From the IMG/VR virus record IMGVR_UViG_3300050821_007580, positions 1 through 47,373 of that record: a stretch of DNA of 47,373 nucleotides, one strand, 5' to 3'. This DNA comes from a virus. Every line of letters begins with the position of its first letter. The stretch's first letter is position 1. Shown piece by piece: positions 1 through 47,373 of the stretch. Under the pieces are notes generated by a model. That model was not told where the DNA came from. It was given only the letters and a program-made list of their open reading frames with translations, and made no database searches. The position numbers and the translations under genes are program-made.

Positions 1-97
1 GGCGGTCCAATAGCACATGAAAGACTGGCGAACATCGAGTAGTCGAAATCTCATCGTTTTGTTCCTTTGCGAGCTGTAGTTATGAGTGCGCCCCTAA
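1..97. repeat. Terminal direct repeat, left copy
   Basis: The first 97 bases are identical to positions 47277-47373. The left copy carries the first 18 codons of the DUF2815 gene (leftward, ATG at 54-52) and the last 15 codons of the small zinc protein that precedes it. Because a functional gene order is restored when the copies are merged, this looks like assembly overlap of a circular (or circularly permuted) genome. A true 97-bp phage terminal repeat is not excluded. Confidence 0.95.
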
Positions 98-233
98 AAA
101 ACGTCTGCGAGCGCGAAGCAGAGGGTAGCACACGCTTTTCCACTTTGCCAAGTCCAAAACACCAAACGCATTTGCCGCCGGCAATCTCTCCGGAGCCGTC
201 ACAATCGCGACACTTGACCATGACGTATTTCAC
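51..233 (-). CDS. Small DnaJ-type zinc-finger protein
   Basis: A 60-residue protein with two CxxCxGxG-like knuckles: CRDCDGSG at residues 8-15 and CVWCFGLG at 22-29, the pattern of the DnaJ cysteine-rich zinc domain. The rest is basic and has no recognised domain. It starts with GTG inside the stop of the DUF2800 gene (GTGA overlap; AGGTGG just upstream serves as ribosome binding site). Its own TGA overlaps the ATG of the DUF2815 gene once the circle is closed. It is therefore translated as the coupled middle gene between a nuclease and an ssDNA-binding protein. Function is not known; a zinc-stabilised accessory to that recombination pair is an inference. Confidence 0.8.
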   Translation of the reverse strand: MKYVMVKCRDCDGSGEIAGGKCVWCFGLGKVEKRVLPSASRSQTFFRGALITTARKGTKR

Positions 234-1606
234 TCTGCCACCTCTTCAAATTCATCGCTGTCCGCTACACCGCTAAACGGCGGCCGTGGATCGCTGCCAA
301 GGACAAGTACCGGCTTGCCAGGGTCACGCCCGATCAACGGAACGAAAACATCGTTCCATTGCGCCTTGGTGGCTTTCTTGTCTAGGACCTTCGCAGCGCC
401 CGCAGCCGTAAGAATTTCCTGTGGCTTGTAAGCTTTCGGTCCCAACACTCCGACAAGCGCCGTTTCTGCCTTGGTTTTGTCGGTCCACTTTCGATCCCCT
501 AGCTTGCCCTCAACGAATTTGTACGGCTTAGCATCCGGTCCTATGACATCGATGCCAGCAGCTACCAGTCGATTGGCTTCAGCCATCACCGCGCGGCACC
601 AATCGGATACGAAGGGTACTGCGAGCATGGCCTTTGCGATCCGCTTGGAGTCAACTGGCACGACTGGCGGCTCCTCGGCGATCACATCAAAGCCGGCGGA
701 TGTCTCCTCCTGAACTCGCTTGGCGGCCGCCGGACAGCGCGCGAGAGCCCGACACCATCGACATTGCTTTTCACCGGGGTTAAGGTAATCGCTTAGCATT
801 AATTCTGTTTTTTCTACCCCGCGTGTTTTAGCAACCGTAGCGACATACAGTGCCTTGGCTGCGAACAACCCAAAGCGCTCCAGGACCGCGATCGGCACAT
901 CCAGCTCTGAGAGGTTGCCGATACGCGGCTGATTGATGACGATTCGTATGAACTTAGGATCGTCAATCAAAAGACGGATATCAGCGAGGCACGCGAGTGC
1001 ATACATCATCAACTGATAGTTTGGAACTACCGTCTGAGAATCGCCAGGAGTATCGCCGTACATCGTCATGGTGAACGGATCGTCCGGCTTGGCTTGCTCC
1101 CAAGCGTAGACTTTCTCGCCCATGCCGAATTTTAAATCCTCCACTACGCCGTAGACTTTATCAATCACCACGCCGTGGATCTTATCGCTTATACCGTCCG
1201 CAACGCCGCTAAAAGCAATGATGGCATCGCTAGTGCCATAGTTCGATTCGTCAAATCCCTCAACGCCTTCAAGCGTGACGCGTTGCTCCACCATCAAAAA
1301 TCCGCCGATCGCGCGCCGCTTGACATCATCCACATAAGTTTGCACGTGGCCCGCAAACTCTTCGGTAATTTCAAATTCCCGATTGCCGCCTTTGATAACT
1401 TTGCCAATCCAGTCTTCGGCGACCATGTTCGTTTTGCTTTTCAGCAAGATCGCGGCGAGCTTATGGGCGGCTGTGCCTTCGTCGGCATACACCCCCGCGT
1501 CATCGCCGTCCGCGGTGTTCTCGGGGTAGGCCATCGATCCAGGACATGGAATCCATCGGCTCGAAGCGGAGAATGCAAAAACGGAATGTTCGGAAGCTTT
1601 ACCCAT
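230..1606 (-). CDS. DUF2800 family PD-(D/E)XK nuclease (RecB/Cas4-like exonuclease)
   Basis: A 458-residue protein of the phage DUF2800 family, a PD-(D/E)XK exonuclease fold. Visible signature: a conserved aspartate in GTSDAI (residues 124-129), the E-D-L-K core near residues 156-159, and the QxxxY motif at NYQLMMY (196-202). Four cysteines, one near the N-terminus (C21) and CxxCx5C at 282-291, match the split iron-sulfur cluster layout of AddB/Cas4-type nucleases. It probably processes DNA ends during replication or recombination together with the DUF2815 ssDNA-binding protein two genes downstream. Start ATG has AAGG nine bases upstream. A short repetitive insertion (DKIHGVVIDKVYGVVEDLK) sits around the active site. 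The family call is firm; the exact activity is inferred. Confidence 0.88.
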   Translation of the reverse strand: MGKASEHSVFAFSASSRWIPCPGSMAYPENTADGDDAGVYADEGTAAHKLAAILLKSKTNMVAEDWIGKVIKGGNREFEITEEFAGHVQTYVDDVKRRAIGGFLMVEQRVTLEGVEGFDESNYGTSDAIIAFSGVADGISDKIHGVVIDKVYGVVEDLKFGMGEKVYAWEQAKPDDPFTMTMYGDTPGDSQTVVPNYQLMMYALACLADIRLLIDDPKFIRIVINQPRIGNLSELDVPIAVLERFGLFAAKALYVATVAKTRGVEKTELMLSDYLNPGEKQCRWCRALARCPAAAKRVQEETSAGFDVIAEEPPVVPVDSKRIAKAMLAVPFVSDWCRAVMAEANRLVAAGIDVIGPDAKPYKFVEGKLGDRKWTDKTKAETALVGVLGPKAYKPQEILTAAGAAKVLDKKATKAQWNDVFVPLIGRDPGKPVLVLGSDPRPPFSGVADSDEFEEVAE

Positions 1607-1620
1607 TTCAATCCTTGTAA

Positions 1621-1651
1621 GAAAATAGCGGCCAACGCAGTGCGCCGCTAT
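1621..1651 (-). terminator. Hairpin with short T-run, leftward
   Basis: On the minus strand an 8-bp perfect stem (ATAGCGGC / GCCGCTAT, arms at 1644-1651 and 1625-1632) with an 11-base loop is followed by TTTTC. It falls between the stop at 1656 and the DUF2800 start at 1606. The T-run is short, so it may only attenuate transcription into the nuclease genes. Confidence 0.45.
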
Positions 1652-1655
1652 CAGT

Positions 1656-2066
1656 TCACGCGTTGAGCAGCAAGCCTTCGGCCGCTTCCTTGACCGCCGC
1701 GTAGTTCTCTTCCGCGAGGCTGGACAGCGAGGTCGCCCCGTATTTCTTGAAGAGGGCCACCGCCTGCTTGCGCATGTCGGCGTTCAACATCGCCTCAATG
1801 GCTTCGCCCACTTGCTCCTTGGTGACCGCATCCGCATCGGGTTCGACTTCCGGCTCCGGTTTGGCCGCGACCTTAGGCTTCGTCACCGTTGCGGGTTTGG
1901 CCGGCACTTTGGGCTTGGCCGCCGGCGCGGGCTCCGCGGCTCCGTAACCCCCTGTGATGAAGGAATGAAACGCTTCCGCGGTCTCCAACGCTGCGACCGG
2001 ATCGCCGCTCCCCTGATGGATCATGGCCGCGTGCTGCAACGCTGCCGCTCTGCTTGCTTCTGACAT
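1656..2066 (-). CDS. Hypothetical protein with Pro/Ala/Lys linker and helical C-terminal domain
   Basis: A 136-residue protein in three parts: a helical N-terminus (1-40), a low-complexity Ala-Pro-Lys linker with repeated AKPK/AKPE units (about 45-75), and a helical C-terminal domain (82-136) with the pattern EAIEAMLNADMRKQAVALFKKYGA followed by a SLSSLAEE segment. Small C-terminal modules like this are common in phage replication regions, but I do not know a function. The start is supported by AGGAG eight bases upstream. It sits between primase-helicase and DUF2800 nuclease, with a terminator-like hairpin just downstream, so it may be expressed more strongly than the nuclease. Confidence 0.8.
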   Translation of the reverse strand: MSEASRAAALQHAAMIHQGSGDPVAALETAEAFHSFITGGYGAAEPAPAAKPKVPAKPATVTKPKVAAKPEPEVEPDADAVTKEQVGEAIEAMLNADMRKQAVALFKKYGATSLSSLAEENYAAVKEAAEGLLLNA

Positions 2067-2110
2067 AAAATCTCCTGATAAAATGAGTTGAGGAAACTAG
2101 CACATGCTAC

Positions 2111-4324
2111 CTAGCTTAGCAAGTCAATATCATCGTCACCCCCGTTTATATGTTCCATTATTTCATTATGAGGCATTGCTTCCCATTTTTGATGGTTGCG
2201 CACAATGATTACTCGATAGAAACTGTCTTTTATTCGTAGCCTTTTGGGGCTGCCGTTAAACGGTGGCTTGGCTAGCACGCGACCAATTCTTGTAGGTGAG
2301 ATATAGCGTAATGTTCGCTGTACGTGCGTAACCACTTCACTTGTCAGCACGACATCCCTTGCAAAAAACTCAGCCCGCTCCTCAAACATTGTTGTTAGCA
2401 GCTCTACATCGATCGGCGTAGATGCTGCTGCCATCTGCTTATGAGCTTCCGTCATCGGCGGCGACCCCGCCGGATAGAACCCCTCCAAATCGACATGCAA
2501 AAAGTAATGCCGCAGGACCGCTGCCGCTCTTGGTTGCAATAAGAATTGATAGTAGATCCATTGGCGTTCGCTTTCAGTGAACTCCGGTACCTTCATTTCA
2601 TGGATGCCCCAACGTCGATCATTGTTGCTGATCGACGCTGCATCCTCATCGTTGCTGGATGCGGTCATAAAAAAGTGGTTCGGCATGGTATATGCCCGGC
2701 CGCCCTTTGGATGTGCCGTCACCACATCATCCGCAATGTATGCCTTGAGCTTGTTGTTTATCATGGTCCGTTCGCCGCGGGTACCCGCGCGGAATTCGGA
2801 CAGGTTCACATGCCAAGCGCCTATGATGTAGTCATTGAAATCGCTATTCAGTACCGGATAATCCACGTCGTTGGAAAACCCTGGACCCACCAATAACGAA
2901 GGGATGGTCTTTACTAATGTTCCTTTGCCGTTGCGCTCGATTTCTGACCATATCAGCGGCGCGGTTTTGATCTTGATTGCGGGCTTCTGTACTACATGGC
3001 CAAAGTATTGCTTGAGCCATTGTCGATAGATCGGGTCGTCGATCCGATCAAAGATCCATTCGATCTTCTTGACTTCTTCAGTCGTTGGCTCCAAAGGCTT
3101 CGGTAGCCGATTGCGGTAGAGATTGGCGAATGTATCATCGCCTACCGTGAATAGTGCGCCCTCTCCAGGGTGGAAGCCTAGCCCCTCCACCAAGCGCTTG
3201 CTAGTGCTCTGCTTGAGCACCTTAACCGGGTTGATCCGCGTGCCTTTAATCCGCGGCATGAGGGCGGTAAATTGGTGTTCAATCGCTGAATCGCTGCCAA
3301 TCAATTGATGGCGCACCGTGTCGAAATACTTCTCCGATGCCAGCACATAGACAACTCGTTTCTCCAGATTGGCGATGGCGTCTAACTTTTGCTGCTTAAC
3401 GGTTTCCCGCGCCTTGGCTTCGGTCGCGGCCTTAGCGATTGTCTCCGGATCGGGCATGGTTTCCGTTTCAAACTCATCCGCATCCGCCGGCAGCTCGTTA
3501 TCGAGGGTAGCCACCACCTTGCCTTTAGGGCTGGAAAAGGAGACCCAATGCGGCCGGCACACGCCCGCATAGTAGGACGCCTGGCCATTCTTGCGGATGC
3601 GTGTGGCCTTCGAACTCCAGCTATCCCAGATGGCCAGCCCCTCTTCCGCCCCCTCGGTGGCGTGATGCAGCTTCATGCCGACTTTGAGCCATTGATCGTA
3701 TTCGGCGTTAGGGTCTTGCCCTACAATCCAGACGTGGAGCTTCTCCAAGGCGATATCAACGGGCTCTTTGGCGTGGCCGTTGGTATGCGCTGGAGCTTCA
3801 TCGATCAGCGCCTTCCAAGCGGCCTTCAAGGTGGCTGGTATGGCTGGCAACCGGCCCCAATCCCCAGTCAGTGGCTCCCCATAGACCCATTCATAGGCTT
3901 TCTTGGTGTCTGGATGGATCGAGGGCGGCAATACGTCCTGGACCGAGCGGCCTTGCAGATTGGCGCAGCGCAGCTCTATGCCGCTCCCTTTCGGTTTAAA
4001 CGTGCGCAGCGGGCTCTTGAGCCGATAGAGAAGCTTTGCCCGCCCTGGACGGCCGGAACTGATCCTGACCGCATCCGGCGCCTGAAGAAGGGCATCCACA
4101 TCAACTCCGCGTTCTGCGAGCCATAGGCGCGCGGCGGATAGATCGTCGATATCTAGGGCGCACGTTTGGCTCTGGACATGGAGCAGGCCCGCGCCATCGA
4201 TCCCGGCGGCCGTCTCTAGATCGATCGGCCGTTCGTTCCACTTCTCGTAATGGGGATCTTTGGACCCCCGCGGAATAATGCAAAGGGACCATCCAAACTG
4301 GACATATTCCTGGAATGGCCCCAC
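2111..4324 (-). CDS. Primase-polymerase / D5-like helicase (PrimPol, PriCT-2, DUF5906-type)
   Basis: A 737-residue fused replication protein. The N-terminus (1-170) resembles the bifunctional primase-polymerase domain: a K-P/W region at 15-32, the hDhD metal motif in CALDIDD (55-61), and IELR followed by VLPPSIHP (116-138). The expected sxH motif is poorly conserved. A PriCT-2-like region follows (about 190-270). The C-terminal half is an SF3/D5-like ATPase with a degenerate Walker A (ERNGKGTLVKT near residue 470) and a downstream region of the DUF5906 kind (NHFFMTASSN, NNDRRWGI). It would prime and unwind DNA for the family A polymerase. The start is GTG without a clear ribosome binding site. 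Its C-terminus, DDDIDLLS, resembles the DPLL-type tails of other proteins here. Confidence 0.87.
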   Translation of the reverse strand: MGPFQEYVQFGWSLCIIPRGSKDPHYEKWNERPIDLETAAGIDGAGLLHVQSQTCALDIDDLSAARLWLAERGVDVDALLQAPDAVRISSGRPGRAKLLYRLKSPLRTFKPKGSGIELRCANLQGRSVQDVLPPSIHPDTKKAYEWVYGEPLTGDWGRLPAIPATLKAAWKALIDEAPAHTNGHAKEPVDIALEKLHVWIVGQDPNAEYDQWLKVGMKLHHATEGAEEGLAIWDSWSSKATRIRKNGQASYYAGVCRPHWVSFSSPKGKVVATLDNELPADADEFETETMPDPETIAKAATEAKARETVKQQKLDAIANLEKRVVYVLASEKYFDTVRHQLIGSDSAIEHQFTALMPRIKGTRINPVKVLKQSTSKRLVEGLGFHPGEGALFTVGDDTFANLYRNRLPKPLEPTTEEVKKIEWIFDRIDDPIYRQWLKQYFGHVVQKPAIKIKTAPLIWSEIERNGKGTLVKTIPSLLVGPGFSNDVDYPVLNSDFNDYIIGAWHVNLSEFRAGTRGERTMINNKLKAYIADDVVTAHPKGGRAYTMPNHFFMTASSNDEDAASISNNDRRWGIHEMKVPEFTESERQWIYYQFLLQPRAAAVLRHYFLHVDLEGFYPAGSPPMTEAHKQMAAASTPIDVELLTTMFEERAEFFARDVVLTSEVVTHVQRTLRYISPTRIGRVLAKPPFNGSPKRLRIKDSFYRVIIVRNHQKWEAMPHNEIMEHINGGDDDIDLLS

Positions 4325-4337
4325 CGATGTTCAGCAG

Positions 4338-4610
4338 CTAGGCGGCTACTTTGGCTTTACGCTTATCCACGATCGGGCACACCCCGCAAGCCACGCATAG
4401 CAATCGTTGATCGAGGAGCAGTGCCTTGACTTTGAGCGTTTTGCTAGCGCTCGCTAGTTGCTGCGCCAGCTCCGCCGATACCCCACGGCGCCCAGCGGCG
4501 ATATGACGCAGATGTGGCACGGAAGTGCTAGCGGCTTTAGCCAGCGTGCGGGCCTGATCGGGGGATGCAAGGCGGAGCCATTTCGCGATGGCGTTCTTTG
4601 TGGTTGTCAT
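4338..4610 (-). CDS. Cro/YdaS-like helix-turn-helix regulator with cysteine-rich tail
   Basis: A 90-residue protein. Residues 5-60 form a lambda-repressor-like HTH domain of the YdaS/Cro kind: TLAKAASTSVPHLRHIAAGR matches the helix 2-turn-helix 3 segment. The C-terminal 25 residues carry CVACGVC, possibly a metal or redox site, which is unusual for a Cro-like protein. The start has TAGGAA upstream. It is encoded inside the leftward operon, directly ahead of the primase-helicase, not at the divergent control region, so it may act on host or late promoters. The target operator cannot be read from the sequence. Confidence 0.78.
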   Translation of the reverse strand: MTTTKNAIAKWLRLASPDQARTLAKAASTSVPHLRHIAAGRRGVSAELAQQLASASKTLKVKALLLDQRLLCVACGVCPIVDKRKAKVAA

Positions 4611-4646
4611 GGGGTTCCTATCGTTGATGGGGATCAGACGCTATCA

Positions 4647-5048
4647 CTAACGGAGCAAGGGATCAATGGGTTCGAACTCATCGGCGCTTGCCGCGGGGGT
4701 ATTAATTTTCGCTGCATGCTCGGTTGGCGTCTGTTTTGAGAGGTGTACATAGGTGCAGACGCATTCGTACGGATGCTGATTCCAGCGTACTGCGTCATGG
4801 TGAGCGTGTTCAAGATTGGAGTACTTGCGCTTTTGCGGAGTGGGGCATAGCGGTAGCTTCTCTTCTGGGGGTGCTCGCTCTTGCTGATTCAATATTGCGT
4901 TGCGAATGTTCTCCAATTCGGCGGCTAGGTGATCCCTCACCACATTGGTCTCTAGCCAACGATGAATCATCAGCTCGATTGACTTAGCAGCTTCTGCGCT
5001 GATTGATTCGTGGCCGGCGCAAAATGGACAGCGGATAAAGTTCAGCAT
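4647..5048 (-). CDS. Small zinc-knuckle protein ending in a DPLL-type tail
   Basis: A 133-residue protein beginning MLNFIRCPFCAGHE, with CPFC at residues 7-10 suggesting a zinc ribbon; other cysteines lie further on (LCPT, CVCT). A helical middle (20-60) follows, then a polar tail ending EPIDPLLR. I prefer the ATG at 5048 over one 51 bases upstream because it overlaps the preceding gene by only 7 bases, as its neighbours do. Function is not recognised. The C-terminal IDPLL is shared with the small terminase candidate and others (see findings). Confidence 0.65.
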   Translation of the reverse strand: MLNFIRCPFCAGHESISAEAAKSIELMIHRWLETNVVRDHLAAELENIRNAILNQQERAPPEEKLPLCPTPQKRKYSNLEHAHHDAVRWNQHPYECVCTYVHLSKQTPTEHAAKINTPAASADEFEPIDPLLR

Positions 5049-5191
5049 AGCTTTAGTTGCGGCGTATACTCGTTTTCCTTCAATCCGCAATGCACGCACT
5101 GCGGCGTAGCGTCTGTGATTCCTTTTGCGAATGCATGCTGGCAGTTAGCCTGCCGGTAGTAGATCACCTCTTCAGTGGTTGGGTTTGGCAT
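5042..5191 (-). CDS. 49-residue zinc-ribbon-like protein
   Basis: A short gene encoding MPNPTTEEVIYYRQANCQHA and continuing to a CVHCG knuckle (residues 32-36) and a terminal LKLC. The Cys-His pair (C17, H19) plus CxxC would bind one zinc. It overlaps the upstream gene by 20 bases and the downstream gene by 7, like the surrounding small genes. No strong Shine-Dalgarno sequence is visible, so it probably depends on coupled translation. Function unknown. Confidence 0.6.
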   Translation of the reverse strand: MPNPTTEEVIYYRQANCQHAFAKGITDATPQCVHCGLKENEYTPQLKLC

Positions 5192-5363
5192 GCTTACGCC
5201 GTTTCGGGTGATCGTTAGCGAGAAAGAGTATCCAGGCGCACAGCGCCAGCGTGACGGAATGCTTCTTAGGACCGCTTACTCCGCATTGATCGACGCATTC
5301 CACCCATGAGCAGCGATCGCGTTCGGTGCGAATCAGCAGGATCTTATGATGACATTTCTTCAT
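5172..5363 (-). CDS. Lar-like small zinc protein
   Basis: A 63-residue protein with WVECVDQCGVSGPKK (about residues 20-34) and a later aromatic CAWILF segment. The C-x-x-x-C-G-x-x-G-P pattern followed by a hydrophobic helix resembles the Lar family of small phage zinc-ribbon proteins, one of which relieves type I restriction. GGATGG six bases upstream of the ATG supports the start. It overlaps neighbours on both sides by 20 bases. The anti-restriction role is only an inference from a partial motif. Confidence 0.6.
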   Translation of the reverse strand: MKKCHHKILLIRTERDRCSWVECVDQCGVSGPKKHSVTLALCAWILFLANDHPKRRKHAKPNH

Positions 5364-5487
5364 TCTGTACCATCCATTTGATTATGCGACAGCTATTCCA
5401 GATTGACGCCAACAGCGCAGCACTGGCGATATCGACTGCGCTGACGAAGTAGGCGCACTGCGGGGTAATGATGAGATAGCGGTTCAT
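5344..5487 (-). CDS. 47-residue hypothetical protein
   Basis: Reads MNRYLIITPQCAYFVSAVDI and ends in WMVQNEEMSS. The middle (residues 16-31) is Ala-rich and hydrophobic. The ATG overlaps the preceding stop (TGATG), and the 3' end overlaps the next gene by 20 bases. Evidence is the coupling pattern alone; no family recognised. Confidence 0.5.
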   Translation of the reverse strand: MNRYLIITPQCAYFVSAVDIASAALLASIWNSCRIIKWMVQNEEMSS

Positions 5488-5699
5488 CAGTCTGCCACTC
5501 CACATGCATCACAAAAGGCCGATAGTTGATCGGTGGTCACGTTTAAGGTTACCCCCGCGGTTGCTACCTCATCATGCCACACCTTAGCTTCTTTAGCGCT
5601 GATAATGGCGTTCGTTCCCGGTATGCACATCGGACGTTTGGCGCGTAGTTCCTTCGCGGCTTTCTTCTGTTTGACAGTCAAGTCGGGGTTTGCACTCAT
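5487..5699 (-). CDS. 70-residue hypothetical protein
   Basis: A basic N-terminal half (KQKKAAKELRAKRP) and an acidic, hydrophobic C-terminal half ending in FCDACGVAD, with a single CxxC. GGGAG eight bases upstream of the ATG is a strong ribosome binding site. It is the first gene after the terminator that follows the DUF932 gene and heads a run of small genes coupled by overlaps. No function recognised. Confidence 0.68.
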   Translation of the reverse strand: MSANPDLTVKQKKAAKELRAKRPMCIPGTNAIISAKEAKVWHDEVATAGVTLNVTTDQLSAFCDACGVAD

Positions 5700-5712
5700 C
5701 GTCGATTCTCCC

Positions 5713-5743
5713 TCAAAAAGAAACCGGGCGCCATCGCCCGGTT
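5713..5743 (-). terminator. Rho-independent terminator after DUF932 gene
   Basis: On the minus strand AACCGGGCG and CGCCCGGTT (arms at 5735-5743 and 5722-5730, loop of four bases) form a 9-bp GC-rich stem followed by TCTTTTTG. It lies 15 bases past the DUF932 stop and ahead of the small-gene run. Since the replication genes lie beyond it in the same direction, partial read-through or another promoter is needed; it may set a ratio between DUF932 and the replication genes. Confidence 0.8.
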
Positions 5744-5758
5744 CAGTGGTTGGCGGTC

Positions 5759-6856
5759 TTAAGCCGCGAGCTTGAGCACCTTACCGGCTTCGCGCTCCAG
5801 GCTCACCCGGTCGTTGGTGTGCTGAATCTCGCGGGCGTAGGCGGTGACGCCTGTCGCGACATCCCACAAGGTTTCAATCGGCCGCTGTTCATCCGCCATG
5901 TGCGCCGCTTTGATCGCTGAAGTCTGAGACTTCGTAAAGCGGTTTAGGAGGAACTCATCGACGTTCTCTATCCGCTTCGCCTGAGCGGCACGCAGCGCTT
6001 CCGTGATACCGATCGCGCTTGATTTGGACATTTGCTCAATCGCGGGGCGAGCTTGCTCGATCCAACGATCGGGTGCGCCAGAGGTGTGACGAATGCGCAG
6101 CTCCTGATACTCCTCTGCTCCCCATATGATGTGGTTGCCACACATATAGTCGAAGAGGAAAGCGCCAATACCAAAGGTCGTAGAACCCACTTCCGAGTTC
6201 CATACAAAGAAACCGCGGGCGAGGGAGCCCGACTTGCCATTGCGCCGATTGGGCAGTTCAATGCGGTTGTGCTCATCGGCCAAAAAGACCCACATATCGC
6301 GATCGGAAGCGTAGAGCGTAGTGGACTGCTTAGTGATGGGCTTCGCCTGTCCGCTGACACCAAACTCTCCCGGCACGCGAAACGTGCCTGTGACACCATC
6401 GCCGAACGTGCGGACCAAAGACTCTGTAATGGTGCTATTCCAGATACGTCCGTAGTTCGGGCCGGTGACCGCGCGTGCGGTCGCCAGGTTGTTCTCCTTG
6501 GTGAGGAGCACGCCACACTCGGCGATATCGCGCGAATGGTGGAGACCGTAGTTCAAGCAGTCCGCTGCAAGAGGTGCGGGGATATCGCGCAGATAGCCCG
6601 CCGGGGCTCCGGCACGCTGCGCCAGCTGGCCAAACGACCAATTGGTGATGCTGACCGGCGCACCATTCGGTCCCGTCAACATCAGCGCTTCGCTGTCGCC
6701 ATCGACGGGGTGCAAGGTGAGTGCGCGCGATGAGACGACCTTGGCAATTGAGGATTGACGCTGATTCTTGCAATGTTCGTTGAGTGAGGTGAGTGAGAGA
6801 AACCGTTGATCGTCGGGACGCGAGGACCATTGGCGATTGGCTTGCATGAGTTCCAT
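5759..6856 (-). CDS. DUF932 family protein
   Basis: A 365-residue protein of the DUF932 phage/plasmid-like family, recognised from the SLTSLNEHC start region, the WSFGQLAQRAGAPAGYLRDI segment (about 80-100) and the SEVGSTTFGIGAFLFDYMCG block with GNHIIWG (about 235-260). The function of the family is unknown; members are abundant in plasmids and phages near replication or anti-defence genes. I chose ATG 6856 over an in-frame ATG at 6928 because GGAG lies nine bases upstream of it and the preceding 24 residues look unrelated. It is followed by a strong terminator. Confidence 0.88.
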   Translation of the reverse strand: MELMQANRQWSSRPDDQRFLSLTSLNEHCKNQRQSSIAKVVSSRALTLHPVDGDSEALMLTGPNGAPVSITNWSFGQLAQRAGAPAGYLRDIPAPLAADCLNYGLHHSRDIAECGVLLTKENNLATARAVTGPNYGRIWNSTITESLVRTFGDGVTGTFRVPGEFGVSGQAKPITKQSTTLYASDRDMWVFLADEHNRIELPNRRNGKSGSLARGFFVWNSEVGSTTFGIGAFLFDYMCGNHIIWGAEEYQELRIRHTSGAPDRWIEQARPAIEQMSKSSAIGITEALRAAQAKRIENVDEFLLNRFTKSQTSAIKAAHMADEQRPIETLWDVATGVTAYAREIQHTNDRVSLEREAGKVLKLAA

Positions 6857-6963
6857 AGGATAAGACTCCAATAATATGCCCGAGCTCCGGGTCGGGCTAC
6901 CGTTAGTGCTGATTGCACTCCATAGCATCCGCTACGTGAGAGGATGCTACAAGCTGAAATCAG

Positions 6964-7113
6964 TTAGCGCAAGCTCCACATGGCGAAGAGGATATAGGGT
7001 GTGCCAAAGAGCACGGTAATGGTGGTTGCGCCTAGCAGCGCGCGTTCGAACCAAGTGAATGAGGAGAACAGCGGTTCGGGCTGTTCGGCGGAGATTGGCT
7101 TGCGGGTAATCAT
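6964..7113 (-). CDS. 49-residue single-pass membrane protein
   Basis: Starts MITRKPISAEQPEPLFSSF and continues into a hydrophobic stretch (about residues 26-47, ALLGATTITVLFGTPYILFA) ending WSLR. This is a likely transmembrane helix with a cytoplasmic N-terminus. AAGGTGG lies just upstream of the ATG, and the ATGA overlap with the previous gene indicates coupling. It would be one of the first genes transcribed from the leftward control region, so it may act early at the host membrane. Function unknown. Confidence 0.7.
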   Translation of the reverse strand: MITRKPISAEQPEPLFSSFTWFERALLGATTITVLFGTPYILFAMWSLR

Positions 7114-7253
7114 CGGTCCACCTTGTATGTGACGGGGCGGCAGATGTGCGGCTGGCCATGCGCAGCGCGGTCGCACAGCTGCCGGCTACCATAAGCGTAG
7201 CCGGTCGATGTGTGTCCGCCCTGGAGGATGAGAATCAGAAGGAAGTAGCTCAT
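7110..7253 (-). CDS. 47-residue protein with hydrophobic N-terminus
   Basis: Reads MSYFLLILILQGGHTSTGYA, a short hydrophobic leader that could be a signal peptide, followed by a polar part with two cysteines (LCDRAAHG, ICRPV) that could form a disulfide. ATGA overlaps link it to the genes on both sides. It may be exported to the periplasm, but this is inferred from composition only. Confidence 0.6.
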   Translation of the reverse strand: MSYFLLILILQGGHTSTGYAYGSRQLCDRAAHGQPHICRPVTYKVDR

Positions 7254-7381
7254 CGTGCATCGGCCAAACAGAACTTGGATCGAGTGACGGTGCGCTTGCT
7301 ACCGCGCTTAGCGTGCATCCGCGCCAGGCGCATGGTCTTTGCTTTGCGCGCCGCGCGGATGATTCGTTTGCTCTGCTTCAT
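7250..7381 (-). CDS. 43-residue highly basic protein
   Basis: Reads MKQSKRIIRAARKAKTMRLA and stays Arg/Lys-rich throughout, which suggests nucleic-acid or membrane-surface binding. GAGG eight bases upstream of the ATG is a good ribosome binding site. It is the first gene leftward of two operator-like repeats, so it heads a short early operon of three coupled small genes. Confidence 0.68.
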   Translation of the reverse strand: MKQSKRIIRAARKAKTMRLARMHAKRGSKRTVTRSKFCLADAR

Positions 7382-7408
7382 AATCGTGACCTCGGTGGTT
7401 AGTTACAA

Positions 7409-7427
7409 TTTGATACAAACTAAGACA
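7409..7427 (-). promoter_or_regulatory. Operator-like repeat, copy 1
   Basis: TTTGATACAAACTAAGACA on the plus strand, 18 of 19 bases identical to the copy at 7468-7486. Read on the minus strand the core is TGTCTTAGTTTGT, followed by TATCAA, a possible -10 element. It lies 28 bases upstream of the leftward basic-protein gene. Confidence 0.65.
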
Positions 7428-7467
7428 GCGACACTTTGCCTATGAACTGAAATGCTGTCAAGTAATA

Positions 7468-7486
7468 TTTGATACAAACTGAGACA
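7468..7486 (-). promoter_or_regulatory. Operator-like repeat, copy 2, with possible promoter
   Basis: TTTGATACAAACTGAGACA on the plus strand; minus-strand core TGTCTCAGTTTGT. On the minus strand TTGTGA and TATCAA, 16 bases apart, bracket the core and could be -35 and -10 elements for the three small leftward genes. It lies directly downstream of the stop of the HTH-like gene. Confidence 0.65.
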
Positions 7487-7490
7487 TGAG

Positions 7491-7781
7491 TCACAAAAGC
7501 AAAGGATCGCATACCGGAATATCGTCACCCTCCACCAATACAATGCCTGGTTTGCTGATGCGCGCCAGTTTGAGCGCGCGGTAGAGGCGCGCGCGGCTGC
7601 CGGGAATCACCATGCGAACGTCCGGTAAGCTCAAACCCTCGTTTAGCATCTGGATCGCTTTGCGTCCATCGGCAAGCAGGCGGACGCCACGATAGTCTTG
7701 CTCTCGCGGCTTGCGGCCGGTAGCGGCTTGCTCCTGGCGTAGGGTTTCTATGGCGGTTCGTAGTGCAATGGAGTCGGGCAT
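7491..7781 (-). CDS. Small HTH-like putative regulator with DPLL-type tail
   Basis: A 96-residue protein. Residues 34-75 (GRKAIQMLNEGLSLPDVRMV, then PGSRARLYRALKLARI) look like a resolvase/MerR-style helix-turn-helix: one helix, a short turn and an arginine-rich recognition helix. The C-terminus reads EGDDIPVCDPLLL. CGGAG upstream of the ATG is a good ribosome binding site. It stands alone between operator copies: copy 3 overlaps the -10 element of its predicted promoter, copies 1 and 2 lie just past its stop. That placement suggests it is the repressor or activator that reads these sites and controls itself; this is inference. It could instead be a replication initiator. Confidence 0.7.
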   Translation of the reverse strand: MPDSIALRTAIETLRQEQAATGRKPREQDYRGVRLLADGRKAIQMLNEGLSLPDVRMVIPGSRARLYRALKLARISKPGIVLVEGDDIPVCDPLLL

Positions 7782-7804
7782 AAAGTCTCCGGAAAAAGGA
7801 TATT

Positions 7805-7817
7805 TGTCTCATACTGT
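7805..7817 (+). promoter_or_regulatory. Operator-like repeat, copy 3
   Basis: TGTCTCATACTGT matches the TGTCTCAnnnTGT consensus. Its complement covers the TATGAG that would be the -10 element for the HTH-like gene, so binding here would block its transcription. Confidence 0.6.
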
Positions 7818-7836
7818 TGACGTCTGTGTCAATCAA
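7808..7836 (-). promoter_or_regulatory. Predicted promoter of the HTH-like gene
   Basis: On the minus strand TTGATT (7836-7831) and TATGAG (7813-7808) are separated by exactly 17 bases, four of six matches each to sigma70 elements. Transcription would begin near 7800, leaving a leader of about 20 bases that contains the CGGAG ribosome binding site. Confidence 0.45.
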
Positions 7837-7840
7837 CAGT
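7813..7840. repeat. Nested inverted repeats at the control region
   Basis: ACTGTTGA (7813-7820) and TCAACAGT (7833-7840) form an 8-bp inverted repeat; inside it TTGAC and GTCAA (7817-7832) form a second dyad. They overlap the spacer and -35 of the predicted promoter, so they may be a second operator. Confidence 0.55.
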
Positions 7841-8015
7841 GTAAGTTATTGATTTTGCTAGTGTTCTGATTTGATTATTGCATGTGTGCATATGCATTTA
7901 TAAAAAAGCCTTTAGAATCAACGGTGTGCTGACATGTGCCCCTTGTTGCCGGCATCCACAACCGCTAGCCCGCGCCCGGCATTTATATCCTCTCTATTTT
8001 TATTATTTTTAATAA

Positions 8016-8037
8016 GAACAATAGGAACAATAGGAAC
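8016..8037 (+). repeat. Tandem 9-bp iterons
   Basis: GAACAATAG occurs twice in tandem (8016-8024, 8025-8033) followed by GAAC, about 2.4 units, directly after an AT-rich run (TATTTTTATTATTTTTAATA). Possibly a binding site for a replication or regulatory protein. Confidence 0.7.
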
Positions 8038-8134
8038 TCCAGGGTTAATTCCCCGGCAAATAGCTGTGTTCCGGGTTCGGCGACAAGCGCCAGTGATGGT
8101 GTGCACACCCGGCACAGCCGCCGCGAGTAGCTGT

Positions 8135-8147
8135 TGTCTCATAGTGT
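8135..8147 (+). promoter_or_regulatory. Operator-like repeat, copy 4
   Basis: TGTCTCATAGTGT, followed directly by CTCG so that TGTCTC occurs twice ten bases apart, about one helical turn. Matches the consensus of the other copies. Confidence 0.55.
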
Positions 8148-8150
8148 CTC

Positions 8151-8196
8151 GCTATCGCAGTGCAGCAAAGGAAATGTTGCAGTGCGATTTGATAGC
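8151..8196. repeat. Paired direct repeats within an inverted repeat
   Basis: GCAGTGC at 8157-8163 and 8179-8185, spaced 22 bases start to start (two helical turns), flanked by GCTATC (8151-8156) and GATAGC (8191-8196). A plausible protein-binding array. Confidence 0.5.
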
Positions 8197-8322
8197 GGCT
8201 GCTAATTTTAGGATTTCAGGGAAGGCGGGGCAGGGCCCCTTTCGAGAGGCTCAGCGTTCGCTGCGGCAGCCGGCGCTTTGTTTCGAGCGCCTGGAGCAGC
8301 TAGCCGGGGGTTAGTCTCTTTT

Positions 8323-8335
8323 TGTCTCAGTTTGT
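8323..8335 (+). promoter_or_regulatory. Operator-like repeat, copy 5
   Basis: TGTCTCAGTTTGT, identical in its 13-base core to the complement of copy 2, located 78 bases upstream of the first late gene. CATAAG follows at 8339-8344 as a possible -10 element, but no good -35 element is visible. Confidence 0.6.
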
Positions 8336-8412
8336 ACGCATAAGGAAAGGCCGGGGGTAGCACCTTTTAGCAGTACCTTGATTGCTGCCAGCGAGCCGGG
8401 TACCCTGCCGCC

Positions 8413-8778
8413 ATGAGCAAAGGGATTGACGAACTCGCCAGAGAGCACGCGCCGCGGGCAATCGAGCTGTTGGCCGATACCATGGAGTCCGCCGTGGAGG
8501 ATAGGGATCGGATCAGAGCGGCGGAGGCGATCTTGGATCGCGGCTACGGCAAGCCAGCGCAAGCCATCATCCAGGTGCCGGCGAATCGGCGGCAGGCGGC
8601 CTTGCTCGCCGGCATGACCGATGAGCAGTTGGTGGCGGTGATTGAGCAGAAGCAATTGCCGCGCCTCCAGCACGCGCAGCCGATGGTGACAGTACCGGCC
8701 GCTACCCACTCGTACGTAAACCGTCATGGTCCTGCATCGGAAACTTACGCTACCCAACTAGATCCGCTTCTGGCATAG
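8413..8778 (+). CDS. Putative terminase small subunit
   Basis: A 121-residue protein with an N-terminal helical region (MSKGIDELAREHAPRAIELL), then DRDRIRAAEAILDRGYGKPA (30-49). This helix-rich pattern ending in RGYGKP is common in phage small terminase-like and related DNA-binding proteins. The C-terminal third is variable and ends in ATQLDPLLA. It is the first gene of the rightward operon, two short genes ahead of the large terminase, the usual position of the DNA-recognition subunit. The call rests on motif and position; other helical DNA-binding proteins are possible. No strong ribosome binding site is visible. Confidence 0.68.
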   Translation: MSKGIDELAREHAPRAIELLADTMESAVEDRDRIRAAEAILDRGYGKPAQAIIQVPANRRQAALLAGMTDEQLVAVIEQKQLPRLQHAQPMVTVPAATHSYVNRHGPASETYATQLDPLLA

Positions 8779-8785
8779 TGAGCAG

Positions 8786-9001
8786 ATGCTACAACCCTCC
8801 CCGCAATGGCTAGCCGCAAGCAATTGTCGATATGTTGCTTTGGACAGCGGCCGTAGCCGTCTGAAGTGCGCTTGTTTTGGCGGCAAACCGAAGAACGCGT
8901 CCGCCTGTATCTGGCGTCAGCATCATGGCTTCGATGATAAGCACGGCAAGGGGTACTACCGCCGCGAAGGCTTTGACCCAATCGATCCGTTGCTTGCATG
9001 A
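8786..9001 (+). CDS. 71-residue hypothetical protein ending in DPIDPLLA
   Basis: A small polar protein with a CACFGG segment near the middle and an HHGFDDKHGKGYYRREGF stretch before the tail DPIDPLLA. No family recognised. It starts seven bases after the small terminase candidate and its stop overlaps the next ATG (ATGA). The same last five residues as the preceding protein (DPLLA) stand out. Confidence 0.6.
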   Translation: MLQPSPQWLAASNCRYVALDSGRSRLKCACFGGKPKNASACIWRQHHGFDDKHGKGYYRREGFDPIDPLLA

Positions 9002-9207
9002 GCGTCAAACGTTACAGCGCGGATGACTATCAAGTGCTAGGCGGCACGCGCGAGGATGCGCAGCGAGCTGCGGACACGGATTTTTTGATTCGCTCGGGCC
9101 TTTGCCCCAACGGCTGCGGGCTGCTGGCGCAAAGCGATGATGGTCAGGAGTGTCACACCTGTCATTTCATGTGTAACTGCCTGCCCGATCGGCAGGCGCC
9201 AAATTGA
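8998..9207 (+). CDS. 69-residue zinc-ribbon protein
   Basis: The C-terminal half carries CPNGCG, then CHTCHFMCNC (residues 36-61), enough ligands for one or two zinc ions. The N-terminus (SVKRYSADDYQVLGGTREDA) looks helical. It overlaps the preceding gene (ATGA) and the TTG start of the large terminase (TTGA), so the three are translationally coupled. Function unknown; the position suggests a packaging accessory. Confidence 0.7.
   Translation: MSVKRYSADDYQVLGGTREDAQRAADTDFLIRSGLCPNGCGLLAQSDDGQECHTCHFMCNCLPDRQAPN
9179..9197 (+). promoter_or_regulatory. Hairpin over the terminase ribosome binding site
   Basis: GCCTGCC (9179-9185) and GGCAGGC (9191-9197) form a 7-bp stem with a 5-base loop. 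The 3' arm contains the only purine-rich element (GGCAGG) ahead of the TTG start at 9204, so translation of the terminase may need ribosomes arriving from the upstream gene to open the stem. Confidence 0.45.
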
Positions 9208-10250
9208 CAACCGTCTCCGCTGAATGGGCGGCCCAAGAGTACCTTCGCCGCAAGCGAGCACGTGCTAGCCTAATTGAATTTTCACAGTCTTTAGATATCC
9301 CCGGCGTCCCCCAAGTAGAAGCGGCGGATGAAGAAGACCCGGTAACGGGCAAGCTCCTTAATCGATTCGAGGATGCGCCGCCGATCTATCGTCCGGTCGA
9401 AACCCGCGTCGCGCTACATCACCGTTTGATTATGGAAGCGATCCAGCGCTGTATAGAAACACCGCGCGGACGTTTAATGGTGTTCTGTCCGCCGGGCGCG
9501 GGGAAGAGTACCTATGCGTCCGTACTAGCCCCCGCATGGGCAATGGGGCGAAAGCCAGATACGCAAATTATTCTAGCGAGCTACGCTACTTCTATCGCTG
9601 CCAAACAGAGCCGCAAGGTGCGCGCCATCGTGCGCGACCCGCGCTACACCGCTATATGGGAAGAGCGGCCAACGCTAGCAGAGGATCAGCGCGCAATTGA
9701 CGACTGGAGCTTATCTAACGGCAGTTCAATGATGGCGGCCGGTCTTCTGGCGGGCATTACCGGCAATCGTGCTGATGGTTTAATTATCGACGATCCGGTA
9801 GCGAACCGCGAGCAAGCGGATTCCGCCACCATCCGCGAGAAAACTTATAGTGAATATATCGATACCGGCATGACGCGCGCCAAACCTAGCATGTGGTGTC
9901 TTTTGATACAAACGCGCTGGCAGGAAGAAGATTTAGCAGGCGCTATACTTCCTATAGACTACTCTGGCGAAAGCGGCATTATCAAATGTCGTGACGGCCA
10001 AACGTGGGAGGTACTATCGATACCCGCCGAAGCGGAGCGTGCAGACGATCCGTTGGGGCGAAAGATTGGAGAGTTTCTATGGCCGGAATGGTTTCCGCGA
10101 GAACACTGGACCACTTGGCGCGATAATCCGCGCGCTGCGCGTACTTGGGCCGCGCTATACCAGCAGCGCCCCGCGCCATTCACCGGGATACATTTCTCAA
10201 GGGAAATGTTTAAGATGTACGACCCAGACTTACCGCGGGTTGACGTGTGA
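9204..10250 (+). CDS. Terminase large subunit, ATPase part
   Basis: A 348-residue protein with the packaging motor ATPase: Walker A in PPGAGKS (96-102), a conserved SYATSIAAKQSRKVR segment (126-140), and Walker B LIIDDP (193-198), followed by a coupling motif region near QTRWQEEDLAG. It ends where the nuclease domain should begin. The start is TTG, overlapping the preceding stop. A separate gene, overlapping by four bases in the -1 frame, supplies the nuclease domain; together they total 560 residues, a normal full-length terminase. The protein should form the ATP-driven motor docked on the portal. Confidence 0.9.
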   Translation: MTTVSAEWAAQEYLRRKRARASLIEFSQSLDIPGVPQVEAADEEDPVTGKLLNRFEDAPPIYRPVETRVALHHRLIMEAIQRCIETPRGRLMVFCPPGAGKSTYASVLAPAWAMGRKPDTQIILASYATSIAAKQSRKVRAIVRDPRYTAIWEERPTLAEDQRAIDDWSLSNGSSMMAAGLLAGITGNRADGLIIDDPVANREQADSATIREKTYSEYIDTGMTRAKPSMWCLLIQTRWQEEDLAGAILPIDYSGESGIIKCRDGQTWEVLSIPAEAERADDPLGRKIGEFLWPEWFPREHWTTWRDNPRAARTWAALYQQRPAPFTGIHFSREMFKMYDPDLPRVDV

Positions 10251-10885
10251 TTAGAACCTATGATGGTCTTGACGCTTTGCCGAAGTCGTTACGAATTTAC
10301 GGGGCGTCTGACTTCGCAACAATGGAGCCGCGCCACGGAAAGAAGGAGCCCGATTTTAGCGAGCACGGCGTATGGGGCGTCGATAGCATTGGGGATTTAT
10401 GGGCGGTCGATTGGTGGTCACGTCAATGCGAAACCGACGTAGCAATTGCTGCGTTCATCAAGCTAGTTACATTATGGAAACCAGTCATGTGGGCAAACGA
10501 GGGGGGTTTGATTGACAAAGCCATTGGCCCAGCCATCCGTTCAGCTATGCAGCACTCCCAGAAGTTTGTAGCAGTTGAGATGTTGCCATCCCTTGAGGAT
10601 AAAGCGGTAAAGCTTCAAGCGTTTCACGCGCGGGCAACTGCTGGCACGGTCCACTTCCCAATTCGCCGCGCATGGGCGGATAATTGCATCGAGCAATTAG
10701 TTAAATTCCCTGGGGGCCGCTGGGATGACAAAGCGGATGTATGTGGCCTTATTGGACGTATGGTCGATAAGATGATGGATGCCCGCCTACCGTCTGTTAC
10801 GAAAACTCCAAATTTGATTCCTTTTACGGAGGCTTGGTTGATGTACGGCTCTGGTAGCGAAAAGCCAAAGGTGCGATACTGGTAG
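10247..10885 (+). CDS. Terminase large subunit, nuclease part
   Basis: A 212-residue protein matching the C-terminal RNase H-like nuclease of large terminases. Catalytic acidic residues are visible: D22 in YGASDF, E85 in WANEGG, and D161/D164 in WDDKADV. It starts with GTG inside the stop of the ATPase gene (GTGTGA). A stop two codons upstream in its own frame and the lack of a slippery heptamer argue for termination-reinitiation rather than programmed frameshifting. It is followed one base later by an HNH endonuclease gene. A single-base assembly error could also split one gene, but the intact ATPase end with an overlapping start codon favours a real two-gene arrangement. Confidence 0.85.
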   Translation: MIRTYDGLDALPKSLRIYGASDFATMEPRHGKKEPDFSEHGVWGVDSIGDLWAVDWWSRQCETDVAIAAFIKLVTLWKPVMWANEGGLIDKAIGPAIRSAMQHSQKFVAVEMLPSLEDKAVKLQAFHARATAGTVHFPIRRAWADNCIEQLVKFPGGRWDDKADVCGLIGRMVDKMMDARLPSVTKTPNLIPFTEAWLMYGSGSEKPKVRYW

Positions 10886-10886
10886 C

Positions 10887-11375
10887 ATGGGCTACATAAG
10901 CAAGGAAAAGGAGCGCGCCGCTGCTAAAAGATGGCGTAACGCTAATAAAAATAAGATTCGCGATTACAATAAACGGGCATACGCAAAGTTACCTTCCGGA
11001 TATCAGGCCGCGCAATCACGCAAGTGGCGTGCTGCCAATCCGGAAAAGAAAGCCGCCGAAACCAAAAAGTATCGTCAAGCTAACCTGGTAAAATATAAAA
11101 ACTACATGCGCGCATGGCGCCGTAAGCAACTAATAGAGCCACCTCCTTACGAACCGCCGACACATTGCGAAGCGTGCGGGGTAGAATTCGAGCCAACGCC
11201 GCAACGGCGACATTGCTTAGATCACTGCCATATAACTAATAGGTTTCGCGGCTGGCTTTGCAGTAATTGTAATATTGCGCTAGGATTGGCCGGCGATACC
11301 CCAGGGGGCGTGAGAAAACTATTGGAGTATATCGTCAGAGCGCAAGCTATGCTCGATCTTCAATTACTTGAATAA
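10887..11375 (+). CDS. Endonuclease VII-type HNH endonuclease
   Basis: A 162-residue protein. The N-terminal half is basic and repetitive (units such as KRWRNANKNKIRDYNKRAY and RKWRAANPEKK). The C-terminal half is the recombination endonuclease VII zinc/HNH domain: CEAC (94-97), LDHCH (111-115), and CSNCN (125-129) before a GLAGD segment. Free-standing homing endonucleases of phages use this architecture, and it sits directly after a split terminase gene. It may resolve DNA branches before packaging, or may be a homing endonuclease that inserted here. Confidence 0.85.
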   Translation: MGYISKEKERAAAKRWRNANKNKIRDYNKRAYAKLPSGYQAAQSRKWRAANPEKKAAETKKYRQANLVKYKNYMRAWRRKQLIEPPPYEPPTHCEACGVEFEPTPQRRHCLDHCHITNRFRGWLCSNCNIALGLAGDTPGGVRKLLEYIVRAQAMLDLQLLE

Positions 11376-11389
11376 GTGAGGTACTTCTG

Positions 11390-11575
11390 ATGGGTACGCT
11401 AATTTGGTTGGTGTGCATCGTGGCGGCTTTCGCCTTAATATATTGGTACCTGACTACGACTACCTTGCCCCCCGCGGTCAAAAATCTCATCATTGTCATC
11501 ATGGGGTTGGTCGCCATCGGTTTCATATACAATCTCTTCGCCGGCAGCAACGGCTTGCACCTCTCACTTCACTGA
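11390..11575 (+). CDS. 61-residue two-pass membrane protein
   Basis: Two hydrophobic segments (about residues 3-22 and 30-52) separated by TTTTLPPAVK. Size and layout resemble small phage or bacterial membrane proteins of the Thivi_2564 kind. It lies between packaging and portal genes, away from the lysis genes, so a holin role is less likely than for those downstream. GAGG lies upstream of the ATG. Confidence 0.68.
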   Translation: MGTLIWLVCIVAAFALIYWYLTTTTLPPAVKNLIIVIMGLVAIGFIYNLFAGSNGLHLSLH

Positions 11576-11587
11576 AAAAGGACCTCT

Positions 11588-11800
11588 ATGGCTGAAATTA
11601 CGACGGGCGCCCCCATCCAGCCGCCGACTCCGGTATCCACACCCGCTCCGGCGCCAACCGCACCCGCGGCGGCCCCCACTACGCTGCAGAAGGTCGAAAA
11701 CACGATATTCGCCTTTATGCAGGCGCACTATGCCAAACTACTGGCGGCGATCGTCGGATTCGCCACCTCTCATTTCGGTCTACTAGGGAAGTTCTTCTAA
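11588..11800 (+). CDS. 70-residue Pro/Ala-rich protein with hydrophobic C-terminus
   Basis: The first 30 residues are mostly Pro, Ala and Thr; residues 33-70 form a hydrophobic helix region (AHYAKLLAAIVGFATSHFGL). It may be a membrane-anchored or virion-associated peptide. AAAGGA precedes the ATG. It overlaps the next gene (TAATG). Function unknown. Confidence 0.62.
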   Translation: MAEITTGAPIQPPTPVSTPAPAPTAPAAAPTTLQKVENTIFAFMQAHYAKLLAAIVGFATSHFGLLGKFF

Positions 11801-11976
11801 TGGCACAAGTCAATTCCTGCCCCGGCCAGAGCCAGGTGAACGGCAATGTAGTGGTGGCTCCAAGCCCGCCGTATTCAGTTACGCAAAACAGCCGTGCGAC
11901 AGCTATTGCTACCGTCGTCAAGTACACACAAGTCGAACCCGGCAAGCAGACGGCGACCAACCCGCTGCGCTCCTGA
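11800..11976 (+). CDS. 58-residue hypothetical protein
   Basis: Reads MAQVNSCPGQSQVNGNVVVA and continues with Pro, Ser, Thr and Val residues to ATNPLRS. Likely beta-structured and soluble. The start overlaps the previous stop (TAATG) and the end lies two bases before the next ATG. No family recognised. Confidence 0.55.
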   Translation: MAQVNSCPGQSQVNGNVVVAPSPPYSVTQNSRATAIATVVKYTQVEPGKQTATNPLRS

Positions 11977-11978
11977 GC

Positions 11979-12188
11979 ATGTCTTCTCCAGGGGTGCCGT
12001 CCACGCTGCCGACTGTGACGGCCAGCTCCGCGACGCCAATCCTGGCGGGTAAGACCATTCTGTCCACCGAAACCAATGTGTGGCCGGCGGTGCTCGTTGA
12101 AAGCGGCGTTATTGTGACGCCGTTCCAATCCTCCACGCCGATCGTGCTGCCGACCCAAGTCGGTTTCTTCCCTGGAGGTAACTTCTGA
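11979..12188 (+). CDS. 69-residue hypothetical protein
   Basis: Rich in Ser, Thr, Pro and Val, with hydrophobic stretches typical of a small beta-sandwich. It is the third of four short genes between the HNH gene and the portal, and shares its last base with the start of the next. No function recognised; a minor virion component is possible. Confidence 0.55.
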   Translation: MSSPGVPSTLPTVTASSATPILAGKTILSTETNVWPAVLVESGVIVTPFQSSTPIVLPTQVGFFPGGNF

Positions 12189-12454
12189 TGATCCACTCAC
12201 GCCCCGGCTTCGCGCCGCGTCATTCCGATCGCGTGCCGGCGAAATTAAATGATGACATGATCCCCGCGATCAATCGCAAACCGCTCACCCCCGATTCCAA
12301 TTTAAAGGGGGGCGGTCCGGAAGCTGCGCAGCATCAATTGGATGCACGCACGGAAGCCGCGATGGCCAAGCTCGCTCGCGAGCACCCGCCAACGGAACTC
12401 TTGGTGAATCCCACCCCCAGCGATCCGCCGAAAATTTTGACTCCAGGGAAGTAG
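12188..12454 (+). CDS. 88-residue hypothetical protein
   Basis: A polar, Pro-rich protein (MIHSRPGFAPRHSDRVPAKL) with a short helix in the second half (QHQLDARTEAAMAKLAREH). The ATG is preceded by GGAGG and lies at the stop of the upstream gene. Directly ahead of the portal; function unknown. Confidence 0.62.
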   Translation: MIHSRPGFAPRHSDRVPAKLNDDMIPAINRKPLTPDSNLKGGGPEAAQHQLDARTEAAMAKLAREHPPTELLVNPTPSDPPKILTPGK

Positions 12455-12455
12455 C

Positions 12456-14654
12456 ATGGCGACTTCGAATTCCGGCGCATCCAATAGCCTGCATGGCGGC
12501 ACCGCCGGTATTCAAACCGATCCGCGGCAAGCGGCGGACGGCATTGATGAGGACGGTACCGACCAAGAAGAGCCACAGTCCAAAGAAGACGAAGAAGTAG
12601 AACTTCTCCAAGTCGAAAAGAAGTGGAAGGAATATGAGGCCGCACGCAAATTTGACGAGAACTTCCGCAAACAGATTGCTATTGATCGGCGCTACGCGGC
12701 TGGTACTTCGGATCTTGCGTGGGCAGTCACCACAAATCTTATCGGCGCCTTTATCGATATTTTGGTGGCGCTGCTTTATGCGCGAAATCCGGATGTCTCT
12801 GTCCGAAAGGCGCCGCAAGTAGACGAATCGAACACCTATCAGATGCAGGTGTTTGCGCGCACGATGGAAATCGTCATCTCCTCGCTATGGAAAAAAGGCA
12901 AGCTCAAAAATCCCGCGCGCCGGGGCGTGCGTTCGGTACTCTCGAATGGTGAGGGCTGGTTTAAGTGCACGATGGTATCGGAGAAGAAGCCGGCGCCAGA
13001 GGTGGAGAAGGCACTCAATGATGCGCAGGAAACTATGGCTCGCATCGTTGCACAGCAGAAGCTACTGGAAGATCCCGGTACCACAGACCCGGAAACCTTA
13101 GAGGCTGAAAAAGCCGAAAAGAAAGCGTTGATCGAATCCTTGCAAGAGAAACTGGAACTCTCGGTCAACAAGATGTTTGTGATTGATTTCGTGGCCACGG
13201 AAAATATCCAAGTATCTACCGATATCGATTCGATTCAGACTTACACCGATGCGGATTGGATCGGCAATGAACTTTTCATTACCAAGGAAGATGCGCTCCA
13301 GCGCTTCAAACGCTTGAAGCCTGAAGACATCAAGGCGGCAAAGGCGTATACGCAACGCGCGCCCAAGGAACTCACCACGCGCGAGATTGACAACGTGCTA
13401 CCGCAGGGCACGATGACGGCGGAGAGTGCGCAAGCGTTTACTACGCAAACGAGCGATGCCGAATCACAAACCTTCCTACGCGTAGTGGAAATTTGGGACC
13501 GGCGCGATAAGCAAATCCGCACCATCATTGATGGAGTGAAGAAATGGGCCAAGGAACCGTATCCACCACCTTATCCGACGAGCAGGTTCTTCCCCTACTT
13601 CTACTTTGCCTTCTACGAGGTGGATGGACAGAGGCATGCGCAGTCACTTTCCTGGAGACTTTACAAGCTGCAGGACGAGTACAGCAGCTCGCGGTCGAAT
13701 TTTCGTCTGACCCGCGAACGGTCGATACCTGGCGTACTCTTCAACGCGACCATGTTAGACGAAGTGGAAGCAAAAAAGCTGCAGGAATCTAAGAGTCAGG
13801 AGTACACCGCGCTCCGCCCCAGCGATCCGGCGACACCGCTGGGGAATCTATTTGCTGCGAAGCCCGTCCAGGGCATCGACATGAGGCTCTATGATCCGAC
13901 GCTTATTCTTAATGATATGGAGCGGATCTCGGGCGTCCAGGAAGCGCTTTCAGCAGCGATCAATTCTCCGGGAAATCCTAAGACAGCTACCGAAGCCAAC
14001 ATCCAGCAAAGTGGAACGCAGGCACGTACGACATCTGATCGTGATAATCTTGAGGGAATGCTCACCGACCTCGCGGACTACACGGCGCAGCAAGCGCTAC
14101 AGTGCTTGACGACTCGCGATGTCCAGCGCATGGCTGGCCCCAAAGCCTACTGGCCGTACGGGATGGATATCGAAGACTTGTTTACTTTGGTGGAGATTCA
14201 AATCGAGGCGGGATCAACCGGCAAGCCGCGCCAGGCTACCGACATGCAAGCCTGGAGCACGATCCTGCCGTTGATCCAGAAAGCCATTGCCGAAATCGCG
14301 CAAGCCCTCGCGACCGGCAACATGGCGATGGCGAATGCCCAAATTGAATTGGTGAAAGAAACCATGTTGCGATTGGGCGATGAGAGTGATGTGGAACGCT
14401 TCATTCCGCGCCAGCCGCCGCCAGGCTCTCCCGGAGCGGGCGGGCCACCGCCGGCTGTCATGCCGCAAGTCAGCATCAATATCAAAGGGGAAATCGATCC
14501 CAATACCTCGGCGCAAATCGCTGCGCCAGTGCTTTCACGCGATGCTGCGAGCATGCCGCCACAACAAGTTCCCGCACCTGGTGGCGCCAATGGCGCTGCT
14601 TCCCCGTCATCCCAGCCGCTGCCTGCGGCGCCGCCGGGTGTTGGACCGCATTGA
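12456..14654 (+). CDS. Portal protein
   Basis: A 732-residue protein, close in length to the P22-type portal (about 725). The N-terminus is acidic and disordered (DEDGTDQEEPQSKEDEE). It then becomes helical, with RRYAAGTSDLAWAVTTNLIG and DILVALLYARNPDVSVRKA (about 70-110), a pattern seen in podovirus portals. A long coiled-coil insertion follows (about 170-235). The stem region and a Pro-rich C-terminus complete the protein. As a dodecamer it would form the packaging channel and bind the terminase. It lies between terminase and scaffold genes, as expected. Confidence 0.88.
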   Translation: MATSNSGASNSLHGGTAGIQTDPRQAADGIDEDGTDQEEPQSKEDEEVELLQVEKKWKEYEAARKFDENFRKQIAIDRRYAAGTSDLAWAVTTNLIGAFIDILVALLYARNPDVSVRKAPQVDESNTYQMQVFARTMEIVISSLWKKGKLKNPARRGVRSVLSNGEGWFKCTMVSEKKPAPEVEKALNDAQETMARIVAQQKLLEDPGTTDPETLEAEKAEKKALIESLQEKLELSVNKMFVIDFVATENIQVSTDIDSIQTYTDADWIGNELFITKEDALQRFKRLKPEDIKAAKAYTQRAPKELTTREIDNVLPQGTMTAESAQAFTTQTSDAESQTFLRVVEIWDRRDKQIRTIIDGVKKWAKEPYPPPYPTSRFFPYFYFAFYEVDGQRHAQSLSWRLYKLQDEYSSSRSNFRLTRERSIPGVLFNATMLDEVEAKKLQESKSQEYTALRPSDPATPLGNLFAAKPVQGIDMRLYDPTLILNDMERISGVQEALSAAINSPGNPKTATEANIQQSGTQARTTSDRDNLEGMLTDLADYTAQQALQCLTTRDVQRMAGPKAYWPYGMDIEDLFTLVEIQIEAGSTGKPRQATDMQAWSTILPLIQKAIAEIAQALATGNMAMANAQIELVKETMLRLGDESDVERFIPRQPPPGSPGAGGPPPAVMPQVSINIKGEIDPNTSAQIAAPVLSRDAASMPPQQVPAPGGANGAASPSSQPLPAAPPGVGPH

Positions 14655-14680
14655 TATAAAAACCAACGATAGGAAACCCC

Positions 14681-15775
14681 ATGGCCGATAAAACTGTGAT
14701 GGATGAAGTGAATGCCGCGCTAGGCGATGCCTTGAGCGAGGAAGATCCGCCCGCGCCCGTTGAAATTGAAGAGGAAATTCCTGATGCAACTGGTGATGCT
14801 GAGGCGGAAGGTGACGCTGAAGGAGATGAAGGCGAAGTATCCGCAGATGCAGAAGGCGCAGAGGAAACCGATGCAGAGGCGGAAGCTCGCGGCGCGGAGC
14901 GCGATCCCCTTACCGGCAAATTCAAAAAGAAAACCGAGGCAGAAAAGCCGGCCGAAGGCGAGAAGCCGAAAGCGGCAGAGCCTAAAAAGCCCGATCCGGT
15001 CAATGATCCGATCCCTAAGGATCTCAAGAAAGATACGCAAGAGCGCATTCGCACACTGATCGACACCACCAAGGCGGTGACCGCAGAGCGCGATGAAATC
15101 AAGCAAAACTTTGATTTCATGGTCAACGGCATCCAGCAAACCGGCGCCACGCCGCAGCAATATGGCGAAACACTATCGTGGCTCGCACTGTTCAACAGCC
15201 AGGACCCCAAACAACAGGAGAAGGCGCTTGAGCTTGTGGAAACCGTGGCCGAACGCCTTGCCACGCTACTTGGGAAGGAAAGAACGGTTGGTGATCCCTT
15301 GGGAGCGCATGTGGATCTCAAAGAGGCAGTGGCTAAGGGACAGATTACTGCCCAGTATGCTAAGGAAATAGCGCGCACCCGCAACGGTCAAGCATTCCGC
15401 TCTGAAGTCAATGCAACCGCAACGCAAGACCAGCAGCGTCAACAAGCGGCGGCGGAAGAGGAGCGACAAGGCCGCGCGGCATTGACTGAGCTGGAGGCAA
15501 CACTTCAGGAGACGGACCCCGACTACGCGCGCAAGAAAGCGATTCTGGTGCCCGCGCTGAAACCCATCATGGTCACAATCCCTTGGAGCCAGAAGAAAGA
15601 CAAATTCCTGGCGGCTTATAAAGCCGTGAAGCTGCCAAGTGTTACAGTCGCGAAACCGAACGGCGCTACGGCGAACCAACCGCTCCGTGCAGGGAAGCAA
15701 CCTGCTGGAGGGCAGACTAAACAGCCCTCCAGCATGTTGGAAGCGATCAGCGGCGCTTTGGGGAGCATGAAGTGA
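14681..15775 (+). CDS. Scaffolding protein
   Basis: A 364-residue, highly charged, helical protein. The first 90 residues are very acidic (repeats of Ala-Glu-Gly-Asp), the middle is Lys/Glu-rich with DPLTGKFKKK (about 75-85), and the C-terminal half is helical (QQRQQAAAEEERQGRAALTEL), ending in a basic tail, as in phage scaffolds that bind the capsid protein through a positive C-terminus. Position between portal and capsid genes supports this. Upstream GATAGGAAACCCC resembles the leader of the Cro-like gene. Confidence 0.8.
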   Translation: MADKTVMDEVNAALGDALSEEDPPAPVEIEEEIPDATGDAEAEGDAEGDEGEVSADAEGAEETDAEAEARGAERDPLTGKFKKKTEAEKPAEGEKPKAAEPKKPDPVNDPIPKDLKKDTQERIRTLIDTTKAVTAERDEIKQNFDFMVNGIQQTGATPQQYGETLSWLALFNSQDPKQQEKALELVETVAERLATLLGKERTVGDPLGAHVDLKEAVAKGQITAQYAKEIARTRNGQAFRSEVNATATQDQQRQQAAAEEERQGRAALTELEATLQETDPDYARKKAILVPALKPIMVTIPWSQKKDKFLAAYKAVKLPSVTVAKPNGATANQPLRAGKQPAGGQTKQPSSMLEAISGALGSMK

Positions 15776-16488
15776 GGGACTACTCCAAAGTTTTGCTGGC
15801 AACCCCCATCCGTGGCAACCAGACCGTCACGCTCTACACTGCGGGGGTGATCCAGGCAACCGGCTTACACGGCGGCTGGTTACCGTTGGCCGGCCAATCG
15901 GATATCTACGTCGCGCGTAACGTGCTTGCGAATGAATTTCTGAATCGCAAAGAGTTTGACACCTTAGTGTGCGTCGATAGCGATATCGGCTTCACACGCC
16001 AGGACCTTCAAAACTTACTGGACACCGAAGAGCCCTTTGTCAGCGGGCTCTACACCGACAAATGCCAGCCGCCGATGCCTTTTTGTCGGGACAACAACGG
16101 CATGAACGTGCCATTGGAGGATATTCCGAAGCAAGGACTTCTCAAAGCGCGCTTCGTGCCCGGCGGCTTCGTCAAGATCGAACGCGTGGTGCTGCAAACG
16201 TTGATCGACAAGCAGATGGTGGCTTCCTACGGCGGCGGTAAGTATCATCAATTCTTCTTCGGCCGTATTGTCATGGACAACCTGTTGTCGGAGGATTATT
16301 CGTTTTCCGATTTGGTGTGGAGCGCCGGGATTCAGCCGTGGATCAACTGCGGCATTCGCTTGAACCATGATGGGCGTACGCTGGACCCGCAACCGCCTCA
16401 ATTGAAGACCGATACGATCACGACGGAGGCGATATCGTTACCGCCCCCGGCCGCGCTAAACGGAGCGGGCGTGCATGCAGCAGCTTAG
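15772..16488 (+). CDS. Glycosyltransferase-like protein (GT-A fold)
   Basis: A 238-residue protein that resembles GT-A glycosyltransferases encoded by phages: an N-terminal LLATPIRG strand, the DxD-type metal/nucleotide-sugar motif in VCVDSDIGF (about 66-74), then PFVSGLYTDK and a C-terminal RLNHDGRT segment typical of the acceptor side. It starts with GTG in the scaffold stop (GTGA) and overlaps the next glycosyltransferase by 14 bases. The pair may modify a virion protein or a host surface sugar; the acceptor is not known. Confidence 0.78.
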   Translation: MRDYSKVLLATPIRGNQTVTLYTAGVIQATGLHGGWLPLAGQSDIYVARNVLANEFLNRKEFDTLVCVDSDIGFTRQDLQNLLDTEEPFVSGLYTDKCQPPMPFCRDNNGMNVPLEDIPKQGLLKARFVPGGFVKIERVVLQTLIDKQMVASYGGGKYHQFFFGRIVMDNLLSEDYSFSDLVWSAGIQPWINCGIRLNHDGRTLDPQPPQLKTDTITTEAISLPPPAALNGAGVHAAA

Positions 16489-17338
16489 CATATGCATTCC
16501 CACGTTCAACCGCGCGCCGTTCCTGAAATGGACCTTAGAGAAGACGGAAGCGGACTTTCCCGATGCGAAGCTGATTGTTTCGGACAATTCTTCGAAGGAT
16601 GACACCCCACACGTACCGTTCAAGGGCCGCTATATTCGGCAGCAAACCAATATAGGCGCTTTCCCCAACATGCGCGCTGCGCTCTTGGCTTCACACACCA
16701 AGTATGCGATGTATCTGGGGGATGATGACTACTTGCTGCCGGGTGAAGTGCAAAAAGGCATCGATTTTTTGGAAGCCAACCCCACGGTGCTCGCGTATTA
16801 CGCGCCGTGTCAACTCTACAACGAAGTGGAGCAGCGCTCGGAATGGGACGCGTTCTATCCGGCGGAAGATGAAACCTTCACGCGCGCGGATTTGCTTTGG
16901 AATTTCGTCATGCACAAGCATGTATGGCCGGAGCATGCGATCTACCGACGCGAACGTCTGGAAGAAATCATGCAGCCGCGCACTCAAGCCTATTGGTGCT
17001 TCGTCGATCTTGCTAACGCGGCGGTGCGCGGTCCGGTACACTTCGCGAAGACCCCGTATTACCGGAACTTGACGGGGCACCCCGTTGGCGGCCGGGCGAA
17101 GCTAGGGGATCAGCAGTGTCTGACGGATTTCGACTCGTATCGGACGGGCTTGGAGCTGCTAGCACACGATATATTCCAAAGCAATTTGAAGGATATCGAG
17201 CTGAAGAAGAGCATCAACGATATGATCCGGCAATTTATGTGGAGCCGGTACGAAGTTGCGGCTCGCATCTTGGGAGCGCAGAATCGCACCGTTGAATCGG
17301 AAGTCATGAAGAAGCGCATGGAGATTTCCAGTTACTGA
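16475..17338 (+). CDS. Family 2-like glycosyltransferase
   Basis: A 287-residue GT2-type enzyme. SICIPTFNRAPFLKWTLE (5-22) is the nucleotide-binding start of the GT-A fold, VSDNSSKDDT (35-44) follows, and LGDDDYLLPG (75-84) contains the DxD metal motif. The C-terminal half would bind the acceptor and is not recognisable. It would transfer a sugar from a nucleotide donor in the host cytoplasm. It overlaps the preceding glycosyltransferase and is followed by a phosphatase-like gene, forming a cassette between scaffold and capsid genes. Confidence 0.85.
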   Translation: MQQLSICIPTFNRAPFLKWTLEKTEADFPDAKLIVSDNSSKDDTPHVPFKGRYIRQQTNIGAFPNMRAALLASHTKYAMYLGDDDYLLPGEVQKGIDFLEANPTVLAYYAPCQLYNEVEQRSEWDAFYPAEDETFTRADLLWNFVMHKHVWPEHAIYRRERLEEIMQPRTQAYWCFVDLANAAVRGPVHFAKTPYYRNLTGHPVGGRAKLGDQQCLTDFDSYRTGLELLAHDIFQSNLKDIELKKSINDMIRQFMWSRYEVAARILGAQNRTVESEVMKKRMEISSY

Positions 17339-17363
17339 AGCTGCCGAAAACGCCAAGATCGAC

Positions 17364-18002
17364 ATGGATAGGGCACTTGAGGAAACTCAAGACGAAGCGC
17401 CGATCTATGTGATGCGTCATGGGCGCACGGCGTTGGACGCTCTGGACCGCTCGGACGGGTGGCTCGATTTCCCGCTGACGGATGACGGCCGGCGGGGGAT
17501 CATGCCGGCGCAGCAATTTTTGAAATCGATGCCCACGCCCATTGCGTGCATCTACACACCCTCCCTCAAGCGCACCACGGAAACGGCGGACATCATCAAA
17601 TCCGGCATGGGGAGCAAGCCCGCCAAGATCATCGTGAGCGATGAAGCGCGCACTTGGAATTTAGGGATCGAGCTGATCGGTAGTAAGAAGCAACCGGCAA
17701 AGCCGATCGTTAAATTTTATATGCGCCACCCAGACAAAACACCCAAGGACGGCGAATCGCTGAATGATTTTCGCAAGCGGTTTCTCACTTGGTTCAAAGA
17801 GCAAATAGCCGAACAGAAAGACGGCCCGATTTTGATGGTGGTATCAGGCAGCAATATCCGCGAGATTAGCCAGCTCTTGACCGGCAATCGCGATCTACTC
17901 GATTTGGATGAAGGCGGCTTGCTGAAACTGCAGCCCATCGGCAAGATGTGGCACGGTAGCGTCGTCATGGGCGGCAAAAACAACCCGGATGAGGAGTCAT
18001 AG
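17364..18002 (+). CDS. Histidine-phosphatase-like protein lacking the second histidine
   Basis: A 212-residue protein of the phosphoglycerate mutase/histidine phosphatase fold. It has the RHG motif (R18-H19-G20) with the phosphate-accepting histidine, and YTPSLKRTTETADI (64-77) matching the SxLxRAxQTA motif. The second catalytic histidine, normally in a VSHGG-like loop, is replaced: residues 158-166 read MVVSGSNIR. It may be inactive, use another residue, or bind phosphorylated ligands. It follows two glycosyltransferases, so a role in sugar-phosphate handling is possible but unproven. Start ATG preferred although the ribosome binding site is weak. Confidence 0.82.
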   Translation: MDRALEETQDEAPIYVMRHGRTALDALDRSDGWLDFPLTDDGRRGIMPAQQFLKSMPTPIACIYTPSLKRTTETADIIKSGMGSKPAKIIVSDEARTWNLGIELIGSKKQPAKPIVKFYMRHPDKTPKDGESLNDFRKRFLTWFKEQIAEQKDGPILMVVSGSNIREISQLLTGNRDLLDLDEGGLLKLQPIGKMWHGSVVMGGKNNPDEES

Positions 18003-18004
18003 CA

Positions 18005-18448
18005 ATGGCTGATTTTACGCCGAAGAAGGTATCGACCGAGAAAGGTAAGGCTACGGGATCGCTACCGTCAGGCAGTGATCCGGAACACCAAGAGCCGCCA
18101 ACGCTCTATTTGGGGCACCATCACCTGGCGAAGCTTGGCATGGATAAAATGCCGGCGGTCGGCTCCAAGATCAAGATTAGCGGGCTCGCGCATGTGGGCT
18201 CTACCAGCGAAAGTGATCGGGCGGCGGAACCCGGCGAGAAGGGGGGTGCTGGCAAACGACGCAGTATGACGTTGCATCTCCACAAAATGGAGATGGGCGC
18301 GGACGGGGCCGGGGATGCAAGTGACGAAAGTCAAAAAGAAGGCATGAAGTCGGAAATCGACAAAGCGCTGACCAAGCATGCCGGCAGCGAATCGAAGAAA
18401 GGGCAGAAGGAAGGCAAAGCCCCTGCAGTACGGGCCGGCGGAGATTGA
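18005..18448 (+). CDS. Capsid-staple-like or decoration protein
   Basis: A 147-residue protein. The core TLYLGHHHLAKLGMDKMPAV (about 33-52) followed by GSKIKISGLAHV and, after a charged loop, RRSMTLHLHKMEMG resembles the small beta-rich capsid staple proteins of tailed phages, which clasp neighbouring capsid subunits. The C-terminus (100-147) is a charged helix (EGMKSEIDKALTKHAGSESK) and low-complexity. The location just before the capsid region fits. The similarity is from memory of the pattern, so the call is moderate. Confidence 0.6.
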   Translation: MADFTPKKVSTEKGKATGSLPSGSDPEHQEPPTLYLGHHHLAKLGMDKMPAVGSKIKISGLAHVGSTSESDRAAEPGEKGGAGKRRSMTLHLHKMEMGADGAGDASDESQKEGMKSEIDKALTKHAGSESKKGQKEGKAPAVRAGGD

Positions 18449-18450
18449 CT

Positions 18451-19248
18451 ATGGATTTTCCCTTTACCGGCACGGTGAGCATTCCGCAATCCCCGCCCTT
18501 GGGCGCTGCATCGCTTGGCTATCGCACTTGCCAGTTCAATGTAACTCCGCAAGCGTCTGATATCACGCACGCGAATGATCCCTCCTTCAAGTTTTCGGAC
18601 GGCCCTTACTACGGTGCGCGGCCCAATTGGACCGATCCAGTGCTGGCTACCACGGTCAACGGTGCGCTCTCGCTTAATAACACCGGAACGGCGGCCGGGT
18701 ATATCGCATCGCAGATGCAGACTTCTATTGCTGGATCGCTCGGCTATCTGTCCGCGGCCAAGGGCTTTTACGTTAAGACCCGCTATGCCCTCTCCAATGC
18801 CGATCCAGACCATTGGGATGCTTTCTATTTGAATCCCATGGAGAAGGTCAACGGCGCCTTGAGCTATGGAGAGATTGACATTCAGGAAGGCGGATACAGC
18901 AAATCCGGAGGGATGTTCTCTACGATAATTCAATGGCTTGGGCCTTACGTCACCGGAGTTGGCTATGGCAAGGGGCTACAGCAAAGCATGTTTACGGCCC
19001 CCGCGATTGACCCGACGAAGCCGCACGACTACGGGGTGAGCTACAACCCCATTCGCAAACTGCTGATCTACGATTGTGATGACGTGCCCACGTTTACCGT
19101 GGACACGACACAAAAAGACCCCAATGGTAATGTGATCGATGACGGGATCCGGAACTACCATTACTATATGATTTTGTGCCCGCAGAGTCACGGTAAGAAC
19201 GTTCCATACTCCATGCTCATCAGTAACCTGCAGGCGTGGACACCCTAA
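18451..19248 (+). CDS. GH16-like beta-glucanase/lectin-fold protein
   Basis: A 265-residue protein with the hallmark of family 16 glycoside hydrolases: GEIDIQE, the E-x-D-x-x-E catalytic motif, with E141, D143 and E146. The surroundings also fit the concanavalin A-like jelly roll: FYVKTRYALS (strand before the active site), HWDAFYLNP, and HDYGVSYNPIRKLLIYDCDD near the C-terminus. No signal peptide. GH16 enzymes cleave beta-1,3/1,4-glucans or agar-like polymers. I chose ATG 18451 because GGAG lies seven bases upstream; a TTG six bases earlier is less likely. It sits directly ahead of the major capsid gene, so a virion-borne enzyme or capsid-attached lectin is suggested. Confidence 0.75.
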   Translation: MDFPFTGTVSIPQSPPLGAASLGYRTCQFNVTPQASDITHANDPSFKFSDGPYYGARPNWTDPVLATTVNGALSLNNTGTAAGYIASQMQTSIAGSLGYLSAAKGFYVKTRYALSNADPDHWDAFYLNPMEKVNGALSYGEIDIQEGGYSKSGGMFSTIIQWLGPYVTGVGYGKGLQQSMFTAPAIDPTKPHDYGVSYNPIRKLLIYDCDDVPTFTVDTTQKDPNGNVIDDGIRNYHYYMILCPQSHGKNVPYSMLISNLQAWTP

Positions 19249-19252
19249 CGAT

Positions 19253-19280
19253 TTGACATCCGATGGGCGGTTGGCATAGG
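19253..19280 (+). promoter_or_regulatory. Possible promoter ahead of the capsid gene
   Basis: TTGACA (19253-19258), a perfect -35 hexamer, lies in the 144-base noncoding gap before the capsid gene. CATAGG 16 bases later is a poor -10. The gap is unusual in an operon where genes normally overlap. The rest of the gap holds no visible gene. Confidence 0.35.
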
Positions 19281-19392
19281 CTTCCGCACTATCAGTGACT
19301 GTATGTCGTGATCGCGCCAGCTCGGCACCTGGCAAATTCTAGGCTCGTCACTCCTGGGAAGAACGCAATGTTTTTCCATTTCAGGAGTTACC

Positions 19393-20463
19393 ATGCCTTT
19401 TACCACAGAACAGCTTGCCTACGCGGGTACGGCCGCGATCAACTATTTCCTCCGGAACGATCCGATAGACAACGTTAATATCGCCCGCCCCCTCATCAAA
19501 AAGCTGATGGAGGAAAAGAAGCCCTACGTTGGCGGCCTTCAGTACGTAGTGGAACAGCTCCGCTACAGCAACGATTCGAATTTCCAGTCCTACTTCGGCG
19601 ACACTCAAGTCACCTACAACCGTAAGCGCACGCTGCAACAGGCGAAGTACACGTGGGGCAGCTTCCATGATGGCTTTGGGCTCAACGAAGATGAGCTGAC
19701 GCAAAACGGGATCGTGATGACGGACGATAAATCGTCCGTGCCGACCGAAGCGGAGAAGGTTCAGCTCACGAATCTTCTGCAAGAAAATTCTGAAACATTG
19801 AAGCTGGGTTTTCAAGAAAACTTCGACTACATGCTGCATCTGGATGGTACGCAGTCCGCGACCAACATCCCCGGCTTGGACCTTCTGGTTTCCACCACAC
19901 CGACCGTTTCGCAGGTGGTCGGCGGCCTAGATCAGTCGATCTATACGTGGTGGCAGAACACTGCCATCACCGGCATCTCGACAACCACAGCCGGCAACTT
20001 GGTCCAGCAGATGGAAATCGGCTGGCGTGATTGCACCCGCTATGGCGGGATGGCGCCGAACTACATCTTGGTTGGTGAACTTTTCTTGGATGCCTACCGA
20101 CTGGATGCCAAGAACACCATCAATCGCACGGTGTACATGAAGGATGACGCAGAGCCGACCAAGCTGGACGCATCGGTTGGCGAAGGCATACGCACCGGCA
20201 TGTACTTCAAGAACATCGAAATCATCTGGGACCCGGTAATGACGGTGCTTGATGGGCTCTACGCGCCGACCATCCCTTGGGAGAAGCGTTGCTACTTTCT
20301 GAACACGAAGTTCCTGAAGCTGCGCCCGATCCAAGGCCACTGGATGATTAACCGGACCCCGCCGCGGGTGTACGACCGCTATGTGCATTATTTTGCGCTG
20401 ACGGCCAAAGCCGCACTGACAACGGGCAAGCGCAACGCGCACGCCGTTCTCAGCATCGCGTAA
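19393..20463 (+). CDS. Major capsid protein
   Basis: A 356-residue protein of the HK97-fold major capsid kind. N-terminal arm (1-45), an E-loop-like segment with KRTLQQAKYTWGSFHDGFGL (about 78-97), a helical spine with ENFDYMLHLDG (138-148), and a C-terminal P/A-domain region with IIWDPVMTVLDGLYAPTIPW and a final KLRPIQGHW strand. AGGAG seven bases upstream of the ATG is a strong ribosome binding site, and a terminator follows two genes later, as expected for the most abundant virion protein. It assembles on the scaffold into the procapsid. Confidence 0.88.
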   Translation: MPFTTEQLAYAGTAAINYFLRNDPIDNVNIARPLIKKLMEEKKPYVGGLQYVVEQLRYSNDSNFQSYFGDTQVTYNRKRTLQQAKYTWGSFHDGFGLNEDELTQNGIVMTDDKSSVPTEAEKVQLTNLLQENSETLKLGFQENFDYMLHLDGTQSATNIPGLDLLVSTTPTVSQVVGGLDQSIYTWWQNTAITGISTTTAGNLVQQMEIGWRDCTRYGGMAPNYILVGELFLDAYRLDAKNTINRTVYMKDDAEPTKLDASVGEGIRTGMYFKNIEIIWDPVMTVLDGLYAPTIPWEKRCYFLNTKFLKLRPIQGHWMINRTPPRVYDRYVHYFALTAKAALTTGKRNAHAVLSIA

Positions 20464-20501
20464 CTGCCACCGTCACCCACTTTTAAAGAGGAAAAGCACA
20501 C

Positions 20502-21185
20502 ATGCAAGTTTTACTCACGACAGGCACCTTGCTCGGTAGCCAGCCGATCTATCTTCCTTATGACAAGGCGCCGGTTCCCTTCGGTGACCCGCTCGCGGCC
20601 ACTTGGACGGCGGCAACGCCAACCGTGGTTACGGTGCCGGGGTATCAGCCTACGAACGGAGATGCGGTTGCGCTCTCGATTGCCGGCACCTCCGGCTTCT
20701 TGAGTTCCTTGTCGGGGCTCACTACCATCTCGGCGCAGCTCAACACTACCTACTATGTGTCTTCGGCATCTACCGACACTTTCACCCTCTCGACGCAGAA
20801 GGCTTCCGCTGCGACGCCCGCCGGGGTGCTGTCGATGATTACCACCGGCATGCAGTTGGGCGGTCAGAACTTCGTCCACTTGCTCTCCAATCAGCCGGAT
20901 GGAACCACCCTTCCGTTCAAGCCGGGCAATACGGTGCTCGCCATGAACGGCGGGTACGCGGGAGCGATCGCCACTGGTAGCGCGGGGTACGGCAACGTCA
21001 CGCTGATGGGGGCGCCTGACCTCAACACGACGCTGGCTACCGGTACTTACGGGGCGCCGCTTGGCCCCAGCACCTTCGCCGTGATTGCCACCATCGGTTT
21101 TGGTGCGCCGAAACTGGTCCAGTTGAGCAGCGACTGGATCGTGGCTTCCGGCTCCACATCGACGTTGATTCTTCTCCAAAACTAA
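20502..21185 (+). CDS. Structural protein, beta-rich (putative head decoration)
   Basis: A 227-residue protein rich in Thr, Ser, Gly and Val, with repeated beta-strand-like stretches such as TYYVSSASTDTFTLSTQ, a segment seen in phage Ig-like and head-decoration proteins. AAAGAGG upstream of the ATG supports the start. It follows the capsid gene and precedes a terminator, so high expression is likely. I do not recognise a family. Confidence 0.7.
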   Translation: MQVLLTTGTLLGSQPIYLPYDKAPVPFGDPLAATWTAATPTVVTVPGYQPTNGDAVALSIAGTSGFLSSLSGLTTISAQLNTTYYVSSASTDTFTLSTQKASAATPAGVLSMITTGMQLGGQNFVHLLSNQPDGTTLPFKPGNTVLAMNGGYAGAIATGSAGYGNVTLMGAPDLNTTLATGTYGAPLGPSTFAVIATIGFGAPKLVQLSSDWIVASGSTSTLILLQN

Positions 21186-21199
21186 ACGAGGTACCCCAA

Positions 21200-21553
21200 G
21201 TGCGATACGAGAAGGTGAAAGTGACGCGCGACACCAATACGGTGCACAATCGCGCGGTACCATCATGGGAAATCCCCATGCTGGAATGGGTGTTCGATGA
21301 AGGCAATGTCGTGAGGCTGGGGGAGTTTGTCACGCCTGTGCATGGCAAGCTCATCAATCGCGAATACCCCAGCGCCGTGGATGAGCTGGACCGATTGACC
21401 AAAGTGTACGGCTCTGACCCCAAGAGCGGAGTGCCGCATGCATTTTCGGTGTATGGCAATGCGCGGGCGGGTGTCAGGACGTTGCAGAAAATGATTGATG
21501 ACGCGAAGGCGGCGGACAGGGAGGCTATTGCCGCCGATGAACTGTTGAATTGA
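21200..21553 (+). CDS. 117-residue hypothetical virion-module protein
   Basis: Starts with GTG (MRYEKVKVTRDTNTVHNRAV); GAGG lies about ten bases upstream. Mixed alpha/beta with PSWEIPMLEWVFDEGNVV near residues 21-38 and a helical C-terminus (RTLQKMIDDAKAADREAIAA). It ends just before a strong terminator. Likely a head-completion or virion accessory protein by position only. Confidence 0.65.
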   Translation: MRYEKVKVTRDTNTVHNRAVPSWEIPMLEWVFDEGNVVRLGEFVTPVHGKLINREYPSAVDELDRLTKVYGSDPKSGVPHAFSVYGNARAGVRTLQKMIDDAKAADREAIAADELLN

Positions 21554-21561
21554 TTGGGGTT

Positions 21562-21612
21562 CCTATCGCTGCCGATAGGATTACGGCCCCGGCTTCAAGC
21601 CGGGGCCTTTTT
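21562..21612 (+). terminator. Double-hairpin rho-independent terminator in the late operon
   Basis: A first hairpin CCTATCG/CGATAGG (21562-21579) is followed by a 10-bp stem GGCCCCGGCT with a TCA loop and AGCCGGGGCC (21585-21607), then TTTTT. The next gene starts 16 bases later on the same strand, so this limits but need not stop transcription of the tail genes. Confidence 0.9.
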
Positions 21613-21627
21613 GCATAGGGGTTTCAC

Positions 21628-22899
21628 ATGCCTGTAGTTATCGGTGGTCAAGGCGATGTCGTTGACCCCAGCGCATGGCAGGATGCCGCCGGCAACGTGC
21701 CGCCGAGAGAATTCAGCAACGTCCCTTACAACGTCAACTTTCCTTTGAATGGCGATGGCCGCTACTGGTTTCAGACCAACACCTTTGCGACCAATACGAG
21801 CGGGCCGATTACCTTCATCGGCAATCCGGCTTTCGCCTCTACCGGCAGCGTCAACCTGCAATGGAGTGTGGTCCAGGCAGCGAACGATGGCAGTACGCCC
21901 AAGCTTGCTTATCTGACAAGCGCCGGGGTTTGGACAACGGCAACGCTATCGAGCGCAGGCGCGCAACATGGCGGCATCCAGAACGGGCAGATTATTGTCC
22001 CTTTGAATACGCTGTCCACAGTCGCGCAGCTTCAGGTACAGATTTACTCCACAGGCGGCATCTCCAGCGCCTCCGCGTTGCCGTACCAGATCGCGGTTGC
22101 AATCACGCGCAACCAGAACGAAGGGCTGTCATGGGATAACCCGAACCCCTTCAATCCAGTCAACTACAACGCGGCGTGCATGGATAATGTGGTACCAACC
22201 GCTACCATGTCGTCGCTCTCGGCGCGCATCTTAGTGCGGCTGGGGTTTGCCAATCAGGCGACGAATCCACCGCCCGGCATGGCGTTATTGGTCCAGGATT
22301 TTTTGACGAGCGCTCAGACGTACCTATATAAGCGGTACCTCCAGCTACACACCAAGCGACTGTTTCGTTGGAAGGTCAATCCCGGTCAGCGCTTCTACTC
22401 GCTGAAAGACAACGATGAGGATGTGCTGTGCAATTTCACGATGGATCCGTTGAAGAGCATCGAATGGGCGGGGATTCAGGATACGCGCAATGTGTGGTAT
22501 CCGCTGATTCAAGGCATTCCGCCACAGCTCTATACGATGATTACCAAACCGTGGCGACCCGCGCGCTACGATATTCGGCAAGCGATCGAACTCTACCCGA
22601 TGCCAGATCAAACGTATTGGCTATGGATCAAGGGGCATTTTGGATTGACTTCGTTTATCAATCCCACGGACACCACAACCCTCGATAGCGAGTTGGTATT
22701 TTTGCATGCGTTGGCAAATGCCAAGGCGCACTACGGGCAACCGGATGCCAACAATATCGAAGCGCAAGCGAATGCCTATCGCGCGGAGCTGATTGCAGGC
22801 ACGCATCAAACCGCCCACTACTTGCCGGGGACGATCGCGGTACCGCCGGCTGTACGCCCGACGTTGATTCAATTCGATCCGGCGGGCGGCGGTGCATGA
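21628..22899 (+). CDS. Head-to-tail adaptor with N-terminal beta domain
   Basis: A 423-residue protein in two parts. Residues 1-185 are beta-rich (TGSVNLQWSVVQAANDGSTP), an extension not usual for an adaptor. Residues 195-400 look like a podovirus adaptor: SARILVRLGF, then a helix (MALLVQDFLTSAQTYLYKRY), RFYSLKDNDE, IEWAGIQDTR, and a C-terminal helix pair (ELVFLHALANAKAHYGQPDA). It would connect portal to nozzle. Its stop overlaps the nozzle start (ATGA). The ATG follows AGGGG. Confidence 0.75.
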   Translation: MPVVIGGQGDVVDPSAWQDAAGNVPPREFSNVPYNVNFPLNGDGRYWFQTNTFATNTSGPITFIGNPAFASTGSVNLQWSVVQAANDGSTPKLAYLTSAGVWTTATLSSAGAQHGGIQNGQIIVPLNTLSTVAQLQVQIYSTGGISSASALPYQIAVAITRNQNEGLSWDNPNPFNPVNYNAACMDNVVPTATMSSLSARILVRLGFANQATNPPPGMALLVQDFLTSAQTYLYKRYLQLHTKRLFRWKVNPGQRFYSLKDNDEDVLCNFTMDPLKSIEWAGIQDTRNVWYPLIQGIPPQLYTMITKPWRPARYDIRQAIELYPMPDQTYWLWIKGHFGLTSFINPTDTTTLDSELVFLHALANAKAHYGQPDANNIEAQANAYRAELIAGTHQTAHYLPGTIAVPPAVRPTLIQFDPAGGGA

Positions 22900-25800
22900 G
22901 GCCGTATCCGCTTACCGTTCTTAAAGGCGGCATCAATCGTCTTAAGGTGAAAGGCGGAGCAGCCGCCGACAGCCTCTACGACCTTCAGAACGGCTATATC
23001 ACCAACGCCGGATCGGTGACGCCTCGCGAAGGTACAATCCGCACCGCGCAGCTCGATAGCTCTACCGTAGGGCTTGCGGCGGCGAATGGCGTTTTCAATG
23101 TATTCTCCAGCCAGTTCTCGACATCGATGCCGGCTGGCTTCGTGCTCAATGTGCTTTCGGACCCCAACAACACGACAGCATCACCGGTCAAGATTTGGTT
23201 TGCCAAGCCCTTCATGGGTTTTGAGTATGTGGTAGCGCAATTCAACAACGGTGATGTAGTTCACTATTGGCTGCAAAATAGCGGCACGTGGACCAGCAGT
23301 ACCACCTATACCAGTGCCAGCATCATATTGCCGCCGACGCCCAACGGCATCGCCTATCAAGGGCTACGAGATTTCCCGCCGCAACCGTTATGGACGGCGG
23401 AGACCATTATCACTTCCGGCTCGTATGTAGAGCCAAACACGCCTACAGGCTTTGTTTATCAAGCGGTGGCGACAACCGGAACCCCGGTTCATACCGGAGC
23501 CGTGGAGCCAGTATGGCCCACGACTGCGGGCGGCATCGTGCAAGAGTTTGGTGACTTTGATCTATCCACAAGCGATGCAGGCACAACGCAAGCATCCAAC
23601 AGCCAGATATCAACGGCCTCGCCGCTCAGCTCCAGCATTACCGATCGTTATGGGGACTCGAATACGATCTCCAACTCCGGCGTGTTTTCTAATGCGACCG
23701 TTTCGACGCTCACATTGGCATCAACCAAGATTACCACTTGGAAAGGCGGCACCAATTACGCGCCGGGCGCCGTGGTCATTCCGACTTCAAATCAAGGCGC
23801 CTTCGTCAATGCGATCCCGAATGGTGACTTCGAGGGCGGTAGTGGAGCGGGCGGCTGGACCTTTACCGATCCCGGCGGGACGATTCAATGGGCGTACTCC
23901 AGCACGCTCCCCTATCAAGGCTCAGAGTGTATTTCGGTTCCCGGCGGTGCCGGCATGGGCGCGCAAGGTGCCTATGCCACAATGACGGGGCACGCCGCGG
24001 TAACGCCGGGGCAAAGCGTCACAGCTACCGCGTATCTGGACCCCAACAATTCCGGAGCCAATCTGACGCTATGGATTCAGCTCAATTGGTACAACTCTAG
24101 TGATGGCATTATTAGTTCGTCCGGTAATCAGCAAAATGAGCAAGAAGGGGGCGGCTATCGCTTGGCTTCGGTAACTGCGACCGCACCGCCGGGGGCGGCA
24201 TTCGCCCGCGTATCGATTGGCGCGGGCAGCGGTACAAGCGGACGCAATGCTGGATTCTGTGATTTGGTTTCGTGGAATTTGGCGACCCCCGCGCCTATCA
24301 CCAATTTTCTATTTGAAGCGGTGCAGCCGGCAGCAGGCAGTTCCGCGGCTACCGAACCAACATGGCCAACGGTGCTCGGCAATGAGGTGATCGATGGAGC
24401 GGTAACGTGGAAGGCGATCGGCACCTCCATCATCACCTGGCAAGCAATCCCCATCATGTATTCGGGGCTGACAGCGCCTACCTTTCCAACGGTTATCGGG
24501 AATGCAGTCCATGATTTTAGCACTTATTCCAATATCAACGGCTATGTGACGACGTTTACCAGTATGTCGTGGGAGGCGGTTGACCGGCATATATCCGATC
24601 CAAAAGACCCCAATAGTATAGCGGTCGCTATTGGTGCGTCGCACGTGTTTGCCGGTAGCAACGATATCGTGCCGTATTCTGCCGCGGTCAACCCTACCGA
24701 TTGGAGCAGCAGCAACAATGCAGGATACTTGCCGACCGGCTTGAACAACTACGGGGATAATCCGGTTACGGTGCTCGCGCTATATCGAGGTAACCTGATT
24801 GTGTTCAACGCGGGCGGCTACCAGATGTGGCAGATTGACCCCGATCCGCAGAACATGGCGTTTCTGGACGCGCAACCCGTAGGCTCCTTATGGCCGCGTG
24901 CCGCGCAATCGGTGTCAAACGATTTGATCTTCTTGACGGAGATTGGGGTGCGAAATTTAGGCACCATTGGCGCAACCGCCAATATGGCGATTGGCAATAC
25001 CGGTCAAGCGGTCGATCCTTTGATTCTGGCGCAGATTCAAGCAGCGACCTACGACCCCTTCTCAATTTATTATCCAGGGCGTGGGCAGTATTGGCTGATT
25101 TACGGGCCGCAAGTGTTTGTGCTCACCATCAACGGTCTATCCGGTAACAAATCGTGGTCGCGTTATATCTTCCCGCAAGTCATTACGGACGCCACGCTAC
25201 TGAACGGTTTCCTGTACCTTCGCACAGCAAATAATTTGGTGTGGCAGATCAACGGTGCCGCTTCAGGAGATGATTCTCTGTTCGTAGATTTGAACACGAT
25301 CCTGCTTTTGCACTTTGACGGAAATTTGCAAGACTCCTCGGTCAACAATATCGCCGCCACTGCGCACAACGGTGCGGTCATCTCCACAGTGTCGGAATTC
25401 GGTAGCGGATCGCTTGCTATCTTGCCGGGGCAAGCGACGTTCAACAGTTTCAGCCCATCCACGAATGTTTCAGTCACGACACCGATTACTCCGGGGGGTG
25501 TGGAGGACGTTACCTTCAATAATGCGGACTTCACGGTGGAGGGCTGGTTCAATATCAGTACCTTAGCCACGCAGCCGTTGGTGGTATTCGACTACGGGAA
25601 TGCAGCCTTTGCGCCTGGCAATCTTGGGTTCGTGCTCAATGTAAGCCCCACGATATTTCAAGTCATCAATGTCCCTAGCACATGGGGGGCTACCGGCTCA
25701 ACAATGATGTCCATATCGACCGGCGTGTGGCATCACTTTGCCATCGTGCGCGCGAGCGGCGTGGGGCACGCCTATCTGGACGGAGTATTGATCGGAACGC

Positions 25801-26348
25801 CACAGAATTGGTTTGGTGCAACCAACCCAGTGCAATTCAATGTGGGGTGCAGTCCGACAATATCGGGAACGTTCGGAACAGGTTGGGTAGATGAAGTGCG
25901 CATCAGCAATATCGCGCGCTACACGGCGAATTTTGTGCCGCCTACGGCGCCGTTTCCTAACAACGGCCCGACAGCGCTAGCGATAGCGACCACCGGGCTC
26001 ATTCAGTGGCCGTACCTCGATATGGGGACGTTGGGCCGCAACAAGATGATGGTGGGCGTGGATATCATTGGGGAAGGTAGCTGCACCATCCAGATAGGAT
26101 TCAACCAGTCGGATAAATCGACCTTTAATGACAATCCGGGGTTTGCTACATCAACGGGGGTTACGACGCCCTACTTCGTAGCGATCGATGACACCGTACC
26201 GGGGGAGCCGCTGGCGTTCCCCATCAATGCGCCTAGCTATTCTCCAATTTTGACCTTTACCAGCACGACAGCCAGCCTCAATACCTGGAGCTTGCAGGCG
26301 GTCAATATCTATGTGACGGACGCCAGCGGTGCGGGAGCCATGGGATGA
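22896..26348 (+). CDS. Tail nozzle-like protein with CBM-like and LamG-like insertions
   Basis: A 1150-residue protein, over twice the length of P22 gp10. The start (LTVLKGGINRLKVKGGAAAD) and the central block with VFAGSNDIVPYSAAVNPTDW and LYRGNLIVFNAGGYQMWQI fit the beta-propeller of packaged-DNA stabilisation/nozzle proteins. Three short EPxWPTxxG-type repeats occur. Residues about 309-463 (GDFEGGSGAGGWTF to a CDLVSW strand) resemble a jelly-roll carbohydrate-binding module. Residues about 797-1027 form a LamG/concanavalin A-like domain: LLLHFDGNLQDSS, FTVEGWFN, HHFAIVRASGVGHAYLDGV, DEVRISNIARYT. It would close the head-tail channel and may touch cell-surface glycans. Confidence 0.75.
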   Translation: MRPYPLTVLKGGINRLKVKGGAAADSLYDLQNGYITNAGSVTPREGTIRTAQLDSSTVGLAAANGVFNVFSSQFSTSMPAGFVLNVLSDPNNTTASPVKIWFAKPFMGFEYVVAQFNNGDVVHYWLQNSGTWTSSTTYTSASIILPPTPNGIAYQGLRDFPPQPLWTAETIITSGSYVEPNTPTGFVYQAVATTGTPVHTGAVEPVWPTTAGGIVQEFGDFDLSTSDAGTTQASNSQISTASPLSSSITDRYGDSNTISNSGVFSNATVSTLTLASTKITTWKGGTNYAPGAVVIPTSNQGAFVNAIPNGDFEGGSGAGGWTFTDPGGTIQWAYSSTLPYQGSECISVPGGAGMGAQGAYATMTGHAAVTPGQSVTATAYLDPNNSGANLTLWIQLNWYNSSDGIISSSGNQQNEQEGGGYRLASVTATAPPGAAFARVSIGAGSGTSGRNAGFCDLVSWNLATPAPITNFLFEAVQPAAGSSAATEPTWPTVLGNEVIDGAVTWKAIGTSIITWQAIPIMYSGLTAPTFPTVIGNAVHDFSTYSNINGYVTTFTSMSWEAVDRHISDPKDPNSIAVAIGASHVFAGSNDIVPYSAAVNPTDWSSSNNAGYLPTGLNNYGDNPVTVLALYRGNLIVFNAGGYQMWQIDPDPQNMAFLDAQPVGSLWPRAAQSVSNDLIFLTEIGVRNLGTIGATANMAIGNTGQAVDPLILAQIQAATYDPFSIYYPGRGQYWLIYGPQVFVLTINGLSGNKSWSRYIFPQVITDATLLNGFLYLRTANNLVWQINGAASGDDSLFVDLNTILLLHFDGNLQDSSVNNIAATAHNGAVISTVSEFGSGSLAILPGQATFNSFSPSTNVSVTTPITPGGVEDVTFNNADFTVEGWFNISTLATQPLVVFDYGNAAFAPGNLGFVLNVSPTIFQVINVPSTWGATGSTMMSISTGVWHHFAIVRASGVGHAYLDGVLIGTPQNWFGATNPVQFNVGCSPTISGTFGTGWVDEVRISNIARYTANFVPPTAPFPNNGPTALAIATTGLIQWPYLDMGTLGRNKMMVGVDIIGEGSCTIQIGFNQSDKSTFNDNPGFATSTGVTTPYFVAIDDTVPGEPLAFPINAPSYSPILTFTSTTASLNTWSLQAVNIYVTDASGAGAMG

Positions 26349-26827
26349 TTGTCACCTACACCGATCCGCTGTTACTGGATTTCATCAAGGTGTGTATCAA
26401 CATGCCGCAAGATGAGCGTGAGCAGTTGGAGGCGTTCACCGGGGAGCCCTACGATATTGATCGTGCGGCAGTCGGCAACTATTCGGTACCAGGCCCCAAG
26501 TGGGTCATCAAATCGGATGACGAACCGATTTGCATTGGTGGCTTTGTTCCACAGCGGCCGGGTGTTTACCGCGATTTCATGCTGACGACTGCGGAGGCGT
26601 GGAAGCATTGGTTTGCCGTGACGCGCATTGCGCGCCGGGCGATGGACGCCATGCTCAACAGTAAAACTGCTCATCGGCTGGAGTGCATTTGTCCTTCGGC
26701 TAGATTGGAGAAACGGCCGGAAGTGGCACGATGGTACAAGGTGCTAGACTACCATCGTGAAGGGACGCTATTCGGGTACTGCGCGAGCGGAGCGGATGCG
26801 ATCATGCATTCGAGGGTGAAACACTAA
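26345..26827 (+). CDS. T7 gp13-like DUF2833 protein (GNAT-like)
   Basis: A 160-residue protein of the DUF2833/gp13 family, recognised from the DEPICIGGFVPQRPGVYRDF segment, TAEAWKHWFAVTR, and a C-terminal RLECICPSAR...EVARWYKVLDYHREG block, which has the outline of a GNAT acetyltransferase fold. In T7 this protein is needed for virion morphogenesis of the internal core. ATGA overlap with the nozzle gene and TAATG overlap with the next. Strong marker for a podovirus-like phage. Confidence 0.82.
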   Translation: MIVTYTDPLLLDFIKVCINMPQDEREQLEAFTGEPYDIDRAAVGNYSVPGPKWVIKSDDEPICIGGFVPQRPGVYRDFMLTTAEAWKHWFAVTRIARRAMDAMLNSKTAHRLECICPSARLEKRPEVARWYKVLDYHREGTLFGYCASGADAIMHSRVKH

Positions 26828-27408
26828 TGGGTACCGGGAACAGCGCAGCCAATGCAGCGAACGCCGCCAACGCGCAGCAACAAGCGGACATTCAAAAGTC
26901 TGTGGGGCAGATTACTGCCGCGTATTCGAATCCGAATCGTACAAATCAATACGCGCAATACAATAAGAATCTGTCTGATTATTACACTGGACAGGTCAAC
27001 AACCAAGAAGCCATTAACGCCCGCAACCTAAAGTTCGCCATGGCGCGTAGCGGTTTGACTGGCGGCTCGGCGGCGGTAGATTCCAATACCCAGCTTCAGA
27101 AGGATTATACGCAAGGGTTGCTTAATGCCTCACAGCAAGCGACGGCCGGCACCTCCGCGCTACAGCAATCGGATGTCAATGCCAAGAATCAGCTAATTGG
27201 GTTGGCACAGCAAGGCAACTTCACCGGAGCGATCCCGACGCAGGTGGCGCAAGCACAAAGCGCATCGCTGGGGGCGGCGCAGAATTACGGCAATGCGAAT
27301 GCACTGGGGAATGTGTTCGCGGGTACCGCCGGCATTTACCAGAACGAACAGACAGCCGCCGCCAATCGCAGAGCGCAGACTTCGCCCTTCGGGAGCTTGT
27401 ATGGGTAA
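26827..27408 (+). CDS. Putative internal virion (ejection) protein A
   Basis: A 193-residue Ala/Gln/Asn-rich helical protein (NAANAANAQQQADIQKSVGQ) with no transmembrane segment. Composition, size and position right after the gp13-like gene fit T7 gp14-type ejection proteins. It overlaps the preceding stop (TAATG) and the next start. Inferred from context; no motif is diagnostic. Confidence 0.65.
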   Translation: MGTGNSAANAANAANAQQQADIQKSVGQITAAYSNPNRTNQYAQYNKNLSDYYTGQVNNQEAINARNLKFAMARSGLTGGSAAVDSNTQLQKDYTQGLLNASQQATAGTSALQQSDVNAKNQLIGLAQQGNFTGAIPTQVAQAQSASLGAAQNYGNANALGNVFAGTAGIYQNEQTAAANRRAQTSPFGSLYG

Positions 27409-27829
27409 CTCGAACTTTTTCGCGAAGATAGCCTCTATCGATCCACTTGCGCAAGTGCTTAACTTGCCAGGAGCGCATAAGTACGCGCAAGCGCAAGCGC
27501 AAACCGCGGCAGGGCAGACTGACACTAACGGCGGCGCGTACACCGGGGTTGACGCCACGTTAGCAGGTGCTAATGCCGGCTATCGGCCAGGGGGTCCTGG
27601 ATCAACGGCGGGCTTTACGCCAACGCAGCCGGCGCCGGTCGGCGGTTTGTTCGGGGCTTTGCAGAAGGGTTCCAACCTGATTGGTAACATGGCACCTAGT
27701 GGTATCGTACCGACTGCGCCGAAGCTATCAACCAACAATCAATATGTGCAACCCAATTCGACACAGAATCCGTGGGTGATGGCAGCGCGCGGTGCGGCAC
27801 AGCAGAATCCACAATGGGGTAACGGCTAA
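27401..27829 (+). CDS. 142-residue virion-module protein
   Basis: Starts MGNSNFFAKIASIDPLAQVL and continues as a Gly/Ala/Pro/Gln-rich, probably disordered chain to NPQWGNG. I chose ATG 27401 over a much earlier in-frame ATG because it overlaps the previous gene by only eight bases and the upstream frame reads as a shadow. Shared Gly/Gln style with neighbours suggests the same ejection apparatus. Confidence 0.65.
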   Translation: MGNSNFFAKIASIDPLAQVLNLPGAHKYAQAQAQTAAGQTDTNGGAYTGVDATLAGANAGYRPGGPGSTAGFTPTQPAPVGGLFGALQKGSNLIGNMAPSGIVPTAPKLSTNNQYVQPNSTQNPWVMAARGAAQQNPQWGNG

Positions 27830-28047
27830 TGGGCACTTCATTTTTCAAAGGCGCGGGCAAACCGAATGCAATCGGCGCCGGCAATACGGGGCAGGAAGCT
27901 CGCGCCATCGGTCAATCCGCCTACGGAGTGCGGGCGGGAGCCGCGGGCGCGCAAAAAGGTATCAGCCAGGCGCAAGCGATCAATAAAGCCGGAGCGTTTA
28001 AGCCGATGAAGCGGAGCGCGGCGTATCCGAAAGGGCCGAAGGTGTAA
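27829..28047 (+). CDS. 72-residue virion-module protein
   Basis: Reads MGTSFFKGAGKPNAIGAGNT and ends in a basic MKRSAAYPKGPKV. The first five residues resemble those of the preceding and following proteins (MGNSNFF, MGTEAFW), which suggests duplication within the cassette or a shared targeting signal. ATG overlaps the previous stop (TAATG). Confidence 0.62.
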   Translation: MGTSFFKGAGKPNAIGAGNTGQEARAIGQSAYGVRAGAAGAQKGISQAQAINKAGAFKPMKRSAAYPKGPKV

Positions 28048-28049
28048 TC

Positions 28050-28769
28050 ATGGGAACGGAGGCTTTTTGGATACCAGCCGCTATTGCCGCCCTCGGTACG
28101 GGAGCGCAGGCGGTTAATCAATCGCAAGCGAATCAACGCGCAAGCAACTCGGAAGCGCAGAGCATCGCCGATCAGCAACAGTTTCGCCAGCAAGCTAACG
28201 ATCAGGTAAAAAACCTGACGCAGCAAATCGCGACTAACACCCCGCAGCAGATTGCGAATAAAGAGACGAGCGACTTTGTGAACACGTTGCGCAAGAACCA
28301 AGCGGGCAGCGCAGCGGGCGGCCCTACCGGCACCAATCAGAATACGTTCGGGCAGCCGGTATCGGCACTGCCGCCAGCGTCGGGTGCCAGCTCGCGCTAT
28401 AACGCGGATACCGCGGCCTCTCAGAAGGAGGTTCAGCAGTACGGCGATACAGAAGCCAATCAGATGAGCGCCATCGATTCGGCAGTGCGCCAACGGCAGA
28501 ATGAAGGGTTGGCACTCAATACGTTGGGGACCAATCTCAATACGTTGGGGGCGGAGTCGTATACCAAGAATTTTGTGGATCAGCTACGATCGCAAGCGGC
28601 GGGGCAAGCCAATCCTTGGGTTGGTCTCTTCTCCAACATGCTGCAAAAGGGCGCGGGCGCCTATGCGATGAATGCCGGGGGTAAGACGCCACCGGTTAAC
28701 TTGACAAGCCAGTATAGCGGCGGCTATCAGCCGACCGCCGGCACTGGCGTTGATTTCGTTTCGGGATAA
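28050..28769 (+). CDS. Putative internal virion (ejection) protein B
   Basis: A 239-residue protein with a hydrophobic start (FWIPAAIAALGTGAQAV), then Gln/Asn/Ala-rich helices (QQQFRQQANDQVKNLTQQIA). A short internal repeat LNTLGTNLNTLGA (about 157-169) is encoded by a direct 14-base repeat. Position between gp13-like and a larger protein suggests a component of the ejection core. Function inferred. Confidence 0.62.
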   Translation: MGTEAFWIPAAIAALGTGAQAVNQSQANQRASNSEAQSIADQQQFRQQANDQVKNLTQQIATNTPQQIANKETSDFVNTLRKNQAGSAAGGPTGTNQNTFGQPVSALPPASGASSRYNADTAASQKEVQQYGDTEANQMSAIDSAVRQRQNEGLALNTLGTNLNTLGAESYTKNFVDQLRSQAAGQANPWVGLFSNMLQKGAGAYAMNAGGKTPPVNLTSQYSGGYQPTAGTGVDFVSG

Positions 28770-28773
28770 CACT

Positions 28774-30099
28774 ATGCCTACCGGACAAGGATTGGCGGAT
28801 GTTCTATCGGGCGCGGCCGGCGCTCCCGTCAACCGTCCGGCGCTAGAAGCTTTCGTAGCGAATAGCCAGGCCAAGAACGGGCTTGTGTCCGCGCAAACTC
28901 AAGACGCCATGATTAAGGCATCGCAAGCACAAGAGCAGATGGCTGCGTGGGACGGGATTAAAACTCATCTGATTGAAATGGGCGCTCCGGAGTCAGAAGC
29001 TTCCTTGGCGCGGGACGCTATTGTCGGAGCGAACAACCACGATCCCGTCACCGCACTAAAGGCGCTCGCGACGGCGAAGTTGGGCTATGGTAGCCCCGAA
29101 AGTCAGACCGCTGGGCAACAGATGGATAAAGGAGCGTTGGCGGGACCCGTTGCTACGCCCGCCAATTATCAGATGCCGCCCGGTTCTACGCTCGCAAGCG
29201 TGCCGATTCAGCAATCGCCGCAGGGCGCAGCGCAGACGGCGGCTACTCAAGCGCTGACGGGGCTACATGGTGCGCAAACGGATTTGACCGAGCACAAGAA
29301 TACGGACCCCGCGGCGTTCCGCGCTCAAGTGTTCGGCAATACGCCTCAAGAAGGCATCGCTGCGATCACCAAGGCCGTCCAAGAAGGGCGGCTTGACCCT
29401 ACACGCGTCAACAGTCGCACGGCGCCGATCCTTGCGCAGATGGAATTGAACAACCCCGGCACCAACTACAACCGGCTGCATGCAGACGCTACGCTCCAGA
29501 ACAACGCTACGTTCCAACAGCGCGCCAACGGCTTGGAAATCATGCCGGGGATTTTGCAGCATGTGACTCAGTTGGGGAAGCAGCTCGATGGCGGAGCGGG
29601 ATATAGCGATATCAGGACGGTGGGCAAATTCCAGCAGTTCATGAACGGGGAGCTGAATGATCCGGCTTACGCCGAATATATGCCCGTACGCAATGATGCG
29701 CTGTTGCGGCTTGCGTACCTGATGCGCGGTAACGGCGCATCCGATATGGCCAACAAGACGGAGCAAGAAGCTTTCGCGCCCACGCTCGCGCCCTATGCGC
29801 TGGATGCCTGGATGAAGGGCCAGCTTTCGGTTCTGAAACCGATGATCGAAAAGAACAACCGAATCGTGCATTTGGGTGAACCGGGCCAGGGTACGCAACC
29901 AATCAGCGCGCCCGCTACTGCTACGCCAGAGCCGGCCGGCCCTCCGCCATTGGGTTCGACGGTACCGACTCCGGCGGGCGCTACACCTCCCGCGCCGGCC
30001 GCGCTACCTTCGTACAACAGTGAGGAAGAAGCGTTGGCCGCCGGCCATAAGAAGGGCGACCGGGTTAAGATCGGAGGCGTCTCCGGAACGTTGCAATAA
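28774..30099 (+). CDS. Putative internal virion protein C
   Basis: A 441-residue helical protein. Contains Gln/Ala-rich repeats, a folded middle (DLTEHKNTDPAAFRAQVFGN, then NGLEIMPGILQHVTQLGKQL and YAEYMPVRNDALLRLAYLMR at about 220-325), and a Pro/Ala-rich C-terminus. I prefer ATG 28774, after the stop of the previous gene, over a TTG at 28750. No lysozyme or protease motif seen. Likely an ejected protein by position. Confidence 0.65.
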   Translation: MPTGQGLADVLSGAAGAPVNRPALEAFVANSQAKNGLVSAQTQDAMIKASQAQEQMAAWDGIKTHLIEMGAPESEASLARDAIVGANNHDPVTALKALATAKLGYGSPESQTAGQQMDKGALAGPVATPANYQMPPGSTLASVPIQQSPQGAAQTAATQALTGLHGAQTDLTEHKNTDPAAFRAQVFGNTPQEGIAAITKAVQEGRLDPTRVNSRTAPILAQMELNNPGTNYNRLHADATLQNNATFQQRANGLEIMPGILQHVTQLGKQLDGGAGYSDIRTVGKFQQFMNGELNDPAYAEYMPVRNDALLRLAYLMRGNGASDMANKTEQEAFAPTLAPYALDAWMKGQLSVLKPMIEKNNRIVHLGEPGQGTQPISAPATATPEPAGPPPLGSTVPTPAGATPPAPAALPSYNSEEEALAAGHKKGDRVKIGGVSGTLQ

Positions 30100-32162
30100 T
30101 GGCCTTCATCCCCGACGCACCTTCGAAGTTCGTACCGGATACGCCCCCGGATGCCGATCCGATTGGCACCGCCAATCGCGCCGCCAACGCTTCCGAACAC
30201 GGTCCTGTTCAAGATGTGATCGATATGGTGCGGGCGGCGCCCGCGGGGATCATCCCAGCGCTGAAAGGCGCGGTGAGCGGTTTGGCTGATCCGTATGGGC
30301 ATGTGTTGCAATTGGCCCAAACGATTAAGACAGCGCTTGCTAATCCTAGCGCCACACTGACATCGGTGGGATCGGCACTCAGCAGCGCGACACCGCAGCA
30401 AGTCGGCAAAAACGTCGTTGCGCCATTGGCCGTTGGCAGTGCGATCGGTGGCGGGGCGGGGCTGGCTGCGGATGCTGCCGAATCGACTTCCGCGGCAGCG
30501 GCCGAAGCGGCGACTCCCGCCGGTCAACTCGGATTGCGCTCTACCGCTCCGCGGCCGATCGCGGCGGGCGCGGCAGGACCAACAGCTGGCCCAACGCTAG
30601 ACATTCAAAATCAGAAGGTAGGGGCTAGGGTGCTTGGCGCTGATGCGGGAGTGCCGCACGATGTTCCCATCAATCACACCTCGCTGGAGGCGGCAGCGGC
30701 CAAACCAGGGCAGCTACTGGACCAAGCATCCGATCTTCTACCGCCAAGCCCCTTGAGCCCCAACGCGCAAGCGGCGGTGCAAGCGGCGCGCGGCCCTAAG
30801 ACGATTACGCCAGGGTCTCCGGATGTCGATAATTACACCAACGCCACGGAGGCGAAGCTCCTAGATCCCAACGCGCAGTTTTCAGGCACGGAGATTCGAG
30901 CTACCCGCAATTTGCTGAGCGGGGAAGCGGCAACCGCGCGCAACTCCGCCGACCCTGCGCAACGCGCTTTGGCCAAGTACAAGCAGAACATCGTCGGCGC
31001 CCTGGATCAGCACGTGGCTGACACCATGCCGGAGAATAGCGCCATCTCCCCGGAGATGATCGCGAACGCCCGCGAGACTCTCGCCAAAAACTACAACTTG
31101 CGCGATTTGATCGGCAAGGGTGGAGATATAGACCTGCAGGCGCTGGCCGCGGATCACCGGGCGAACCCCAATAAGTTCACTGGCAACACGCGCACCGTGG
31201 CGCAGTTCGCCAGCGATCACCCAGAAGTGACAGGCCCCATCTCCGACGCCCAGCGGATCGCGCCGCCCAGCTTGGTCGGGGATTTGAGCCATATCAACGT
31301 ACTAAATCCCCGCTCCTGGATACAGCCGTTGATCGGCTCCGCCGGACGCGCGGGACTCAAGGGTTCCGGCGCCTTGGATGCAGCGGCGCGCACTCCGGTA
31401 GCGGGATTGGCGGGAGAGTTCGAGCCCAAGCCGTTGACCGCCTTGTCTGCGCCCCCCGGACGGGCTTTTACCCCCAACCAACCAGATCTCGCCACAGGTG
31501 CTCCCCAACGGGATCTTTTTGGCACCGGAGCGAACAACTTCACGGCATCACCGCCAACGGGCGCTCCGCCTCCGGCCGCAGGGTCGCCAGGGCAAGTCTC
31601 GCTCGCGGACTTACTCTCGCATGGCGTTGAGCAGAGCCCGGCTCCAGGGCTCTCCAGCGGTCCTATGGGTGCTCCGGCGCCATCAGGGATTCCCTTCACG
31701 CCGAACTTAGAACACGCGGCGGGCGGCTTGTCGCTGGACGAATCCTTGAACGGCCCCTTCAAAGGCCAGCCGATGAGTATGGCGGACTTTGCCGGCGTCA
31801 AGAGTCAGGGGGTGCCTGAGGGCATCATGACGCGCACTCCGGCAAAACCCAAATTTCAAGCCGGGGATATCCTCAAACCGGATTTCGCCAACAACGCTTC
31901 CGGGGAATCGGCTGCGAGCTTGGAAGCACAGAGTCGCTTAGGGCAGGAGAAGGCGGCTGGCGTAAAACCGGTTATCTTCGGGGACTCTGGCGCAACCCCG
32001 TTACTGCATGATGTGACCGCAGTCGATCGCACTCCGCCGAAGGGCCATATCATTCTGGATGCGAGCACTGGCAAAGTCATCAATGGTGGCGGAATGAAGC
32101 CGAGTGCCGTGCAAGCGCTCGTCAACCGCTGGCATGCATCTCAGTTGGGGGAGGCGTTTTGA
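30099..32162 (+). CDS. Large internal virion protein
   Basis: A 687-residue protein with an Ala/Pro-rich chain, a hydrophobic Gly/Ala stretch (PLAVGSAIGGGAGLAADAAE, about 106-125) that could insert in a membrane, a helical middle (STAPRP to about 400) and a Pro/Gly-rich C-terminal half. The largest protein of the ejection group, as T7 gp16 is. I see no transglycosylase motif. ATG overlaps the preceding stop (TAATG). Role inferred from context. Confidence 0.65.
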   Translation: MAFIPDAPSKFVPDTPPDADPIGTANRAANASEHGPVQDVIDMVRAAPAGIIPALKGAVSGLADPYGHVLQLAQTIKTALANPSATLTSVGSALSSATPQQVGKNVVAPLAVGSAIGGGAGLAADAAESTSAAAAEAATPAGQLGLRSTAPRPIAAGAAGPTAGPTLDIQNQKVGARVLGADAGVPHDVPINHTSLEAAAAKPGQLLDQASDLLPPSPLSPNAQAAVQAARGPKTITPGSPDVDNYTNATEAKLLDPNAQFSGTEIRATRNLLSGEAATARNSADPAQRALAKYKQNIVGALDQHVADTMPENSAISPEMIANARETLAKNYNLRDLIGKGGDIDLQALAADHRANPNKFTGNTRTVAQFASDHPEVTGPISDAQRIAPPSLVGDLSHINVLNPRSWIQPLIGSAGRAGLKGSGALDAAARTPVAGLAGEFEPKPLTALSAPPGRAFTPNQPDLATGAPQRDLFGTGANNFTASPPTGAPPPAAGSPGQVSLADLLSHGVEQSPAPGLSSGPMGAPAPSGIPFTPNLEHAAGGLSLDESLNGPFKGQPMSMADFAGVKSQGVPEGIMTRTPAKPKFQAGDILKPDFANNASGESAASLEAQSRLGQEKAAGVKPVIFGDSGATPLLHDVTAVDRTPPKGHIILDASTGKVINGGGMKPSAVQALVNRWHASQLGEAF

Positions 32163-33985
32163 AGCGTCAGGTTCCCGTCATCGGCGGAGTGCGCAAAGTC
32201 ATCAAGGATGGCGGCAACCCTGCGTCTCCGGGTACGACTATTGCAGAACTTGGCTCTGATACCGTATCGCTGGCGACTCTCGCGGCGTTGATTACGCAGC
32301 TCCAGAGTCAGCAAGTCAATACTGGCGGCGGAAATATTGGCGATGGCACCGAAGCAACTTTAGTTGTAGGTCCGGGGCTCTCCGGCGGCGGCCCAATGCT
32401 TGGTGCGGTACCCCTTCGGTTGACGGCGCCAATCCCCGCGTTTATCTGGGATGACGGTGGCGGAGGGGATGGTGATCCGGGGCCGCCGGGCATGCCTGGG
32501 ATTCGCGGCGTTAACGGTGTTACTGGCGGTATAGGTCCTGCAGGGCCGGCGATCTTCATGGCGGGGGATAGCGGAGAGGATGGCGATTTAGGAGCACCGG
32601 GGGCACCAGGTGTTCCGGGGGCCCCCGGCACTCCTGGGATTGCCGGCCCTACGGGGCCGGCAGGGACCACCCTAGTCTATGTAAATACCACCATTCCCGC
32701 TGGTAACACTGTTGCCAATACGAGCATAGAAACCTTCTTTACGTCATCGTATACGGTACCGGCAAATTCGCTAGCAATTGGTACTGTACTTAGAGTTAGA
32801 TTCTTTGGTGTCTACAGTACGGGGGTTGTCGCCCCTTCTTTAACCTTGCGGGTATATTTTGGCTCAACAGTACTCATCACGTCAGGCACGCTGACAACAG
32901 TTGCCAACATCACTAACGATGGATGGTCTGCGGAAGGCTTATTCACTGTTCAGGGCATAGGATCTTCCGGCACGATAGAAGCGCAGGGGCTGTCGGAGTT
33001 CTCCACGGCATCTACGGTTGTGTTGTTCGTCAACATGGACAACGCGGCGCCGATTACAGCCGATACCACCATCAACGAAGCAGTTCGTGCTTCAGTCCAA
33101 TGGGGCGGGACGGTAAACGCTAGCGATACCATTACGCTTCGCGAGATGACGGTAGAAATAATGACGGTAGCGGGGATTCCTGTTAGCCCAATTTCAATCC
33201 CACCTTTTGTATTCTTTGGCGATGATGGTGAGGAGGGGAGTATCGGCCCTCCAGGACCCGCGGGGGCGCCTGGAGGCGGCAACGCGGGGGCAAATCCATT
33301 TAATGTATCGCCCGATACCCATTTAACAGGGGTACCGGCATTCATAGCAAATGATTATTTTGAAACCGCAGCACTTGATACCGCAGGGACACGATTTGCG
33401 GGGGCCGGCGCGTGGACTGTCTACAACGCTAGCAGTTCATCCATAACCCAATCGAAGGGTTCCGTTCATCTGACAACATCCATCAACGCCGGTCAAGATA
33501 TCACCATTGCTGCGCAGCCGATTACGACAAGCTCAGTAGCATGGCGGTTTCGTTTGCATTTAACCGCTGCATTTATGACGGTCGCTTCCAATAATGGCGG
33601 CCTATACGCCTACGAATCTTCAACGGGAAAAGTGTGTCAGTTTGGTGTTATCAACTTAAGCGGAACGCCTAATTTTTGGATTGCATATGCCACTTCGTTT
33701 ACCGCGGGCGGCGTACTTCAAACCAATACCGCGGCGTCTGGATTATTTCCGCTGGGAGTAGGGTATTCGTCTGCACCCGTATGGCTGGAGTTAGAACTAG
33801 CTGGCGGTACGCTGACGTATCGAGTGTCGTTGACCGGATTAGATGGTTCGTTTCTCCCGATTCAAGCAAATGCGCAAACGACCTTTTTTACTACGACTCC
33901 GAATAATATCGGGTTTGGTGGGTACGCAGCCAGCGGCTCAGCAGCTTCGCAGATCTTCTGCGATACGTTCACTCAAGAGGCATGA
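32159..33985 (+). CDS. Collagen-like tail fibre protein
   Basis: A 608-residue protein starting with TTG in the stop of the preceding gene (TTGA). A short N-terminal attachment region (MKRQVPVIGGVRKVIKDGG) is followed by a Gly-X-Y collagen-like segment at about 99-168 (GDPGPPGMPGIRG, GAPGAPGVPGAPGTPG), a beta domain (170-350), a second short collagen-like run (GPPGPAGAPGGG near 362), and a C-terminal lectin-like beta-sandwich (about 395-608). Collagen-like repeats trimerise phage fibres. Likely the receptor-binding fibre. Confidence 0.8.
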   Translation: MKRQVPVIGGVRKVIKDGGNPASPGTTIAELGSDTVSLATLAALITQLQSQQVNTGGGNIGDGTEATLVVGPGLSGGGPMLGAVPLRLTAPIPAFIWDDGGGGDGDPGPPGMPGIRGVNGVTGGIGPAGPAIFMAGDSGEDGDLGAPGAPGVPGAPGTPGIAGPTGPAGTTLVYVNTTIPAGNTVANTSIETFFTSSYTVPANSLAIGTVLRVRFFGVYSTGVVAPSLTLRVYFGSTVLITSGTLTTVANITNDGWSAEGLFTVQGIGSSGTIEAQGLSEFSTASTVVLFVNMDNAAPITADTTINEAVRASVQWGGTVNASDTITLREMTVEIMTVAGIPVSPISIPPFVFFGDDGEEGSIGPPGPAGAPGGGNAGANPFNVSPDTHLTGVPAFIANDYFETAALDTAGTRFAGAGAWTVYNASSSSITQSKGSVHLTTSINAGQDITIAAQPITTSSVAWRFRLHLTAAFMTVASNNGGLYAYESSTGKVCQFGVINLSGTPNFWIAYATSFTAGGVLQTNTAASGLFPLGVGYSSAPVWLELELAGGTLTYRVSLTGLDGSFLPIQANAQTTFFTTTPNNIGFGGYAASGSAASQIFCDTFTQEA

Positions 33986-34012
33986 TAGACTCACAACTCT
34001 CGGAGGATTGCA

Positions 34013-34405
34013 ATGGCTTCTAACAAAATCTTTAACAGTCAACCCGCGTACATCGCGACCGCCGGGATGACGACCGCGTGCAACTTGTTTAATTGCAGCA
34101 TCACGACGCTGACACCGCAGGGAGTCGGGTTCGCGCCGTCGCAGCCCTACGCGATCATGAAACATGTGGTAGTCGGCAATATACTGACGACCTCTGCCAT
34201 TAACGTAACCCTCTATAAAGGCACTTCGCTCACCACCGCTGCGAATGCTGCGTGGGCCGGCGTCACTAGCTTGTCGATTCCGGCGCAGTCCTATATTCAG
34301 GTTTACGGACAAGCGCGATTCGATTCAGGGGACTACTTGACTGGACTTTCTAGTCTCCCCAATGCAGCGGTCATTTCAATGGAAGGGGAGATTGGAATCT
34401 CATGA
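34013..34405 (+). CDS. Small beta-rich virion protein
   Basis: A 130-residue protein with beta-strand-like segments (YAIMKHVVVGNILTTSAINV, SIPAQSYIQVYGQARF), similar in style to small accessory fibre or decoration proteins of tailed phages. GGAGG lies about eight bases upstream of the ATG. It follows the collagen-like fibre and overlaps the next gene (ATGA). Function inferred. Confidence 0.7.
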   Translation: MASNKIFNSQPAYIATAGMTTACNLFNCSITTLTPQGVGFAPSQPYAIMKHVVVGNILTTSAINVTLYKGTSLTTAANAAWAGVTSLSIPAQSYIQVYGQARFDSGDYLTGLSSLPNAAVISMEGEIGIS

Positions 34406-34767
34406 GTAAAATTTACGTGGCCGAATACCCCGGCCTTGCCAACACGGACCAAAGCGATTCGGTGCCTATCTTGGCGTTGCCGCCTACGGTTGAATATACG
34501 GTCATCGTCTCCGCCGGCTCCAGCGGCGCAGCGCAACCCTTTGCGCCGAGCACCAAGTTTATCGAGGTGTCTGCGGATACCACATGCTCTATTGCCATCG
34601 GCGGCTTTCCGGGGGTGATCGGTACCGGTTCTGCGGGCTTGAGCAATCAGCGCCTGAACGTCAACGATCGGGTGATCCGCCGGGTGCCGTTCCAGCCGCA
34701 ATCGGTAACCCAAGGAGCCAGCGTGGTGACGACCGCCTACGCTATCTTCACTACAGCCAACGTGTGA
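34402..34767 (+). CDS. Small beta-rich virion protein
   Basis: A 121-residue protein: AEYPGLANTDQ, then STKFIEVSADTTCSIAIGG (about 52-70) and RRVPFQPQSVTQ. Phage virion proteins of this size with a TKFIxVxAD-type strand are common beside tail or head-fibre genes. Coupled to both neighbours by ATGA and TGATG overlaps. Precise location in the virion unknown. Confidence 0.68.
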   Translation: MSKIYVAEYPGLANTDQSDSVPILALPPTVEYTVIVSAGSSGAAQPFAPSTKFIEVSADTTCSIAIGGFPGVIGTGSAGLSNQRLNVNDRVIRRVPFQPQSVTQGASVVTTAYAIFTTANV

Positions 34768-34949
34768 TGGAGATTCGCGACTGGATCGTGATTGGGCTCA
34801 TGGCGAATATCCAAATATCCGCTACGATCTTTATTTTCATTCACTTCGAATCGGTCAACTTCGCCACTTGGGCCGCCGTGACGGGGACCTTAACCGGCGC
34901 GTATCATTGGATCGCTGTGAAAGATAGCAAAACTCCGGATGCAACATAA
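34767..34949 (+). CDS. 60-residue membrane protein, holin candidate
   Basis: Reads MEIRDWIVIGLMANIQISAT and continues IFIFIHFESV; two hydrophobic helices (about residues 6-26 and 34-50) with a short basic/polar tail fit a class II holin. It starts in the stop of a virion gene (TGATG) and immediately precedes the spanin genes. Other small membrane proteins downstream are competing holin candidates. Confidence 0.65.
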   Translation: MEIRDWIVIGLMANIQISATIFIFIHFESVNFATWAAVTGTLTGAYHWIAVKDSKTPDAT

Positions 34950-35457
34950 TATGCCAGCACTACTCGCAATGGTTCCGCTCAAGGATTGGCTCTACTGCGG
35001 CTTGATCGTCGCAATTCTCGCAGGTGGCCTCTGGTACCACCATAAGTTGATCGATGAGGGCATTGCCGATCAACGGCGGGCGGATGACATCGCGTCTGCT
35101 ACAATCATGGCGAAGACCGCAAAAGAGACAGCGGATTTACAAGCCAGAGCCATGACGGCGGAGCAAGCGTATGACAAGGAACGCGCGGATAATCAAAACT
35201 ATAGTGATACTCATCCCGTTGCTCCTGTACGGCTGTGCCTCAGCCCCCTCGCGCACGGTAGCGTCGTGCCCCAAACCGGCGCCGCTCAGTCCGGAAATGC
35301 AAGTGCCGGCTCCGGCTCCGCAAATGTTTCAAACTTGTCTTCGGGAGATAATAACAATGGGCCAGGGTCAGGCCCCGATATCTCAGCGTTGTTGGGCCTT
35401 CTTGCAGTCAAAGCCGACGACGTGAGCGCTACGTTACGCGAATATCAAACAAGGTAA
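34939..35457 (+). CDS. Inner-membrane spanin (Rz-like)
   Basis: A 172-residue protein with one N-terminal transmembrane helix (about 15-33, LKDWLYCGLIVAILAGGLWY) followed by a helical periplasmic coiled-coil region (40-90, ADDIASATIMAKTAKETADL) and a Ser/Gly/Asn-rich C-terminus. This is the layout of an i-spanin. The o-spanin gene lies entirely inside it in the +1 frame, the classic nested Rz/Rz1 arrangement. Together they join inner and outer membranes in the last step of lysis. A second in-frame ATG lies at 34951. Implies a Gram-negative host. Confidence 0.82.
   Translation: MQHNMPALLAMVPLKDWLYCGLIVAILAGGLWYHHKLIDEGIADQRRADDIASATIMAKTAKETADLQARAMTAEQAYDKERADNQNYSDTHPVAPVRLCLSPLAHGSVVPQTGAAQSGNASAGSGSANVSNLSSGDNNNGPGSGPDISALLGLLAVKADDVSATLREYQTR
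35171..35425 (+). CDS. Outer-membrane spanin lipoprotein (Rz1-like), nested in Rz
   Basis: An 84-residue protein in the +1 frame of the i-spanin gene. Basic N-terminus (MTRNARIIKT), hydrophobic signal (IVILIPLLLY) and a lipobox ending at C22 (LLLYGC, cleavage before Cys). The mature part is short and Pro-rich (CPKPAPLSPEMQVPAPAP), as in Rz1 o-spanins. It would be lipid-anchored to the outer membrane and bind the i-spanin tail. Confidence 0.82.
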   Translation: MTRNARIIKTIVILIPLLLYGCASAPSRTVASCPKPAPLSPEMQVPAPAPQMFQTCLREIITMGQGQAPISQRCWAFLQSKPTT

Positions 35458-35461
35458 ATTA

Positions 35462-35734
35462 ATGGATGACCCTCAGAGTGGCTTTCAAGTGGTGCATACG
35501 ATTTGGACGGCAGCAATAACCGTCGCCGGAGGCATCGTGGCTTTCTTTACCAAGCGATTAGTGGATACCGTGGATCAAAAGGCAGACAAGTCCGAAGTGG
35601 ACGATTTAAAAGTGACTATTCGTGACCTCATGGAACAACAGCGGCGTCAGCATGAAGGCAATACGGCGCGGCTGGATCATATTCTTTTAACGCTGAGCGA
35701 TGGCCGTAACCGGCGGGCGAGCGATCGACGGTGA
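35462..35734 (+). CDS. 90-residue membrane protein with coiled coil
   Basis: One N-terminal transmembrane helix (about 13-30, IWTAAITVAGGIVAFFTKRL) and a cytoplasmic coiled coil (36-70, DQKADKSEVDDLKVTIRDLM), then a basic tail. Similar proteins lie in many phage lysis cassettes and may be holins, holin regulators or anchors. The stop overlaps the next start (GTGA). Confidence 0.66.
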   Translation: MDDPQSGFQVVHTIWTAAITVAGGIVAFFTKRLVDTVDQKADKSEVDDLKVTIRDLMEQQRRQHEGNTARLDHILLTLSDGRNRRASDRR

Positions 35735-35949
35735 AGGGCGTAGACGTGGCGTTGGTCATTACGTCGCTGGCGACCTTAGTCACAGCGATCGGGGGCGTTG
35801 TCATCGGTATTCGCAACTCCAGCAAAATCGCGGAAGTTCACCGCTCCACCAACGGTAAGATGGAGGAGTTAGTTCGAGTAGTGAAGGCCGCCAGTTTTGC
35901 CGAAGGCGAAAAAGCCGAGTTCGATAGAGAAAGGGAGCGGCATCCATGA
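35731..35949 (+). CDS. 72-residue single-pass membrane protein, holin candidate
   Basis: Starts with GTG inside the preceding stop. One transmembrane helix (about 5-27, DVALVITSLATLVTAIGGVV) and a charged helical C-terminus (GEKAEFDRERERHP). Directly ahead of the lysozyme, with ATGA overlap, so it is a good single-pass holin candidate. Which of the small membrane proteins here is the holin cannot be decided from sequence. Confidence 0.66.
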   Translation: MKGVDVALVITSLATLVTAIGGVVIGIRNSSKIAEVHRSTNGKMEELVRVVKAASFAEGEKAEFDRERERHP

Positions 35950-36377
35950 ACACCTTAGGCTCGAATGGCGAAGACCTCATCAAGAGCTTTGAATCTTTAC
36001 GTCTGACCGCGTACCAGGATCAACGCGGCATCTGGACTTGTGGTTGGGGTCATACCGGATCGGATGTCGTTGAAGGCACCACATGCACCCCGGAGCAAGC
36101 AGAAGCGTGGTTCCAGTTGGATACACAAGTGGCGGTCGCTGGAGTCGATGGCTCGCTAACCACCAACGTCAGCCAGAATCAGTTTGACGCCTTAGTGAGC
36201 TTTGCCTTCAATGTCGGCGTAGGTGCCGAAGCGCACTCAACTCTAATCAGGCTCGTCAACGCGCGCAACTTTGCGGGCGCCGCTGCAGAGTTCCCCAAGT
36301 GGTCACATGTGAACGGGGTACCGAATGCCGGGCTCCTCCGGCGACGGGAAGCAGAGCAGACTCTTTTTCTTTCCTAA
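35946..36377 (+). CDS. T4-type lysozyme endolysin (GH24)
   Basis: A 143-residue phage lysozyme that cleaves the beta-1,4 bond between N-acetylmuramic acid and N-acetylglucosamine. The catalytic triad has T4-like spacing: E16 in SFESLRL, D25 in YQDQRG, T31 in IWTCGWGHTG. Helical C-terminal motifs ALVSFAFNVG and LLRRREAEQTLF are also conserved. No signal peptide or SAR domain is visible, so it should depend on a holin for release. ATGA overlap with the holin candidate. Confidence 0.92.
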   Translation: MNTLGSNGEDLIKSFESLRLTAYQDQRGIWTCGWGHTGSDVVEGTTCTPEQAEAWFQLDTQVAVAGVDGSLTTNVSQNQFDALVSFAFNVGVGAEAHSTLIRLVNARNFAGAAAEFPKWSHVNGVPNAGLLRRREAEQTLFLS

Positions 36378-36396
36378 GTGCGGTACCGTACATATT

Positions 36397-36405
36397 TGTC
36401 ATAAT
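36397..36405 (+). promoter_or_regulatory. Possible extended -10 promoter
   Basis: TGTCATAAT (extended TGn plus CATAAT, five of six matches) in the 78-base gap between lysozyme and the next gene; no -35 hexamer at 17 bases. The gap is longer than most here and may give the following gene its own transcript. Confidence 0.35.
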
Positions 36406-36455
36406 AATGGAGTATCATTCCGGCTGATCGAAACCATTCAATTTTAGGAGTTGCC

Positions 36456-36821
36456 ATGTCCGCTACCCTCATCCCTGTCATCGTCGTCATTGCCAAAGGC
36501 GCCTCGATCCCTACCCCCAACGGTGCGGCCTTTGCTTCCACCAGCGTGGTGGTCACTGACTCTTCGGGAGTCGCTCAGCCGGCCGTTCTCCTGACTGGCA
36601 AGGAAACCCCAACCCCTTGGGCGTTCTCCACCAGTGTCGCCGCGGGCGTGGGCTCCGTCACTGCCACAGACTTGGATGTCAACGGCGCAACTCTTGGCAC
36701 GCCGATCGCGCAAGCGTTCACTGAAGCGGGTACGCCCCCGGCATTCTTCCCAAGCACCGGGATCACGGTAACGCCCGTTGCCGCTGCAGTGGCTGCCGCC
36801 GCTAGCGTACGCAAGGCGTAA
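36456..36821 (+). CDS. Ig-like beta-sandwich virion protein
   Basis: A 121-residue Ala/Thr/Val/Pro-rich protein with alternating strands (STSVVVTDSSGVAQPAVLLT, TATDLDVNGATLGTPIAQAF), like small Ig-fold decoration proteins. Its leader, TTTTAGGAGTTGCCATG, is nearly identical to the leader of the major capsid gene, which suggests comparable high translation. It lies after the lysozyme, outside the structural cluster. Function inferred. Confidence 0.65.
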   Translation: MSATLIPVIVVIAKGASIPTPNGAAFASTSVVVTDSSGVAQPAVLLTGKETPTPWAFSTSVAAGVGSVTATDLDVNGATLGTPIAQAFTEAGTPPAFFPSTGITVTPVAAAVAAAASVRKA

Positions 36822-36822
36822 A

Positions 36823-36984
36823 GTGGAAGGGGGCTACAACCCCGGTTGGGGTGAGGGATACAAGCGGGAGATAGTCCGTCTGCTCCGGGAGGAAATCAAA
36901 CTCCTGGAGCGGATCATTGAAGAGCTACGCGCCCCTAAGTATCCGCCGACGATCGGAGTTACCGTCTCAAAACTGATCGCCTAA
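36823..36984 (+). CDS. 53-residue helical hypothetical protein
   Basis: Starts with GTG one base after the preceding stop ([20 protein letters not shown]) and forms an amphipathic Lys/Glu/Leu helix ([19 protein letters not shown]). Last gene of the rightward operon; its 3' end overlaps a leftward gene by 18 bases. Function unknown. Confidence 0.6.
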
Positions 36985-37143
36985 CGGCGCATCCTTTTTG
37001 GGGTTTTTGCGCTCCGGCAATTTCCCGCTGGCGGGACCCGCTGCCACAAACTCCTTGCCGACCTCCTTGGGTATCCCTAGCGTGCTCTTGCCGGCGGCTG
37101 CTGCGTACATCGCGCGCCTCTGCGCACTTGACTCTATAGGCAT
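36967..37143 (-). CDS. Conserved small phage protein ([14 protein letters not shown] type)
   Basis: A 58-residue protein starting [20 protein letters not shown], then [15 protein letters not shown] and a basic tail with KLPERK. This short pattern recurs in many phage genomes, often near head genes or small-gene arrays; no function is known. GGGGAG upstream of ATG 37143 is a strong ribosome binding site, so the longer upstream frame is not needed. It is the last gene of the leftward operon and overlaps the rightward operon end. Confidence 0.78.
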
Positions 37144-37154
37144 GGAAAGCTCCC

Positions 37155-37232
37155 CTAGATGTGGTTGCCGCCGAGTAGCATACCGAGAAACAGAGCAAAG
37201 GCGAAACCGCAGATAAAACCAACTACAAACAT
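37155..37232 (-). CDS. 25-residue membrane microprotein
   Basis: [20 protein letters not shown] followed by GGNHI. Almost the whole peptide is one hydrophobic helix. AGAGG lies eight bases upstream of the ATG, a better ribosome binding site than many longer genes here, and the stop is 12 bases before the next start. It overlaps the end of the methyltransferase gene by ten bases. Confidence 0.55.
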
Positions 37233-37771
37233 CGGTACACCTCTGCTTGAACTTCATCTGTGCGCAGCTCGCGGGAGGCGGCCCCGCGGATCAGCCGCTG
37301 AGGTCTCTCCGCAACCACAACCCAAGGGTACACGTATTGGACTGGCGCTTCCAGCAGCGGGATGCGTTCGTGGCAATCTTCAATCAGGTAGGTGTTGCGC
37401 GTAACGGGCCAGAGTGTCTCGAAGCTCGCCAGTTGATCCTGGAGCCGATGGGAGCCGTCATCAATTACGACATCGAAGGCCCCCAGCGACTTAAGCAACG
37501 CGATGTCTGACTGATTGCCGATCCTGATTTCAATCTGCCCCTCCGCGTACATGGCGCACTGGGGATCGATATCCAAGCCAAGAATACGCGATCCTTCACC
37601 GAAGTATTGCTTCCAAAGCTGCAAGCTGCCGCCATGGTCTACGCCGATCTCCAGTACGCGTGGGGATTTGCCGCGCAAGCGATCAAAGTGCCGATCGTAG
37701 ATAGGGAAGTAGTGGCGCCATTTATCGACGCGCCGTCCGAGATGGTGACGAAAATGCCATTCAAAATCCAT
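37223..37771 (-). CDS. Class I SAM-dependent methyltransferase
   Basis: A 182-residue enzyme with a Rossmann-type methyltransferase core: motif [10 protein letters not shown] (41-49), acidic LDIDP (66-70), and VVIDDGSH (101-108), the pattern of small-molecule or sugar O-methyltransferases of the cephalosporin-hydroxylase/macrocin type. The substrate is not known; host or virion glycans are possible because the phage encodes glycosyltransferases. ATG 37771 is chosen because GGAG lies seven bases upstream; the 32 residues before it in frame overlap the preceding gene. Confidence 0.85.
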
Positions 37772-38018
37772 TCCGTATCTCCGCTTTATGCATACGCCTG
37801 TTATGGTGCCGGTCCCATCTTGAGGCTTCATGAATTTTTCGGCAAGCTGCACAACGACGATGGCCATCCCCTAATATGTAGAGGTTGGCCCCCGCTAGTG
37901 CATGACCACGTTTACAATGACTGAGCGGCTTTCGGCCGCTGCGCACACGACCATCGGTTTTCTTTGGGATAGGTTTAAGATCTTTGGGCGCGAGAGAAAC
38001 GATCGGCACTATAATCAT
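37761..38018 (-). CDS. 85-residue HNH-like or zinc-ribbon protein
   Basis: The second half reads CKRGHALAGANLYILGDGHR, then CAAC (residues 35-58) and an Arg/His-rich helix with RWDRHHNRR. This CxxGHxLxGxNLY...CxxC pattern is common in small phage zinc proteins related to HNH endonucleases, although the catalytic His cannot be assigned. The start overlaps the helicase stop (ATGA). Confidence 0.75.
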   Translation of the reverse strand: MIIVPIVSLAPKDLKPIPKKTDGRVRSGRKPLSHCKRGHALAGANLYILGDGHRRCAACRKIHEASRWDRHHNRRMHKAEIRNGF

Positions 38019-39436
38019 CCTTTCCTCTTTCGATTCATGTAGTCCAAAAGCGCTTGCTGTACGCCGTGATGATGGGCATGTGCTTCTAATACCCCTTCGT
38101 CCAGGGTATCAGCCGCTATAATGTTGTGCACCCAGACGTTTCGATCAAGGTTAGCCTGGAGCTGGCGCATGGGGCCGATGCGTTCTAGCATCTGTGTTGT
38201 CGGGCCGTACTTCCAGATATGACCAAAACGCACGAGCTGATTAGTTACGTATTGAAGGCCGTCAATGCCATGGCCCATCGAATCAGGGTGTGCAACGCCC
38301 ATAGGGCTATCGCCGTACTTGAAAGCATCAAGACCCTTCGGTCTAGACAAATCAACAGAGCCTTTAAAAGTGCTAAGTATGCGGCTCTTGTCGGATACAA
38401 AAGAGGTCTGGACAAAGAGCGGCATTCCGCCCGCTTCTGATACAACCGATTCCAGCGCTTCGATCTTTGCATCATGCACTTTCTCCCATTGCGGATGTTG
38501 GGTATACATCGCACCGTTGGCCAGCTGAAGGCACTTGTTGGTCAGGCCGGCGGCTGTTAGAGCGTCAATATGCGCGCCGCTCTCCAACTTAACAAACATT
38601 TCTTTTTCTAGTTTGTCATAAAGCGCTCGCGCCTTCGGCGGCAACTTTACTTTGATCGGATTTACAATGGGGTCTTTGAGGTTGAAGTAGTCTTTTGGAT
38701 CAACGGTAAGGCAAATATCAGATAGCGCAGCGTGGATTTCGCTCTCTGCAAACGGCAAAGGTTCAATGCCTTGTCCGCTCCATCGGAGTCGAAACCAGCG
38801 GTCTTTAAACGCTGTGAAAGTTCGTCCCAATCTTTCGCCCCGATCCAAGAACCAGGTGCTACCCCAAAGATCCTTGAGGCCAGCGGGGGCCGGAGTGCCG
38901 CCCAAATTAATCCATCGATCCGTGAGATTATGCGCAACTCTCCCGATAGCATGGGCTCGTTTACCACTAGCTCCGGATTTTCCACTGCGAAGGTCGGTTC
39001 CGTGGGCTTTTTCTCGGAATCCTTTGAGTCTTTCGAGTTCATCGGCAATCACCACCCTGTAGGGCCATTTGGCCAACCAATATTCCACCAACCACGGTAA
39101 TAGCTCATAGCTGATGGTGTAAATGTGTGCTTTTTGTTTGAGCTTTTGGAGCCGTTCCGCTGGCGTGCCGCAGAGCGGTACGACGGTGAAGTGGGAGAAA
39201 TACGCCCACTTTGCAACTTCATCGCTCCAGGTGTCTTTGGCAACTCGCGCGGGACCTGCGACCAATGTGGGATATGCATCATCGATTTCTCCCAAGAGCC
39301 GCATTATATCAAGCGCGTAGAGTACGGCGATCGTCTTACCGATGCCCATACCGGCCCAGAGCCCGCAACGTTTGACATCGCGAATGAACTGGATCATCGG
39401 CACTTGTGGGGGCCGTAGGATTAGACCCTCAGCCAT
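38015..39436 (-). CDS. SNF2-type superfamily 2 helicase
   Basis: A 473-residue DEAD/SNF2-like helicase. Motif I GMGIGKT (29-35), Ia VAGPARVAKDTW (59-70), II DELE (132-135, in place of DEAH), III LGGTPAPAG (about 188), and a C-terminal helicase domain ending in ADTLDEGVLEA. Phages with DUF2800, DUF2815, family A polymerase and VRR-NUC genes often carry this helicase. It could unwind or remodel replication or recombination intermediates. ATG overlaps a tiny upstream reading frame. Confidence 0.9.
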   Translation of the reverse strand: MAEGLILRPPQVPMIQFIRDVKRCGLWAGMGIGKTIAVLYALDIMRLLGEIDDAYPTLVAGPARVAKDTWSDEVAKWAYFSHFTVVPLCGTPAERLQKLKQKAHIYTISYELLPWLVEYWLAKWPYRVVIADELERLKGFREKAHGTDLRSGKSGASGKRAHAIGRVAHNLTDRWINLGGTPAPAGLKDLWGSTWFLDRGERLGRTFTAFKDRWFRLRWSGQGIEPLPFAESEIHAALSDICLTVDPKDYFNLKDPIVNPIKVKLPPKARALYDKLEKEMFVKLESGAHIDALTAAGLTNKCLQLANGAMYTQHPQWEKVHDAKIEALESVVSEAGGMPLFVQTSFVSDKSRILSTFKGSVDLSRPKGLDAFKYGDSPMGVAHPDSMGHGIDGLQYVTNQLVRFGHIWKYGPTTQMLERIGPMRQLQANLDRNVWVHNIIAADTLDEGVLEAHAHHHGVQQALLDYMNRKRKG

Positions 39437-39503
39437 GCCAGAACACCCGCACGAATACGATCAGGCAGAGCGCCCAGAGCGCGAAGCGGTCGCCTTTACT
39501 CAT
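39429..39503 (-). CDS. 24-residue possible membrane microprotein
   Basis: MSKGDRFALWALCLIVFVRV followed by FWHG. Overlaps the previous gene by eight bases and the helicase start by eight. No good ribosome binding site; it may be translated only by coupling, or not at all. Confidence 0.35.
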   Translation of the reverse strand: MSKGDRFALWALCLIVFVRVFWHG

Positions 39504-39660
39504 GTTTCGTTGCGGCATCGGACTTCGTTAAGTTTGGATAAACCCCCATCCAATATTTGTACCATTCGCGAGCGAAGGCTATGACCTTGGGCTCATCTTG
39601 GTATTTGCCTTGGCGGATAGCTTCGACTAACTTAAACGGATCAACAATACGGTTACTCAT
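39496..39660 (-). CDS. 54-residue hypothetical protein
   Basis: Reads MSNRIVDPFKLVEAIRQGKY, then a helix with aromatic residues (FAREWYKYWMG). ATGA overlap with the gene before it. AGAGAA lies ahead of the ATG. No function recognised. Confidence 0.6.
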   Translation of the reverse strand: MSNRIVDPFKLVEAIRQGKYQDEPKVIAFAREWYKYWMGVYPNLTKSDAATKHE

Positions 39661-39878
39661 GGTTGCTTCTCTACGGCATCAGAAGGTAAGTCAGGCGACC
39701 CAGGATTCGCATGCACGTATTCGACGTACTTCCCATCGGCGAAAGCTGTTTCGAGTTCGGCGGCGATCCGTGCAGCCGGTTTCCAACGCAGGCTTTTGAA
39801 CAGGATGCGCGTGCCAGTGCCAGCGTGAACCGTGTACCAGGGCCAATGACGGAAGATCAGATAGCGGCGGTCACCCAT
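39657..39878 (-). CDS. 73-residue hypothetical protein
   Basis: Reads MGDRRYLIFRHWPWYTVHAG and continues to a helix AARIAAELETAFADGKYVEY and a polar tail. The ATG at 39878 is preceded by GGAGG at eight bases, better than a nearby ATG six bases earlier. It overlaps neighbours by 8 and 4 bases. Likely a small soluble domain; unknown function. Confidence 0.62.
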   Translation of the reverse strand: MGDRRYLIFRHWPWYTVHAGTGTRILFKSLRWKPAARIAAELETAFADGKYVEYVHANPGSPDLPSDAVEKQP

Positions 39879-40092
39879 GCTCATCGCCTCCGCTGTCAGG
39901 TTGTACGGGGCACAGATAGCCGTTTGGCGTTCCGATATGCTTGCGACCGACGAATCCGCACAGATGACAGACAACATCGGCACCCTCCATCTCAGGGTGC
40001 GCGTACCAATACTGCTGGGAGAACACTTCGCGTAAGTGCTCAAGAGCGTCTCTCGCTCCATCGAGATTCTCGCGCATTGCCCTAACGCTCAC
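39871..40092 (-). CDS. 73-residue zinc-finger protein
   Basis: Helical N-terminus (AMRENLDGARDALEHLREVF), then CHLCGFVGRKHI and CPV (about 42-62), a probable zinc site. GTG start overlaps the upstream stop (GTGA), with GGTGAAG before it. Part of the coupled small-gene array. Function unknown. Confidence 0.65.
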   Translation of the reverse strand: MSVRAMRENLDGARDALEHLREVFSQQYWYAHPEMEGADVVCHLCGFVGRKHIGTPNGYLCPVQPDSGGDEHG

Positions 40093-40220
40093 GACTTCAC
40101 CTCTCCGCTGCGAGCCGATGCTTTACCCCATCGGAAACCGATGTATAGAATCAGGCAGTTGAACGGTAGACCCACAATGAAATTAACGAACGCCATTGCC
40201 CAAATATGATTCCAGTTCAT
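40089..40220 (-). CDS. 43-residue membrane protein
   Basis: MNWNHIWAMAFVNFIVGLPF then NCLILYIGFRWGKA; one transmembrane helix of about 25 residues with a basic cytoplasmic tail. GAGAGGGG upstream of ATG 40220 is a strong ribosome binding site and shows that the longer in-frame extension is not used. The stop overlaps the next GTG. Confidence 0.65.
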   Translation of the reverse strand: MNWNHIWAMAFVNFIVGLPFNCLILYIGFRWGKASARSGEVKS

Positions 40221-40222
40221 AG

Positions 40223-40504
40223 CTACCCCTCTCCATCGACAGTGTAGGTGGCGTCGAAAATATCGGGCGCGCATGGATACAGTTCGCCGCCGATGCCGCG
40301 AATCAGCCAGTGTCCTAGCGGCAAGTTTAGCCATTGCTTTTCCTTGATGTTCCACACGACAACCCCCTCCTTGTCGTTTGGTCCTTCTACATCCTTGGCG
40401 TCAGCCCGGCCCCAATTGTGCCCGCAGAAATCGTTGAGGCATTCGTAGTCGCCGCCCTCCCAACGAATGGCGTCAATTACGATTGGCTTCTTGCGATACC
40501 TCAC
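40223..40504 (-). CDS. Conserved small phage protein (RYRKKPxVIxAxxW type)
   Basis: A 93-residue protein beginning RYRKKPIVIDAIRWEGG and ending in GHWLIRGIGGELYPCAPDIF before DATYTV. Both segments are typical of a widespread phage family of unknown function. The GTG start at 40504 overlaps the preceding stop (GTGA) and has GAGGCGAAG upstream, which rules out the longer reading frame. Confidence 0.82.
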   Translation of the reverse strand: MRYRKKPIVIDAIRWEGGDYECLNDFCGHNWGRADAKDVEGPNDKEGVVVWNIKEKQWLNLPLGHWLIRGIGGELYPCAPDIFDATYTVDGEG

Positions 40505-40680
40505 GGCTTCGCCTCTGTGTCGAGCGCTGATGCAGCATCTCGCAAAACATTGATCGTGGCTCTGGCGCGGCAATCTACGCAGGTTTTCGTGTTGCGATTG
40601 CACTTGTGGTCCCCGCCGCTAGTCCATTGCTGCCACTGGTCGGCAAGCTCGCGCATCATGTATGGCAAATCAGGGTTCAT
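40501..40680 (-). CDS. 59-residue zinc-binding-like protein
   Basis: Reads MNPDLPYMMRELADQWQQWT, then CNRNTKTCVDC (27-37) and a helical tail ending SALDTEAKP. Three cysteines and a nearby His could bind zinc. ATG is preceded by CAGAGGC. The end lies in a 24-base sequence repeated at the end of another gene of the array. Confidence 0.65.
   Translation of the reverse strand: MNPDLPYMMRELADQWQQWTSGGDHKCNRNTKTCVDCRARATINVLRDAASALDTEAKP
40507..40530 (-). repeat. Duplicated gene junction, copy A
   Basis: 24 bases identical at 21 positions to 40870-40893. On the minus strand it encodes SALDTEAK at the end of one gene and carries the GAGG ribosome binding site of the next. Confidence 0.8.
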
Positions 40681-40867
40681 GGTTTAGCCTCTGTGTCGGC
40701 TGCACGAAGAACCTATCGCGCTCAGTCACCCACCGACGATAATCTTTGCCAAAATGGTGAATCGGCGCATCACGAATCAACTCTTCCGCCCATTGGAGCC
40801 GCTTGCGCAGTTGATCGCGCTGATCGCAGATCGCGTGAACGTCCAGCAATTGGTCAGGTAGGTCCAT
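40670..40867 (-). CDS. 65-residue helical protein
   Basis: Reads MDLPDQLLDVHAICDQRDQL and continues as a charged helix (RKRLQWAEELIRD) to NHEP. GAGG seven bases upstream of ATG 40867 supports this start over a GTG one codon earlier. It overlaps the preceding stop (TGATG) and the next gene by 11 bases. Unknown function. Confidence 0.62.
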   Translation of the reverse strand: MDLPDQLLDVHAICDQRDQLRKRLQWAEELIRDAPIHHFGKDYRRWVTERDRFFVQPTQRLNHEP

Positions 40868-41037
40868 CACTTCGCCTCTGTTTCACGCGCTGAGTCGGGC
40901 TTAATAGTACCGCCGCAGATGGTTCTATTAGGCGTGGGCTCCAAGCACTTGAAGAACGCCAGCGGTTGCTCATTGTGCGGAAAGGATTGAATCGTGCCGC
41001 ACTTAGAGCAACTCCAAATGACGATTTCGATACTCAT
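40867..41037 (-). CDS. 56-residue zinc-ribbon protein
   Basis: MSIEIVIWSCSKCGTIQSFP with CSKC (10-13) and two later cysteines (KCLEP, ICGG) makes a four-cysteine zinc ribbon. Ends SARETEAK, nearly the same as another array protein. ATG overlaps the upstream stop (ATGA); GGCGAGAAGC upstream is the ribosome binding site. Confidence 0.68.
   Translation of the reverse strand: MSIEIVIWSCSKCGTIQSFPHNEQPLAFFKCLEPTPNRTICGGTIKPDSARETEAK
40870..40893 (-). repeat. Duplicated gene junction, copy B
   Basis: Second copy of the junction at 40507-40530, with three mismatches; encodes SARETEAK and the ribosome binding site for the downstream gene. Confidence 0.8.
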
Positions 41038-41219
41038 AGCTTCTCGCCTGAAGTAGTTGTATAGCCCTCGCGCCACGCTCTAAGCTCGTCAGCGTCAGCC
41101 CAGATGCGCCCATCGCTGGACTCAGTAATCGATGGCACATCGAGATGTCCAGCACGACGCATGATCGCTTCGTATTCTACAGCGTCCGTCACTTCGACTA
41201 ATCGCGGTTTGTCACTCAT
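41034..41219 (-). CDS. 61-residue hypothetical protein
   Basis: Reads MSDKPRLVEVTDAVEYEAIM, a mixed alpha/beta small domain, with RIWADADELRAWREGY near the end. It overlaps genes on both sides by 4-8 bases. No family recognised. Confidence 0.62.
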   Translation of the reverse strand: MSDKPRLVEVTDAVEYEAIMRRAGHLDVPSITESSDGRIWADADELRAWREGYTTTSGEKL

Positions 41220-41631
41220 GCTTTACCCCGTCACTCTCCGCGTAACTCGCATTGATCTGATCGGTACGCAGATTCCAAACTTCAATCAGTATGCGTGTTA
41301 CATCGTCCTTCTCAGCCACACGCACTTGCGACGATGACATGCACTCAGGGTTCTGGCACACCACGACGTAGGAGTTCGGACCCACTTCGGCCGCGTTCTC
41401 AATCTTCGCCTCACTGTCGCAGAACGGGCATGGTTTTAGCCGCAGCTCACCATCGGCAGCAACGTCGTTCGACTCATCGATGGCATGGCCGATGAATCCC
41501 TGCAAGTGCCGTATAGCCGTTCGGATCGTTTCCTCTTCGTCCGCCCCAATATGTCGTCCGGCCAGCATTTCGGGTTCAATGGCGACAACCTTCCCGTCCT
41601 GGTCGCTTACTTCAACGCGGAACCAATTCAT
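41212..41631 (-). CDS. Lar-like zinc-ribbon protein
   Basis: A 139-residue protein. The N-terminal half (1-60) is a separate acidic domain. The C-terminal half reads LKPCPFCDSEAKIENAAEVG, then CQNPEC and a final IEVWNLR (about residues 65-123), the signature of Lar-type restriction alleviation proteins: LKPCPFCG...C..C...A...WN. In Rac prophage Lar modulates type I restriction; whether this one does is unknown. ATG overlaps the upstream stop (ATGA) and is preceded by GGAGAGAAG. Confidence 0.75.
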   Translation of the reverse strand: MNWFRVEVSDQDGKVVAIEPEMLAGRHIGADEEETIRTAIRHLQGFIGHAIDESNDVAADGELRLKPCPFCDSEAKIENAAEVGPNSYVVVCQNPECMSSSQVRVAEKDDVTRILIEVWNLRTDQINASYAESDGVKHE

Positions 41632-41801
41632 GGCTTCTCTCCCCGGTCAGAAGGGTGTTTGACCGTGACTCTTCCTGCAGTCATCGGCCCATAGCATTTC
41701 GGGCAAGTCGGCCCGAGCACTGGATCGATTTGGTGTTCCGTGAACGTCTGCACGTGACCGCAGACGACGCACTTGCAGACGAATTCGGCTGTTGCGCTCA
41801 C
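41628..41801 (-). CDS. 57-residue zinc-ribbon protein
   Basis: MSATAEFVCKCVVCGHVQTF then CPKCYGPM (about 33-40): two CxxC knuckles, a clear small zinc ribbon. GTG start overlaps the preceding stop (GTGA), and the stop overlaps the next ATG (ATGA). A longer reading frame in another phase over this interval is a shadow. Function unknown; ribbons of this kind bind nucleic acid or act as protein adaptors. Confidence 0.72.
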   Translation of the reverse strand: MSATAEFVCKCVVCGHVQTFTEHQIDPVLGPTCPKCYGPMTAGRVTVKHPSDRGEKP

Positions 41802-42142
41802 GTCTCATCTCCTTTGATTTTCGATGGTGGGCACGGACCTTTAAGGCTGTGCACGGTATTGCAAAAGGTGCAAAACTTGCCTTCCGTTTCCGAAGTGAGT
41901 CTCGCGCGCTTGCGTAATTCAGTGCGCCAGTAATATTTGCGACGGTACTTCCCTTGCGGCTCTGGCTCATCGGGGAATTCGCCTTCCTCGCCCAGCGCCC
42001 ATCGAATCGCCGATTCTAATTCACGGATGCGCTGATGGTTCTGATCCTCGTAGCGCTTCGATTCGGCTAGCTCGGCGGCGAGGCGCGTATTCTCCTTGAG
42101 CATTTCGGTGAGCGAGTGGGACTCGGCGAGGGTGAGTTTCAC
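41798..42142 (-). CDS. 114-residue coiled-coil protein with zinc knuckle
   Basis: KLTLAESHSLTEMLKENTRL starts a coiled coil (about 5-55), followed by an acidic WALGEEGEFPDEPEP segment and a C-terminal CTFCNTVHSLKGPC zinc-like site. GTG start at 42142 overlaps the upstream stop (GTGA). Possibly a dimeric adaptor; no family recognised. Confidence 0.68.
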   Translation of the reverse strand: MKLTLAESHSLTEMLKENTRLAAELAESKRYEDQNHQRIRELESAIRWALGEEGEFPDEPEPQGKYRRKYYWRTELRKRARLTSETEGKFCTFCNTVHSLKGPCPPSKIKGDET

Positions 42143-42438
42143 TTGGATACCTCGTTTTGCGCAGTGGAGCGTTTTACCCATCGTGCTGCGCATTGCCAGA
42201 CATACCACCACGAATCGATATCTTGCTCGGCGTAATCACCCGACTTGGTTTTGCCGGGTATCTCAAGCCCCATCGATTCAACGTATGCCTCAAATGCTTG
42301 GCGGGAAGTTTTGCGTTCCATGACCTTGTTCCCTCGCTTGGCAGCGCCCCGCTCTAAATGCGCTATCCTTGATGCACGCCCCTTGGTGAACCCTTGTGCG
42401 AAAACTTCGGCATCGTGCTTGGTGCTAGGTCTGGTCAC
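42139..42438 (-). CDS. 99-residue hypothetical protein
   Basis: A basic N-terminal half (FTKGRASRIAHLERGAAKRG) and a C-terminal half with ERKTSRQAFEAYVESMGL and DIDSWWYVWQCAARW, a pattern seen in small phage proteins of unknown function. GTG start overlaps the Lar-like gene's stop (GTGA). The longer upstream frame lies over that gene and is not needed. Confidence 0.68.
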   Translation of the reverse strand: MTRPSTKHDAEVFAQGFTKGRASRIAHLERGAAKRGNKVMERKTSRQAFEAYVESMGLEIPGKTKSGDYAEQDIDSWWYVWQCAARWVKRSTAQNEVSK

Positions 42439-42632
42439 TTCGAATCCTTTGCAGACTGTGTGCGTCGATTCCAATTGCGAACGGCGCTGTTTTCGTCGCG
42501 CAGTTTCTGAAATGTCGTGGCAGTGCAGCGAGTGCAGGAAACTAAAACTGTTTTCCCTATGCGCAATTCTGCAATAGCGCCACAAAACGGACACGATTTC
42601 AGTTTCGGCCACCCTTTCAATTTGTCGATCAT
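42435..42632 (-). CDS. Lar-like zinc-ribbon protein
   Basis: A 65-residue protein: LKSCPFCGAIAELRI, then SCTRCTATTF and a final AVRNWNRR. This is the compact Lar-type ribbon (CPFCG...C..C...A..NWN). AAGG five bases upstream supports ATG 42632; an in-frame ATG at 42647 would add five residues and overlap the preceding gene. The third Lar-like protein in this genome. Anti-restriction activity is plausible, not shown. Confidence 0.75.
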   Translation of the reverse strand: MIDKLKGWPKLKSCPFCGAIAELRIGKTVLVSCTRCTATTFQKLRDENSAVRNWNRRTQSAKDSK

Positions 42633-42633
42633 C

Positions 42634-42825
42634 TCAGCCTTTTCCATTCGGACGCCCAGCTCGTGACTTCGGCGCATCGAGCGGCGTTCCCTGTTTGAGC
42701 CGCGATTGCACGCACTGGTAGGTCAGCCCGAGCCGCCGCGACCAATCGTGAATCGTTCGACGCTCACCCTTGAACTCGAAAAACTTGACCCTGGAATGGT
42801 TCGGGTTTTTCCCGTATTCGCGCAT
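42634..42825 (-). CDS. 63-residue HTH protein of the homing-endonuclease-associated kind
   Basis: FEFKGERRTIHDWSRRLGLT then YQCVQSRLKQGTPL: the HTH module often attached to phage HNH endonucleases or free-standing in phages. It would bind DNA through the second helix (YQCVQSRL). The stop overlaps the ribosome binding site of the following gene. May be a remnant of a larger endonuclease. Confidence 0.72.
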   Translation of the reverse strand: MREYGKNPNHSRVKFFEFKGERRTIHDWSRRLGLTYQCVQSRLKQGTPLDAPKSRAGRPNGKG

Positions 42826-42829
42826 AATT

Positions 42830-43207
42830 TCAGTCTTTTCCCGAAGTAGAGTAAAACCCTCTATCGTAATATTGGAAAAATTCGTCTACCTGTTCAATGG
42901 TCCAGAGTACCAACACCCTAAAACCTAACGATTCGAGTAGCACATGATACTCTCTTTGCCAGGGTTTTAGAACGCCTTTACCAGCTTTCGTTTCGACGTA
43001 GATAATCAGTGCTCCAGGAAAACGACATTCACGGTCGGGAGCCCCACGCCGTCCGTTGTCGACCATCTTGGCGGCCCATCCGCCGCGCGCAGCGACGCCC
43101 AGCACCAAATGATCCTCTACTTTAGCCTCCGGCTTGCTCATACCGTAAACCTCACGCACAGAAGGGGGAGGAAATAGCTTGCTAACCGCTTCACTAAATG
43201 CGCTCAT
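42830..43207 (-). CDS. VRR-NUC domain nuclease
   Basis: A 125-residue single-domain VRR-NUC protein of the PD-(D/E)XK superfamily. Visible: E31 in KVEDHLV, GAPDRE with D58, the E-x-K core VETKAG (E72, K74), and Q84 in WQREYHVLLESLGFRVLVL. Stand-alone VRR-NUC proteins in phages cut branched or Holliday-junction DNA. It is coupled to the polymerase gene by an ATGA overlap, so it likely acts in replication or recombination. Confidence 0.9.
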   Translation of the reverse strand: MSAFSEAVSKLFPPPSVREVYGMSKPEAKVEDHLVLGVAARGGWAAKMVDNGRRGAPDRECRFPGALIIYVETKAGKGVLKPWQREYHVLLESLGFRVLVLWTIEQVDEFFQYYDRGFYSTSGKD

Positions 43208-45312
43208 TTATGCTTATACCTGTAGCTGGTGCTGCCTTTGGCGGCCATTGGCATGCCCTCTGCCCAAAGGCTTGACTCTACCAGTAAGCGGCTCAAGTGC
43301 TTGTCGTTATATCGATCTTCGTCAGGGGGTTCCGTAATCGCTTCATCGTGTACGCTCAAGACCGGATTGTAGCCCGCGCTATCAGCCGCAAGCAAGCCAT
43401 CCATCATAATATCCGCGCAACCGCCTTGGCAGACGTTCTCCGCGTCTTTGCCGGAGTAGGTGGAGATTCGGCCCCACTGTTTGGTGTAGGGGTTTACTCC
43501 GATAAAGGATCTTGTGGTAAACCAGCCATCTGTTCGCACGCGCGGAGCAGGGTAGTTAAGATATCGGCCGCTTGGCAGCTTGATACGTAACCAATTTCCA
43601 ACTCGATCAACGGTAATTCGTTCCCCGGCTCTAAACTGTTTGCCGGGGGATCGAATGGCGTTTTTGATTGCATTGTCCAAAGCCTCCCAGAATGCCACGA
43701 TCATCGGATGCGCGGCTCTCCACATGAGTACAAGGGACTGGCATACCACCCATACCCGCTCTTCCAATCCATAGGTGCGATGCCGCTTGATAGCCTTGAG
43801 CCATAGCCGCTGCGCCTCACGCTTAACGTCAAGCGGTATGGTGTTCCAGGCCGAATCGGCAAGTTTTTCGAGACGCAAGCCATATGTCTCTGCCATCGCG
43901 CAGAAGGCGCCCACACCGCCATAGTACTGGAGGGCAAGCTCCATGACTTTGCCGACTTGCCGGCGGTAATCGCCTTCGTCCGCGATGTCGTTGGGGTCGA
44001 TGCCGAATGGGCGTGCATATGCTACCTTGTAAAGATCCGGACCCTCTTTACGATCATACGCCGCATAAGCAGCAATCTTCCACTCTTCTCCGGCGATCCA
44101 GGCCATATATCGGCCTTCGATATTGGCCAAGTCCGCCGTCACCAGCCGCCGGCCTTCGCCCGCTACAATCAGCCCCCGCAAGCAGCTTGACGCCAGCCCC
44201 ATGATGTCATCGGGGTCCAGCAGCTCAATGCTGTCGCAATGGAAGAAGCGAATAGCGAGTGCTATTTCCTCCGGGGTATGTTTCGGTCGTGGAAGGTTCT
44301 GGGGTTGCAACGTGCGACCAGCCCAACGGCCAGTACGCATAGCACCGCAAAACACCAACAGATTAAAAAGACGCCCTCTAACATTTTGATTAAGCACACG
44401 CTGATACTTGGCGGTACTTGCCTTGCTAGCCTTCTGGCGGATTCGTAAGAGTTCCTTAATGTGTTCGGGCAATGATTCATCTTCTAGCCTCCGTTCTACA
44501 GTGTCAGCGGTTAAGTCCGGCAGCTCAACGCCGAAATCCGCCATATAAGCCAAGAGTCGATCGCGCTGTGTAGTCGCTTCCACGGCGCTGTCATCGCCCT
44601 CCAGGCCGCTCGCCTGAATCCTGGAGAGCTTGGCTGTGCGTGCTGCTAGACGGCTTTTGGCGCGCGTCGTAGCATCGACAGCAGATGCTGCCAGCTTCAG
44701 ATCCATGGCGACGCCACGGTGATTCATCCGGTAATCGAGTGCCCATATCGCCCACATGCGGGGGGTAGCGTTCCATTTCGGAATCTTGCGCCAAACGTAG
44801 CGCATGGCTTCCACGTCCCGGCCGCCATAGCGAAGGAACTGTGCCCATTCTTTGGGGTGCGTCTCAGGGGTGTTGTACGCGCCCTTTTTATTAGGCTTCC
44901 AGAAGACTTCGCCGATATCCTTGCCCTTGAGTTTGGCAAAGCGCTCCGGCACCTTGAAGATGGTACAGAGCTTGTCCAAACCTCCAGGAAGACCATGCAT
45001 TCGACTGAGCGCCGCTGTGCAGCGCCATTTAGCTTCGGGGATTTCTAGCGTCTTAGTGGCGTCGAGTACCGTGCGGTCAAATTCGGCTTGATGCGCCCAG
45101 ACTTCTTGGGCTCGCAGAATTGCCGTTTTGAGGAGCTTAAGTCTTTGCTCGCGGACCCATGCCGCCTTCTTGGACAGCATATCGATGATGACGATAGGGC
45201 CGTCATCGATCGCGTATTGGATCATCGTCATTTCGACTTGGGTTGCGTACTTGACGTTACCCTGTCGAATGGGCACGCGGCTCCGCGTTTCACTGTCCAG
45301 CCAGAGCCGCAT
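43204..45312 (-). CDS. Family A DNA polymerase with 3'-5' exonuclease
   Basis: A 702-residue PolA-type polymerase. Exonuclease: LDSE (5-8), VWAHQAEFDR (about 90-99) and RYGGRDVEAM (about 166). Polymerase: motif A ADLANIEGR, motif B RQVGKVMELALQYYGG with the nucleotide-binding Lys and YG, and motif C SVHDEA. Lacks a 5'-3' nuclease. This is the replicative enzyme, working with the primase-helicase, DUF2815 ssDNA-binding protein and the nucleases in the same operon. Confidence 0.93.
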   Translation of the reverse strand: MRLWLDSETRSRVPIRQGNVKYATQVEMTMIQYAIDDGPIVIIDMLSKKAAWVREQRLKLLKTAILRAQEVWAHQAEFDRTVLDATKTLEIPEAKWRCTAALSRMHGLPGGLDKLCTIFKVPERFAKLKGKDIGEVFWKPNKKGAYNTPETHPKEWAQFLRYGGRDVEAMRYVWRKIPKWNATPRMWAIWALDYRMNHRGVAMDLKLAASAVDATTRAKSRLAARTAKLSRIQASGLEGDDSAVEATTQRDRLLAYMADFGVELPDLTADTVERRLEDESLPEHIKELLRIRQKASKASTAKYQRVLNQNVRGRLFNLLVFCGAMRTGRWAGRTLQPQNLPRPKHTPEEIALAIRFFHCDSIELLDPDDIMGLASSCLRGLIVAGEGRRLVTADLANIEGRYMAWIAGEEWKIAAYAAYDRKEGPDLYKVAYARPFGIDPNDIADEGDYRRQVGKVMELALQYYGGVGAFCAMAETYGLRLEKLADSAWNTIPLDVKREAQRLWLKAIKRHRTYGLEERVWVVCQSLVLMWRAAHPMIVAFWEALDNAIKNAIRSPGKQFRAGERITVDRVGNWLRIKLPSGRYLNYPAPRVRTDGWFTTRSFIGVNPYTKQWGRISTYSGKDAENVCQGGCADIMMDGLLAADSAGYNPVLSVHDEAITEPPDEDRYNDKHLSRLLVESSLWAEGMPMAAKGSTSYRYKHK

Positions 45313-45320
45313 GCCGTTAT

Positions 45321-45434
45321 CTACCGCGTCTTTTTCTTAGTGACCGTCTCAATCGCTACAATCAAACCCATGGTGAAGACAAACATCAGCAGATACAGAA
45401 TGCAAATACCCACCATGGCGAAGCGCGCTATCAT
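45321..45434 (-). CDS. 37-residue membrane protein
   Basis: MIARFAMVGICILYLLMFVF followed by TMGLIVAIETVTKKKTR: one long hydrophobic helix and a basic tail. ATGA overlap with the CBM-like gene before it. A longer reading frame sharing this 3' end is a shadow. Function unknown. Confidence 0.6.
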   Translation of the reverse strand: MIARFAMVGICILYLLMFVFTMGLIVAIETVTKKKTR

Positions 45435-46048
45435 ACGAATGCTGCGTACTCTACGCTCCAAATGTCGCCCGTAAGCCCTGATTGGTCCTGGACCATGATC
45501 TTGTAGCAGTCGATATTGGCGGCATTGAGTGCCGTCAGGGGGATCGTGAAAGTCACCACACCGTCTGCATCCGGCGCACTCTCCATGCTGGTAGGGATCG
45601 GGTTGATGCCGCCCACCACAATGTCCGTAGTTGATCCTGTTGAGGTGTAGATCGCGACGCTGAATCTCTGCCCGCTCATCGCCGGTTTTAACTTGATAAC
45701 CAAGTTTTTGAACGGTGCGGTTGCCATGTGCAGGATGTAGGGAAGCCAATACGCCCATGGGGTGTTGGGCTTCATGGAGGCGACTGTCTTGCCCGGCACT
45801 TGCGTCGTATCCGCATAGTTGATGGTCATGCCAGTTCCCGACCAATCGCCGGGCCAGAGCATTTTGCCATCGGCATAGATCACGCCGGGGCCGGTTACTG
45901 GCAACGCGGGATTGGGCGGAGTAACAATTGGCGGAGTCGGCGTACCGGTCGTAATGGTGCTGCCAGAGGTGACGGTATAGCCTAGCGCTTGAAGCGCAGC
46001 GATCGCGCTGGCGACATCGCAGGGGGAAGATACGAGCATGAGGGTCAT
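45431..46048 (-). CDS. Carbohydrate-binding-module-like beta-sandwich protein
   Basis: A 205-residue protein. The N-terminal 20 residues form a helix (ASAIAALQALGYTVT), followed by a Thr/Pro linker (GTPTPPIVTPPNPALPVTGP), then a beta-sandwich (about 55-205). Strand patterns VIYADGKMLWPGDWSG, VTFTIPLTALN and YKIMVQDQSGL resemble C-terminal carbohydrate-binding modules of glycosidases (VTIPLSAL ... QDxSG). No signal peptide. The ATG at 46048 has GGAG seven bases upstream. Oddly, it sits in the replication operon, between polymerase and ssDNA-binding protein genes, not with the virion genes. Ligand unknown. Confidence 0.68.
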   Translation of the reverse strand: MTLMLVSSPCDVASAIAALQALGYTVTSGSTITTGTPTPPIVTPPNPALPVTGPGVIYADGKMLWPGDWSGTGMTINYADTTQVPGKTVASMKPNTPWAYWLPYILHMATAPFKNLVIKLKPAMSGQRFSVAIYTSTGSTTDIVVGGINPIPTSMESAPDADGVVTFTIPLTALNAANIDCYKIMVQDQSGLTGDIWSVEYAAFV

Positions 46049-46058
46049 CAGCAATCTC

Positions 46059-46319
46059 CTAGGATAAAAGTTGAATCAAGTTTTCGTGCTCTTTGCCGCC
46101 TTCCTTGGCTTGCTCCACGATTCGCGCGCCGATCATGTAGATCGCAAATGCCGCGCCCAAGGCGGTTGCACCGTCTTTGGGGTTGTTGCGCTGGAGCCCG
46201 ACGAAGACCTTTTCAATCGTCGCGGCTGCCTTCTTCGCCCGGCCGCGCGCTGAGGGCGGCAAGCCACGGAGCAGCTCTTTGATCGTTTCGCAATTCTCAT
46301 CGATGTTGTTGCTAAACAT
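46059..46319 (-). CDS. 86-residue helical protein
   Basis: Helices around NIDENCETIKELLRGLPPSA and RAKKAAATIEKVFVGLQRN, then a hydrophobic segment (ATALGAAFAIYMIGARIVEQ) that could be amphipathic or membrane-associated. ATG at 46319 is preceded by GGAGG; a TTG nine bases earlier is less suitable. Overlaps the previous gene by eight bases. Function unknown. Confidence 0.65.
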   Translation of the reverse strand: MFSNNIDENCETIKELLRGLPPSARGRAKKAAATIEKVFVGLQRNNPKDGATALGAAFAIYMIGARIVEQAKEGGKEHENLIQLLS

Positions 46320-46632
46320 CGAAGCCAAGCCTCCGCGCCTGTTCTGCGGTTAGTGCTTTCCCCTCTTCCCGAAAGCGTCGTACTTGCTCCGCCAGAGCCT
46401 TCTGATTAGCCTCATATGCGGTAGTTGCAAATGGCGATTTGACGCGTAAGGTGATGACGCCAGCGGTATGAGCGGCAGCCAGGATTTCGAGCTGCTGGCC
46501 TTCCATGGTGACGACATACTGCGGATTGGAGATTGACTCGGCGCAGCGCAACAGCTTGCTCGCGGCTTCCGTTGCTTTCTTGATCGCCTCCTCAAGACTG
46601 GAAATTTTGCTTTGTAAAATTAAATCGTTCAT
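46312..46632 (-). CDS. 106-residue helical protein
   Basis: A coiled-coil start (SKISSLEEAIKKATEAASKL), a short beta region (QYVVTMEGQQLEIL, then GVITLRVKSP) and a C-terminal helix (ANQKALAEQVRRFREEGKAL) ending EQARRLGFDV. AGGGGGAG upstream of the ATG is a very strong ribosome binding site. Follows the ssDNA-binding gene after a hairpin. No family recognised. Confidence 0.68.
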   Translation of the reverse strand: MNDLILQSKISSLEEAIKKATEAASKLLRCAESISNPQYVVTMEGQQLEILAAAHTAGVITLRVKSPFATTAYEANQKALAEQVRRFREEGKALTAEQARRLGFDV

Positions 46633-46654
46633 GTTCGCTCCCCCTAGCCCATTT

Positions 46655-46702
46655 CCCGCGCACCGGCCTGTACAGAGGCTACCACTTGGTTCGGTGCGCG
46701 GG
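46655..46702. repeat. 11-bp inverted repeat between genes
   Basis: CCCGCGCACCG (46655-46665) and CGGTGCGCGGG (46692-46702), a perfect 11-bp inverted repeat with a 26-base loop in the 80-base gap after the ssDNA-binding gene. No T-run follows on either strand, so it is not a standard terminator; an mRNA processing or protein site is possible. Confidence 0.8.
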
Positions 46703-46712
46703 CGGGACTCGG

Positions 46713-47330
46713 TTAACTCATCAAATCGTCAGCGGTCTCCTCTTCATCTTCCGGAGTGTCAATCTCATCGAACTCATCGTCGGAGGCCGGCGGCCCGCCA
46801 CCACCGAAGGCTTCGCCCTTACGCAGCAACTGAACGCCGCGTACACGCGCCCCTAGGCCGTTGTTGCCCTTGGTGTAGGGGTACGCCTCCAGGTTCACAT
46901 TCACGTAGCAGCCGCTATAGAGCAAGCCTTGCTCCTCCGTCAGCTCCTGCTTTTGCTGATCGAAGTAGCTGGGGCGCACCTTCGAGCGGGCGGAAATGAA
47001 GTAGGTTCCGGGAAAGCCATCGTAGTCCGGCTTGGTATCGCCGTCCCGGAAGAAGATCTTCCCGGTCATCTTGATGGCTTTCAAAATCGCCGGACCTTTC
47101 TTCTGCCATTTCTCATTGGTGAGCTTGACGCAGATCGCCTCCAACTCATCCTTGGCCGGCACCTTCTTACCAACCGGCTTGCCCTTGTCGTCCTGATACT
47201 GAAGCAGCGAATCCGGGGTGAGCAGATAGGTTCCGCTGTAGTAGGGGGTTTTGTCCAAGCTATCGGGGAAGGGTTCGGCGGTCCAATAGCACATGAAAGA
47301 CTGGCGAACATCGAGTAGTCGAAATCTCAT
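46713..47330 (-). CDS. DUF2815 ssDNA-binding protein
   Basis: A 205-residue protein of the DUF2815 family (T7 gp2.5-like ssDNA-binding proteins). Core OB-type segments RLLDVRQSFMCYWTAEPF, KYY-like YYSGTYLL, IFFRDGDTKPDYDGFPGTYF and ARSKVRPSYFDQ are visible, as is the acidic C-terminal tail (DEFDEIDTPEDEEETADDLM), which recruits partner proteins in this class. It protects single-stranded DNA during replication and pairs with the DUF2800 nuclease upstream. The first 54 bases are also present at 1-54 because of the terminal repeat. ATG overlaps the stop of the DnaJ-type zinc protein (ATGA) on the circular map. Confidence 0.87.
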   Translation of the reverse strand: MRFRLLDVRQSFMCYWTAEPFPDSLDKTPYYSGTYLLTPDSLLQYQDDKGKPVGKKVPAKDELEAICVKLTNEKWQKKGPAILKAIKMTGKIFFRDGDTKPDYDGFPGTYFISARSKVRPSYFDQQKQELTEEQGLLYSGCYVNVNLEAYPYTKGNNGLGARVRGVQLLRKGEAFGGGGPPASDDEFDEIDTPEDEEETADDLMS

Positions 47331-47373
47331 CGTTTTGTTCCTTTGCGAGCTGTAGTTATGAGTGCGCCCCTAA
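47277..47373. repeat. Terminal direct repeat, right copy
   Basis: Identical to 1-97. It contains the 5' end of the DUF2815 gene and, at 47327-47373, a partial copy of the 3' end of the small zinc gene (full copy at 51-233). That partial copy is a duplication of map, not a second gene. Confidence 0.95.

Follow-up and report, generated by a model that had tools for sequence, protein, structure and literature searches.

The window, a stretch of 47,373 nucleotides of a soil-type phage (IMG/VR record IMGVR_UViG_3300050821_007580), carries between a scaffold-like gene and the major capsid protein gene a run of genes ending in a genuine open reading frame for a protein of 265 residues and about 28.8 kDa, counted from ATG (Table 1). 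A TTG lies in frame at 18445, where it overlaps the stop codon of the upstream Gp10-like gene, and the ATG is preferred as the start given the GGAG ribosome-binding-like site; it stands 2 bases past that stop, and translation is likely coupled to that of the upstream gene. No promoter or terminator scored above chance in 17900-19450, and there were no Rfam or tRNA matches. Simple hydropathy analysis finds no signal peptide in the 265-residue protein, whose first 12 residues contain neither K nor R and which has no hydrophobic core there. The preliminary description had placed GEIDIQE in a gene without a signal peptide between a staple-like gene and the capsid gene, and the reading frame, the motif position, the neighbours and the hydropathy all bear this out. 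The gene at the left edge of the interval is presumptively a scaffold gene, and the 238-residue cargo protein is GT-A-like as judged by inspection of its sequence.

Table 1. Features at and around the GH16-like gene (positions in the window)
Feature	Coordinates	Strand	Remarks
Scaffold-like gene, left edge of variable interval	14681..15775	+	between portal and major capsid protein genes; conserved in relatives
Other cargo: GT-A-like 238 aa protein, GT2 glycosyltransferase (PF00535), histidine phosphatase (PF00300)	15772..18002	+	
Gp10-like gene, ORF family F0	18005..18448	+	weak PF21628 match: E 0.063 here, 1.1e-6 in relative L054
GGAG, ribosome-binding-like site	18440..18443	+	sequence
GH16-like protein	18451..19248	+	265 aa; no signal peptide; no fused tail- or capsid-binding domain recognised
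WDAFY, residues 122-126	18814..18828	+	counterpart of GH16 WPAFW strand (alignment)
GEIDIQE, predicted catalytic strand	18868..18888	+	residues 140-146; alignment with GH16
Major capsid protein, phrog_9953	19393..20463	+	E 1.4e-33

Elsewhere in the window, 22896-26348 encodes a 1150-residue protein with a LamG domain (PF13385, residues 870-1008, E 1.2e-13), giving the phage another concanavalin A-like fold; 32159-33985 encodes a fibre-like protein of 608 residues in which collagen repeats (PF01391) are accompanied by a long C-terminal part; and 43204-45312, on the minus strand, has a weak match to family A DNA polymerases (PF00476, E 7.7e-6, below the curated cut-off).

Given that GEIDIQE is encoded exactly in 28 stretches of IMG/VR, none of them GH16 and most belonging to one phage tail protein family, the motif alone does not establish membership of GH16. 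Searches with curated models were silent: Pfam, including PF00722, gave no match to the protein at E <= 1, PF00722 found nothing in the phage's own genome at E <= 10, and neither PHROGs nor NCBIfam returned anything. The protein is accordingly described here as GH16-like and is not filed as a member of PF00722, which misses it. Likewise, there was no match by tblastn against 50,697 phage records, in a GTDB pattern scan with the whole protein as query, in a scan with residues 102-183, or in a viral scan with a canonical GH16 protein (L097). Against plasmids, tblastn returned six records at E 1-5, of which one, from Rhizobium and annotated as GH16 (L093, E 5), is colinear with the phage protein over residues 67-235. 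A match on a Shinella plasmid (H7) was discarded as chance, since its reading frame differs from that of the plasmid gene, and one alignment (A2) was set aside as too divergent for searching.

ExoK is a GH16 enzyme, and a profile of the ExoK type was built from 79 loci, the GTDB relatives of the Rhizobium protein. With it the phage protein scored 18.5 bits (E 1.9e-4 in a set of 3358 sequences), the next-best ORF reaching 7.5 bits; the best of 1000 shuffled sequences scored 4.8 bits and the best of 2000 shuffles that kept the motif 7.1 bits, so that none of the latter matched the phage protein. HHalign gave a probability of 83%. This strong score is partly selected, the seed having been chosen through the plasmid matches of the phage protein itself, and for that reason a second profile was built independently of the phage protein, with PF00722 as the sole means of finding its GH16 domains. 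Its score of 10.4 bits (single-test E 1.8e-5) was equalled by nine of the 2000 motif-keeping shuffles, and masking GEIDIQE abolished the signal; unselected support for GH16 beyond the motif is therefore modest. In two alignments GEIDIQE falls on the E-x-D-x-x-E of the GH16 rows, an anchor retained in the MAFFT variants shown, and W122, E141, D143 and E146 occupy the GH16 WxAFW and E-x-D-x-x-E positions. The predicted roles are nucleophile for E141 and acid/base for E146, with D143 between them, and the acidic residues lie on one predicted beta-strand (139-147), as is characteristic of GH16.

AlphaFold on the single sequence gave an unusable model (pLDDT 33), and with 26 GH16 rows, chosen so that MAFFT held five anchor motifs in register, a model of pLDDT 65.5 and pTM 0.73 that those rows guided. 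The best PDB matches of the guided model are GH16 structures (Foldseek E 6e-11; Z up to 18.6 over about 207 residues), among them the laminarinases and endo-O-glycanases 6t2p, 2hyk, 3atg and 4crq, at Z 17-18.6 over about 205 residues with only about 14-16% identity. Because the GH16 rows steer the fold, the model shows compatibility with GH16, and so with the concanavalin A-like jelly roll named in the preliminary description, and does not establish the fold independently. The further claim of that description, a GH16-like protein with the full E-x-D-x-x-E triad, draws support from profile, alignment and guided model, while PF00722 misses the protein and the unselected profile adds modestly.

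Among the closest known proteins are the ExoK-type GH16 enzymes of Rhizobiaceae and their relatives (e.g., Rhizobium sp. SL42 WP_237371590.1, L093), with which the phage protein is colinear from about residue 67 to its end, sharing the aligned WxAF, E-x-D-x-x-E, H-x-Y-G-V and final M-x-(V/I) strands. It differs from them in its low identity (about 23-25%), in lacking the conserved QQYGYFEMRA residues, and in a longer insert ahead of the last two strands. The GH16 laminarinase of Sinorhizobium phage phiM9 (AKE44749.1) is similarly a separate gene of a phage, but it has 429 residues, belongs to a T4-like phage and shows no tblastn similarity to the protein described here. Curtobacterium phage minor tail proteins also carry a GH16 domain, although in AddiRose gp10 it lies within a tail protein of 914 residues, whereas the window protein stands alone.

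Whether these resemblances could mislead deserves consideration. An unrelated fold, in which the GEIDIQE match and a weak profile score coincided by accident, would accord with the unrelated carriers of the motif in IMG/VR, with the silence of Pfam and with an unselected GH16 profile that has no signal outside the motif; this is nonetheless improbable in view of the colinear alignment across the whole domain, the failure of any motif-keeping shuffle to reach the ExoK-type score, and the strong model match, guided by GH16 rows though it was. Alternatively, the protein might be a non-catalytic pseudoenzyme whose concanavalin A-like sandwich serves solely for glycan binding. It is very divergent, at about 16-25% identity to GH16 rows, and a pseudo-glucanase of the same fold (Rv0315, 4wzf) is among the Foldseek matches. 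Pseudoenzymes, however, tend to lose their catalytic acids, and all three are retained here at the right spacing, which leaves a purely sugar-binding role unlikely. The protein is thus very probably GH16-like, and a GH16-like glycanase is the best call; that it is an active one is somewhat less likely.

The setting of the gene was surveyed in 57 loci (the window and 56 relatives), each with scaffold-like and capsid genes. The scaffold-to-capsid interval measures between 478 and 4572 bp. Mechanical calling sorted its ORFs into 32 families, of which 19 are singletons, the GH16-like gene among them. The Gp10-like family F0 occurs in 41 of the 57 loci, and the glycosyltransferase-like families F1 and F2 in 31 and 28, nearly always without the GH16-like gene. 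In relatives the slot just before the capsid gene is filled by endonuclease VII-type, GIY-YIG, methyltransferase, glycosyltransferase or weakly MptE-like genes, or by unknowns. The endonuclease VII-type and GIY-YIG genes recur there (L004 5319-5849, L018 5235-5864, L016, L017, L023, L028 and L053), which suggests homing-type insertion at the site. Two further slot proteins, L060 4453-5640 (395 residues) and L003 5059-5853 (264 residues), have no Pfam match and are possibly beta-rich, by eye only. In the cultured distant relatives Microcystis phage Mae-Yong1326-1, Rhizobium phage RHph_N65 (whose capsid gene starts at base 20 of a circular record) and Myxococcus phage Mx8, one or two genes separate portal and capsid. 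The pre-capsid interval is a hypervariable cargo site of this phage group, and for that reason a position beside the capsid gene lends no support to a role in the head.

The distribution of the gene points the same way. A search of the other 49 capsid-relative records, in which capsid protein identity reaches 98%, did not turn up the gene. Its only relative found (L001) is cut by a contig end; the last 47 residues are 91% identical, and the phage in question has an HI1409-family portal, a different gene order and no capsid gene adjoining the relative. The gene thus appears to occur in two phage types, with its mobility resting on that one partial relative, and it shows the marks of an auxiliary gene of the moron type: viral flanks, absence from close kin and presence in an unrelated phage. 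Its absence from kin suggests that it is dispensable for virion assembly. Between the window gene and the relative, 29 of 36 base differences fall at third positions, and since 27 codon changes are synonymous and four alter an amino acid, the protein is under strong purifying selection as measured against this single partial relative. As to the host, matches to the capsid protein in alphaproteobacterial genomes were all distant (at best 27% identity), and 297 Acidobacteriota gave none.

The preliminary description had read the position of the gene as a sign of a head-borne glycanase or capsid-attached lectin, which would bind or cut host matrix polysaccharide from the virion. The late-operon place directly before the capsid gene fits such a role, and a virion protein would need no signal peptide. 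Comparison with relatives does not support the reading, however. A slot that elsewhere holds endonucleases, methyltransferases and glycosyltransferases need not be a structural address; a capsid decoration would be co-inherited with the capsid protein, whereas this gene is missing from the capsid-relative records searched, even where the capsid proteins are nearly identical, and has its relative in a phage whose portal is unrelated, away from a capsid gene; and the cultured distant relatives have little between portal and capsid at all. A head-borne role of either kind is accordingly improbable, and a catalytically active GH16-type glycanase on the head very improbable, although, if true, the capsid itself would be a polysaccharide-cutting surface. 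A search of the open-access literature found no head-attached GH16. Nor does the gene resemble a tail-associated depolymerase, which would be part of a tail protein or fused to one: it is a stand-alone ORF with no recognised attachment domain. Alternatively, the protein might work in the cytoplasm alongside the interval's pair of glycosyltransferase-like genes, processing or transglycosylating glycans, for example those of the virion or the cell surface: GT2, GT-A-like and phosphatase genes occupy its immediate upstream neighbourhood, and the retaining enzymes of GH16 include some transglycosylases. This, too, is decidedly doubtful, for families F1 and F2 evidently do not need the GH16-like gene, in whose company they are so seldom found, and no glycosyltransferase-like gene was recognised near the relative.

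The explanation with somewhat better than an even chance of being right is that horizontal transfer brought in an accessory gene, whose product is a cytoplasmic GH16-like glycanase released at lysis to cut polysaccharide. On this account, an accessory (moron or auxiliary) gene in the variable cargo interval that separates the scaffold-like gene from the capsid gene would encode a stand-alone, divergent, presumably active retaining endo-beta-glycanase; expressed from the late operon and lacking a secretion signal, the protein would accumulate in the cytoplasm and probably be set free at lysis. The freed enzyme may then cut beta-linked polysaccharide around the burst cell, whether host exopolysaccharide, capsule or biofilm glucan, and the clearance might help progeny to spread. 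There is precedent for the components of such a scheme: GH16 genes are reported in surveys of soil viruses (PMC6460857, PMC10127799), a soil-virus chitosanase has been demonstrated to be active (PMC9485262), and the Sinorhizobium glycanases ExoK and ExsH cleave the exopolysaccharide succinoglycan (PMC4916376). The last of these, by analogy, offers a plausible kind of substrate and nothing certain about substrate or host in the present case.

The kind of gene is ordinary; its sequence is divergent. It very probably adds to the polysaccharide-acting genes of environmental phages a GH16-like enzyme overlooked by standard family models. More broadly, the interval before the capsid gene in this phage group is a cargo hotspot, and a capsid-adjacent position should therefore not be taken as a sign of a structural role.
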